A stretch of DNA of 64,000 nucleotides. Origin: Bolinopsis microptera (lineage: Eukaryota > Ctenophora > Tentaculata > Lobata > Bolinopsidae). The DNA is taken from NCBI RefSeq assembly GCF_026151205.1, contig NC_087082.1:8874901-8938900 (forward strand), given 5' to 3'. The position numbers were made by a program, and so were the translations under genes. The notes below the pieces were generated by a model. It had not been told where the DNA came from and made no database searches. It worked only from the letters and a program-made list of their open reading frames with translations. Below, piece by piece: positions 1 to 64,000 of this stretch (positions within the stretch are counted from its first letter, which is position 1; each line of letters begins with the position of its first letter).

Positions 1-1709
1 TTAATGAAAATACTGGACGTGTTTGCTCTAGGCAGGTAGTCATAAAAACTAGGAAGATTGTTAATAGTTAGTTCTCCAATTTCATTATATGCCCCGTTTA
101 AATTAGACGCTAGAGAAACAAAATACTTATTAAATTCATTGGCTATTACTCTACGATTGGTTATCTTCTCATTGTTTATAGTAAACAGTGGTTTTATTTG
201 CCGTTTCTGTTTGCCCCGTATTTGATTAATCAGTTCCCATGTCTTCTTACTATTACCGTTTGTGTCTGCAAATTTTCCCATGAAATACTTAGTTTGAACA
301 TCTTTGCGATCTTTTTTAACCATCCTTCTATAATCCTTATAAGTTTTGTATCTAGAACGTTTTTCACAACATTTCAAGCATTGACATGTTCCACCTTTAT
401 AATCAGTTTCACCGAGTTTACATTTTGTCTTTCTAACTTTAGCCCAATTGTCATAGAGTTGGTGCTGATGCTTGATTTTGGCTATAAGCCCAGGTGTGAT
501 CCATGGATTATTTTGTGTAGTTCTTTTGGAGGACTTAGGGGTTGCCAACTTACACGTTTTATCGATACTACTTTTGAAAACATCATGAAATACCGTGAAG
601 TTGTCAATTACTTTATTCTCTAATTCATGTTCCAAGTCCTTTACAAAAGAGGTAACATTAGACTTACAGTAGTCGTAATATTGTTTATATTTTAGGTTAC
701 TCTTAGTGGATCCCATACTCTTTTCAAATATTTGAAAGACTGGTGAGTGGTGGGATATACGATCAGTAAGTGTGCCTGAGGCTATTATACTCTCTACATC
801 GTTAGTTATAATATTGTCAATACACGATACTTTACAACCTGGCTTCTCATGAGTTGGCAGAGATATTAGGGGAAAAAATCCTCTACTGAACAGGACTTCC
901 TCATAACGTTTTACAATCGCATTATCCTTATTATGTAGATCAATGTTGAAATCACCTGCCAGGTAACTGCATTTCGGCAAATTATCGAGAATTGCTGAGA
1001 GTTCTAATAATGCAACATTTACATCACCACTTGGAGGGCGATACACTACACCAACAGTGACCGGAGTATTCTTGCTGCTTATCGTAACAAATAGAGTTTC
1101 TAGGTTTTCAGATATATGGGACAAATTGCCATTTACTGTAGCACTGAGGGTATCACATACATAAAGAGCGACTCCAGTGCCTTTTCTTTTATCTTGCAAA
1201 GTGTTTTGGTAGAAACTATTGTATCCAGTCAGTTGGTAAAGGTCACTTAATTCGGGGCCTTCATTTGTTTCTGCTAAAGCAATGATCGAAAATTTCATAT
1301 ATCTCTGTAGTTCTATTGCCAGAGTATCAAAGTTAGATTTATTACCATCGATATTTTGAAATAATAATGATGAGTACTCGTTCATTTGGTTGCAAAATGT
1401 TTTATTAAATTCTTTAACACTATATGGGTTACAGTTATTGAGTAATCGGTTGATGTTTACAAGTGTTTCATCAATGTCAGTACTATTATTTTCAGAGTCA
1501 GTATCTTCATATATAAACGGATTGTAACGAGTACTTGCTAAGTGTACACAGTTAGGGCAGTAAAAATCTTCATATATTTTGTTTGTACTGGATTTAGTAT
1601 AGCATTTATGGTGCATAGCACAGTCACACCTACAACATTCAGCAATGAATTGGCCAATGGAAATGAATTTTGTACAGACAGGGCATACCTCTTTGGTCAA
1701 TTTATTCAT
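1..1709 (-). CDS. LINE ORF2, N-terminal part: PHD-like finger plus AP endonuclease (partial)
   Basis: The ATG at 1709-1707 overlaps the ORF1 stop as ATGA. The frame then stays open for about 569 codons to the window edge. It begins with a C4HC3 PHD-like finger: a CPVC pair, a CCRC pair, HHKC, then CPNC. It continues into an endonuclease/exonuclease/phosphatase domain with motifs LAETNEG, GTGVALYV, VVYRPPSG, LAGDFNID, CIDNIITN and SHHSPVF. In LINEs this domain nicks the target DNA to prime reverse transcription. The Glu, the GDFN Asp/Asn, the IDN and the final His all appear intact. The linker that normally leads to the reverse transcriptase starts near position 500 and runs left; the reverse transcriptase itself is outside the window. 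The start/stop overlap suggests ORF2 is made by termination-reinitiation. Confidence 0.9.
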   Translation of the reverse strand, partial: MNKLTKEVCPVCTKFISIGQFIAECCRCDCAMHHKCYTKSSTNKIYEDFYCPNCVHLASTRYNPFIYEDTDSENNSTDIDETLVNINRLLNNCNPYSVKEFNKTFCNQMNEYSSLLFQNIDGNKSNFDTLAIELQRYMKFSIIALAETNEGPELSDLYQLTGYNSFYQNTLQDKRKGTGVALYVCDTLSATVNGNLSHISENLETLFVTISSKNTPVTVGVVYRPPSGDVNVALLELSAILDNLPKCSYLAGDFNIDLHNKDNAIVKRYEEVLFSRGFFPLISLPTHEKPGCKVSCIDNIITNDVESIIASGTLTDRISHHSPVFQIFEKSMGSTKSNLKYKQYYDYCKSNVTSFVKDLEHELENKVIDNFTVFHDVFKSSIDKTCKLATPKSSKRTTQNNPWITPGLIAKIKHQHQLYDNWAKVRKTKCKLGETDYKGGTCQCLKCCEKRSRYKTYKDYRRMVKKDRKDVQTKYFMGKFADTNGNSKKTWELINQIRGKQKRQIKPLFTINNEKITNRRVIANEFNKYFVSLASNLNGAYNEIGELTINNLPSFYDYLPRANTSSIFI

Positions 1710-3961
1710 GGGTACGGTACGTAACCTTCCCCATGTTGAGTCGCAGCAGCAGCAGGAGAGGAACCACCCATCGTCTGGGAGTATAAGCGATTGTCAACTT
1801 TATCCGATCTCTTCTTCCTTCTATCAGTCCCTCCATTCATCCTTAAAAGTATTGTATTACGTATAAGAACCCCAAGTTTTGCTGTACCACTCCAATTGAG
1901 GTGTAAATAGTCCGGTCTCTGGTTTCGTCCAATGTTCCTAGAGAATTGCTGGCTTAGGAGCCCAGCCTCATCACAGAACATGTCAAAACCAGGTACCAAA
2001 GTCACACCAAAGTTGGAATGGAGCAGCTCCTTAAAAATTAATTCATTATAATGTGCAACTTTACGATTTAGCTCAACGAGTTTGGTTGGCAGCAGCGGAC
2101 ACACAAATATATTTGCTTTGGGGTTAAGCGCTTGGATCATTTCTACTTTCTGAACAAATGGTTTAAAAACATTGTTCTTTATATCAGCGGTATTTTTGAT
2201 CTCAGGTTTCCTGATATCATTTATACCACACATCAAGAGAACATTCCTGTATCCACATGAAACTGTAGGATTTATATCCCCCACTACCGGAGCAAAATAC
2301 TGTTTTCCGGGGAGCCACTGCCCAAATGATTTTTTGGGGTCCAGTCCGAATTTGAGACCACCAGTATGCGAGTCTCCGATGATACATGTAGAGTTCCTGT
2401 TTCTAAAGCTAACTGAACGAAAAGTTAGGCTGTATCTCACCCCACCAGTTATTGCCCCATCCTCGATACAGTGGCTGTAGAACTCTTGGCTGCGTCGAGT
2501 CATGCGATACATGGATCTTGGCACACATGTATGGTCATGAGCCATATGATCCGTCTTCTTATCAAAGAATTTGATGTTGCACTGGCCTCCAATAGAAACA
2601 GTGAAAATTTCGGATTCAGGGTGGATGGTAGTTTCATCATCCGAGTGTTTCGGTAGGGAGCCATCCTCTTTGAAGCGATTGATCAGCAGGCTATTGATCT
2701 TCGGTTTTTCACCACTACAGAATGCACCATTGATTTTGTCCACTAGATTGGAGAAGCTAGTTGAAGCTAGTTGGCCATTGGATGACTTGGAGCCATTATA
2801 CTTGTATGGTTCTCCCAAAGAATACACAGCACGAGCTCCCTCCACAACAAAATCCTCGTCAAGTGATTGGCAGGCAAGGAGGAGAGTTTCCTGCTCTTCT
2901 GTGGTAATAAACTCTTCTATAGCGCCTACAACTGGTTCTTCTTTTGATTGGAGATGCTCATTAGCTATTAGGTCTGGGCCAGAGGCAAGTGAAGAACTGG
3001 TAATTTGGACGTTTAAATGGTCAGAAGAAGCCAAAGAATTTCGCTCAAGAGTGTTCAAAGACTGTCTAATGGCTGTTAGCTCCTGATTCGTCTCCAGAGA
3101 CTGCTTGGAATTTAGCTCCTGGAGATTCTTCTCTATTTTTTCCATGAGATCGTTGGTCTTGGAGGAAGATTGAGCACTTACTTGAGGAGTAGAAAAGTCC
3201 TGCAGTTGCTTGTTCAACACTTTAATCTGTTCTGTTAGGCCACTATCAGACTCAGAAACCTTTCCGAGTGAAGAGTCAACTGAAGTTTTCAGCTGCTTTA
3301 GATCTCCTTCCATCACTTCAACCCATGCTGGAGCAGTGCCCTTGTCACTTACCAGTAGGTGCTTGATATGGAGGTCAAGGTTCTGGATGGCAGCAATGCT
3401 GTCGTTTAGACTGTCAAAGTCAACCTTTGCAAGCTTTTCACCAAAAGCTGTGATGGTATTAAGCTTCTCTGTGGCAATAGCTGTCTCACACTGACTGTTA
3501 GATTTTTGAAGTGTCAGAGTGTTCCTACACACATAACACACATCTTCAGCAGTTTCGAATGTGGGGATTGGTGAAACCAAACAAAAAGGGCAGTGCCAAT
3601 TGGTCATGCTGTTGACATTTTTCTGGTTGAGTCCATTCATAGTTAGACAGTCTATGTGCCAATATTGCTTGCACTTTACACAGTCAATCTTCCATGACGA
3701 TATTGACTTACTACATGGACATTTCGTCTTGTCCCTGTGTGAACTGTCAAACTTTGGGGGTGTTACATCACTGTCTACAACAATAGTTTCACAAGATACA
3801 TCCTTTCCCTTCGCCTCTGGTCCTGGAGTGTTGTTCTTGATTCGGGACTTTGCCTTTTTGTCCGCAGGGGAAGGAATCCGAGAGTTATTGGTGATAGATG
3901 AGGCTCTCTTGTTACTATAATAAGCTATAAATATCTTAATATATAAACTATACAGTGCTAA
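1706..3961 (-). CDS. LINE ORF1: PHD finger, coiled coil, AlkB dioxygenase, SGNH esterase
   Basis: The first ATG is at 3640 (644 codons), but the same frame is open to 3961, and the upstream codons supply most of a C4HC3 PHD finger (CPC, CVKC, HIDC, then HCPFC just after the ATG). The real start therefore lies above 3640; an AG acceptor-like site near 3915 is one option. Residues below count from that ATG. About 50-230 are coiled-coil-like and low in hydrophobic core. About 240-412 match AlkB: YSLGEPYKYNG, then HSD (H332, D334), the distal His H390 and the R402-x5-R408 pair that binds 2-oxoglutarate. About 418-600 are an SGNH hydrolase: GDSH (S424), GIND (N474, D475) and DYLH (D577, H580). All expected catalytic residues are present. 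The C-terminal tail is short and basic, followed by Gly/Ala-rich sequence. By inference it binds element RNA; the AlkB part could demethylate it, and the esterase target is unknown. Confidence 0.88.
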   Translation of the reverse strand, partial: LALYSLYIKIFIAYYSNKRASSITNNSRIPSPADKKAKSRIKNNTPGPEAKGKDVSCETIVVDSDVTPPKFDSSHRDKTKCPCSKSISSWKIDCVKCKQYWHIDCLTMNGLNQKNVNSMTNWHCPFCLVSPIPTFETAEDVCYVCRNTLTLQKSNSQCETAIATEKLNTITAFGEKLAKVDFDSLNDSIAAIQNLDLHIKHLLVSDKGTAPAWVEVMEGDLKQLKTSVDSSLGKVSESDSGLTEQIKVLNKQLQDFSTPQVSAQSSSKTNDLMEKIEKNLQELNSKQSLETNQELTAIRQSLNTLERNSLASSDHLNVQITSSSLASGPDLIANEHLQSKEEPVVGAIEEFITTEEQETLLLACQSLDEDFVVEGARAVYSLGEPYKYNGSKSSNGQLASTSFSNLVDKINGAFCSGEKPKINSLLINRFKEDGSLPKHSDDETTIHPESEIFTVSIGGQCNIKFFDKKTDHMAHDHTCVPRSMYRMTRRSQEFYSHCIEDGAITGGVRYSLTFRSVSFRNRNSTCIIGDSHTGGLKFGLDPKKSFGQWLPGKQYFAPVVGDINPTVSCGYRNVLLMCGINDIRKPEIKNTADIKNNVFKPFVQKVEMIQALNPKANIFVCPLLPTKLVELNRKVAHYNELIFKELLHSNFGVTLVPGFDMFCDEAGLLSQQFSRNIGRNQRPDYLHLNWSGTAKLGVLIRNTILLRMNGGTDRRKKRSDKVDNRLYSQTMGGSSPAAAATQHGEGYVPYP

Positions 3962-4710
3962 TTAAAAATGTCTTTAAATTTCATTCTCAAATTAGATTTT
4001 AAAAGTTCAAAAATTTCATGGATTTCGTCAAGTTTAAAATATAGTAGTTAACTAATTTAAAAAATCACATGTTATCTTTTTCATTTTCAATGAAAACAAA
4101 CGATAAAATAAAAAAATAATCCCGGTAGTTTAAACCTACAAACAAATTAAACATGTCAAATAGAAAGAGAGATACCTGACTTTAAATAAGAAATATACAA
4201 TTATACAGGAGTTCAACATTATAGGAGATTGTATTTGATGAATAAGCAGTGGTACGTTTAGGTGTGGTACACATTAACAACTGAAGATGGCACTTAACCA
4301 AAATATGCTACTAGCATTGCTAGCAATTCAAAAGTTTAATGGTATTTATATTAGAACACCTCTAAAGTTTAAATAAATTGGCTCCATAGTCCAAGTAAAA
4401 TTTACCAGAATTATGGTACATTTCCATCTACTATATCTTTAAATCAAAATATCCGAAGATTTACTAGCGTCGAATACTGGTCGTCCTGAGATGGACTGGC
4501 AGCATGCAAACCAGTTTATGGAGCTTTAGTCGGTTAGCTTTGGAACTAAGGTGGTAGGCATTGGTGGGCTGCGTAAACTGAAAAGGCCGAGGTCGTATAG
4601 TATAGTAGATGAGCGAGGACAGATCATTATTCATTGAGCCCTTCACGCACACTGTTATTGCTTGATAAAGATGTTGTTCATTATAAAATAGCATGGTTGA
4701 AGCTAGTGAC
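3962..4710. other. Non-coding, AT-rich spacer
   Basis: No frame with recognisable protein content is seen on either strand. The only structure is the 8-bp target duplication CTAGTGAC (4703-4710) that borders the next element. Confidence 0.6.
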
Positions 4711-4985
4711 TAGGGTTGGCAGTTTATCTACTTAATTGTTTATCTAGATAAGTAGATAGGATTTCAAAATTATCTAGATAAAGTTTTAATTGCAAAACTT
4801 GATTAAGACACAACCTAATGACTCCTATTTGTCTTGTAGGTGTCTAAAACATGCTGTAGCTATGACCTTGCTAAAAATTTCTGATGGATATATTTTGAAA
4901 ATGTTGGAAATAATTAGAAAGAGATCATAATTTTTGGGTGAATACCAAGGAATCCTATCTAGATATTATCTAGATGCCAACCCTA
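4711..4985. mobile_element. hAT-type MITE with 8-bp target duplication
   Basis: The element is 275 bp and has no coding capacity. Its ends are inverted copies of TAGGGTTGGCA (4711-4721 and 4975-4985). It is flanked by perfect CTAGTGAC duplications at 4703-4710 and 4986-4993. An 8-bp duplication and this TIR style fit the hAT superfamily. Just inside the ends are further palindromic TATCTAGATA blocks, which could be subterminal transposase sites. Confidence 0.85.
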
Positions 4986-4993
4986 CTAGTGAC

Positions 4994-6292
4994 TAGCTTT
5001 TCGTAGCCATAGAAGCTGCAGTAGGGACATGCTCATTTCAATCTGACTGAAGAGGAACAAGCAAAAAGATTGTTCTCTTATAATAATTTAGGGGGCAACT
5101 GGTATACTACTGATCCCGTCTATTTTGATTAGTCAAGTGCGGTTTAAACTTTTTAATTTTCTCAAAGTAGAGTAAAGTTTTCTTACAAGAACATTCTGAT
5201 TGCCATGTTTCTTCAACTGTATATTTGAAGTCTAGAAATAAAATTAAGTTTCAACCCCATTTGATTGCCCCATATCGGCAGGACCAGTAGCGTATCTGCA
5301 GCCCAGAGGCAACATAAGTGCAGCAAATTTGGCCAATATTGTGGCTTGGGTGCACAGTGAAAATATGTGGCAAACGCGTGGCAAGTATCTGTGGTAATGA
5401 GTATCAACTTGCCCCAATTGATTTGAACTGACCCCAACTTCTTTCAAATGAACCCAAATCTCTGATTTCACGATCGGTCATTGGTTTTTATAATTAAAAT
5501 TATGAAAATTTTGCTTAACAATTGTGGAATACGACTGTTCAGACCATCAGATTACTGTATGCATTCATGCTTGATTCAATTTAATATTCATATTCCCATA
5601 GCATGATTCATGATATTTAGAGTAATGAGTATAATATACTTCTCCATTTTCCAGGTGAGTACAAGCTCAAGTCGTAAGCATGCCTGTTACTGCATTATTA
5701 TTAGTTATATTTCGATACCTTGCAATTTACGGTTTTTCCCATTTTTTCGTTAGTACAACCTACATGATTATCGATCTCATCATAGTGATGCAAATATTTG
5801 TAAATATTTGTAAATCATGTCCTTTAGATAGGAACATACCGGAAAGACATCTAATCAGTTCTCAAGACATCTTATTCGGGAGATGATGTCTGGTAATTAA
5901 GTTACATGCCGGGTCTATTATAGCTTCGGATCTCAGCCCTCATGGTCTAATACCAGATGCTCTGAACAGGTGCGGGACATTGTTCTTGCCAAGTTAAACA
6001 AATAATAGTACCACACTTTTAAACAATAAAGGGATTAATATTCATTTTCCGGTATCCTTAAATTTTGACTTGTAAACGAGATTGATATCCAACCGTTTCG
6101 GGTCTGGCAGCCTAAACACAAGACTGGTCGGTTACTACACTCATGGTTTCCCGAAAAAAACGCTTTTTGACTGAATTTCATTAACAAAATTCACTTTTAT
6201 CTTTAAATAATTAACACTTAATCAATACAAATAAGTAGATTCATTCAAGAGTGATACAATAAAAACTATCAGTGTTCATAGTGTTAGCTTTC
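4994..6292. other. Intergenic sequence downstream of the stomatin gene
   Basis: Nothing coding is recognised. It should hold the 3' UTR and poly(A) site of the minus-strand stomatin gene; I did not find a canonical AATAAA close to its stop codon. Confidence 0.5.
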
Positions 6293-9200
6293 TTACTTCA
6301 TGAAACTTTTCATGATATCCACAGGAATAGGGAACAAGATGGTGCTGTTTTTCTCGGCTGCAACTGTGCAAAGAGTCTGTAGATATCTCAGCTGTAATGC
6401 TGCTGGTGACTCAGAAATAATATCAGCTGCGTCTTTCAATGCTCGGCTAGCTTGCAGTTCTCCCTTTGCAGCTACCACCTAGTGAATACATTTTAGAAAT
6501 GTATTTAATTGTAAATATTACGAGAGATGATCTCTCTCGTTAGCGGTTTTATGATCTCTTGGAGGGATCATAAAACAGCTAACACAGTGAAAGTTCAGAA
6601 ACACTGCTCATTTAATTAGGGATCAGTTTTCACAATTCCTCTGACAGCGACATAAGCCCGAATCCAGAAACACGGCAGTCTGATTTAGAGGAAATTTCGG
6701 ATTTGATGGTAATGAGGAAATTTTTATAAGATCTGATATTTGTCAGGACATGCGGAACTTTCTGAATCTTTATAGAATTTCCCATGCAATGATTCAGCAG
6801 TAGCCTTCTATCAAATAATGTTACACTAATGACTTGTTCAACCAGAGAGTACTAGACTGACATGCACGAGCCTTTTAACAAGCAATATGGACTATAAAAA
6901 CTGGTTTAAGATTATTATTTGTCAATTTCGTAGGTTTTATCACGTGTCCAGTCCATCAATCCCAGGTCAATATCATTAAAAAATGACGTATATCGGGGTA
7001 AATATGTCGTGGTTTTTATCACCCGATGGGGCATTTTTGAGCCCCACAATGATCCAAAGGGGCAGAGCCTGATGCAGGGGGGCAAAGTCCGCTAAAGGCG
7101 AGTCCTGGGAAAATTTAGTGAAAAATTCTTAACTATTTTGATATAATACTTCGAACTCAAGGATATTTATTATATGATATCGCCCATCAGATATGTCATG
7201 CGTAAAATTTGTTCATGTTTTGTGTAGAAAAGGCAGGTAAAAATATTCTTCAACTTTCTCAGATATTTGTATGCATCATGTATATATATATATATGCGAA
7301 ATTTGTCATGATATTGACCTGGGCCATCAATTAAATCGAATTAAGTTTATTTCACGATGAAGCGCGAGAAATTATGTAATCCATTCTTCTTCTTACTTGG
7401 TACCGATGATTGGCTTTTTTTTATAATTATCATGATACGAACTCTAAATGTTTTCCATATTTTTTGATTGTTTCAAGTGAAAAATGTAACACTAACAGAA
7501 TGTCAAGGATAACGGTCTACTTAAAGTAACCTTGTTACAATTATATAAGCCAGGGGTTCAATCCACGTGGCATTCAGACCTCTTTCGCGTACTTAAACGG
7601 AAAAACGTTGGTCAATTAATTGAATTCTTTCAAACGTGAACATTATCTAATGTATGCCTTAATATTATAATTCCAAAATTCTGTTCTTATCACCAACAAA
7701 CTAGACTGTGAAGGAGATAAAGGCAGCATTGGTGAGTTTTGACAAAAGTGTTGAACAAAAATTTGGGGAGGGGGTGTGTCATCTCCATTCACTCTTTATT
7801 TAAAGGATTTGGGCTCTGGCTGCAAGGAGAAGATCACGAAAATTTGTCCACAATTTTTGCCATAATGAAGGAATTCCGAAATTTGATAGCTAAAATTTCG
7901 AAAAATGGCGTACCACCTCAATATTCGAAATTTCGAGAAATATGTCGACATTTTGATATCTGAACTGGTTGTAACAACATCGTTACCAATGTACAATGAA
8001 ACCGAGCGTTAAATATAGCTGATTGCTCCTTCAAAATTAACCTACATTGTATCGTGAACACCCTGTATATATTATGATTATATAATTCACACAGTTTGAG
8101 ATTAATCACTCACTTTAGCTCTAGCATCTCTGTCTGCCTCTGCTTCAGCAGCCATAGCTCTTTGCAGCGAAACTGGTAATTTCACATCTTTTCTGAATTA
8201 ATCGTGTATTACTTAAAACAAAAGTAAAAGCCGACTAGTGATATACAATATACATGTTCATCTAGAATTTTGAACAAAACATTTGCATAAAATTATTAAT
8301 TACTAGCCCATTGTTTTTCATTTTAAGCCAACATGTTTTACTTGTTCAACCCGGGATTCCACTAAGCTTAGATAGCATTCCTTGATTCCAAGTTAATGTC
8401 TATAATTTAATGATTGCTAAGTTTTCTTCAATTGAATACTATTTAACAGCCAAAGAAGTTGCCAAAATCAATCGGCCAATCGTTCTGCAGTTATTAACCA
8501 GAGTACATTATATATTGAAATTCTTTTTTAACCCGCGTGATGTTCTAGTTGACTAGTCAGAATGTGCATGTTTTAGCCTACCTTGGCTAGTGTTTACCAA
8601 GAAACAGACTATTTCTAATTGCTTCTCGAGTCGTTTTATTGTAAATTTATCAACTTTACTGGATGTTGACTTTTCCTATTCTGTGAGAGACTCGTAACGC
8701 CGTTGGGTCTCATTTTTAATTCCAGTTTTTTGTCATCGCAAGTGCTAGAGACGAAATAGCCGATTTTTTGTGAACATTCTAGTCTGAGTCAGAATGGACT
8801 GTAGCTGTTTTTGCTAGTGTTGTTTACCAAGTAGCAGACTATTTCTAATTGGGCTTCTTGTGTCATCTCATTGTGGATTCAACAGTTTACTAATACTTGG
8901 GTCTCACTATTGTGTCATGTTGTTTGCCCTTTGTGATACTTTTGAATTAGAAGCCCGATCGTTTTGTGTCTAACAGTTTGAGCAATCAGTAGTTATAAAT
9001 CCTTATAAATCCTTATAAATTAAGGAATTAACCGTCAAAAATAACATGTTAAAAAACTGACAAGGAAATTAATGTTTCTTGTTTTAGTGGGTTTTTTACT
9101 GTAACTACGTGAAAATGTTTCGACTCACACTTCAACCCTTTCCACGACAACTCCCCACGGATCTGTGGCCTCATCAAGTGTGTTCTGAATACCATTGGCT

Positions 9201-12200
9201 ATCATCTCCCTCTCGCTCAGTATTCCCGCTAGTGTTCTGATACCTTAAAGCAAATGTGTACTTAGAAAAGTTACATTATAAGAACTTTCAAGACAAACAA
9301 GATAGGCTACAAATTTAATAGCTAGTTCCCCTTGATATGTGAATCGTTAAATATGAGATCTGGAACTTTGCGATGTTGATGATTCTACAATATAATGGTG
9401 GATTCCGGTTGAGCAAACAATTAAATATTTAACTCCACAGTTGCTAGGCCGCAGCTATTGAAAAAGAATTACAAAGACTTCAAATTTCCGTGCAATCCTC
9501 CGGAGAGAGAAGTGCTCAATACAACAATCATAATGAACCCAACCTTCACTCTTCATTGGTTGACTTTTTGAATTTAGACACAGCATAATTTGCCGAATAC
9601 CTCAACTGAAGCTGGAGAGACTAAAGACAAAAGTTAATTCAGCTTGGTCTCTCCCTTTCCTTAGTCGCAACAATGACTCTCACAGCAGCTCAATATTGCC
9701 TGCCTTTACCTAACATGTTACGAAGCGTGGTCTGGGCTAGCAGTTTGGTTGCTTTCTGTACGTCGTCAACGTTGCAAACACTCATGATCGCATCGTGGAT
9801 TCTGTAGTAAACTACCGCATCCACCGTTACCGTTACACTGTCCTTTGTCAGAATCTGGGGTATGTACCCGTTATTTATTTAAAAGAAGGGCGGACTCAGT
9901 CTGGTCCCGTTAGACACTAAAACATAATCCGACATATTTGGCCGTGAAATAGGGCCTTACGGATCAAAGGTATGTACCGTTTAGTTAGACTTAGGGTTAA
10001 TTGATACTGACTGATTAAAGAATAATCCAAAAGAAATGGTGACCTCTTGCGGAGCTACATCAAATGAAATAGTCCTCATATCCACGATTCTCATATCGTC
10101 TAAACAAGGCAGGTAGGTGAACAAGCCCGGGCCTGCCCCCTTCTTGTTCTTAATCTCCCCCAGACGGAATATAACTGCTTTCTCGTACTGCTGCACTACC
10201 TGTCACAGGGTAGAAATAAATAAATTAGGATATTTTGAATTATTATTATTGTCAAGTTGACAGAGTGAATTTCGGCTGCAAAGTCACAATGTCCACAATG
10301 TTTGAAGATTTCATGTAGGGATCAAGTCAAGAGCTTATAAACATGATTAAACTTATATGTTATTCGTAGTTACATATCAGGCCTGATGAAACTGCCTTAG
10401 GTGTGCGAAATCCGATGCCGAATAATTTGAAAGAAGCACAAGATGGTGAATTTTTAAAGTTTGTATTATATAATTTGCTAGATATCAGGTTAAAAGAATC
10501 CTGGGCTTGGTGCCACATTCCACAACACATAGGTACTTGAATCGATCTCCCGTCTCCGCGTCACGCATTCTATCATGTTTCAATAAGTTGGTGCAAATGG
10601 AAATTATAAAACGATCCAGGTTCAGATTATTTTTACTACTTAGTGCTAATAGATATAGAGTTTTGGTTGTATCTCATTAGCCCAAGCTGTCCCGTGGATT
10701 TAAAATGGGTAGTCGTAGAATTGGTTTGACCATCAGATTGCATGTATCAGTATGGGACTCAGATTGTGTTCAAGATTTGGGAGCAATCGACGAAAAACGC
10801 TGAAATATGGGCTATTCAACTGTTCATTTTCAAATTTCAAATGCGTGTTTATTCGACGAATTTTCTTGTAGTTTATTTTATATTTTTGAAACTACATTAA
10901 AAGGTTATGGGCTATCAAACTATCAAACTATCAAACTAAAACGTGTAGTGCGTATTAATTATTAGGAGTGTTCGAAAATATCAGCCCGATAATGATACCA
11001 CTACCAGTCCGCCCTGCTTCTTTAAACTTCATAGTTGGATCGCAGTTGACCTATTTGAACAAGGTTCAATAATTTCGACTTTTATCCTTGCAGTTACCCT
11101 AACCCGAGGTTATAACTCATTTTCAAACTCACTACCCTAAACTCCAACTCACCTTGATGACAAAGAAGAGAGACAGAGGGAAGGTGAGAATAGTGATGAG
11201 CATACTGGTCAGTATTAACAGGTACCCAACAACCATGTTACTTCCACTGGATGGCTCAAAGTTGTCGTTCAGTTGGAATGCTTTCTCCGGATCTTTCTCC
11301 GGATCCGGAACTAAGTGAGCGTTTGTTAGTTTATTATACAAGATTTAATGATATCAGTGAAACCGCATAAGTCACGCGACCAAGGATTAGCGAAGAAACC
11401 ATGTTTCATAGCGAGGAAATATTGTTTTGTGACGTACTTAGATGCATCACATCAGCTTGGAAGCTGGAGAATCTTACGGTCTCAGGATTCGAGTCGCTAC
11501 TCATCTCTCATCACATACTCTGCTATATTTAGAGCTCACACCATATTAGGTAAGGAGGATCTTAAAATTAGGTCGTATTGTGCGCAGTCTTGACTTGTAC
11601 TGTAACAGTGTAACAAGAGAGCATGTCTGTAACACATTGCCATATCACATGAAGCATTAACTCAGCTATTAACAACTATCACGATCATCACGAACACTGA
11701 ATCTGTTGACTCCGCGTGACCGTTAGTTTAGTGATCATAACCTTAGCTCCTAACAAATCATGTATGTTATCAAATATCCATAATATAATAATAATACGCT
11801 TGGCTTCTTGACTAGAGGGAGTGCCGAGTAGAGTGCCGAGGTAGTGCCGAGTAGTTACACATGGTAATCTGAGTACAGTCGACATGATCATCCTAGACGT
11901 TGCATATTGTGGTGTATAACATCTTATACCAATATTATGCCACTGTCGCCCACTGTTGTAGTGATGTGTCTGTAGATACCCAATTTATCGTGCCTATATT
12001 TAGTTTTACCCGTGTGATGGTCTCAGATAAAATTAGTTTCTGCCATTGATATCTCGTTTTACAATACTCGGTTACTCCGTCAAATTACGCCTGTAATCTG
12101 TATATACGGAAAAAAGTTGCTTGCCAAAACAAACCTTGTTTCTCTTCATCTGGCTTGTTTTTTCGTTCAAGCTGAGGGGTAAGTCTTGATTCTTTAATTT

Positions 12201-12252
12201 TAGCAGCAAGTATTTCCTCTGTGTCGCCTGACATGCCCTTATCACGTGACAT
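6293..12252 (-). CDS. Stomatin-family membrane protein (SPFH/band 7), 7 coding exons
   Basis: Joined minus-strand exons, 5' to 3': 12252 or 12234-12135, 11310-11153, 10199-10044, 9854-9710, 9243-9129, 8192-8114, 6478-6293. All introns are GT-AG and all phases agree. The product is 312 aa from the ATG at 12234, or 318 aa from an in-frame ATG at 12252. Stomatins sit in the inner leaflet, oligomerise and regulate ion channels. After a charged N-terminus with a [10 protein letters not shown] repeat comes the hydrophobic hairpin (about 59-86) with the conserved TFP proline, then the SPFH domain ([34 protein letters not shown]), an [12 protein letters not shown] helix, and a C-terminus with [13 protein letters not shown] and [12 protein letters not shown]. 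It is slightly longer than human STOM (288 aa) and matches that protein along its length, so the family call is safe. Which paralogue (STOM, STOML3 or an invertebrate MEC-2-like form) is not resolved, so no symbol is given. The first donor, GTTTGT, is the weakest splice site. Confidence 0.93.
6539..6588. repeat. Near-perfect hairpin in stomatin intron 6
   Basis: Arms GTTAGC.GTTTTATGATC and GATCATAAAAC.GCTAAC pair over about 18 bp with one mismatch and a short loop. Next to it is a smaller GAGAGATGATCTCTC palindrome (about 6520-6540). It may be a foldback or a short MITE; no target duplication was resolved. Confidence 0.6.
6955..7335. mobile_element. Inverted-repeat element (MITE-like) in stomatin intron 6
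   Basis: CAGGTCAATATCAT at 6963-6976 recurs inverted at 7308-7321, with CCATCAAT-type sequence outside both copies. The inside is non-coding and includes a G-rich patch (about 7018-7110) with GGGGCAGAGCCTG-like sequence. The termini and target duplication are not certain. Confidence 0.5.
7740..8067. repeat. Dispersed repeat, copy 1 (ends in GTATCGTGAACACCCTG)
   Basis: From about 7850 to 8067 this aligns, with many mismatches, to the reverse complement of about 58276-58530. Shared blocks include CACAATTTTT, ATTCGAAATTTCGAGAA, TGATATCTGAACTGG, TGCTCCTTCA and the end GTATCGTGAACACCCTGT. The shared sharp end suggests a transposon terminus. The left end is not defined. Confidence 0.6.
8535..8885. 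repeat. Diverged tandem duplication in stomatin intron 5
   Basis: About 8541-8635 and 8783-8877 share AGTCAGAATG, GCTAGTGTTGTTTACCAAG-like and CAGACTATTTCTAATTG blocks at an offset near 240 bp. No coding content is seen. Confidence 0.55.
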
Positions 12253-12268
12253 GCCCTTATCACGTGAT
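12232..12268. repeat. 18-bp tandem duplication at the stomatin start codon
   Basis: Two copies of ATGCCCTTATCACGTGAC (plus-strand view) lie side by side. On the minus strand each supplies an ATG, and 18 bp keeps them in frame, so the duplication lengthens the N-terminus by six residues or creates a leader ATG. Each copy carries a CACGTG E-box. Confidence 0.8.
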
Positions 12269-13269
12269 CTACACCTCTGCTGACTTGCCTGGATAGCAGG
12301 GTAATTGGTTAACCTAACTGTTGTGCTATTTCAGAGGACTTTAGACTCTGCTCAGTTTTGTCCATTGGACGCGTCAAGCTTCATTAAAATAAGCCTCCAG
12401 TAAAATGGGATGCTGTCAAAATCATCTTCATCCAACCGCGTCAGTTTTCATTCAAGAAGTAACAAGTACACGCCACTGCACTACCTTAAAGCTCGGTGAC
12501 AAGCTGCGACAAGCACAGGTTCGAAGTCAGAAATAAAACGGGAGGATTACTTCAACACTTATACATATTTTACAGCTCCTCAGACCAATGACGCGTCTGG
12601 AAAACGAAACAATGGAGCAGGGAAACCAGGCCACGTCAATATTTGCAATATCAGAGCAGTATTGCATCCTGGTTCTGTTGTGTGCGGTTTTCTGACTTTG
12701 TTTCATCACACCGGGACTTTGTTTCATCACACCGGGACTTTGTTTCATCACTTTTTTCATCGCACCGAGACAACATACATGTGTGATCATTAAACGCACT
12801 ACCGAGTACCAACCTAATATATCCTCGTGATATTTGGTAATCGTGATATTTGGTAATAACGGTCTATCACTTTGAACCCAAGAAAGCGGCGACTGTGTTT
12901 GATAACCTAATGAATGTATTCGACATAACTTTCTATATAACTTTCTGCAAGATTCGTGAGAATATTTCTTTTCTAGGTGTCCGTGGCAGCCCCAGTGCTC
13001 GGCCCCCGGTACCCGTGCCGAGAGAGACCGGGCATCGAGAAAACGTGCCGACACGTGCATTTCGGCACCTACCTGCGGTATCCAACAAGCCACAGCGAGG
13101 GGAAGAATAGCTTCAAATCGTTATCTACAATACGCAATGACTAGCTCACTTATCATAAATTATGACTCATCACTCATAAACTATGTGATTGAATGGAACA
13201 GAGTAGGGATTGGGACAGTGAGGTGCTTGTCTGTTTTGTCTGGATCTGCTAATGACGTAAGATCCGGTT

Positions 13270-13345
13270 ATTTCCTACCATGACGTCACGCACCCTCCCC
13301 TCCTCTCCAATACAACCCAGCTCCCTCTCCCTCCCTCCCTCTGGC
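13270..13345. promoter_or_regulatory. CRE plus CT-rich tract, possible promoter upstream of stomatin
   Basis: A full cyclic-AMP response element TGACGTCA lies at about 13282, followed by a CCAAT box and a CCCTCCCTCCCT tract. It lies about 1 kb upstream of the stomatin start codon, in divergent orientation to it. No experiment or transcript is available, so this is a motif call only. Confidence 0.35.
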
Positions 13346-14214
13346 AAGGAAACACTGCTCACTGATCTGAGTGTTACACATTGGGCAGATTTCAGAGACT
13401 TTCCACCTAGCTCATCATTTTAATAGGTTAATTGACAGATAAGAAGGGAGTATTGTAGGGGTGGGTAGGTGTGAAATTGCCGGGATATCCGTGTGTAGAA
13501 AAGTGTCTGCTGTGTAATGTACACCGGGGCGATTGACCTAATCCTTCATTCTGTACCTATAAAATATAAATCCCTAACTCTCTTATACTTCCACCTCACT
13601 TCACGTATCATTGTTTATTTAATAAACCTCAGACCCGGCTGCCCAGACCTTGATCTTATTTTGTCAAGTATCCTGCTTTGAGCCTCTCCGTGCTTACCTG
13701 CCGTTTTGTGTTGCTCTCCCCGTCTATAATGATCAGTTTCGCTCTTTGTAACTGTCGGTGTCACGATTGTAGCCCTATAATGTGATCCGTTTGATTTTCA
13801 ATCGGCTTTTTTGCTCAATCGGCTCCACATTGAATCGGTCTATTGTTCAAATTTTGAAGCCCGTGCAATGTGTTTTTTGAGGATTCCTGTTTCCAGCTGT
13901 ATTTTACGACATGAACCCCAGATATTCATCCGGATTCTTTCAAACATAATAATTTTTTTTACATTTCGGTAGGGATTCTTGTTTCTGAAGTTATTGATAC
14001 GAGGTCGTTGTAAGGACTGGTGGTAGCTAGCAGTGCAATGTTGCAACAATATTAGATCACGATAACGTCGGGCGACTTCCAATCTTTCACAAGATCCCAG
14101 AACAGCCTCGTCATAAGGTCATCTTACCTCCCCTAACACAAATAAAACTATATTTCATGCAATCAACTGAATTTTCATTACGGTCCCCCGCCTACCAGGG
14201 CCACAGTTTCAGTG

Positions 14215-14350
14215 TCAACTCTCTTCGACCAATGAGGTGGAGTCCGCCGACATCTCGACCAATCACAGCTCTCGTTTCCCGACATCTCGACCAATCACAG
14301 GCCTCGTTTCCCGACACCGTCCTCCCGGGAATCCATCCAATGAGCGACGC
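14215..14350. promoter_or_regulatory. Cluster of four CCAAT boxes, two in a 34-bp tandem repeat
   Basis: GACCAAT or CCAATCAC occurs four times in 130 bp. Two of them sit in directly repeated units that begin CCGACATCTCGACCAATCAC. The region is locally GC-richer than its surroundings. It looks like promoter-type NF-Y sites, but no gene start is assigned to it. Confidence 0.4.
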
Positions 14351-15114
14351 GTGTTACGGGTAAAATTTAAAAAGTCTAATCGGCAAACAAATAAGTGTGG
14401 GGTGATATTATGTTCTTTTAATTTGCGGGTTGAGTAGTTGGGTGGGTTGGAGCTACGGAGCGTATAGTGTGCCGTTAGTATATACCAACCTATTGTTCCT
14501 GTCAATATATATCAAAACTATTGTTCCACCTCCGTGATGTGGTGACTCACACCGCCGTGCCTGGCTGAGGGATCACTCTTCAGTGGTACTGTCGTCAAGA
14601 TTGTTCTATTTTGCTCTTTCTTTTCACAATACAGTGTAAAAGTACGTGTGTACTGTGCCCTATTGTCGGATTTTTGCGTCCAGTTGTATGAGAAGATACT
14701 GCAGCTCGGTTTAGTTGGAGTCGTGAAATATTATCAGTGCGTGTCATGCTCTTATAGTTTATAGTGCTGTTAACGAACTAATGTCGTCGTCATTTAGTCA
14801 AGCTTTTCTGTTGCTCGAATAATGTCACTGAGTGGTCATGTGCCTCTAGTTTAAATATAGCCTTAATTAATAATTTAGCTCATGTAACATATCCTGATTT
14901 TAAATTAGTAGTCGCTTATGCTTATTTGCATAATTTATAGTAGTTACAATTTTCAACTCATATGATTTTAATTTAGTAGTTACAATTATTAATTCCTATT
15001 CAGGGTAATTTAGTGGTTACTCAATCTTGGCTTAGTAGTTACTAATCGTAATTTAAATTTTAAACCTGCCAATATTTTGACATGTCCATGAATTACAGAC
15101 GTGTACTCAGGAAC

Positions 15115-15222
15115 ATCCCGCGCCGTCCAATCACAGCACTGCTCCCACCCCACGTGTTCCGTTGCCATGACAACCAAAATTAAGGTCACCCAATCACCAG
15201 ACAGTCCTCCGGTCACGTGTTG
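15115..15222. promoter_or_regulatory. Paired CCAAT boxes and CACGTG E-boxes
   Basis: CCAATCAC (about 15127), CACGTG (15151), CCAATCAC (about 15191) and CACGTG (15214) alternate within 100 bp. This spacing resembles a compact promoter or enhancer. No adjacent coding exon is recognised. Confidence 0.4.
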
Positions 15223-16907
15223 TTGTTTAGCCGTACAATTATACAAAACAAGATCTTTGCTAATTGAAATATAAAGAGTGATTTTGTAATAATCATAGCT
15301 TGCTTTGTCTATCTCGGTGCATGTAACGTACAACATCTCCGCTTGTTTAACGCGTGGTTATATGGTCGTGTATATCTCAGGACGGACCTGATCTCTTCTT
15401 GTACACGTATTAGTATCCCTCCGCCTCCTGTATTAGTCTTTTGATAATTAGAGGTGTTTTAATGATACGTTCCTGAAGTATCTACTGTAGTGTTAGCTGG
15501 ACGACAACAAGTGTCCCTGTACTACATGTATAATTAGTGAGTGGTCCTCGATGGAGTTCGTCTTAGATTTGCATGTTGAAGTTAACCGCAGGGCGCTGCT
15601 GGGCAGTGTGGCCAGTGTTTGTGGATCCCAGGATCTGGTTTGGATCCTGGCTCCAGCTGGGCGGAGTTGGTTGTAAACAGAGCACACTCTTTGAGTCTTC
15701 TTTTCAGGGTTTTTTAATTGCTTGGAGGAATGTTGGCTAATTGGCCACTGTTATTAGTATATTATGTTTTTATTGTTTATTGTTTAACTGTGTAATTATA
15801 GACCAGTCATATCTTGTATTCTTTGTTGGGGTCGTTTAAAAAGATAACAGTCCAACCCTTCATTAGACCTGATCAGCGACTTCGTTTTTAACTGAACAAA
15901 CAATTTCTCTTTTTTCTAATCACCCTGTCACCTGCATGTATGAAACTTTAACCATTCCAATTTACACCAATCAAACTTGAACCTCACTTTTGCCCATTAG
16001 TCTTGTGTTTAATTTCAACTGAATTGTTAAATGTGACTGACAACAGTCAAACACGTGCCACTTTGTTTTAACTTTTGTTTCATGACCGTTTGTTTTATTT
16101 GCAACTCTTACATATTGAAAGTTTATTGCGATACCACGTGATCAATCTAAAAACAGCTTCTAAAACCTCACGTCACCCCTCCTGATACTTATAACCCCAC
16201 TATGACATCACACCATCTCTGAAGACTTACCGCTTCATCCCCCCTTCTTCAAATAGACAGATATCACAGACAAGTGAGGTTGTCTGCTTGTCGCTAAGAA
16301 TGTGTTCCACACACCACCGCGATCGTATTTAATTCAGTTCAATTACTGGAGCCCGCCCTCTCCTCCATCTCCTCTATCTCCTCCTGATGCAGTGTCTCCG
16401 CTGTACCAAATCTGCTGTTAAACGTATTTTTGTTTTTAAGCTGTTTTAAGTATTTTATTCTCCTCGCAAACTATGGTGGTCTCTCGACAGGCGTGGAGTT
16501 TTCACGATTGCAAAACGTGATTGTAACTCTTCTTTCAGGCTTAACTTCTCGTGGAGTATGACTGATTTTAAAGAAGCTTGCAAGGCTAGGTATTGTTTAC
16601 CAGTCATAATCAGCTTATTTAAACGTTTAACTTATAGCTCACCAGACGTCGTTTGTTCTTTTGTGATCTAGTAATAGGTACCATGTAGCAGGTAGCTGTG
16701 TACTGTGATATGGGATATGCATAATGCATATACTCAGTTATAACCGAGGTATGTGTACTCTAAACCTGTTTTATTCCCTTAACCACATTTCTGCGGGTCA
16801 GATGTTGAACTACTCAGTACTCAAATTAGTATCACAATGGCTAATAAGTAGTGTCGTGCATCCCCAAATCGCTTCTAGATGTTAGTGTTGCATAACTTTT
16901 ATGTACT

Positions 16908-17075
16908 TCCCCTCACTGTACCCCTCACTGTACCTTTCACTGTACCCCTCACTGTACCTTTCACTGTACCCCTCTCTGTACCCCTCACTGTACCCCTGAC
17001 TATACCCCTCACCGGACCCCTCACTGTACCCCTCACTGTACCCCTCACTGTACCCCTCACTGTACCCACTTTATA
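16908..17075. repeat. 12-bp minisatellite (CCCCTCACTGTA)n
   Basis: About 14 imperfect copies, with CCTTTCACTGTA, CCCTGACTATA and CACCGGA variants. Long valine/proline/leucine-rich and glycine/threonine/valine-rich frames on the two strands are by-products of the repeat. Confidence 0.9.
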
Positions 17076-17089
17076 ATTCCCTGTACCCT

Positions 17090-17308
17090 CCATGATTACA
17101 ATGATTATAATTATGACAATGATTATAATGAATATTATTATGACAATGATTAGAATTATTACAATGATTAACAACGATCACAATGATTATAATGAATATA
17201 ATTATGACAATGATTACAATTATGACAATTATTACAATGATTACAATGATTACAATGATTACAATGATTACAATGATTACAATGATTACAATGATTATAA
17301 TGATTAAA
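17090..17308. repeat. 9-bp AT-rich satellite (ATGATTACA)n
   Basis: A degenerate array of ATGATTACA/ATGATTATA units directly follows the 12-bp minisatellite. It becomes nearly perfect from about 17236 onward. The open frames in it are not genes. Confidence 0.9.
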
Positions 17309-17506
17309 ATTACACCAACTCCACCCAAGATTACACACACCGCTCCAAGTACCCTCCAGTACTTCCCTGTCAGTACCTGATTACCTGATTCAGTGTCCAG
17401 AAATACTCATCACCTCTAATATCTGCTAATGACTGTAGATACTCCTCTGTACACGTTCCTGATCATCATGTCCTATAGTTACAGTCCGTAACGCGTATCA
17501 GGACAC

Positions 17507-17534
17507 GAGAGAGAGAGAGAGAGAGAAAGAGAGA
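17507..17534. repeat. Short (GA)n microsatellite
   Basis: About ten GA units with one AAA interruption. No gene context. Confidence 0.8.
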
Positions 17535-18952
17535 CGTGGTCTCTTGACACATCATATCATCATACCTATATATCTTCATACTTCTAAAGAGGAAGAGGGA
17601 GAGAGAGTGCTGAACTTTACATGTGTTATCGCCCTTATTTGGGATCGTTATATACGTTATATAGTCGGTATAAGTTCGGGAGTACAGTTTTACAACTTCC
17701 GTCTCCCGGTGAGCCTGGTGTCTACAGTCCCGACATAAGCAATCGGTATTCTGTGCTCTCCGGGAGATCAACCATTCTACCACCACGTGTTAGAGGGTTT
17801 CGGACCTCTTGTATCTTACCACATTGGAACACTGATGTAACTCTTTTGTAACGCTAATGTAACTCTTTTGTAACGTTTTTGTAACGCTTGATCTAGCTGC
17901 TGTACTCACCAATACCAGAGTCAGTGATCATCGGAATGGATCTTTTCTTAGCACTTCGTTCGAAATCTTTCAACTGTTCGAACATATCAACATTATCCGG
18001 CTCTTGCAATATATATCGATACTAATTCCTCTGGTTGGTGTTGATCAACGCTAATCATTTCTCATCGCTCTGCCTGGATCTCCTTATATTGCTTTTTGTT
18101 ATGTAAATGTTGGTAAGTTGTCGTTATACTTGTTTAGCTGATACCGTAGGCACTGTAGTAGGCACTGGAGTAGCCATTGTAGATGCCGCTTCTTACGATT
18201 TCTCCTTTAATCCATTATTTATACCTACCGTCTCGCGCCTTATCTTGTAAAGGATAAATGCTCGACCCGCAGGCTGGAGTACGGGAGAAGTGCTCCTGAA
18301 GTTGAATCTGCAATTATTTGACTAAGCATTAACCAGTTCATTTATTTAATAGATGCCCCCATTGTAGTACTAGTCTATAATTAGTTATAGTTATTGCGAT
18401 ATCAGCTCCAGTCACTCTCGTGTTAATTTAGGCAGGGCGTGCGCTGCGCCCTGGCCTCAGTGCAATATAGGTCCTAGTGGTTATTGTACGAAACTTGTAA
18501 CGCCGTTACCTGAGAATCTGGGAGGCTCATCCTAAATCATTGCAACCTAGCTGTGGTTGGAACCCAAAAATAGTTTCTAGCCGTAACCGCAGGTTCCCAA
18601 TCCTATGATGACGAGCTGTAACAGTAAGTTGAGTTAGGGGCAGACCGACACCCTTCAAACCTTATTGCGGAGTGCCACCCTCCACACACACACTCTTCTC
18701 ACACACGCCACTATTAACAGCTATACTCCCACACGTGACACTATTAACACGTGACACACAGCTGAGAATCTTACAGAATTAACGTTAATACCCAGTAATT
18801 GGGTGCAGAAGCTAAAAGCTGTCGTGTTTATACGTTTGTGGGGAGTGAGTAGGGAGAGAGGGAATGTAGAGGGGAGAAGCTGTAGCAATGGGGTGTTGCC
18901 TTGACATAGACTGTCTAGTTCGCAATGTTCAAGTCTAGTTTTGTATACTGTT

Positions 18953-18974
18953 GCGTGTGTGTGTGTGTGTGTGT
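18953..18974. repeat. (GT)n microsatellite
   Basis: About ten GT units, followed by further TGTGTG blocks to about 18990. Confidence 0.85.
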
Positions 18975-19064
18975 CAGTAAGTGTGTGTGGGTTGTTGTGT
19001 GGACTTGCTGGTTGTATTAGTGTTCTAATATCTGGTGTCAATTGCTGTGTTCTTTCTTTACAGT

Positions 19065-19200
19065 ACGGTTGTGGTATTGTAGTTCTAATTTGCTGTTCCT
19101 TGTAATTTGTGTTTCGTAATTTACCAGCAGTTGTAATTTGCTGTACCTCGTAATATGTATTTCGTAATTTGCCTGCAGTTGTAGTTGTAATTTGCTGGAC
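19065..19200. repeat. Degenerate tandem repeat with GTAATTTGCTG units
   Basis: Three diverged copies of a roughly 54-bp unit carrying CAGTTGTAATTTGCTG and TGTATTTCGTAATTTGCC. The minus-strand open frame over it is repeat-driven. Confidence 0.6.
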
Positions 19201-19735
19201 TACCACCGTGTGGTTTATTGTATTACAATCTCCTATTGTTTAAAGTTAATCGCATTAGGTTCATTGCATGACTGATACCAGGGTACTTCTCGTAGGTGTA
19301 GTTGTAAATTGTAGTTGACATAGTTGATATTAACAATATCATTTTAGTATTTACTGTAGTTGTGATACTCGCTTGCTGTCACCTCTCCAAATGAGTTTTG
19401 AAGAAGATCATCACGCTTTATTGAATAAGTTTAGCCGATAATTAATTTATCCTCGACAGCTCCACTTGAAACGTGTTGTGCATGTGAAATTCTAGTGTTA
19501 AAACGTGTTAATCTGGTTGTAGACCGGAACACTGTGTTTTTAATTGAAAAGTAATGAGAGAGTTGGTGTGCAGGCGCGGGGGCTCATCAAGCATAGTAGA
19601 GAGACTGCTTCAGACTTACTGGCGACCTCAACATATACAATTATTGTACTTACTACTTACACTTTTACACAGGTACATTGATAATTACATTCACAGACTT
19701 GTACTTTCACATACCTTACTATTGTACTTACTATT

Positions 19736-20064
19736 TTACTTACACTTACATTACACTTACATTACACTTACATTACACTTACATTACACTTACATTACAC
19801 TTACATTACACTTACATTACACTTACGTTACACTTATGTTACATTTATTTTACACTTACATTACAATTACATTACACTTACACTTACACTTACACTTTGA
19901 CTTACACTTTGACTTACACTTACACTTACACTTACACTTACACTTACACTTACACTTACACTTACACTTACACTTACACTTACACTTACACTTACACTTA
20001 CATTTACATTTACACTTACACTTACACTTACACTTACACTTACACTTACACTTACACTTACACT
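19736..20064. repeat. Hexamer satellite (ACTTAC)n and relatives
   Basis: About 330 bp of ACTTACATT and then pure ACTTAC units. Two plus-strand frames of His/Leu and Tyr/Thr repeats cross it and are not genes. Confidence 0.93.
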
Positions 20065-20689
20065 TTCTGAAAAATAAGACGCAACCTTAAAATGTCAAAT
20101 TGCCAAGATTAAAGCTGGCGAATATCCGGTTAGACATGTTCCGTCGCATAAAATAATATAATTCGTATTGATATGAAAAGCTCTAATAATAAGCTTTTTG
20201 GTCATTCTCTGAAAGTATTTCGTCTCCGTTCAAGCATTATACGGCCTTACCACTTCTCTTTTGTTAACGATCCTAAACACTTCCGATATTTATGAGAATT
20301 AACGACAAATCTTTTAGGACACCACGTTCTGATTTCTCATCATCTATGAGGAAATTTACTGGATATGAGCTATCAATATTACAAGTTAATCCTTTTAGAA
20401 GCTGTCTGACATTGAATTATATCGTGGAATTTAATGTCGCAAAACTCTTGAGTTCCATTCTATTTACCCTTGAAAAGAACATGCCGTCAAGACTATAGTG
20501 GGAAACAGAGATGAAATTATCGAATAAGGAAACTTTTTTAGACCAAAACATGGGAGATTGTCAGAACTAGTGGTATGATGTCTAGACCCATATAACTATA
20601 AATAGAGACCACCAGACCAAAATCGCCGCCCATTTAGCTGCCTTCTAAATCAACTTGATACGACCTAACTACAACATGAACTCGATATC

Positions 20690-20691
<2 letters not shown>

Positions 20692-20773
<82 letters not shown>
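20692..20773. repeat. (CT)n microsatellite, about 80 bp
   Basis: An uninterrupted CT run, directly followed by GCAGATG. The array plus GCAG resembles a very long polypyrimidine tract before a splice acceptor. The open frame after it shows no recognisable protein. Confidence 0.93.
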
Positions 20774-20776
<3 letters not shown>

Positions 20777-21794
20777 GATGACCGCAAAATCGAGTGATCT
20801 CCAAAGCTGTGATAGCTTTGGTGTCCGTATTAAATCCGTCTACATCATTTGCTTCAGTCTGTGCATTATTTCCACTTACAGCACACCTTGTACAATGGTA
20901 TCCGAACCAACCCAACCTATTGCACAGCTTTTCAAAGAGCGGTAAAAGGAAACGCCCCCTATTGAGCACCACCTTTTAATTTTGTGAGCGCGCCATGAAC
21001 CTGACAGGTGTAATGTTCTCCCACGATCATGATGGATCCCTTCTTCTGATCCCATCAAAGCGTCCTTAATAAGTCTCTAACTTATGGCCTAGACAGATGT
21101 TTCCTGAAACCACGTTTAGTCCAGCGACCCGTGACGCACTTCTATTATTACTCCAGTGTGATTCCCTTGCTTTTTAGACGTCTTTAATAGATTACCCTTA
21201 ATCAAATTAGACTTTTGTGTAATTGAAACCTTTATCAATTAAATTCCCACTATTTACGGCAGCCCTACAACGTGCCATTGGTAATAAAGTGACACGTGAT
21301 ACAGATTCTGACACCTGATTGGTCCCCGCTGAGCACATATCTTACACTTACGAATTCGAGATAATATTTTCAAACTCCGTCAGTTAGAATGGGGAAGGTC
21401 CGTTCAACCTTCCACGGGCAAGCGCGCTCAGTTCTGTTCACGGCTACAATACGGTAACCTCTTCATTTAATAGTCTAAGCAGAAGCCCAGTGGATGCCGA
21501 GTATAATTTTCACCCCCGCCGAATGCCTTGGTCAGGTCGGTTTCGGTAGTGTTAACGTTGAGTTGGTCACGTGTCAAATCTCAGTCTGGGGGGAGTATAA
21601 TGTTGCGTATCATCGATTATATGTACTTACAATTCATTTGTATACCGTGTAACTGTTGCTGGCTGTTGAAACCTGTGTACCACCCGTGTCCGAGAGACCC
21701 TCCTGTTTCTCGCCTATGTTCCTGGTCCTGTATTTTTATCTCTGTTCCAGTATATATATTAAACAATTAATGCCTTTCGTTCTTGATGAAAACT

Positions 21795-21880
21795 TAACAG
21801 ATTTTTGCGTTAAAACTTCTTTACGGTTGAATATACTCAGCAGATTTTTGCGTTAAAACTTTTATACGGTTGAATATTTC
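21795..21880. repeat. Two-copy 44-bp tandem repeat
   Basis: CAGATTTTTGCGTTAAAACTT with ACGGTTGAATAT occurs twice in a row with small differences. Confidence 0.75.
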
Positions 21881-23612
21881 TACCCGAACCCATTCAAGAT
21901 GATCGTTAAATTATTAACAGTGTTGAAATACTAAAACTGTTAATCAGTTGAGCAACACTAGCCTGCTACTTAGAACCCTGTTACTTCTTTACATGTCACT
22001 GCCCACCAGTAGTGGGATACCTTACAGACGTGACTTGGATCCCTCGCCTTTCTCTCTCTCTCTCTACTTGTAGTTCTGCCCACGTTTGGCACTAGTCTCG
22101 TGCTTAGTTTCCAAACGCTGGATTGATTCTTTCATGCGACACACTCGCGACTGTCGCGAGAGTTGCGACGCTATGTCACAATCGTCCGACGTTTACAGTT
22201 TTTTTTTCAGCATATAATCGTTTTCAACATGTGTGAATGTTCCAGCTGTCTGGTGACGGGTTACTTTCCTCCATTATTTTGATTTTATTTCCTGTGATGT
22301 CACAAGAAATAACAAATAGAATGACCTAAAAGTTTTACCTGGTTCGGACTTGGCTTCCCCGTTCAAACTGCTAGTGTCTCAGAAAAACAGAGCTGTACTT
22401 CATGTTCAGTAGGATATTGTACTTGACAATCCGAAAGCTGATCTCTGATCTAGACCTCCCTCAAATCTACCACCTTTTCCAACTTTCTGGTAGTTTTAAT
22501 TATAAGTATCGGTTTTTAAACCTTGCACAAAAAAGTGATTTCCTTTGATCCTCCCAGCCCACGCTTCTCCCTAGACGTTGAAAACTGTATATTGATAATT
22601 ACTTGCTTACTTTCACTTTTAATAATTTAAATTTAGGAATGCGGTTTTCTTTGTTAAGTGTTTTAATACGTTGTTTAGCTGCTCGCATGCATAGTTTTAT
22701 CCGATTAATTTTATAATGTGTGTTCCATTAATCTATTGTGTTCTGAGCTCGTGTCTGCTGCTGCTAGCGAATTATGTTAGATTTCAGCCAGGTCGGCTCC
22801 AAAACTGGTGTCTTTTTAAAGTACCCTTTTTACTTTATCATTCATTTAACTTTCAGTAATCGGTGTGAAATGAATTTTAAAATTGAGGGTTTCTTTTGGT
22901 TCATTTAATTTCATTCGTTAATAGCTGATTGAGTAGTAGAAATATTAACATGCAACGATGCCCATTTTGGTTGCCAGCTTGATTTGCCGCGGGGCTGCCA
23001 AATATATTGATGCCGTAGTAATATCAGCAAAATATGCTACGTATGTTGAATTGAATCCAGACAAACCAACTCAGAAATCTTAACCGGGCTTTACATACCT
23101 ACTTTAAATGACTCATTATCAATTTAAATATTACTTAGGATATTAACAATATCAGACAATGATAAGAATACGGGTTTACATTCCTAATTTTCTATTCGAA
23201 TGTGCAACATATATTTCTCATTTGCGTGTCGAAATCTCAGCAGAAAGCCTCCTCTAAGCTGGGAAAGAATTTTAAAACCCGGATTATAATTGTTGTAAAC
23301 ATTATTAACATATCCTAACCCATCTCTGATATATCATGATGTGTATCTTTTAACTTATCTTCTCTTATTAGTGGATAGTTTACCTAAAACTACTACAAAG
23401 TTAACTGTATTATACCTGGCCTATAGTGGCAACTTGCTGATAGCTTGATTGATATTAGGCATATCTAGACATTTTTGTACTCTGGCAGCTTTTTAAAATT
23501 CCTATTGGCTTGGAAAGGAAACTTATCTTGGGAGGGGGAAGCTGAAACACTAGAAGGGTTGTATTTTATCTAATAATTTGTATATAATTTAATACTTTAA
23601 TTAATTGAACAG

Positions 23613-23643
23613 GTGAAGTGTACAAGGCTCAGACTTCTGAGAG
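23613..23643 (+). other. Candidate small exon, unassigned
   Basis: A 31-bp segment has an AG acceptor after TTAATTGAACAG and a GTATAT donor. Its last base is phase-compatible with the next candidate exon. It is too short to recognise. Confidence 0.25.
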
Positions 23644-23729
23644 GTATATTAAATTCCTGTCGGATAAGAAATGTCTTATTTGGGGTATGAATTAGTACAC
23701 GTTACGTAACGGTTTTTGTCTTGTATTAG

Positions 23730-23822
23730 GTCCAGAATATGAAGAATTATTGGACATTACTGGACAGACATCGGTAATACTAAGACTCTACAACTTGAAG
23801 ACAGGAAATCGTATTTTAAAAC
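23730..23822 (+). other. Candidate exon, unassigned; phase-compatible with MYRF exon 2
   Basis: It is flanked by a good acceptor (TTGTATTAG) and a consensus donor (GTAAGTAC). The open frame reads PEYEELLDITGQTSVILRLY and continues LKTGNRILK, which looks like real protein. It ends with one extra base, the same phase as the proposed MYRF first exon, so it could be an alternative upstream MYRF exon or part of an unannotated gene. I do not recognise the protein. Confidence 0.35.
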
Positions 23823-25439
23823 GTAAGTACCTATTATATATTTGACAAACACGAAACTTCCTGTACTTTTTTTAGACGATCTCACTCTAAATTTAATCAC
23901 AGTATAATATTTCAATTTGTGTTCAGCCTATTGTTGGGCAGATGAATCTAATTATCACAATTGATAAGCCGCACGTGCGACCTTTGTTGGGACTCCCAGA
24001 GGTTAAATGACATATCAATGAATGGAAGAATTGTATTTAAAAGGATTATAATATTTATTGGAGTTTCAAGTGCATATGCCGCATACTTTCTAAATCGGCT
24101 GGTGACACGAATCTGAACGATGAGTTTGTAATAATATTGATTAACCAGGCAGGACAGATCACAGATAACCGTTAACTGTTGCTGATTGGCGTATCGTTCA
24201 GATTGTGATCTACAAACGGCCTGACCATTGAGCGAATAGACCACCACCCCTACATTAGTTGTAGCTCCAGTCTCACCCCTATGGAGAATACGGGAAGCAG
24301 TTCTGGTGAGTTTATACAGTCATATTTACCACTTTATTGTTGTTTCAGTGCCGTTATACGGCAATCCACCACACGGCACCACACAGCACGGCATCATGTT
24401 GTACTGCATGACACGGCACCCAAAAACACGGCACTGCATGGAACTGCATAACACTGCATCACACCAACCGTTCCAATTGACACCACTTCTATGTCCTAAA
24501 TTTGACAGTCAAATTTTCAGTGTAGTTCTAAATATATATCGTTTGTTCTTATTTTGTGTTTTGTCTTCCTTAGTTAATGTTCTGTATTCCGACGAGCAAA
24601 TATTCGTCCCCTTCATCTTTATAATTAGACATGGAATTTGACAAATGTTCAATGATTTCGTCTTGTCTAGAGATAGAGGTAACCCATCCAATTTGCAGCA
24701 TCAACAGACTGTTTTTTATCATCTAATCAATTGACGCGCGCTGGAGTAAACTAATGACAGGGATATACCTGTTCATTACCATCTGTTGCGCAACTAGAAT
24801 GCCAAGATGTCGGAGCAGGAAGTAGGTGTCTACGATATCTCCCCCTCCCCTTCCTCACCTTCCACACAATTTGTCATGTCCGTCGGCATTATATTGATCG
24901 CGAGCTGCACGGCGTAAGCGCATCTTGGTACGCAATCTTATGAGATAATACCCCGGTCTAGGATCTCAATGAGATCACGTTTTCGTCCGGGCTAGGATAT
25001 GACGTCTTATTGGGGAAAGCATCAGGATGAGATGTAACTGAAATTGAATTGTAATAAAGTAATTGGGGTAGATAACGACTCCTGCTAACACCTTCACACA
25101 AACTCCTCTAATAGTGGCCGATTAGAAGAGAGGCAGTGTGTGTTGCCTGCTTGGCGCGCAGGGGCGGGTTCAACAGTCAGCTAGTCTCATCAAAGAGAGC
25201 CAGATCTAGACACCAGTTTGCTCGGGTAATGACCTGAAAACGTTTGATAAAGGGGACCAGTCTTTGACAACACCCGGAATCCACCTTCTTCCTTGAATTT
25301 AGGAATTCAGCACCAAATTACAAGAACTGATGGTGCTGAGGACGTCTGGTAGGAATCAATCAGCGAGGGGTTGTGAATGACCGGGAACTAGTTTCATGTT
25401 TTAATGGGGTTTTGGAGCTCTGTTCGTTCACTTTTTATT

Positions 25440-25787
25440 GGGTCACGTGATGGAGGGATCTGTTGTGATTGGTTCGGGGAGTTTTCCTGATTCCTGATTG
25501 GGGGAGATTCCCCAAGCTAGCATTGTTTGTGTATAGACAACCCAGGGTTAAAGTCCCGGTATTAAATTATCGCGTTTACATAAAGTAAATATCGCTTGGC
25601 ACAGTGGGAACTCGCGCTAATAACCTGTGCCATGTGATCTCATTGTTGCACGCTGATTGGTCGTCTGCCGTCCTCCTGGCCACGTGATTGGCTGGCGGTT
25701 ATCACATGGGCGCGTCGTCGTCTTGTCATTGGTTGTTGACAGGAGCTCGTTTAGTCGGGCCATATCGACCGAGTTATCGTTGTCAAT
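25440..25787 (+). promoter_or_regulatory. Proposed MYRF promoter: CCAAT and CACGTG cluster
   Basis: Five ATTGG (inverted CCAAT) sites lie at about 25468, 25497, 25656, 25687 and 25728. CACGTG lies at 25444 and 25681. All are within 350 bp upstream of the proposed first MYRF ATG at 25788. Dense CCAAT boxes are typical of animal promoters bound by NF-Y. The transcription start is not visible. Confidence 0.5.
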
Positions 25788-28700
25788 ATGTTCTTCAAAG
25801 TGGAACCATCCTCCGCTACCAGTAACTGTAAGTATGAACTGAGCATGCCTTCCACTTCACAGCTGTTTTGAACACATTCCATCGTTTTTAGTGCACTTGT
25901 TACGCCAGGTTTTCATCCTTTCAGATCGTATTTTAGGCGTGGTTCCCCGAATAATGTCTGTAATTATGTTTACAAGTTGATCGTGTTGTAATTATTGTCT
26001 TCGTTGGTGATGATTGATCGACCCCTGACAAACATATTTTATCTGCACTAGCTGCCTCCATTGTTACGGAGACAGGAGTGTGCCTGTCTCAAGACATAGC
26101 AAGAATACAATTCGGTATTTCTGCCATTATTTCTGACGCCACTCAAGAAATTGCCGGATCACTGGAGTATGCTCTTTGATGATGTTTTTACGAGATATGA
26201 TGGGAGATTTTACATTTATAATAGACCGAGACAGGTCTGTGAGATCAAGAACCCATAGTATGAGCCGAATGTGAAGATGATGTGCACCTATTATAGTAAT
26301 TACACAATGACGTATACTAGGTGATATATATGGGTGATATCGGCTGTGGATTTATTTGAGCTTCACTAATTCCCTCAATGAGAACTCTTATTCTTCTTAT
26401 CTCCGGGAAACCATACCAAATCAGAAGTCTAGAACTTATCTCTTTCCTGATTCCTACATGGGCTGTTATGATTCACAGCGGGTATCTATTCAAACTGTCT
26501 CTAATCGGTTTAATTTCTGATCCGAAGACTCCTGATTAGAGGCTAGCTCATATTTCAATGCCAACAAACTGTGATAAAGTAAAGTTAACATTCCAAAATT
26601 TGATAATTTGAGGTATTAAACCGTGCCGGCCCCTCCTTTATAATAGTCTCCAACATGGTTTAGATATGTCTAACTCTGATTCAGCACTGTCTCTTAATAA
26701 GCAATTTGCATGTCGGGGCAATGTTACACGAACACCGAATACACGGGTTTGGTCACTCTAATTTTAAATGTCTAATGAGGTCCTAGTTTACTAGGCAGCA
26801 CGTCGCATTGTTAGCTCCCCACCAAGCAAGATTTCAGTCTAATTAGAAGACCTCGTGACGTTCACGTGGTTGTGAGGGTTCCCTTGATTGGCTGGATGAG
26901 TTATCAGAGCTCTGTGATTGGTTCCCTCCCAGGGACCACTGCCTGATCTCTAGTCCCTCTACATGATGTTGTACTTGCCAATTATAAATGTTCTGTCACT
27001 TCTTTATCGCTCGATTGTAATCTCATGAATTGATCGTTTTGTGCTCTCGAAGCTGCCTACTTTCAACAAATCTTGCTAAGTTTATTGGATCTTACCGCTT
27101 CATCATTCTCCGTAAGTACATGACCCCATGCTGAAAATAATAAAATAATTTTCATCTTTTTCTCTAACTTTTTGAACCTTGTTACGGATAGTGGGTTCAA
27201 GTTTAACAAGGGGAATACGGACCAGCCTGGCATTAGCGCAGATTATTTAAACCTTTGTATCGCTTCCCTATGTTACTGTAACGTCAAAGTGTTGCCGTAA
27301 TGTCACCACAGAGGGACAGTGTTAACTGTTAAGTGAACCCGACCTGGGACGGGTATCTTGGCACGGTTTACTCCCCATCATGGCGCCCGAGTGCACTTTG
27401 TCCAGGCGCTGCGCTACACCCCTCCTGGCACAATACGCACCATCACCGAGGAGCACTTAGCTTGTCCGCACCCTCTCAAGTGGAACTGACATCCAGTTAC
27501 TGTTACATGATGCGCGGTTAGGACAATGCGCAAACCTGGTCCTTGTTGCACGGCAGGAGCAATGCGCACGGCAGGAACGTTCTGCGTGGGAGGCGCGGAG
27601 CGCGCGACTAGCTGACGCTTCGCTAATCTGGAAGAACCCCCTTGTGTCAGTGTAGGGGAGGTTGTTATAAATATCCGGTGTTGGGTATAATACCCTAAAA
27701 ATGTAGGTCATACCTGGCATTCCAATAATATGTTATCATCACGTTCTCACTTGTTATATATATTGGCACACGTGTAACTTGACTTATCAATCTTCTGAAA
27801 CGAAGTTATATCAGTAGGATATCGTCAATGACATTCCCAATAATATTAATAATATTCGTATATAATTGAAAGAATATTCCTTTGTGGTCGAAACAATATT
27901 CCTAAATAACTGTCATAACATTCCTCAATAATGATACGATTGTGTTTTCTTTTCCGTGTAATTCCGCTGGCCACGCAAAAATCCTTAATTACCCTACATA
28001 GAAAACATCATTGCTCACAAAATTCGTCCAAGAAGAAATGCATGACGCTATAAAACGGCGTATATAATCACAATAGTGACTTTAGTATATAACAATTATC
28101 AGTTATTTAATATTCTAATAATAACTGCTTACCTGGAGAGCGGGATATCAGGTGCCGGGTTAAGGGACTCTGCCAACCTCCCAACACCTTCAGAGGTGAC
28201 TCTGCCAACCTCCCAACACCTTCACCTACCTTGTCAACTGGTACCAAACTTAGTGCTTGATACCAAGTGACCATCAGTGGGTGGAAAACAATTAACTGGA
28301 GGGAGATTCAGGGTTATTGGGAATACTTGGTGGTCCGCAAACCCGCGCTGTAGACGGAGAAACGAGACTAAGATCAACTGATACAGAACTTGCGATCTAA
28401 ATTATCCTATCGTAATCACATCGTACGTTGATGATCCTGTTTTTGTGCTCGTCTCGTTAATTAGCAAGTTCTCGAAACATGAATTTAGAAGGCATAACAT
28501 TTCACTCAAAGGGGGGTAATGATTAAATGATGAATGGGATAAAGATTACACCATTAAGGGGAGAGAGTAAAGATAATGAGGCGGACGAAGGACGTGAACT
28601 AAGTAATTCTAACCAATATAATAGCTGATAAGGTCAAGTAATAAACAAATTCTAGCAGTAATTTGTTGAACCATGTCACGGGACCCCTACCGTAGCAAGC

Positions 28701-29945
28701 AAAGCAGGCATGTCAGTTGTAACAACCTTTGATGAGCCGGACGTGCATGCCGGATAGCTACGGGAAATCATGACTACCACCTCGAATATCACTTAATGTT
28801 TTCACTTGTTTTTTCTGGTTCTCTCTCTCTCTGTCTCTCTGTTTACAGAGTTATTGCGGCACAGTCCAGCTGATAATATGAAATTAATTCGGTTGGGAGG
28901 GAGGGAGAGGAAGGCAGTGCTAGGTGACTCTATCGCCTGGCAGTACTGCCCACGTGACCCTTGCACGTGACCACAAGACTTATCTGTACCAGAGACTGAT
29001 GTGTGCTAAGCAGTGTCAGCGCGGAGAGAGAGAGAGAGCAGCCCCGCGGTGTGTGACAGCATCTTGAGATCTTGAGAGAGTTGCTTGTTGTGGATAATCT
29101 CTTCCGGAACTCCTGTCCGGTACTACCTGCTTCCTGTTGTTGACGGTGTTGTTGTTGTCGGCGGGGTTGTTCTTTTTGTCGGCGGCGTCGTGTTGTTATC
29201 CTTGTTCTTGTACGCTAGTTGTCATTAGCTGAGCTAATCAGCTAATATTGTGCTATTTGTTAGTCGATTAGTTTCGTACAGCCTGTCAATCTGGTGACTG
29301 TTGGAGATGTTGTAGTTGATGATGCAATTTGTTGACCGATCTAGACTCTACTCTCTAGAGGTTAAGTGTTTTATCGCGCGAGAATACACGGTTTGTTGTC
29401 AGATCTGTTCTAACTGTTTGAGCTCCGTCATTCGTTTCAATTTATATCCTAGCACAGTTCTGGACCTGTTACGTTTGGAGATCCTTCTTTGCGATTTGTT
29501 TGCAGCCCTCGTATTATTCACCGAGTAACTCAGCCGGCATACATCTCTTTCCGCCACACTCCACCCCACAATCTTATCATCCATGTGTACCACAGTGTGT
29601 CGGTCACAGTTTGTCGGTCACAGTGCTGGTCACAGTGTCTTTCTGGTCACAGTAACAGTTTAGTCAGGGTGTCGATCTAGTCACAGTGTCGGTCACAGTG
29701 TCGGTCTCATCCCCACTAAAGTCGCTCTTGACCCTGCATGATATCGTGACGTCATCAATCCTCTCTCTAGCACCCATCAACACCACCCACGGCCAGTCAC
29801 CCACCATCTGGCCCTGTCACAGACTCTCACGGTGCTGGTACTGTCTGGTTTAAAGTTTCAAATAATTCTCATCCCGATGCACAGGGGTTTTTGTGAGGAT
29901 ATAAGGTTGGGGTAGGGCTTCGGCCGCTGGTTACCGTAGACACCT

Positions 29946-29984
<39 letters not shown>

Positions 29985-32900
29985 TGGGAACATTTCCCTG
30001 GGAACTCTCGTGTGTTTGTGCGAGATTTGAGGAGGATCTGTTGGATCTCTAACTTTTACTACTGGGTTTGAGTACCAGGCTGAGTAGATATAGTCTGAAC
30101 CTCTGGTTTGATGACGCCAGATTATATTACAACACCGGGTTTATCACACTCCTCACAGGGAGTTTAATAACCCCTCCAATGTGCGGGGGAATCCTTACAA
30201 TCCTGGGTTTTGAGGGTGCATTTTCTTATCTTGCATTGTAGGACTTTAGTTTAGGGACTTCGTATTGTTGTGTAGCGCTTTTGTATGACCACACTCCTTT
30301 ACACCTTTCGAGGAGGTGTCTCCATATTCTATTCTTCTCAGTATGTATTATTCATTTCTTCTAGTTTATGTTTGTACTTTGTAGCCTCCTCAGCTGACTT
30401 CTCCAAAACGAATGCCTCATTGTATGTGCCCATCTTTTAACCTCCAAACCCTCATTGTAACCGATCTAGTAATCTCCAAACCCTTACTGTAACTCATCTT
30501 ATAGCATCATTTTGACCCTCAACGTAAGGCGCACAGTGCACACTATACACTGTTTTGGTTTAACATATTATGTGTATATATTATATTATATATCTATGTA
30601 ATTGGTCGTAATCTGTATCTACTAGTAACATGTATCTAATGTACTGTAATGATTGCTGTTATGTTTGTTAGGAGAAGCGTGATATGCAAGATATTTTAAC
30701 TTGAACGGATCTCGTTCAAATGGTGTAAATGTTATATCTAGTATGCTATATTGAATATACACGTGTTATTATAATTTTAGTAAGCTGCTTGCTGCTGATT
30801 TCTGTATTTCATTCCCTCGCCTCAGTCACCGGCTGGTACAGCATTATGTGGGAGTCACATATGTTACTCTCCGAGCATGTTGGTTACATGTTACATAGTT
30901 GTAGTGTGCAGTTCTGTAGTTCACATTGTTTACATCGCAGTGTCAATGTTGTCTCTGCAGCTGTCACTTTCGGCAGACTTAGTTTTAGCTTTTTAGGTTT
31001 TCGTGTTGTTACCTTCGAGGTTACAACATTGGAACAGCCTACTTTAAACTGTAATAGTTAAATTCTTTGAAATCTTGACTAATTATAGCGGCTGATATTC
31101 CATGATATATGCCTTATGATTGTCTTCTTGTTAAAAGTTAGGGCGGTCTGTCCTTAGTCAGTCGTGTGGCTTTAAAACAATCATCCACCCTAGTCTGCAG
31201 AATTTAAAGTGTCCTCAGTATTTCTAATCGAAAAGCTCGCCTAAGGTCATGTTCTATTGTTCAGACACGTTACTATGTCTCCAGAAAGTCAATGCAATCT
31301 TTTCATTACAATGGTCAGTCTATCTTTGAATCTTTGGATCTTACCTCATCTTACTCTAAACCTAAAACTATAAAAAGTCGGGAGCTCTGGTCAAAGTCAG
31401 TGCAAAATTTTAAGTGTATCTTCCTTTGTGTGTTCCCACACTTATTAGTTATTAATCAAATAAGTTAAGTTGAAGTGGAGAGTTTAAAACAACTAACTTA
31501 AACACAGTAGTGTGATATACTAACATACTCTTTGTAGTTCGCATGTGCTGGGATATTTTGGACGTGGTCACACTTGACTTAAATTTAGATCTTTTGACTT
31601 TTCAATCTAAGAAAGCCGGTCTTCTTTTCAGCTATTTAAACTTATCTCCATGAAATACCATTCACATCATAATAACGGTATTTACCATCTCTTCAAAGGC
31701 TTCGTTCATCTTTATTGAATCCTTTAACCTGACTGAAACGAGACACCAAGCTAACCGCTCAAACATTTTGTTTAGTATCCAGTACTCGCCAACATACCTT
31801 TGTTGTTCACTAATAAATATGTTGTACTTTTGCTACATCTACTTATCTCTGGATAATGAGATCCTCAGTAGCAAATGAAAATCTACTCAAGTATGTAATT
31901 CTCTTTGTGCCAGGCAATTGTCGGGCAGATGGTAACTTTATAGTGGCCAAATCATTCAGGAACACTCTTAGAACTTACTTTTTTAACTCAAGAAAAGGTT
32001 GGAGGGAGATTGAAAAGGATGCAAAAGATACGGTCAAAGAAGAATGACATCGTATAGATGACCTAGAGATTAATTGTATGTCATCAGGCAGTCATCAACC
32101 ATATCCTTTATTGAGGTCACAGAAGAAGGATTTCCATATCCGATACCACGTCAATGTCAATTCTCATAACTTCAAAGTTCAATGTCATTAGCAATTACCA
32201 TCGACATCATGACGTAAGCTTTGGTATTGCTTTATCAGTCCTCTGCAAGTAGCGCGAATTGGTGAAAATTGTGCGAATTGAGTGGAATGAGATCATGACA
32301 ATCGTGGAATTTAGGGTATGCTATCATTACTGAACGATGTAAATTCAAACGCAAAGTTTCATTGTCATCCCCAAACAGCTGATTCAGTGTCTGCAGCTAT
32401 TCCACGCGACAAAATTCAGAACGAAGTAAAATTTGAGGAATTTGGGATGAAAATGGGGCTGATCCATGCAGAATCTCCTCCTTTGAATTAAGTTCCTACA
32501 TCATCTTTTATGCTGGATTTATGAAACAACAGATGTAGTGTTGTCCCTATTATCATAAGCATAATAAACAACGTGGTTTTACACAGTGTTACAAATGCCT
32601 GCATTCAGTTATACCCTGAGGAATGTTCATACCAGAGAGTCCTATTGAGTACTCTATTAGTCTAGGGTATTAGCGCTTACCGTATCCTAGACTTAGATAT
32701 ACACGATTCTCAGCAGTGCGAACACATGACACACCCGCCATTGTACTTCTACTCGTACACTATATAGTATGAGTACACTATACAGTCTGAGAATATCTGA
32801 ATACAGAATGTGGTATAGTATAAGTTGTATTGCTGGACCCTTGTGAAATGTGAACGTATATTATTTACCTTCTTCGTCTTGACAACCTGTCGACAACAAC

Positions 32901-35900
32901 ACAGAGAACAACTAGATATCTCTGTACACCAAACTAAATGTGCACTCTAAACCAGGAGAGAATATTGTACGTGCTGCTAAATATCTTGTACAACAAAACT
33001 ACCGGTCTGAACGAACTAAACAACTGAACCCGGTCGCTTCTTCATGGCATGTCTCTAGCTTGTTCGATCATACCGTCACAGTAATGATGATTACAACGCA
33101 CCAGATTGTTCTGATCCTATCCCGTGTGTCTCTATTATATCTGCTAGTAACCTGTGAGCTGGGCTAGTCTTCCTTTTTTCAACTATGTACAAGGCGATAC
33201 ATGGTTCACGATAGAATTGGAAGCTGGGTTAACAAGTCTAGATATAATTTGTGTTTGTAGATCTGGCAATTACAGGGTTGGTGTCTCTTGTCTTCAGAGC
33301 ATCACCTTGTCTCTACGCTCCACATGTGACCCGGTTACCAAGCCAGTGATTAGTGTACTGTGGTTCTGAAGAAATTGTTTCCAGTTCCTCTAATTCTATA
33401 CAACTGTGGGTCACGTGATGTTACTCTTGATTCTGCAGAAAATGTTAAGTTCTGCGAACTTCTCTTGGATTGGGCGACTTCTGTCCGACAGCGACTCCTG
33501 TCCGACTTCAAAGTTAGGTTTTTCGGACAATAGTTTATGTCGGATCCTACCATACGATTTTCTTGAAACTTTCCTTAAAGTATGATGGTTATAGGACGGT
33601 TAATCTGTGTAAGTTTGGGCGAATTTCTATGTGCCTAATTTGAGATATCACTTCAAACACAAAAAAGTGCTGTCGGACAAGAGTCGCTGTCGGACAGGAG
33701 TCGTGAAACCCTTCTCTTGTGTTCCCAAAAAAGGTATTGACCTCACTCCGGAAAACTCCGGAACAGTCATTGAATAAGGTTTGCAACATTGAACAGACTT
33801 GTGAAAATTTTAGTAAAAATATTAACTCATTGAACGTTTACAGAATGCAACACACTAAAATGAAGTAACCATTACACAATTACACACAATGGGATATCAC
33901 TTACGATGCTATTGTGACACGAATCTCTCCACATCTAAAACACGCCATGTTGTTCTGAGGAAATGAATGGCCTATATAGTATGGTAGAGCTGTTGTTCTG
34001 GTTTGGTCTTAGTTTCTGATAGCATCATCTGGTAACTGATATCATCATTAATTGTTAACTGATAGTATCTGGTAAATTCCATTCGAATAGCGATCAGTGG
34101 TATAAATAGCCACCGGTATTTTTTGCTAAAAACTGTTGATGAGCACAGCTATGCTCCATAAAAATCCATCTACACGTCATATCGATGCAGACGGATCGTC
34201 GAAGCAGAACCTTGCGTCCGACAGAAACAAACAAACTGACGCATCAAATAGTTCCAACTCAACGTTATCATGGTCACTATGGTTACGGTCCCTTTTAAAA
34301 CTTTCCCTGTCCCCGTTTTAACTGCCGGTATATTGTAAACGGTAGCTTGTTGATAGGGCATGCTATCACCGGAGATGGCATGGGTTTAGCCTTGGTCACG
34401 TGACAGGACAGTTAAAATCGGGTAGTTGTCAGTTCATCGTGGCTTTACGGTTGAACTGACAACTGTTCGACACATACTGAGTGAGTGTACGGCCTGTTAG
34501 GTGTTACCGACCGTTCCGAGAGGGGGTTTGACCGGCCGTGTAGCCTTTTATCTCAACCATATGCCGACCATTTACTGCATGTTACAGAGTGGCATTAGCA
34601 AAGTTTTAGAGTCTCTTTTCTGAACACAAATATGTTTATTCTTTTTATTCTTCTTCTTCTTATTCTTATTATTTATGAGAATTTCCCTCTTAGGGTGTGG
34701 TTTTTAAACTCTGTTTCAATAAAAACCTATTTTGTCTTCTTGAAGCTACTTACCAGTTGAATTTACTTATTTTCTGTTGAATCCACCCAATCTATCATTT
34801 GCAAGGCTCCGTGAATCACGGTGGTCTTGTTAAATGGCAGCCAATACCATCTTTTTTACGGATTCATCTTCCCATAATCAAAACAGCACTGGTCATCATT
34901 CTTTCATTATGTTTTTGTTGGCAAGGGTAACGGATGACATCACTATGATTACCGATCAATTACAGAATCGTTATCATATCAGTACATAATGGCTGGAGAA
35001 CACCAGTTCAGAACCACACAGTACAAAATTAGAAACCGTAACATGTATAACCTGACGTTCCTGAGGACCGGAACTGAGTGCGATCTGACCACGTGATAAG
35101 AAACGCGGGGCGACTAACAACTTGTATCCGTAGTAAATATAATGGGAAGTTGCGAGCTGTTGCCAGGCTAACTGCAACTGCGAAGAAGGCCGGGTACCAG
35201 TCACGGAGTGGGGTGGGTTCCGTGGTAGTGTCATGCCCAGTCCTCCAGAACAGGACGTGTTAACGGCAGGGTACTACCTGGCTTCACTTCAGCTCCTGCC
35301 ACACATCCTCGCTCTCAGTCAGGACTGTTATCTTTACGTTAGTAGCTAATGATCCTCCACTAACTCTGGAGGTGACCAGTGTCCAGTGACACCTGCAGTG
35401 TGGGGGACGCGGCGGCGCTGCTCGCCGCGCGCTCTACGCCATCATCCCTTGATACCAGGTGTATTGTTTTCGAATAAATGTAATTAATAATAGGTTGCCG
35501 CATCCGTTTTGAGATACTGAATGTTCTATTATAATGGGAAAATTATCCACGTGCTTGGACAAGCTGCATATGTTTGCGTATATCTCTGGGCTAGACGTGT
35601 ATATCCCATGATGTGACACGTGCTACCACATGACATTTACGCTGGAGCACGTGCGAGGAGTTCATGTCACGTGGTTAATCCCTGCACCAGGCTATGCAGG
35701 GGTAGAGTTGTCTTCAGGAGCTCGGCTGAGTGTTCCGTGCCTGGCTACCCTCCTCTCCCTCCTATTGGTTGAGGAAAGGCAGGCCGCTATCTCACAACTG
35801 CTCATGTGATATCACGTGACACGAGCTCCCCCCTGTGACTGGCTGGAGGCGGTGCGCCTGATATACTCTGCGCGCTCTCATTCGCCGGTTTTGTGGGGCA

Positions 35901-38900
35901 CGTGGGCCTTTCTCCCTCGCTGGTTAAATTCTCGCAATTATCATTCGAAATAATATTCCATAGAGCACGGGTTGTCCTATTTCTGACCAGTCTGTTTGCA
36001 TTTGTCTATTTCTACTGTCTATTTCTCTCGAGGTCGTCTATTTCGGTTTCCTCTAAATATTTTGGATAGTATCCAATGGTAGGACCATATAGTGAGTTAC
36101 ATCGTCTTCATATGGCAATACACGAGCACGTGATGTCTGGCTTACTGAAACTCTAGTCTACTAGACGTTGCGTCCTTAACTAGGGGCTACTCTCCACACT
36201 CCAGACCTCCAACACTTCACCCCACGTCATGTGACCAGCCGCTCTAGATCTGACTAGATGTATCGGAAATAGAAATGAAATAGTCTGCTAGGCAATCCGA
36301 GAACGTCGTTGTAACGACAGTATATTGTTAATCAACTGAGATATATATAATATAGAGAGACGCTTATAATAGTGGTATATATTATGATATGTAATATTAT
36401 ATATCCACGTGGAGTAATCGTCACGGTGGTGGAATTAAAATGTGGGAAATGGAATGTGAATAAATCCTGCCTCTAAATTTGACTTTGAGCAGTTTAGGCT
36501 GGACGCTAAGTTACTTGCTGCTGATGTATGCGGTAACTTACAATACCATACTACTAAATTATAACAACTAAATAGATGAGAGAGAGAAAGAAACTATTGC
36601 TTTGAGTGTTGAGTCGTTGATGCTTCTCAGTTTTTTATCAGTTCTAAAAGAACCTGTATGTAGTGTACTGGTGATATCACGCCCTTCAGTCACTTCTCAA
36701 ACTGGGTGTAGCACCAGATTTATCCTCATTTTGTGTCCACGTTTACTGTGTCCCGCGCCGTTTTGGCGCCCTTGTTGTGTCCCGTAGCTTATAGATGATG
36801 TGTCCCTGATATTCAGGGCTGTTTGGTCGGGTTTGTTCCACATATCCAACACAGTGACACACACAAATGACCACTTTATCAACAAACCATCTCATTGTAC
36901 TCCAATTTGGTAACCTTGTATTGTGTGTCAATTAACCTTCCTTCCTTCCTGCCATGTTTCCTACCATTCAGTACATGGTGTCTCCAATACCCCGACCTCT
37001 CTCTCTCTCTCCTGTAGTATACTAACACTGTTACTTACTCACTCTCCTGCACTCTTTGTCACGCGTACACAATTACTTTATCTCATCGCTGTAGTCTGGA
37101 TGTCTGCACCGCTTGTCTGGTTTGGCTGATTGTTTGCTGGCTCATCCTCATCTTCACAATCATCAATATCAATTGCTTTTTGTCGTTTTTCATTATCTGA
37201 TCCCGTTGGTTACTTACTCGCGGTTGTAATTTTGTTCATGTTTGATTGTTGTTATTTTGATATGTATTTTGTGACGAGGTTTGCTAATCTTTTCTTCCAT
37301 TTTAGGCTACACTGCTACACCCTACAACAACTTTAATACCCTTCAAAGGTGGGTTCTACGTTACTTTTTCTTTATTTCAATTATTAGCCAGAGTAGAGTT
37401 ATCAAAAATATGTCGTAGGAAAAATGTTTAGAAAAGGTGATTACATAAATAAAGTAAAGGTTAAGTAAATGTTAAGTAAGGGGTAAGTAAAGCTACCATG
37501 TCATCGGTACAATTAAGATTGTCCTCCAAGAGGCTGCTGGTGGAAATAAGTTGAGGGAAAACCCTGAAAAAAATTCTTCCTTCCTATTGGCTAATCTTAA
37601 CATGGACATTTTTTCCATTGGAATTATTGTTCTTTAGAAAGATGAGTAAACGAGATATTGTTTCAGTCAGCTGCCAACACCCCCTGGATCTGATTCAGCT
37701 TATTCACCTGACCAACAAAACGGTAATAATTTTACATATCTTTACTTTACTTTAATATTAAATCAGTTATGATTATTCCAACATTGCGTTAGTCACTACA
37801 ATATATTCTGACGTAGTTGATCATGATCAGCATTGTTGCTGGTGTTGCCTCGTATCACTAACGTATAATAACATACCTACACATACACCTACTCAACATT
37901 TTAACGTTACTCAACCTTGCCGCGTTCAGAACATTGCCCCTAAAATTTCTCACAAATATGGTGTGCTGAGAGGGCACTCAAATTGAGACTTATAGAGACT
38001 TGATAAGGTGTGTAAGAATGCTGCTACAGTGTGTCACACCAGTGTGTATCAGACCTTGTTCAGCGTTACTCCACCCCATTTTCACTTCCTACCCCCAAGT
38101 TAAAACTCGGTCCCCCTGGCCGTGCAAGGCGCTCAGGTCGATTACCACGTCGTACCACCCACCCTCCCTCCCTCTCTCCCTCCCTACACCCCACACAGCC
38201 CCCCTTACCCGCGAATTAACGATAATCATATCTGTAATTTTATCACACGTGTTCATCAATTCTGTTATATATTTTCTGCTTTGCCCCTGTTTCAAGAGAT
38301 TGGTTTAATTCGTAACACCCGCTTGCTGAGTCGCTTATAATTATACACTTTTCTCTTTGGCTGCGTCCCACCACGTTACACACCATGGGCTGATTAGGCA
38401 AAGTCAGAGCCGCGAACTCGGCCATTTCTCATTAAAATACCGAACTCCACCAGGTACAGAATTGCTGTAAAAGTCAGTGGTAAAAAGTAAAATATATGAA
38501 ATTAGGGATGTTGTAAGGTTTCTTATCAGTGAGTATGTGGCTGCTGATCAGGAGAGGATTGGTTATAGGACATACTGGACCACCAACATATCCGCTTTGT
38601 GTTGGTGCAAGAGTAGCGTAAGATACCTGGTACGTAACGGGGATGGTTGGAGTTGCGCATGTGCCGATATAGCCCACATTTTTAGTCCGGCATGGAGAGT
38701 GTTGGGTAGAGCTAAGTAAATCCGCGTATGATTCGAGGGCACTGGCACGGGAAGAGATCTGCCAATGTTCCGACTTTCTGAACAATCAACGACATGTTGA
38801 GCTATCAAACCTCTGGGCGGTGTGGTGCTAGGCGCGCAATAATCTGCAGCTGTTGAATCCAATTATATTGAGGAGACACTCTGTGGTTGTAGTCTACGTC

Positions 38901-41900
38901 AAAACCAGGAAAATCTAGCCTTCCAACTCCAGCCAACCTGTTGGAACCAACTGTAAGACAGTTTCTTGCCTTGTAGTGTAAAACATTAACGTCGGCACTA
39001 CGCTTAGACTTCCAGCCTGTGCGCGGTTGCGGAGTTCCAGGCACGCCGGTCACTGGGTCCCAGGTTCAAACATCGGGTAGGGCACTTCCTTTGATTTCCT
39101 CTGTCATGCGGTGAGTGGTACGTTAGTCAGGAGTAGGTTACGGTACGCTCTGACAGGCAGTTTGAAACTTCTGTAGGGCAACTAGAACTCACCACTAGGC
39201 AATTGTATACACGGGGGTATATTGGAGTACAGCACAGCATTACTCACCGATTACGGGAAAAGGTAACGGCTTGGGGTTAGATTTCAGAATATCGTCCGTC
39301 AAGCCGCTAATATCGGCTTCTTTTTGTAATTTGTAAAGTTGTAACCGTTATGTTTCTTCTGGTCCAAAACCTGTCATCCCACAAAGGATAGGATTGTATG
39401 ATTTCTTCGGAGTTAACCCTGGGGCTATAACTTAGACCTGAACTAGTAAACAGTAAGTCGCAACTCTTCTTTTTTTCCTAGATCGGCACGTATTTGTCTC
39501 TAACTGATCACTAGTTGTCCTCTACGACCAGTAGTTCTAGAGTGTTCCAGTTCCGTCTTTGTCGTAAACGTTATGTCATGAAAATAGGGCTTTAAGACGC
39601 CCAAAACTCCCACTAATATGTTTGTGTGTTGAGTATCTAATGCCAGGCCAGAGAAAACTGACGCTGAAATTAACTGATAATATTTTTCAGGATATTACAG
39701 CCCCGAGCAGATAGCGGCCGATGCACTAAGCTACAACCAGTGTATGCAGAGTGCAGAAAACTCGCAAATACCGAGCACAACAGTATTACATCAGGGTACC
39801 CAGCTTGGTCACCCTTCTAACCTGTCACCCGTCAACCAGGTTGGTAACTTAGTAACTGAGTTGGTAACTTAGTAACCAGATCAGTAAATACCGAGCACAA
39901 CAGTATTACATCAGTTTATTCAGCTTGGTCACTGTTCTAAGCTATCACCCGTCTACCAAGTTGGTAACTTAGTAACGAGATTGGTAGCTTAGTAACTACA
40001 ATTAAGTAACCACTAACCAGGCTGATACCGTAATTATCAGATTTATAACCAAACATCCATATCTGTAAGAAAGTAATAGTTTTGTATCTGTAACTAAGTT
40101 TAATATCTGTAACTAAGTAATAGTTTTGTATCTGTAACTAAGTTTAATATCTGTAACTAAGTAATAGTTCGATAATTCATTATTCACCACTCACCAGGTT
40201 TTACAGCTTAGTAACTGAATAATTAACCAAGCTACTTAAGTACTGTAAAACTGTTAGCTGCGCCTGACTGACTGGACTAAATATTGTTGTGGCGCCATCA
40301 TGTCTCACTTAAACCTACCCCGTGGAATACTGTGCTAACTTTAAGCCAACACGTACTCTTATAAAGACTGAATATGCTAATTTAGTCGGCATTCAGATGA
40401 ATGATTTATGTTTTTATTTCAAAGGTTGCGTTAATTAACAGACATTTTTCCACAAAAGAACTTGCTCTTTTGAATAACATGTTTTGGATAGAACGTCCTG
40501 GCACCGCACAACTCGCTAGTTTATTAGCTTGTGAACAAACGTCGTTTTCACTTGGAGATAGTGTGGCCTTGTACTTATTATTATAAATAAGAAGTGGTTC
40601 TGATCACCAAATTCTTGTCACTTTCCAGGAGTACACCACCGATCATATTGAACATAACGCTATCCTTTCTTTGTCTACTGATTTGGTTTTTCTTGAACCG
40701 CTCCAATGCTTTGTACAGTATTATCTTATCACTGTTGGGATCAATTATTTTCCTTTCTTGACCTACTCAAATCTTTATTTCGAACCGGAATGAACTTTTA
40801 CATGTCCAAATAAAATTGTTGTTTCTCTAAAATGAATACTGTAATATTCGAGGCGTTCTAAGGATCTCAATTCTAATATTATATCCATTATCGTTTTCAC
40901 GGATAATTTCTAAGGCATCTCTCTCTTTCTTAGTCTTTATACAGCATGGGGTATGATACGCCTACAATTAACCGAGTAAAATGTGTTCAAAACTCAAAAA
41001 AAAAGAAATCCAGCGCATTTTAACTGGCCGTACGCTGTATGTTTTTGTAGCTCAACTAAAACTGGGCAGCATACGATGTCAACTCAGTTACTACTTTACT
41101 GGGACCCATATAACTGAGCGTTAGATGCTGTTAAATTGTCACATATTGATCTCATGATATGCTAGTCGCGTGGATACTAGTGATAGTTAAACATCCGCAT
41201 AATTGATACGGAGTAGCGTGTAATATATGGTATGAGGTAATGAATAATATATTCACTGAATTATACAGACGGACAGTTCCAGTAAATTAAAATAGTCGGT
41301 TTTCCTTATCTGCGTCGGGGTGTTTTTTATTACGAAACTGTAACGTGTTAGCATATTCAATTGTACAGTGCAGTAAAACGGTTCCGTTTACACAAATGGT
41401 GTAACAGGTTTCGAAACGGCGTGATACTTAGCTCAAGCCTTTTATTCCGACGATAACTACACTAAAACTTAGGGATATATATTGAATTGTGTGTAACTTA
41501 AATCCGGCCCGGTGTATGCGGTTTCATGCGGTTTTCGTAACTAAATGACACTTTAAGTATCGTGGATTAAACACTTTAAAAAACCTTATGCAGCAAGTTG
41601 CTTGTCTTTTATTAACATGTTTCTGACACGGTTGTTCTCTTTTACAGCAGGTATCGCCACCTCAGCAAGTGTCGCCTGTACAAGGGACCATGACGAGCAA
41701 CCTGACCCCTCCCACACAACTCAATACCCTCTTCATGGTGAGTAGTTGGTAACTTAGTAACCAATTTGGTAACTTAGTATTTTAGTTGTTTCTCAGTTTC
41801 CTCTAAAAGTCACCTCATGGTCTAAACCTGGAAATGTTTGTGCCATCTTCAGTTGATTGCACAACTTCTCATACATTCCCATACATAGTATCATGCCCTT

Positions 41901-44900
41901 TTTTACTCTAAAGTCTTAGTCTAGCGTATTCCATTAAACACATGTTTTCAGCGCATGCAGCAGGATGCACGACTAGCCCACTGCACCGCGGAGCAGCAAC
42001 AGCGCCTGCTACTGCAACATGAGCAGGAAACAGCTCGGAGACTGAGCCACATGGGTAACATTGCAGGGAACATTGCTGGTTATGGACAGGCTTTACCAAC
42101 CATTGAGATCAACCGTGTGGGAAAGAAGCGCAAGATGGAATCACCAGCTCAAACGATTAAATCGGAGCCTGGTGGCAAAGGTCAGCCTGAGCATGGTAAT
42201 GTGTCTTTTTTCTTTCTAAAAACTGCGTCGAAAACTCAGTAGATTGTCCAAGGGGTCAAGGGTTCTACTATAATTTGCATTCTCTTATTTTAAACAACAA
42301 CAAAAAACAAAGCCTTATTCCTTGATTGTGCTTTTATTTACTGTATTGCTCTCTTGCTGAACTTTGTTCTAAAAGTCTAAAGCCCGGAATATTCCCTCTA
42401 AGATTTTGCATCCTTATTACTCCCAAAAAGCTTATACTCTTAAAGAAAGTTGAAAATGATTTAGAATTGCTCTAGCTGTCTGCTGTAATCTCACCTAACA
42501 TCAACATATTTTCAGAATACAGTGATGTTGATCAGGAGACGTCTGAGAACTACAGATCGCTTCCATGGACTGATTACAACAAAGACAAATGGGCACTTAT
42601 GCTGGACGCTAACTGCAGGCCTATGTAAGTACAAACTACAACCGGAGCATCCCTTCACCCTCTACACGATTTGCTAAAGTCTTGTTATTGTCTGTAACGC
42701 GCGGTTCTAATTGTAGAATTTGTACTAAAAGGACCTTCAAATATATTTACATTAACAATTGCGCGGCTTCAATGCGCGCGTTGTTAATTAAATTAATTTG
42801 ATATTCAAACATGTGCGCTGCTCCGCTTCATTCGATTTCGATTGTTTGAGCAGTTTGAGCATCCCTTTGAAATAATTAATTCCCGCAGATCTGGATTTAA
42901 GTACACAGTCAGTGCTGATAAGGGGTTTGTTCACTCCGAGGCCCATTCAGCGTTCGTTAGTCAAAAGAAGAACCACTTCCAAGTTACCGTCACTGCTTAC
43001 GGCTTCAGTAGTCCCAAGTTCATCAAAACTGACGTAAGTGTTTACTATAGAAATTCCCAATTAATTTCGGAATTTTTCCTTAAGACGTTTCATTATGATT
43101 GTTCATGTTCAATATTCAAGAAAATTGGGATAATTCTAACAAATTCTAACAATAAACTCATTACAGAACACCGTATCTGAGATCAGAGCTTTCTATGTCA
43201 CTCTGTTTGGGTTCAAGAACGAGAGCAAGAATCAGATTATTCCCATCAACCAGAGTACGGTTGAACGACAGAAGTACTGCCTTGATCCCCAGAGGTTAGT
43301 TAAATTCGAAATATTATATTTATTTCAAACCATCTGATCTATAATAGCCACAGTAATCTGACAATGATAAACTGGTTCATGTGTCTAATGAAACTGGCTT
43401 ATCAATTCCATAAGTTATTATTTTTGGAAAGTAAGGTGTCGATATCTTTAACTACACTGTTCGTTTTTTTTGTTTTAAACACTTCTAGTTCTACCTAGGT
43501 CCTAGCTACCTCCTAAGAAATTCTAGTAAAAACAAACTTATTTTATAGCTGGTTACTATATTAGCCTACTTTTTTTGCAAATTATCAGCAATACAAGTTT
43601 CTCACAAAACAAATTGAATGTAACCGGACTCAAACTAATTGATGGTTTGAATTCTGCGACTAATACTCTGTTTTCTACAACGTAAATCTAAATCTCTTCT
43701 TCACCAGGGTTGATTTCCATAACGGTAGTCTGACCAAGACGATTCCCCGTCTTCACTTCAGTGCTACCACAGAAAACAACATGAGAAAGAAAGGAAAACC
43801 CAATCCCAACCAGAGGTTTGTAAATTTACTCATGTTTTTGTTGGGTGTTACGGATATTTTAGTCCGAGACAGCTCCATCTTTTTATCTCGACTGATCTCA
43901 GCGGTCATAGTAATGAAGTTTGAAAAGTAGTTTGCAACGCCCAGCACGATAAACCTCAAGTGAGATCTACTGTGACCTGCTCTACTAGCAGCCCTCTCAA
44001 GTGGTGTCACTTGGCGATGCTCTTACGTGGTGTCACTTGGTACTGTGGAGAAGACTAACTTGTATTTTGTCAGGTTCTTCTCCCTGGTGGTTTCATTAGA
44101 AGCGGAGACTACTAACGGACAGAAGCACTGCCTGGCCGCGTGTATCAGCGAGAGGATCATCGTCAGAGCTAGCTCTCCTTCCAACTTCGACCTGGAACAG
44201 CAGCTCTGGGAGAGAGTAGACAACAGTTCCATCCGATACATGGTCAGTAGTAGACATGTTTATCGTAAATCCGTCTCGTTATTCCTTCGTAGGTTGGCTC
44301 CTGGGTTTAACTCATAAGAATGATAATTAATATTTTACGCCGTACAAGCTCCTTACCTGTTTAATATGTCATTCTCCAATAATTATTTTATTATTTTATA
44401 ACATATTAATTCCCGATCAACAACGTTGGTTGACACCTAATTCAATTCGTGCTACAACAAACTTGACACTCGAATATCGGTTCAACAAAAAGCCTGTTAC
44501 TCTTATATATCTGTTCAACAACTTACCTGTTACTCTTAAACCTGTAATTCGGTCCAACAGCCAACCTGTTACACTTTAACTTTTCGCACTTATCACCACT
44601 CCACAACTCCTTCAAAACCCCTGGCGCGAAATATTAACCTCTCACGTTTTGTCAGGGTAACGTGGGTATCAACATAGAGCGGCCGGACCACGCGACACTG
44701 GCTGTCGGCGGAAACGTGCTGGTGTCAGGTACACTAAACCACTACTCCGACCAGAGGGTCAAGGAAAATATCACCATCGCAGACTGCAAGGAAGAGCTAC
44801 AGAAAGTTAAGCAGCTGAACCTCTACAACTATTCGTACACTGATGAGTTCTGTGATTACAGTAATATCGACCAGCCGGAACAGTTTGGTGTACTGGCACA

Positions 44901-47900
44901 GGAGGTGAGGACAGTAACTAAAGATTGATGATGACATTTTTATTCTGATAAAAAGTTAGAAAAAACGATGTTTTTTACGGTAGTTTAATAAAACTTCAAA
45001 ACCATCTGTACCTGGATTTAAATGGTTAAAATCCTTGCAGGTGCAAAACATCCTTCCTGATGCTGTCCGCAACAACGGAGCTGCAACCCTCGAGAGTGGA
45101 AAGATCGAGAATGTCTTGACGGTGAACAAGGAGAGAATCTACATGGCAGGGGTCGGGGCTGTGAAGGAGCTGAGCGGAATTACTGATAACATCATAGACA
45201 AGATTGACGAGCTCGAACAGGTACGTCATGAAACAAACTGTTTCGCTGTACCATAATATTAGATTTGCGTGACAAACTTTAAATTCTGTACTCTGCACAG
45301 TTACTGCTCGGACGAAAATATCACTATGTTGCAATGCAAGCTGCAGCAGTTAAATTAAGAGATGTATCTCATCCTGACAGCCTCCCCCGACAGGTGAACA
45401 CTAACCTGGTGGACAGATTCAAGAGAAGGTTTGGCAGTAAGAGCACCCTCAATTCTAACTTCACCAAGTACAGCAAACAGAAACGGGGCCTCTTCTCATC
45501 CAATGGTTAGTTTTAGTTCGTTGATAATAATTTATGTATTGGTTTTATTTGTTTGCAGTGAACATGAATCTGTATTGCTGCAAGTTCCTTAATCCTGTTA
45601 TTTCATATAACATAGAGTTTGGCCATTCGTCTGCAGTGCTCTCGTTTTGATAAATTATCATAGGTTTCATTTATGTTTGATAGAAGTTTGGGTTGAAAAG
45701 ACTCGGCATAGAAATTGCTACAACACTATATTGGTGAAATGCTAATAATGGCCCTTTGTAGAATATTGAATTATTGCGATGTGCCCCCCCCCCCCCCCGA
45801 CTTGATAGCAAAACCCCCGGTTGACACGAAAGTCTCGTATGTGATTGTAGTCTAGCTGACTGCTGAGTAGAGGTTGATGAAATCAAGGCTTGTGCTGATG
45901 AGCCCATGATCAATGGTTAGAAGCAGGATAGCTTGGCTCCGATCCAACTAATTTTATAAAACCTGGCCGGATACTAAGATTCCTCATTCCTGCGGATGAT
46001 ACCCGGATTCCTCATGGTGACAAATGGGCAATGGCTCATTTCGCAGACATTACCCCACTTCATGGTTGTGGAACACGTTCAGCAGCAACCCCCAGCGATT
46101 AGGTGTAATGGAACCGCAACATAGCACGTCATACGCCAAACATTTATAGATTTTCACAGGTATAAGGGCCGGGGTGGGCGCATGTCGAGATGTAGAGGGA
46201 GCTGGCAGACCGTACAATTACCTCCAAATTCCTGGAGCACCCAGGGTAAATCCAATATCTGTATTATCCTGCCCTGGTGGTACTGACTAGCTCTCACTTA
46301 TATGGGTGTCCGGGCAAGTCACGTGCGCTCTGTAGACAATCAGTGTGTGGCACGTGATCCGATCTGCAGACAGTCTCGGTGTGCTTGGAGCTGAGTAGCT
46401 CGGGTTATCACCAAACGGGCACGCAGAAACTCCCTCCCTCAACCTGTAAATCGATAGGTTTTAGGTGGTGCGGGCTTTTGCATATTGTCAAGTCTGTTGA
46501 AGCTGCTGGAGTCCGTACGTTGTTGTATTTGCCTTTATTTGACCGGAGTTTGAGTGTTTTGGGTTGTGATAGTTCTGCCTACATTTTAAACTTGAGGTGC
46601 GTTGTTGGAATGTGCTTGTCGACTCCGGCAACCTTTGAGGCCTGGAAAGATGACACTATATATTCGTGCTGCATCATAACTTCGGGTCACAGATTGCACA
46701 CGAGGAGTGGGCATTAAGAATGTGCATAATTTCGATATTTATAGATTAAATAAGGCTGCAATTCGCATTATTCAATATCACTTCTTTTAACACAATGTGT
46801 CATATCAGTATATGCCACAAAATATTATTGCATTTGCGAGTCAACTAATATTATTGCCAAATATTAGTTAACTTTCAACCTATTCCTTAATTCATCTCTC
46901 CACCGGTTTTGTTCTATACTCACCACTATTATACTCACCACTTTACGCACCACTCTTCCTTCCCTATACTCACCACTCTACTCACCACTATACTCACCAC
47001 TATACTCACCACTATACTTACCACTCTACTCACCACTATACTCACCACTTTACTCACCACTATACTCACCACTATACTCACCACTCTACTCACCACTATA
47101 CTCACCACTATACTCACCACTATACTCACCACTATACTCACCACTATACTCACCACTATACTCACCACTCTACTCACCACTATACTCACCACTATACTCA
47201 CCACTATACTCACCACTATACTCACCACTTTACTCACCACTATACTCACCACTATACTCACCACTATACTCACCACTTTACTCACCACAATACTCACCAC
47301 TATACTCACCACTCTTCTTCCCTAGACTCCATCCAGTCAACCTACAGCGTGAGACGATCTCTGAAGATGATGCAGAAAGCAGTTTGTGCCCTTTCTGGCG
47401 TGGTAATCCTATGTTTGGCTGCCATCGTCTGCCTCTTTGTCGTCATGCATAACAACGCCAGCATCGTCTCGTCTCATCACGACGAACTACAGATGCCTAC
47501 TGAGTCAACGAGAAGAAACGTGGTGAGTTAGAGTAGTGTAAACCTTCTCTAGTGCTTCAATAATACTAATTACAAATAATTTTGTGCCATGGCAAACACT
47601 TTATCTTATTTTTCACTGAATCAAAATGTTCATCCAGTTTATAAACCAAAGACACTCTATTTAACGTATGCCCTCCCTCAGTCAACAAAACCACAACGTG
47701 GCGCGACGGTGACGCCCCGGAAAACGTACGGACCCAACACTACCACACCGGGTCCTCCTATAGACTACTTTGCAACCATGGGCTGTGACATCACATCATT
47801 CCCTGGTCTGTCTTCTGCCAATGTCAAAGTTCAGTACTCTAGGAGTCAAAAGAGGTTGGACTGTAAATACTCCATTAGTATGTCCCCGGAGGAATTCTAC

Positions 47901-49290
47901 CTGAAAACTAACGAAAACCACTTCTCTGTGGATATCAAGTAAGTTGTCCCTTTTTTCAGTTTCTATTTATATCTGAAAGTGAAAGTTGTACGTATACATT
48001 AAGTTTCATCATAACTCATAGGTAAAAGTACAATAAATCAGCCCTAACAGTTGATATATAACTTCAAAACTACCCGTAACTATAAGAACGTTCGCTAACC
48101 CCGACCCTCTTCACCAGGCCCGGAAGTGATGCAATACTGTCCCAACAATGTCAATACAAGACCAGTCCCTGTGGTTCTAACAACGCCTTCCTCCTCACAA
48201 ACAACAACCTCAACAGTACTTTAGCTCTGGTGAAATCTGCCAACAGTCATACTGCTGATAAACAGGTTAGTTGAGATGTGTTCATCTTACATCGCCACTA
48301 TCATCTTCAGTAGTCCTCTTAGCAGCCTTTCTATCGTTATTATATTTCCAATCACAGAGGAGGCACAAAGACTCACTTGAATTGATCTTACAATATTCTG
48401 CAGTCATAGTCACTGCTGGTCATTAACAGTCACTGTATCTGAAAACCTGAATAATATAACAGATTTCGTATATCATCTCGTCTATAAGTCCTCGTTTCCT
48501 AATTGATAACTTAAGTAAGAATATTATTATTATTAATAATTGTACGCTAACCTCACATTCACCTCGCAGAAGAAAGGATCGGAGCAGCAGTATAGCTATC
48601 TCCTAGTATCAGGAATCAGCAAGATAACAGCCAAAGTGCGACTCCTTCCGTCGCGAGTAGCATGTACAGACTGCTGTCACGTGTCGCAGGGCACCTTCCT
48701 CGATGTTCATTACACATTCAACTTCGAGTGCCCCACTTCTGCCGGACACAATAACAGTAAGTTTGACATATTTAATATTTATGCCAAGTTTCACATATTT
48801 ATGCCAAGTCTTACATATTTATGCCAAGTTTCACACATTTGATATTTATGCCAAGTTTCACATATTTATGCCAAGTTTCACATATTTATGCCAAGTTTCG
48901 CATATTTATGCCAAGTTTCACATATTTATGCCAAGTTTCACATATTTATGCCAAGTTTCACATATTTATGCCAAGTTTCACATATTTGTGCCGTGTTTTG
49001 GACTGCACCCAAATATTGGACGTCATTTTTTCACAGTTCAATTAGGATTTTTTGGTTTTTGACAGACGACCCTCAATTTTAGTCAGACTTGGGAAACATT
49101 TTCGTAGACTGGGAGGCCACGGTCGTGAGGTTTCGTTTTGAACGGATCTCTGTACATATGGTACGTGGGTTTGTGGAGAACCCCAACACGCACCAAAATA
49201 TAATCAGTCAGCTAACACTTCCGTCATGATACCAGATAATTCTAATCCTCACATCTTTCAGATGGATATAAGATTGGCTCTAACTCGTGA
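25788..49290 (+). CDS. MYRF: Myelin regulatory factor, membrane-tethered transcription factor, 19 coding exons
   Basis: Exons: 25788-25827, 37306-37348, 37667-37722, 39691-39839, 41648-41737, 41952-42195, 42516-42624, 42889-43033, 43167-43294, 43708-43815, 44074-44242, 44656-44904, 45041-45220, 45394-45505, 47326-47522, 47682-47938, 48118-48265, 48570-48756, 49262-49290. All are GT-AG with matching phases; about 879 aa. In order: a Pro/Ser-rich activation region ([15 protein letters not shown]), a KKRK nuclear signal with an IKSE SUMO site, the Ndt80-type DNA-binding domain ([34 protein letters not shown]), the S74-type chaperone domain with the SDQRVK dyad (Ser codon 44746, Lys codon 44761), a coiled coil, one membrane segment ([18 protein letters not shown]) and a Cys-rich luminal domain. 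The family trimerises in the ER, cuts itself and sends the N-fragment to the nucleus. Exon 1 and the last exon are the least certain; exon 1 is chosen for its ATG, GTAAGT donor and phase. Confidence 0.93.
28155..28226. repeat. Two-copy tandem repeat (GACTCTGCCAACCTCCCAAC)
   Basis: The unit plus ACCTTCA recurs at about 35-bp spacing. No coding frame is supported. Confidence 0.75.
29950..29983. repeat. (GT)n microsatellite
   Basis: About 16 GT units within proposed MYRF intron 1. Confidence 0.9.
33475..33707. mobile_element. Inverted-repeat element with GTCCGAC motifs
   Basis: The left arm (about 33478-33510) reads CGACTTCTGTCCGACAGC then GACTCCTGTCCGAC. The right arm (about 33670-33705) is its inverse with few mismatches. 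The centre is non-coding. It looks like a small MITE or foldback of about 230 bp; the target duplication is not resolved. Confidence 0.55.
35545..35905. promoter_or_regulatory. Dense CACGTG cluster, possible alternative promoter or enhancer
   Basis: CACGTG occurs at about 35549, 35618, 35647, 35668, 35813 and 35898, with an inverted CCAAT box at about 35763. The area is GC-richer than its surroundings. It is 1.4 kb upstream of MYRF coding exon 2, so it could serve a shorter MYRF transcript. Motif evidence only. Confidence 0.4.
39000..39200 (+). mobile_element. tRNA-derived SINE-like segment in MYRF intron 3
   Basis: GTTGCGGAGTTCC resembles a pol III A box. Thirty-odd bases later GGTTCAAAC matches the B box, set in a tRNA-like CCCAGGTTCAAACATCGGG arm. 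A non-tRNA body follows. The GC-rich segment from 38.5 kb leading into it may belong to the same insertion. Without a second copy in the window the call is tentative. Confidence 0.4.
39766..40010 (+). repeat. 120-bp tandem duplication spanning the end of MYRF exon 4
   Basis: The last about 74 bp of exon 4, its splice donor and the first intronic bases recur 120 bp downstream (39886 onward). Both copies start AAATACCGAGCACAACAG and end in the GTTGGTAAC donor followed by TTAGTAAC units. Copy 2 keeps an open frame through to its donor but has a TAA just before it and no good acceptor. It is an exon fossil or a cryptic exon. Confidence 0.8.
40075..40172. repeat. 44-bp tandem repeat in MYRF intron 4
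   Basis: GTATCTGTAACTAAGTTTAA with TATCTGTAACTAAGTAATAG recurs two to three times. Confidence 0.75.
46960..47312. repeat. 12-bp minisatellite (ACTCACCACTAT)n next to a MYRF splice acceptor
   Basis: About 29 copies with ACTCACCACTCT and ACTCACCACTTT variants fill the end of the intron before the membrane-segment exon. The array stops about 13 bp before the AG at 47324-47325. The repeat is C/T-rich and may act as an extended polypyrimidine tract. The long frames in it on both strands are not genes. Confidence 0.93.
48771..48987. repeat. 20-bp minisatellite (TATTTATGCCAAGTTTCACA)n next to a MYRF splice donor
   Basis: About ten copies begin within about 20 bp of the GTAAGT donor at 48757 and end before TTTGTGCCGTG. 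The overlapping plus-strand frames here are repeat-driven. Confidence 0.92.
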
Positions 49291-49759
49291 CGTGACTGTG
49301 AGCTCCCACACGGGACCACTCCACTGCTGGAAAAATGTTGTTTCATCTGAACCGGTGTCACGTGAGACGATGTCATATGAGCCGGATGTTGTTCATAACA
49401 GAGAACGGAAATATGCTGTTAATATAACTCTGTAAATAGATCCTATATCAAGATGAAATTTATATTGAGATATTCGAGAAAGAGAGTTCTAGACTAATAG
49501 GAAGTTGAGAAATTCAAGCTCCGCTTATATGAACCGAACATTTGTGACCATGACGTAACAGTTATGTGGATATGTCAATACGCTGACGAAGAAATGATAT
49601 ATTTTTGATGAAAGATATCGAATATGTGCATGGTTCAATTCTCTGAGATAACGATAATAGGTGGCGCTGTGTTATCTGCTCTTTCCAACCATCGCAGGTT
49701 CCCACTGCGGTCATTTTGAGAGTTTTTTATTTTGCACGGTAATGCGAAAACTTAATCAA

Positions 49760-49765
49760 AATAAA
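49760..49765 (+). terminator. Likely MYRF polyadenylation signal (AATAAA)
   Basis: AATAAA lies 470 bp after the proposed MYRF stop, or 325 bp after the stop of the alternative last exon. It is the first canonical signal downstream on the plus strand that I saw. Confidence 0.5.
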
Positions 49766-50458
49766 CAATTCCAAGCCGAGGATAACTTAAATTTGAAATG
49801 ATTATTATATTTGGTTTCGATTCGAAATTGGAGGCTGATATTTTGCATCGAATCTTGAGTTTGATTTAATCGTTGATGTTTATTTCTGTGGTTAATTTTA
49901 ACTTTTTTACAGTTCTTACAACGTGATAAAAAGCATGTGAAACTTTTATCTCTTTCGATTTTATTTTTTACCATTATTAACCCTTGTTGTTATTCCTAGT
50001 AATTTCTAATTTCTAAATATAAGAAATACAATACAACGCGTGGTGAGGCTAGATAACTCTTATCTCTATAAATTGTTCAAAAACGCTCGGATAGTGATTC
50101 TGATAATTCATAATAACAAACTGTTGAAAGTTGAAATCTATATGATATCAAGAAACTGAAATACAGTTGAGACTACAACCCCAAACTGTACGATTTTACA
50201 CGTCATGTTGTAACGAATTCTCCCCCCAAGTTCGTATTTCATCTTATCGAAGAATGTGCCACTGATCAAAAATTACACGCGACGAAGTATTCACTTTTCA
50301 AGGACTTTTCTGTTGAAACTTCATTGACCATTGACTAGAATCCTATTATGGCAAGAATAATCCTGTTTTACTCTAGCAAAAATCTTGCATTTATTGATCC
50401 ATTTAAATTTTAAGCTCCTCTGTTATGTATTAGAATGTATTAAGTTTGCTAATTTAAG
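49766..50458. other. Spacer between MYRF and the nested mobile elements
   Basis: AT-rich, no recognisable coding content. It ends with the first copy of the target duplication CTATTGTA. Confidence 0.5.
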
Positions 50459-52617
50459 CTATTGTAGGGGGGGGTCCACGTTAAAAAAGTTAAATTCTAA
50501 GATCGAGATTTTGGAATTTAACATTAATTACTTTAACTTTTTTAACTTTTTTAACAAAAATTAAAAATCAGATTTTGGCTGACTAATCGGTTCAAATTTT
50601 AACATAATTACCCAAATTAAACTCAATTATGAGTGTTGACCTTTAGTACTAGTAGTACCTCGCTCTTGCAATTGTTTTCTGTAGTTGTAACTGATTTGAT
50701 AACTCTACAAAAAAAAACATTGTATCTATATATACACATAATTGTATAATTTACTAATATAATCATTCATATAATACGAAAAAAGAATATGGCTTGGCGG
50801 TGTAAGTGCGGAAGGGTTATGGAAAGTCTCACATACGACAGATGTTTACGTTGCAATTTAGCGAAGGCATCAGGAGAGTCGCTCATTCGCTTGAAGGGTT
50901 TCCTGTAGCTGTAATCCCTGTACCCGAACCATCTACTGAGGACACATCATCAGGTATTGATACTCCGGAGCTTCCTCCAGCTGTAATCCCTGTACCCGAA
51001 CCATCTACTGAGGACGTATCAGTTGTTGTCAACACTTCAAAAAGGGCTGCTGATTCATCAAAACCTAGAACTCAATATGATTCTGAAGACGAATCATCTG
51101 CTGATGTTATCACTACTGCGATAATAACAAGCAACTCATTCAAGAGGAGAGCTGTCCCTACTTTTAGGATTCCAAAGATTAAGAAACCGACGGTGCAAAG
51201 CAAATTGACGATTATGGATAAATCTTCATCGACGGGTCTGAAGAAGAAGGAGCATTTGCGGGCTAACACTGATAATTTAACCACGAGAACTCCCACAGTA
51301 GACAATTCTAAATTCACAATTGGACGACCAATTGATGTTGATAAGATAAACAGCAGCAAGAAAGTGTTAAATTCAAAGAAGGAAACAGCACTTAACAAGT
51401 TGTCTACACGACTCATTGAAGGTGGAACTGCAATCAAGAATGAGAATCAGCAGGGAAATCGGGACAAATTGAACTCTAGAAATACTCCTCCAACACGTTC
51501 TCTGAGTACAATTAGACTGCCAGTACACGATGGAAAAGGTGATAAGCCTGTGATTGCGAAGAAAGAGACTGTTTTAAACAAACTTTCTACAAGATTCGCC
51601 ACAGAAGATGGCACTACCACGCCGAAAAACAAACTTTGTAAGGAGAAATCCGGAAGAAAGGCGCTCGATGCCGAAACGATTAAAGATAGATGCACGGTCA
51701 GGACGAATTTTGAAATTGAATTGTGGAAGTGTAACGACATGGTACCTGGCCAGATTATCAAGGCCAAAGCAATTCAACGGGTTTTATTCAGACTTGGGTG
51801 TTCTTTAGAGGAAGCTTGCCTACAGAATATATACAATATTTTCGGAGGAAAAAAATCCAGGTGTCCTAACGTTATCAATTGTGCGATCCATGGAGCGGGT
51901 ATTAAGACTAAAATCTAAGAAAACACGTCGTCGGATGATGAGTATTTTACCTACCCCGGAATGTCAGAATGGAACAAAGAGTACAGATGATGTGGCATGC
52001 AGAATACTGTGCATCAGCCATGCCCAATAGCTAGAGTGAAACCAATCTTGTCATCGGAAACTATTCAATCTATTCCAAAAATACAAGGAAAGCTGTCTAC
52101 TAATTATGTCCATGCAAATGTGACAGGGAAGCATTCTTTTGCCTTTATTTCCCACATTGCGGTAATGCTAGAGTTAACTAGATCACTAGGTCCAAGCAAT
52201 TTGAAAAGTTGTGACGATGAGGAACTTGTGCATAGATCGTTGAATGAAATAAAAAATAATCAGGATTCAAAGAAATATCTAAATGTAATTGATAGCGCGG
52301 AAGATATTGAAAATGAAGTCCCTGAAGTCTTAAAGCAGGTAAAGAACCTATTGGGGTGTGTGAAAGTGAAGCAACCAGATCGAAGTTCTGTTTCAAAACA
52401 TAGATGCTCTCATAATCTAAAGAGCCATTTAGCCAGTTATATAATATAATAACATCTATAAACAAAAGAGCACCTAAAGAGGCTCAGCAAAGTGCTGGCC
52501 TATTTACGCTTACGAAGACTCATTCGTTCAATATGTCTCAAAGTAAATAAACTCCTCCATCCTCCATCCTACTCTATCTCTTGCTAAGTTCACTAAGTTG
52601 GTAAAATCATCTTCATT

Positions 52618-53867
52618 TTAAAAATAAATTTGTCTCTTAAATAGGTCCTTTTTCACAATAATATCATACAAATTAGTCCTGTGTCTACCCACTCGTCCCT
52701 TTAGTGTTTGACATCCTAGTGTAGCAAATAACAGAGACTGGTAGGCAGGTGTGTCGTTGTCACTGCGTAGAACATGACCTAGCATTGTCCACCGTGCCTT
52801 TTCCACTCTCTCGGAAAGGGGCCTGGTCTGGGTACGAGCGTAGAGGGCCTTGTTAGATATTGAGCTAGGCCAATATATGTGTAGGATGCGCTTGAGGTGC
52901 TTCCTCTGAAGAACATCTACAGACTCTAGAACATGCTGAGGTACGGCCCAGCAGCAGCAGTTGTACAGGAGCACTGATACTACTAGTGAGTCGTAGAGTT
53001 TGATCTTTCTCTTCTCAGTTATCTGACTCCTCTCTGATCCCTGGCACCACAGCTTGTCAAATGACCAGAAGGCAGAGTTAGCTTTATTTATTCTATTAGT
53101 AACATCCTGCTCTGATCCAAGCTTAGTACCAAGAAGCGTCTCGTTTCTCCACTCCTCTTTTCCTCTTAGTTCATTATCCCACTCGTCACAGGCACCAACT
53201 TCTTCTAAATACACTCTGGTAAACTTTTTCTTTGTGTCATTGACAAAGAGACTCCATTCACTGAGAATATTCTTGGAGATCTGAAAGATATCCTGTAACT
53301 CCTCCATATCTTCACCAATCTCCTCTAAATCGTCTGAATAGCCGGACTCAAGAGGCATGTGGTTATCGGCTATCGGAGGGTTGGGTCTTGAGGGGAGGAC
53401 TGCTCTTATGTGCACTACAGCTCCAGCTAGATTGAGGGTAAACAATTTACCAGCTGTGCTGTCTCCTTGGGAGGCTCCTATGTTGAAAGAGAACATCTCT
53501 GAGTCAGTAGAACACACTCTGACTACTAGAGTGGTGTTAGCCATGAGGTATTGTACAAGCCTCAGGTCGTCTCTGGAGCATCCTGCAGCTTCTAGTAGTC
53601 TGATTGTTGTACCTCTGCGGATGGTATTGAAGGCAGCTGACATGTCGATACTCACTTTGTTCCATTCAAACTCCTTCTTCATTACTACAGATATGAGCAT
53701 GCTCTGTGCCCAAACTAGGTCGGCACAGCTCCTGCCAGCTTTGTAGGCAGCTTGGAACGGTCCGGTGAAGTTGTCCACAGCTCTCTCTATTCTGTTTAGC
53801 ACTATCAGTGACAGGATCTTTCTAGAAACATTCAGCAGGGTCAATTGCAATGGTCGTATCGACTTAA

Positions 53868-53900
<33 letters not shown>

Positions 53901-54853
53901 GATTTTTCGAGGTCCAAGATTTTCAAAATCGAATAAAAAAATTTTAAAGGCCTATCTCAAAATTCCATCCGGCTTATCTCTTCTAAATGGTCCCTAGAAC
54001 ATATCCTGAAAGTTTCAGAGTGATTGCTCAAAAAATGTAGGAGAAGATAGATTTTTAGAGTCGATTTTCAGGACGCGCGATCAAAAATCCCTTGCGCAAT
54101 ACAATTACACACAAGCGCTGACCTTTGACCGGCAATAATTTCGGCTAGGAACAATATTTTTCTATGGGATTAAAAGCATCTGATAGACATCACTCCCCTC
54201 TATTAGAAACAACTAAAAAATCGATTTTGAGAAAATTTCCATGAGGACCCCCCCCCTGCCCCCTTAACTGGGCCACGAGTTTTACCAGGCTTAGCCAGTG
54301 GTGTGAGGATGCCTGCTCCTATTGCTTCAATGTGAATGTTTTTCTCGAAAGACTCGTTGAACACATTAGCCAGCTCTTCATGAAGGAGGGGGTTGTTCAG
54401 GGCTTTCATGACCTCGCCAGGAACTTTATCAATACCCACTGCTTTACCAGACTTGAGTTTACTGATGGCTCTCTCTATCTCTGCAACGGTGATGGGACTG
54501 TTAAGGCTAGATGGGGGGTCAAGGAAGGCAGGAAGGGTAGGCTCATCAGCGTCGTTGAACTCAGCTTCAAAGTACTCCTTAATAATCCTCGCTTTCTCCT
54601 CATTAGTACCTGCGATATTCCCAGCAGGGTTGTGGACGGTTAGAGCTGGTCTAACATATCCTTTGGCGAGTATCTTAGAGGCTCCAAAGTATCTCCGGGC
54701 GTCGTCTGTGTTGTTTACCTCTTCGACGAGTGTGTCAGCACTGCGGTTGTTGATATCTCTGAGTCTCTTTGTAATCTTACGTCTCAGCTGGTTGATGTTG
54801 GTCTTGACATGCTTCCTGTTGGTCGGGAATTTGTTCTGCATATTCGCAATCAT
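52618..54853 (-). pseudogene. LINE reverse transcriptase, split by a MITE
   Basis: The N-terminal part (54853 to 54268) has the finger region KSGKAVGIDKVPGEVMKAL and LTPLAKPGKTRGPV. The C-terminal part (53863 to 52618) has SIRPLQL, the palm motif SIDMSAAFNT, GASQGDSTAGKLF, the catalytic box YSDD (the usual form is YADD or FADD), and a C-terminal domain with RWTMLGHVLR. Removing the MITE and one TTAA joins the two parts in frame. Apart from that insertion and the missing 5' end the frame is open, so the truncated copy landed recently. YSDD keeps both catalytic aspartates. Confidence 0.88.
53868..54263. mobile_element. TTAA-target MITE inside the LINE reverse transcriptase
   Basis: The 396-bp insertion is bounded by TTAA at 53864-53867 and 54264-54267. 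Its ends are a G-run of about 32 on the left and a C-rich end (CCCCCCCCCTGCCCCC) on the right, followed inward by GAGGTCC and its inverse GGACC. TTAA duplication is the signature of piggyBac and Kolobok elements. It has no coding capacity. Flank joining at TTAA restores the LINE reading frame exactly. Confidence 0.85.
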
Positions 54854-55262
54854 CAGCTGCTTGCGTTCAAGTGACAGTTCAGCGATCTCAGGATCAGTAC
54901 TGAAGGATTTGTGCTTTTTTTAGCCAGTTGTTTGGCCATAAGAGGTAGCCTCCCTAGTCTTGGGACATCAGGAATGTCCGAGGAAGAGATTATTGAGGAA
55001 CATCTATTTTCATTACTGAATAATGATGTATGTCGTGATATAATGAAGATTCCTCAACCGTATGATGTTAGGCGTATTACAAGTGAAGTTCTAAAATATA
55101 TGAACGACGATAAGGACTCGGCTGCACTATAGTGAAAATTATTTTAACGATAGACTTTTATATTCAGGTTAAATGATATAAGTAACTTCAAATTAGAACC
55201 TCAAGTTCTTTTATTTACGTTATTACAGTAACATCTGTAAAATTTTTACTTCATTGACACTG

Positions 55263-55503
55263 ATTTTTAATTATGTAATATAATATATTGACAAATTGTT
55301 TGAGCGATAACTTTTACATTGAAACATCATTAGACGTGACTCTTTTTAACTTTGTAATATAATATCGTGACAAATTGACTCATTGTTTGAGCGATAACTT
55401 TTATGAAATATCATTAGACACTATTTTAAATTTTGTAATATAATATCGTGACACAGTGACTCTTTGTTTAAGCGATAACTTTTATGAAACATCATTAGAA
55501 TTT
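55263..55503. repeat. Three tandem copies of a roughly 90-bp unit inside the TIR transposon
   Basis: Each copy has TGTAATATAATAT, then GTGACA or TTGACA, then GAGCGATAACTTTTA and ATCATTAGA. The unit lies between the end of the broken ORF and the right TIR and could be a subterminal transposase-binding array. Confidence 0.75.
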
Positions 55504-55955
55504 TATTCAGTTATTAATTCATTACGATTAGTATCACTAGATTTATTGATATAGATTATCATAGCCCTATTTTCAGTGTTGACACTGTGAATGGAATCTG
55601 TTGTTTTTTAAAAATTATTTATGAATCAGCTGTTTATATTTCTATGAATTATAATTTATTATTGTAATGATCAAATGTATCAATTATTTATCGGTTGTAC
55701 CTATGTTATATGACTGTTTTAATCTTGTCATGGGCATTCCTATATTCCTACATGTAATGACTAATGAACAAAAATACCAACGCATGACCTAAAAGTAAAC
55801 TAGTCTAGAATATTCACTCCATTGCAATTTCAACCCAAATTTGAATTTATGTTAAAAAAGTTAAACTTTCTAAGCCTGAATTTTGAAATTTAACATTAAT
55901 TAGTTTAACTTTTTTAACTTTTTTTAACGGGGCCCCCCCCCCCCCCCCTATTGTA

Positions 55956-56890
55956 TGTGAAGCCCGCTGACCCAATTGCTATATATACATGATACACGGT
56001 ACAGTTTACAGTTACAGTTACACTGTAAACCTATATCTAGCTCTTATAGTTATATAACTCTGGTACTTCAAGCTGCGCGTATTTTATGTCTAACGTTGTT
56101 CTGTGTTCTGCCTGCTGACCAATCCATCAAATAGTACATAGTATAGTAACAGGTTCCTGCATGGTTAGTTGCGTAGCAGATTTTAAATTTAATGTGCCTC
56201 GCTAGACCACATGGTGTCTAGAATAGTGATATGACCCATGCTGGAATAAGAGCGACAGGATGTCTTGATATTATTGTGAGTAGTGCGCGACCTGTCACAG
56301 AAGAAGGAAGATATTCTCACTATGATTACTAATAGTTATACTATACAGTTTTGGTTGAAGGAGCAGTAATTCCAGTAACTGTGTGAGTACCTCACATTGT
56401 AATCCTCCTTTGGCTCTGCTCGATGCCGTGTCTCAGTCTATATCTATATCACACCTCAGTGAGCCTGCAGGATGGCGCGAGCAGCATTCGCATCGAGATA
56501 ATCATCAAATAAAGTGCCGTGCTATTATCTATTTTACTTTCGGAGATATACCCTAGCCGGTAAGTTTTCCTGGGCTGAGCGTTATGGTATATGAACACAG
56601 CCACTGTGAGTGTGTATGAACACCCTCGATAGTAGCAATAGCCACAATCCACATCTTTTTCAAGTCCGCTGAAGCTTAGTTTTTAGTTTTAATATTTTAT
56701 ATGACGTGCGATCTTATACACCCTTGTAGTTGTTTAGTTTTACTAATGCTATTAAAGACTGATATAGTCATTATGCATTACTTTTGATACTTTGGAGAGA
56801 TTTGTAGTTTCCTCTACCGGGTCATCGAATAGTTCGACCACCCTTGCAGCATGTCGCTGCTGCCTTATTCATACTCAAGCCCAGCAAAGA
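55956..56890. other. Spacer, no gene seen
   Basis: AT-rich sequence with short palindromes. No supported frame. Confidence 0.5.
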
Positions 56891-57700
56891 ATTTCCATTA
56901 GTTCAGTTGTCTGTTGTAATTGCTCACAGGTGGGTTATCTGGAAACTGTTTAAGAAATGCTGATAGCTTCGCTTTGAACAGCAGTGGGTATTCAATGAGG
57001 TGAAGATCTGATAGAATGATGTTCCATAAACGTGGCCCCATTACTGCAAATGAACCATCATACAATGACTGTTGCCGTTGAGTAATGCTCTTGCTGAGAC
57101 TTGGAATGGTGACATTGATTCTGTGTCTTGATGGAGTAGAAAAATGGATCCCCAGGTCATTTGGGCAGTGTTGGTGCAAGATTTTCCACATGTGGATGAT
57201 AATATAACGCTCTCTCTTCCTTTGCATCGACATTAAAGTTAGTGCTTTGAGCCGCTGCCAATAGTCAAAATATTGAACACCCCAAATCCTTGAGGTGAAA
57301 GAAAGTACGCTGTACTCCTTCAATCTGTTGGATGTCTGAGATTTTACTGGTATTCCACAGAGGGCAGCAGTACTCTAAATGACTACGGACAAGTACGCAA
57401 GTGACTTGTATAGTGTCAACATTGTGACTCTATTTCTGCATTTGAATGCACTGAGCACCCAGGCTGCAACTTTTCTAGCTCGGGATGCCATAGAACTGAC
57501 ATGATGTGACTGCATGACATATCTGAAGACACTATAACTCCAAGATCCTTAACTCGGTCTGTAGGATAGAGTATATTACCAGTGACCTGCACCTGAAACC
57601 TTGTATTTTTGTGCTTGACATACAAAAGGCAGCTCAAACAGACTCTCATTAGGATTCCCCTGGTGAAATAGAAACTTATCCTCGTGTAAAACTGTGTTAA
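56891..57700 (-). pseudogene. Relic of a LINE ORF2 C-terminus
   Basis: The minus strand encodes pieces typical of the end of a non-LTR reverse transcriptase protein: VKDLGVIVSSDMS near 57560, EYCCPLWNTSKISDIQQIEG near 57350, then FDYWQRLKALTLMSMQRKRE near 57260, and a tail with FAVMGPRLWN and FPDNPPV. The pieces lie in different frames (for example a break near 57300), so it is dead. CR1/jockey-like by pattern only. Confidence 0.75.
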
Positions 57701-58275
57701 GGAATTATTTTTACCGGTTTATATTGAGAAATTTAGAATTTTTCTAAGCAACTGATCTTAGTCATCAAACTTAAAGGGTTGCGTGTGGGTAGTTACTTCT
57801 GGGCTACCCCGTATATTGTCGTAACATCTTGCTATATATAAAGCGATTCGATATTCTGTTGTCATTTTACTGACGACAATAACGACATCAACTATAACAC
57901 GATTTTCCGCGAAAACCGTCAATGATATTCTATTGAAAATTTGGTGGCTGGGTTGAATAATTTTATGGCCTTTTGACCAGTTTGAAGCAATAATACATCG
58001 GTAGAGTAATAAGTATAACTAATAAATAACTCAATTCCCGAAAATTAGACCCCCAAGTGGTGTCAAAATCGTAAAATAAATAGACATTGTAGTCTCTTGC
58101 ACCACTTCATGCAGAATTGATATCGTTTCTTTTTGTTTGGGAAAAGGAGACACTGGCGACTGTCCACTTTACATAATTTTTGGTTTTGGTATAATTAATT
58201 GAAAGTATGTTTTTATCAAAATTAGAATCTATACAGCATTCTCAGCAAACATAATTTAAATAATAGGAGGATTTA
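57701..58275. other. Spacer, no gene seen
   Basis: AT-rich, nothing coding recognised on either strand. Confidence 0.5.
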
Positions 58276-58560
58276 CAGGGTGTTCACGATACACTGAAAC
58301 AGTTGTAAATGTCTATAAAAACATTTATGAAGGAGCATCCACTATATTTTCCACTCATTTTCTTTGCTAATCGATTAAAATTATGTAACTTCCAGTCCAG
58401 ATATCAGAAATGTCACACAATTCTCAAAATTTCAAATATTGTGCTGCAAACATCCTAAGTGATAACTGCGAAGAATGTTTCTGCCAGAACTAGTTTGGAA
58501 ATTGGCCCCACAATTTTTCATTGCGCTTTATAATCTAAAATTTAATCAATAGTGTGAAGT
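58276..58560. repeat. Dispersed repeat, copy 2 (starts ACAGGGTGTTCACGATAC)
   Basis: Inverted, diverged partner of the repeat at 7.74-8.07 kb. The sharp shared terminus CAGGGTGTTCACGATAC marks the element end; the other end is unclear. Simple ATTGAAATGAAA repeats follow at 58.85-58.93 kb. Confidence 0.6.
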
Positions 58561-59668
58561 TAATATACGATTCTATATTGACTCTGAAAATTTCATGCGA
58601 AAATATTAAGGAATGGAGAAGTACCCGTATGTATGAACTGGGTAGCGAATAAACGAATGAAGGCACGTTTCTGTCCGACATGGTGTGGGTGATTTTTAAT
58701 TCTTTATTTTCGAAATATGAAATAGTCTAGTTCAGGTAAAAATATTTCATAGATCAGGGAGGGTAGTCAAGCCCCCAACTAGACTAATTGACCAGTTATA
58801 AATACAGGTCACACAATTTATAAATTTATAAACTTGAAGATGTATAATTGAAATGAAACAATTTTATTATTGAAATGAAATAATTTTATTACGTATTGAA
58901 ATGAAAGATAAAACAGATTTATCATTGAAATTTATATTTTTCTACGAATTTGCTAATTTTAAATAAATTTTTATAAATAAGTTATTTTGACTATTGAATT
59001 CCCATGCGCAAGAGTTATTTGTATTTTAATTTATTTGACAATATTCGAGATTTTAACCCTGAGAGACTTTACATCTATTTCATATGAATATTGGGCACTT
59101 ATAGGATCTTATATAGTTTTTATGCATTCACTATTTTCATTGCTCCATCATCAAAACAGATCAAATTGAAAATTATCTGACCCGCCCTGTAGTTATACGT
59201 TAACATATGGACCTGGTGTCACTATTATGTTTAAAATCAAAATTAGAACTTACACAGCCATCAGCATGAACAGCAATAATGATTTGAAACACTTTAATAT
59301 CAGCACTACATAGTACATATGTATATGAGATTATGTGTGTACTGGTAACTGGGTAGTGGGTAAAAAATTGGATGAATAAAGGATACATCATGAAAACAAA
59401 AATCGATACGTAAAACAATGTAATTTTACCATGTCCTTGCCTTTTGTCGAGTTTTAGAGTTCACTAAGTTAAACCTCAGCATGTATACTTCTGTAGGTTG
59501 ATGTTTTAAACCTACCACCACTAATATAAGTACAAACAGTTGCTGTCTATGACTCATGCCAAGATGTCTAATTACATTAGTTAGTTGTCTATAAGCTTCT
59601 CAATTCAGCAATGGACGTAATGTTTTTCCCGATCCTTTTCATTTTTGTCCTTTCTTCAACAACGGCCT
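58561..59668. other. Spacer downstream of the seven-helix protein gene
   Basis: AT-rich with short GAAATGAAA repeats near 58.85 kb. No supported frame; it should contain the 3' UTR of the minus-strand gene. Confidence 0.45.
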
Positions 59669-60919
59669 TCATGCCTTCTCTGTCCAGTAATCTACGAGCT
59701 CGGAGATCAGAAAGAATAACTCTTGTATAGTTGGTTGCAAAATGAGAATAGCTATGCCACATTTAGCGAGCCCAACATCAAGTGCCAAAAACCTAACAAA
59801 AATGTCACACTTTGTGCTAATGTGGGTTTGCTCGATTCCATATATGTCAAAATCAAATGAGAAGCAATTCATTGACCATGTATGTACTGCTACATACATG
59901 GTCAGCACAATCAAATCAAACAAGATTTCTATCGAGCAAGATATCATTGTTTTCTTGATACTCTTAGTTTGAGACTTTCCAACGTTTTTGTTGTTGTTCT
60001 TCCAATAGCCAATCAGGAAAATCATGCTCAGGAAAAGTGAGCCGACGTAGCCAAATAAAGTGAGTGACGTCAGGGCTATCTGCCAGCTGGCAGCCCGAGC
60101 CTCTATTCCACTACAGGACTCCTGAAATTTAAACAGCAGAATCATGGACCAACCGATGAAAGTCGCCAACATAGCTACTGTTTGGCCTAGAGATATTCGA
60201 AGTAACCACCTACTGAAGAATTTCCTATGCTCTCGAAAGTAGAATGGTCGGTAGAGCATGATGTTTTGAAAGGCATAAATGATAACGGTGAAGGCCTTCA
60301 AACTCACCATAAAAACCTTCAAAAGCATAGTGACAAGGCTACTTATCACGATCAAAAGCAGTTTAACCGAGAATTTAGGTTGAAGAGAAACGTAACGGGA
60401 ATACTCAGGGACGATGGTCAATACTCCAATAATGATGCACCATATGGAGAAGCATACCCTTATCACTTTAACGACCCCTTTCTGAGAAGAAGCCCTCATT
60501 TTGACTATAATTCCTACCAGTCCGATCAGTAGAGTTACAGCTCCTTCTATGTAATAATAATGGGCGGTATCATGTCCTTCATCCATAATATTGTATCCAG
60601 AAGTGGTCCCGTTGTAGTCAAAAGTGTTGGAGTCATTAGCTGCTTTTTCCCAAAGAATCTTAAATGACTCATCAATTAATAATTGTTCCCTAAGATCCTT
60701 ATGTATAAAGAGCAGCTCTATATCAACATTAAGATCTTTATCAGAGAAGAGTTTCTGACTCATCCCGTTTTCAAGGAGCTCTTTAGTAATGTCCCATTCA
60801 GCGTAAACTTTATCTCCCTCGTGCACGATAACTTCAAAGCTGTCAGGTATCTTTTTGATGTCAAAGTCCGAGCCATTTGTTTTAGAGAGTAACTCCTCGA
60901 ACCACTTCAACGGGGCCAT
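59669..60919 (-). CDS. Single-exon seven-helix membrane protein, receptor-like, family unknown
   Basis: 416 aa, uninterrupted. Residues 1-120 are hydrophilic with NGS, NDS and NGT glycosylation sites and no clear signal peptide. Seven hydrophobic spans follow at about 121-142, 151-171, 184-222, 241-264, 278-305, 325-347 and 374-397, then a short acidic tail. The topology (long N-terminus, seven helices, basic loops such as RPFYFREHRKFFSRW after helix 3 and KNNNKNVGKSQTKSIKK after helix 5) resembles a G-protein-coupled receptor. Class A hallmarks are missing: helix 7 has LQPTIQEL where NPxxY is expected and there is no DRY. It could be a fast-evolving chemosensory-type receptor or another polytopic protein. 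The ATG at 60919 is the first in frame. An unspliced frame of this length argues for a real gene. Confidence 0.7.
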   Translation of the reverse strand: MAPLKWFEELLSKTNGSDFDIKKIPDSFEVIVHEGDKVYAEWDITKELLENGMSQKLFSDKDLNVDIELLFIHKDLREQLLIDESFKILWEKAANDSNTFDYNGTTSGYNIMDEGHDTAHYYYIEGAVTLLIGLVGIIVKMRASSQKGVVKVIRVCFSIWCIIIGVLTIVPEYSRYVSLQPKFSVKLLLIVISSLVTMLLKVFMVSLKAFTVIIYAFQNIMLYRPFYFREHRKFFSRWLLRISLGQTVAMLATFIGWSMILLFKFQESCSGIEARAASWQIALTSLTLFGYVGSLFLSMIFLIGYWKNNNKNVGKSQTKSIKKTMISCSIEILFDLIVLTMYVAVHTWSMNCFSFDFDIYGIEQTHISTKCDIFVRFLALDVGLAKCGIAILILQPTIQELFFLISELVDYWTEKA

Positions 60920-61900
60920 AAAACCTTGGAGCTGCCAACAAGTTTAGTTTTAGTCCCACAACTTACAACACCCAAAGATATAGAATTATAAATATTAAAG
61001 CGTGATAAATTAAGAGGTTGTAGAACTCGCGATTACGCCTTGTCTACAATTTAGCTTGCCAGTCATAAGAGTTTATTGCTCGCTTCTCACACTTATATAC
61101 GTGAGAATAAGTAGAACGAATGCTTGCGAACGAATGGCACCCCAGGTATAGATTCAAAAATGATCATCCACGTTCTGATCAAAATAATGAAGGCAATAAA
61201 TCAAATAAGGTCTAATAAATTTGTTCATTGTCATATTATAGCAAAATCTCTTTGTCTTTTTTTTTCACCACGCTGCGTCTCGTGGTGAGAGACGACAACA
61301 ATAAATAATTTTCTTGTGCCAGAAAAAGAATCTAAATCATGATTCAAATGCGAATGCATCATCATCCAATATCCAATACAACGTATATCTAAAGGAAAGA
61401 AAAGGTAAAAATTATCTAGCTTGCTACTAGTCTATTGCTCACTCGATCCTCTCACGTATCGGTATAACTATATAATAGTACGAGAAGCTCGAAAAGGGCG
61501 CAGCGCATTGGGATTGGCCTGCCAGGCAAAAGGTCAAAGGAGAACCAACCACTCGTGCTTAAAATTAGCTGCAAAATATGTTGCAAGAATATTTTAATTT
61601 GATAAAATACTGTCAACTGCGAATCATGTATTTGTAGTACTATGCATAATTTGGCCGAGCGAAGGATTGACATCGTCTGCATGCATGAATCATGAATCAT
61701 GAACTATCAAAGAGTCAAGTGTCAACTGCAAACTGTGAACGGTGAACCATGTTGCTACAAGTACACGTTATATTATTGGCCGGCAGCCGGCGCTCAGCTT
61801 GTTCACTCCCATCCTACTAAATATATTACTTTCACATAGCCACCTTCATATAGCCACATAGTCACTTTGATATCACATTACCACCTTCACAGTTCACTTA
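60920..61900. other. Spacer upstream of the seven-helix protein gene
   Basis: No supported coding sequence. It holds short direct repeats such as CATGAATCATGAATCATGAA (about 61685) and CATAGCCACCTTCATATAGC (about 61838). The promoter of the minus-strand gene should be here, but I see no clear motif. Confidence 0.5.
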
Positions 61901-62795
61901 CCTTATCGGACCTTATTTGGACGGACATTACTTGAACGCTGGAGGCCCTAGCGTTCATCTTAATGTCCGTTCAAATAAAGTCCGTTCAATTAATGTCCGT
62001 CCAAGTTAAAGTCCGTTGAAATTATTTCAAAAATGTTTCCATTTCGAACTTTTTTTCCAGAATATGACAACTTTGAGAACTTTATTGTGTCGTAAGTTAA
62101 CGACGGAAAGGTTCTCCTTGGTCTGCCGTAGGTACAGAAAACTCTACTAGTATATGATGTTTTCAAGGGTCACTTGGCGGAAAAAAGTCAACAAAATTAT
62201 GGCACTCAACAACATAGTTCATGAGCTAGTCCCCGCCAACATGACAAACTTGTTCCAGCCTCTAGATATTACGGTAAATCGTGTTGCCAAGGACATTGTC
62301 CGACGTTGTTATAGTTCATATTACTGAGGGGAGGTAATGAAATAGTGCTAGGAAAGCTCTACGTGATGTTAAGGTTAACCTAAAGTTGTCTAAGATAAAA
62401 ACCACTTCACGCCGAATGGCTTGTAAAAGTTAACAATGAAATGCAGGACCGGGGTAGTTTGATAAAAAAAGGTTTCCACAAAGCTAGAAATCACTGATGC
62501 TTGTTTAAGAATAGACTATTTCATGCACGAAAACCCATTTAATGAAGATGATATGTGATATTAGACACTGATCATATACACATATTTTAACATTTTTACT
62601 GCTTAATGACTGCTTTTCTTACTTACTGTATGAAAAATGGATTAAAAAATCATTTGCTGAAATTTTTAAAAAGTCAAAAAATTGAAAAAAATTCGGATTT
62701 TTTTATGGTTTTGAATGCCTTCAAGCGTTCATATTAATGTCCGTTCACAATTATGTCCGTCCATGTAATGTCCGTCCAAATAAGGTCCGATAAGG
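61901..62795. mobile_element. Deleted DDE transposon with perfect 31-bp TIRs and TA duplication
   Basis: The TIRs (61901-61931 and 62765-62795) start CCTTATCGGACC and match perfectly over 31 bp. TA dinucleotides flank both ends. Inside each end are repeated AATGTCCGTTCAA-type units (about 61960-62022 and 62733-62770), likely transposase-binding sites. At 895 bp it is too short for a full transposase. The TA duplication and the relic inside fit the Tc1/mariner-pogo group. Confidence 0.88.
62130..62450 (+). pseudogene. Relic of a DDE-superfamily transposase C-terminus
   Basis: The frame through 62170-62325 reads HELVPANMTNLFQPLDITVN followed by AKDIVRRCY, matching the characteristic end of pogo/jerky-type DDE domains (a VPxNxT..QPLDxxVN motif). 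Further on, KVNLKLSKIKT and NNEMQ-like codons appear in other frames. Stops and shifts show it is non-functional. Confidence 0.75.
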
Positions 62796-63141
62796 TAATT
62801 GACGATGTCAATTCTGCTCGGTGAGGCCCAGTAGCGCATCTCGCCGATCTAACGAAGGTTGCGGCCCAGTAAGGCATCGCACTACAAGTACAATTAACAG
62901 TTCACGGGCGCGCTTGTTTCACAAATAAGTGTTTGTATGTTTATAACCTACAAACACATAATATGCATCCGCGGACCAAATATTGGAACAAATATTTTAC
63001 GAATATCACCCGCTAAGTAGGGGGTGCACGATAAAAATAAACTTGCTCGGATTTTCAAAATTTGTGTATTATTGTTTTCTAGAGACTGTAAGAATTTTCA
63101 CAGTACCAAATTTGTTATACCTTTTTGGAATGATCAGTGAG
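62796..63141. other. Spacer before the right-edge LINE
   Basis: It includes a small two-copy GGCCCAGTARSGCATC repeat at about 62826-62880. No coding content. Confidence 0.5.
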
Positions 63142-64000
63142 TTTCGTCTCTAATAGGGGTATTTCGTCTCTAATAGGGGTATAACTCTTAGGGCAACATC
63201 TTCTAAGGTTCTTCAAATGGTTCTTCTTAAGAGGCTGGATGTTGGAATAGAGTGTCTTCTTAGGGAAAATCAGTGTGGTTTCAGACGGAACCACTCATGT
63301 ATTGATCAGATTTATTCCATCCGCACCATTATTCATAACTGTATTGAATTTAACATTCCACTTTATGTTAATTTCATTGATTTTAAGGCAGCGTTTGATT
63401 CAATCAGAAGAGAGTTTATTTGGTCAAGCATGAGACACTATGGACTCCCTGAGAAATATGTTAGAATCTTCCAGGCATTTTTAAACGGAACCATGAGTGC
63501 TGTCAGGGTTAATGGTGAAATGTCTGATTGGTTCTCTGTCAATTCAGGCACTGGACAGGGTGATATCCAGGGCCCTCCCGTATTTAATTTTTGTCTGAAC
63601 TTTGGTATCTTTTTGGCTGAGGTTCACAAGGCAATCAGTCATGGTGCTGTACTGCAAAAGGAACTGAAGGGTGCAAATGAAAAATGTATCATGGATAGTG
63701 ACTACGCTGATGATCTGGTAGTGATGGATAATACTGAAGAAGGGCTGCAGGAGTCCACTGATCTTATCGCTTATTACACCTCTTATGCTGGGTTAAAGAT
63801 CAACGCTAAAAATATACAATGCATGGCGATCAGCAAGTGTGCGTCCCAGCGACTTTACCCCGAAAGAGACAGATAAAGCTAACAGTGGAGGGAGAACCTG
63901 TTGAACAGGTCAGTAACTTTGTTTATCTTGGTGCCAACATCAGTGGGGATGGTACCATTGACCGAGATCTTGACATCAGGATCCAGCATGCTAATGGTGC
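63142..64000 (+). mobile_element. Non-LTR retrotransposon, reverse transcriptase region, runs off right edge
   Basis: The reverse transcriptase begins abruptly after a 20-bp duplicated segment (TTTCGTCTCTAATAGGGGTA twice, 63142-63181), with no endonuclease upstream. The copy is therefore 5' truncated. It continues past the last base. Confidence 0.85.
63217..64000 (+). pseudogene. LINE reverse transcriptase, frameshifted, partial
   Basis: The open frame from 63217 has ENQCGFRRNHSCIDQI, the palm motif NFIDFKAAFDSI, GTGQGDIQGPPVFNF and the catalytic YADD (63703-63714). It hits TAA at 63874, but the shifted frame continues the protein as KLTVEGEPVEQVSNFVYLGA and on to the window end, so one single-base shift lies near 63840-63870. 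Codons before 63217 (GITLRATSSKVLQ) already belong to the domain. Both catalytic aspartates survive. Clade not resolved. Confidence 0.85.

Follow-up and report, generated by a model that had tools for sequence, protein, structure and literature searches.

An AlkB-type dioxygenase fused to an SGNH esterase in ORF1 of LINEs from the comb jelly Bolinopsis microptera

AlkB-type enzymes normally strip methyl groups from DNA or RNA, and an AlkB domain inside a retrotransposon raises the question of whether it is a regular part of the element and what the element does with it. The question is posed here by a LINE copy in a 64,000-nucleotide stretch of the genome of the comb jelly Bolinopsis microptera (the window), in which the original prediction had recognised an ORF1 carrying an AlkB dioxygenase fused to an SGNH esterase and a PHD finger. 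The copy belongs to a family designated A, and its features, in window coordinates, are:

1..3916, minus strand: LINE copy, family A, 5'-truncated (by alignment to copies L010/L011)
3..1709, minus strand: ORF2, first 569 aa inside the window, with a zinc-finger-like start and an endonuclease/exonuclease/phosphatase-like domain
1706..1709, minus strand: ATGA, in which the ORF1 stop overlaps the ORF2 start
1706..3916, minus strand: ORF1 remnant frame, lacking 6 codons, including the start, of the 742-aa protein
1862..2398, minus strand: SGNH esterase domain (GDSH, GIND, DYLH), from a sub-cut-off Pfam match, motifs and predicted fold
2408..2926, minus strand: AlkB 2OG-Fe(II) dioxygenase domain, from Pfam, motifs and predicted structure
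2645-2647 (H), 2639-2641 (D), 2471-2473 (distal H), 2435-2437 (R) and 2417-2419 (R), minus strand: AlkB ligands
3032..3535, minus strand: coiled-coil region, with long helices predicted (residues 128-295 of the structure model)
3527-3538, minus strand: additional C-x2-C pair beside the PHD-like finger
3581..3727, minus strand: PHD-like zinc finger (Pfam 13.1 bits, below cut-off)
3917..3961, minus strand: flanking DNA outside the element, open by chance in the ORF1 frame

On the minus strand, ORF1 reads without interruption from 3961 down to its stop codon (1706-1708), and the element had been taken to reach 3961; bases 3917-3961 proved to be flank. In longer copies ORF1 encodes 742 aa beginning 'MGDNNKS...', and the window copy enters this frame at codon 7 (window 3916). 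The ATG at 3640, originally proposed as the start, lies inside the PHD-like finger. The window copy is 99.8% identical to L011 and near-identical to the longer copies, yet it is not intact, because the first six codons, start included, have been lost. It runs on for approximately 2.9 kb leftward past the window edge (C11:8874901) to a 3' end near C11:8872003, and the reverse transcriptase part of ORF2 (1122 aa in the whole frame, counted from its ATG) lies outside the window. The window copy showed no clear target-site duplication.

In Pfam scans of ORF2, RVT_1 scored 129.8 and 126.3 bits, above cut-off, and the FADD motif was present. Exo_endo_phos scored 20.1-21.7 bits, below its cut-off of 24.5, and 25.7 bits, above it, in L037. 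ORF2 thus combines an endonuclease with a reverse transcriptase, as in non-LTR elements (LINEs) of the APE type. Copies L009, L012 and L014 have differing 5' start points, as is seen among 5'-truncated LINEs, and at their 3' ends the four copies inspected have the same kind of short AAATTTGTTTTACT-type repeats, which is a non-LTR ending. The elements are bicistronic LINEs in which ORF1 has the order (PHD-like finger), coiled coil, AlkB dioxygenase, SGNH esterase; PHD-like fingers occur in ORF1 and also where ORF2 begins.

The AlkB assignment was borne out. Pfam 2OG-FeII_Oxy_2 matched the window ORF1 with an E-value of 3.6e-12 (47.4 bits, cut-off 31.2) and the three other families scanned with 50.9, 56.5 and 59.9 bits, and the predicted structure of ORF1 displays both an AlkB fold and an SGNH fold. 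Counted from the ATG at 3640, HSD at residues 332-334, the distal His at 390 and the R-x5-R arginines at 402 and 408 are where the original prediction had placed them. With a profile match over cut-off, an HxD...H triad followed by R-x5-R and an AlkB fold, the domain is an AlkB-type dioxygenase. Chance resemblance to AlkB is ruled out by the Pfam score, the predicted fold and the invariance of the catalytic positions.

The same Pfam check was less generous to the other two domains. The GDSH, GIND and DYLH blocks were present as described, but the esterase profile stayed below its cut-off of 32.9 in the window copy (22.4 bits) and in two of the three other families, L025 (27.3) and L023 (27.6); the SGNH triad and fold, placed after a coiled coil, identify an esterase-type (type IV) ORF1. 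The predicted PHD finger survives as a finger only: the Pfam PHD score was 13.1 bits in the window copy, 19.6 in L025 and at best 23.8 (L023), all under the cut-off of 24, and it is therefore called PHD-like. Our own PHD-type cysteine pattern fits 87 of 121 sequences, and many of the other 34 are partial sequences. The third of the other families, L028, had neither an esterase nor a PHD match up to an E-value of 0.1, and L037 and L040 had no PHD match up to 0.01, with AlkB kept in both.

The original prediction had suggested selection on AlkB activity from the intact residues of a single young copy, which is insufficient, more so as that copy has lost its start; a comparison across copies supplies the support. 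Six catalytic positions were scored (HxDxE, the distal H and R-x5-R), and all were kept in 116 of 120 relatives and in 62 of 65 members of a second, diverged ORF1 lineage. For AlkB codons, dN/dS fell between 0.06 and 0.16 in the three pairs that differ at the most sites; against this, pairs L025-L027 and L018-L021 had replacement changes only (2 each), and the interval for L010-L016 includes 1. Decay of the AlkB part is ruled out by the kept catalytic positions and dN/dS, the lost start of the window copy being real.

The condition named as refuting the original prediction, other family copies that lack the AlkB segment, was checked and did not hold. This genome holds at least 151 AlkB matches, of which the best few may be host genes. 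Among the matches listed, AlkB lies directly upstream of the matching esterase in 101 of the 103 frames that reach 440 aa, and 32 of 150 esterase matches have no AlkB upstream, 30 of them in frames shorter than 440 aa; the two longer ones are pieces of family A. One of these pieces lies in a 1474-aa frame on a contig that also holds a Gypsy fusion (P0111). Relatives were gathered by similarity to the AlkB-esterase part of ORF1, so AlkB-less relatives are under-sampled, and AlkB-less sister LINEs were sought via this esterase; more distant AlkB-less LINEs are possible. AlkB is a regular constituent of ORF1 that evolves under purifying selection and retains its iron ligands. Since its catalytic residues are still intact in widely diverged elements, these probably use AlkB to clean, or remove marks from, the RNA or DNA copy of themselves.

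The likely substrate was sought in the nearest relatives of the fold. By Z score the predicted AlkB domain is closest to human ALKBH3 and ALKBH2, ahead of ALKBH6 by less than 1 Z unit and of ALKBH5 by less than 3; ALKBH2 and ALKBH3 were also best by profile search, and Foldseek ranked ALKBH6 first. ALKBH3 and ALKBH2 share the fold and the HxDxE motif but are stand-alone host enzymes with 18-20% identity over the aligned part. This proximity leans, not strongly, towards m1A/m3C over m6A. Our best guess from sequence and model is that AlkB removes m1A/m3C, which block reverse transcription, from element RNA or cDNA. We regard the complete account as evenly poised: ORF1p would coat the element RNA, and AlkB, with Fe(II) and 2-oxoglutarate, would demethylate the Watson-Crick face of A and C in that RNA or in single-stranded cDNA, so that lesions that stop reverse transcriptase would be removed and target-primed reverse transcription would yield longer copies. 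The esterase may serve membrane or lipid contact, a role already suggested for ORF1 proteins of this type in other elements, and the PHD-like finger perhaps targeting.

A considerably less probable reading is that AlkB removes regulatory marks of the host, either m6A from element RNA or 6mA from DNA, and so lets the element evade silencing or decay. An AlkB-like domain of an orchid Gypsy element demethylates m6A in single-stranded RNA in vitro (PMC9289625), and the C. elegans DNA N6-methyladenine demethylase NMAD-1 was a profile match (9.5e-5). However, fold and profile are closer to ALKBH2/3 than to ALKBH5, and none of the 35 chains matched by profile at an E-value of 0.01 or better is named ALKBH5. 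The residue following HxD, which we take to be equivalent to D135 of E. coli AlkB, varies (N 46, D 41, R 20, S 7, others 5 and gap 1; n=120). Changes at D135 alter the substrate of the E. coli enzyme, so the AlkB families may differ in substrate. D135I makes that enzyme act on m6A, but Ile was not seen at this position in either lineage tally.

It is unlikely that AlkB acts instead on host DNA at the insertion site, repairing or demethylating the nicked single-stranded target under guidance of the PHD-like finger. The fingers of ORF1 and of the beginning of ORF2 would suit this role, and the structures of the nearest folds, ALKBH3 and ALKBH2, contain DNA, but L037 and L040 keep AlkB with no PHD match up to an E-value of 0.01. 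More doubtful again is that AlkB is chiefly a nucleic-acid binding module with catalysis a by-product, as the six positions kept in both lineages would be unneeded for binding alone. Nothing was found in favour of a host AlkB captured only once, or of an assembly artefact confined to one copy. Both are refuted by the many contigs and several families in which copies occur, by proteins of the same kind in Mnemiopsis and by the 101 of 103 esterase frames, among the matches listed, with AlkB upstream.

Comparative surveys of AlkB reportedly mention mobile elements, and a search of the open-access literature brought up no report of AlkB in a LINE. The closest precedent is the orchid Ty3/Gypsy element (PMC9289625), likewise a retroelement with an AlkB-family domain whose ligands are intact. 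That element, however, is a plant LTR element with the domain in a separate ORF, in one lineage, recent and related to plant m6A demethylases, whereas here AlkB is fused into ORF1 of an animal non-LTR element in many diverged families. Zebrafish ZfL2-1 ORF1p (type IV; PMC3905857, PMC4120745) likewise has an SGNH esterase, its active site conserved, after a coiled coil, and esterase-type LINEs likewise have an endonuclease and reverse transcriptase in ORF2; the ctenophore ORF1 differs in the AlkB between coil and esterase and in the PHD-like finger. A 2014 survey of 448 Jockey-superfamily elements confines the esterase type to two exclusively vertebrate groups (PMC4120745), and a 2013 paper lists it also in RTE, RTEX and Penelope-like elements (PMC3905857). 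PHD-bearing ORF1 proteins of CR1/L2 lineages also have an N-terminal PHD-like finger, and L2 subgroup 5 has a finger at the ORF2 start, as here (PMC4120745); in the ctenophore protein, in contrast, AlkB and an esterase follow, and the finger is below the Pfam cut-off. Plant RNA virus replicases and Picornavirales polyproteins also place AlkB in a selfish RNA-copying element, but a viral one with no LINE context. In Foldseek, two proteins named Picornavirales sp. matched at 1.6 and 1.8 Å rmsd over 149 columns, and grapevine virus replicases matched more loosely.

It appears that a group of animal retrotransposons has taken a demethylase into its core machinery, which bears on RNA methylation as ground contested by hosts and retroelements and gives a direct route to which modified bases matter in LINE copying. 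No RNA-binding domain is known in esterase-type ORF1 proteins, and AlkB may bear on how they touch nucleic acid. The natural AlkB variants differ at a substrate-contact residue and may serve RNA sequencing tools.

Proteins of the AlkB-bearing kind were searched for in viral and prokaryote contigs, where no relatives were confirmed and hence no ORF2 context from other hosts was obtained; one relative labelled as a bacterial MAG (P0116) is taken as contamination. A midpoint-rooted AlkB tree was built from 256 domains (261 of 313 matches were long enough, and 5 duplicates were removed). It separates into three groups supported at 0.75-0.85. One unites the window lineage with 12 short proteins and P0306, another unites L040 with the L037 lineage, and the third holds the remaining short AlkBs together with L038/L039. 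This grouping is compatible with a single capture of AlkB as well as with several. The AlkB-esterase stretch has been exchanged between families. Tentatively, and with slightly more doubt than the template account, AlkB may be a standing 'template cleaner' of ORF1 in this animal LINE group, traded with the esterase as a cassette, in which a varied substrate-contact residue beside a kept core would reflect an arms race or substrate tuning. Two further positions vary, which counts against the template account: the Asn read as a 2-oxoglutarate contact is N in 27 of 65 sequences of the second lineage (H in 20, T in 12), and the Tyr partner position, Phe in the window copy, is Y in 94 and F in 22 of 120.

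The minus-strand frame at 3961-1706 was present, and its motifs were found at the residues given in the original prediction. The element occupies one end of the window, the whole of which was located by a genome search at contig position C11:8874901-8938900 in the 264.65 Mb assembly.

Features of the window
3961-1706, minus strand: open frame of ORF1, with the element's part from 3916
3-1709, minus strand: ORF2, overlapping ORF1 by ATGA at 1706-1709; endonuclease-like domain, with the reverse transcriptase beyond the window
52618-53850, minus strand: second reverse-transcriptase fragment (RVT_1, 49.7 bits)
50806-51918, plus strand: open frame of 370 aa, no Pfam match to E 0.01
59669-60919, minus strand: open frame of 416 aa, no Pfam match to E 0.01

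Of the three domains predicted for ORF1, AlkB was recovered by Pfam (47.4 bits, cut-off 31.2), and the esterase and PHD finger gave weaker matches under their cut-offs. The proposed start at ATG 3640 would halve the finger; in the element copies L010, L011 and L014, ORF1 begins MGDNNKS and is 742 aa long, followed by an ORF2 of 1122 aa. Identity between the window copy and L011 is 99.8%, but the window copy begins 135 bases later, at 3916, and therefore lacks the first six ORF1 codons, start codon included. The element, counted from the aligned L011 5' end, spans ~6.95 kb and terminates 3' in short AAATTTGTTTTACT-type repeats; ~30 more bases 5' of the aligned end are common to four copies (L010, L013, L015 and L016). 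No clear target-site duplication was seen at the window copy. ORF2 starts with a zinc-finger-like motif of its own, resembling L2 subgroup 5 as described in excerpts of PMC4120745.

AlkB is a fixed part of this ORF1. At least 69 scored genome matches to the window ORF1 (from 984 first-look candidates) fell into identity groups of ~94-100, 77-86 and 42-52%, and 64 of the 69 were stop-free. Copies without AlkB, which would suggest a one-off capture, were sought by crossing esterase-only and AlkB-only genome searches by place: AlkB lay directly upstream in 118 of 150 esterase rows, and in 101 of the 103 esterase frames of at least 440 aa. The other 32 rows comprised 30 short frames and two longer frames with pieces of the window copy's family (family A). 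A protein search with the AlkB-esterase part as query returned 120 relatives (AlkB Pfam label on 115), their named hosts including Bolinopsis (2), Mnemiopsis leidyi (10) and a bacterial MAG (1).

All six catalytic AlkB positions are intact in 116 of these 120 proteins, the exceptions being P0049 and P0051, which are partial or fused, P0094, in which one Arg is altered, and P0111, a Gypsy fusion. In P0111 a long Gypsy-like gene model ends in an esterase piece from family A (C11:15169011-15169553), which looks like an insertion or fusion. Locus L037 as query brought up a second lineage of 65 relatives, of which 63 carry the AlkB label and six bear the name Mnemiopsis; the six positions are intact in 62 of the 65, with P0298 and P0305 partial and the distal His altered in P0302. 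Contact residues appear not to be fully invariant, judged at sites that we matched ourselves to ALKBH5 contacts named in excerpts of PMC9289625: the putative 2-oxoglutarate-contact Asn is N in only 27/65 of the second lineage, and its Tyr partner is Phe in the window copy (Y 94, F 22 among the 120).

The original prediction suggested selection on the AlkB activity, and the AlkB codons are indeed constrained. ORF1 from 17 of 20 copies was used (L012, L013 and L020 omitted), with one set of nine selected pairs and another of six, four in common. AlkB dN/dS was 0.06 (0.03-0.12) for L023-L024, 0.11 (0-0.45) for L010-L017 and 0.27 (0.05-1.33) for L010-L016; the values for L025-L026, 0.12 (0.06-0.20), and L010-L018, 0.16 (0.08-0.29), come from mosaic copies and so describe exchanged segments, which leaves the test of constraint standing. 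L018-L021 and L025-L027 each had two replacement and no silent changes, and silent changes were saturated in the remaining four of the nine pairs. Esterase dN/dS was 0.08-0.18 in four pairs, with no replacement changes in two and saturation in L010-L018; ORF2 gave 0.06-0.09 in the four pairs with a defined value.

AlkB-esterase stretches move between families, as identity shifts within both mosaic pairs indicate. In a windowed comparison, L010 and L018 share 96-100% identity as far as codon 281, 83-93% from there to ~501 and 64-77% through the esterase (ORF2, 64-82%); L025 and L026 are least alike (68-84%) across codons 221-600, with ORF1 either side at 91-100%. These sharp shifts inside ORF1 point to cassette exchange among LINE families, one of the borders falling close to where AlkB meets the esterase.

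A structure model based on the window protein aligned with 67 of the 120 relatives was confident for both enzymes. The modelled AlkB was nearest to ALKBH3 with ssDNA and ALKBH2, with ALKBH6 less than 1 Z unit away and ALKBH5 and E. coli AlkB lower; Foldseek E-values ranked ALKBH6 first. Among solved structures, a profile of 12 LINE AlkBs matched ALKBH2 and ALKBH3 best, ahead of ALKBH8, E. coli AlkB and C. elegans NMAD-1. The residue following HxD is mainly N, D, R or S; from an alignment to ALKBH2 we take it to be the D135 position of E. coli AlkB. Changes at D135 alter substrate, according to excerpts of PMC7968990. The domain would be active, and the favoured substrate would be m1A/m3C, cleared from the element's RNA template or cDNA to the benefit of copying, because m3C halts reverse transcription and AlkB relieves the block (PMC7969016, in part).

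Esterase-type and PHD-type ORF1 proteins are known (parts of PMC3905857 and PMC4120745), as is an orchid Gypsy element whose AlkB-family domain has m6A activity in vitro (PMC9289625, excerpts); no AlkB in a LINE appeared among the open-access papers listed by literature searches, and the AlkB-bearing ORF1 is therefore taken as a new ORF1 type.

A Pfam AlkB search of the genome gave at least 151 matches (150 scored among 587 first-look candidates), most of those listed lying in long frames whose lengths recur; a few of the top-scoring ones may be host genes. Four places were examined more closely: in L037 an endonuclease frame comes after the AlkB-esterase, L040 is an AlkB-esterase, and L038 and L039 are closely related, with AlkB in a frame running past the end of the fetched stretch. 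AlkB may also occur in quite different large elements, because matches lie inside very long stop-free frames of 3321-3388 aa (e.g., C10:16875843-16876241, C3:14441692-14442090 and C12:8338315-8338713) and, elsewhere in the genome, of 2225-3226 aa.
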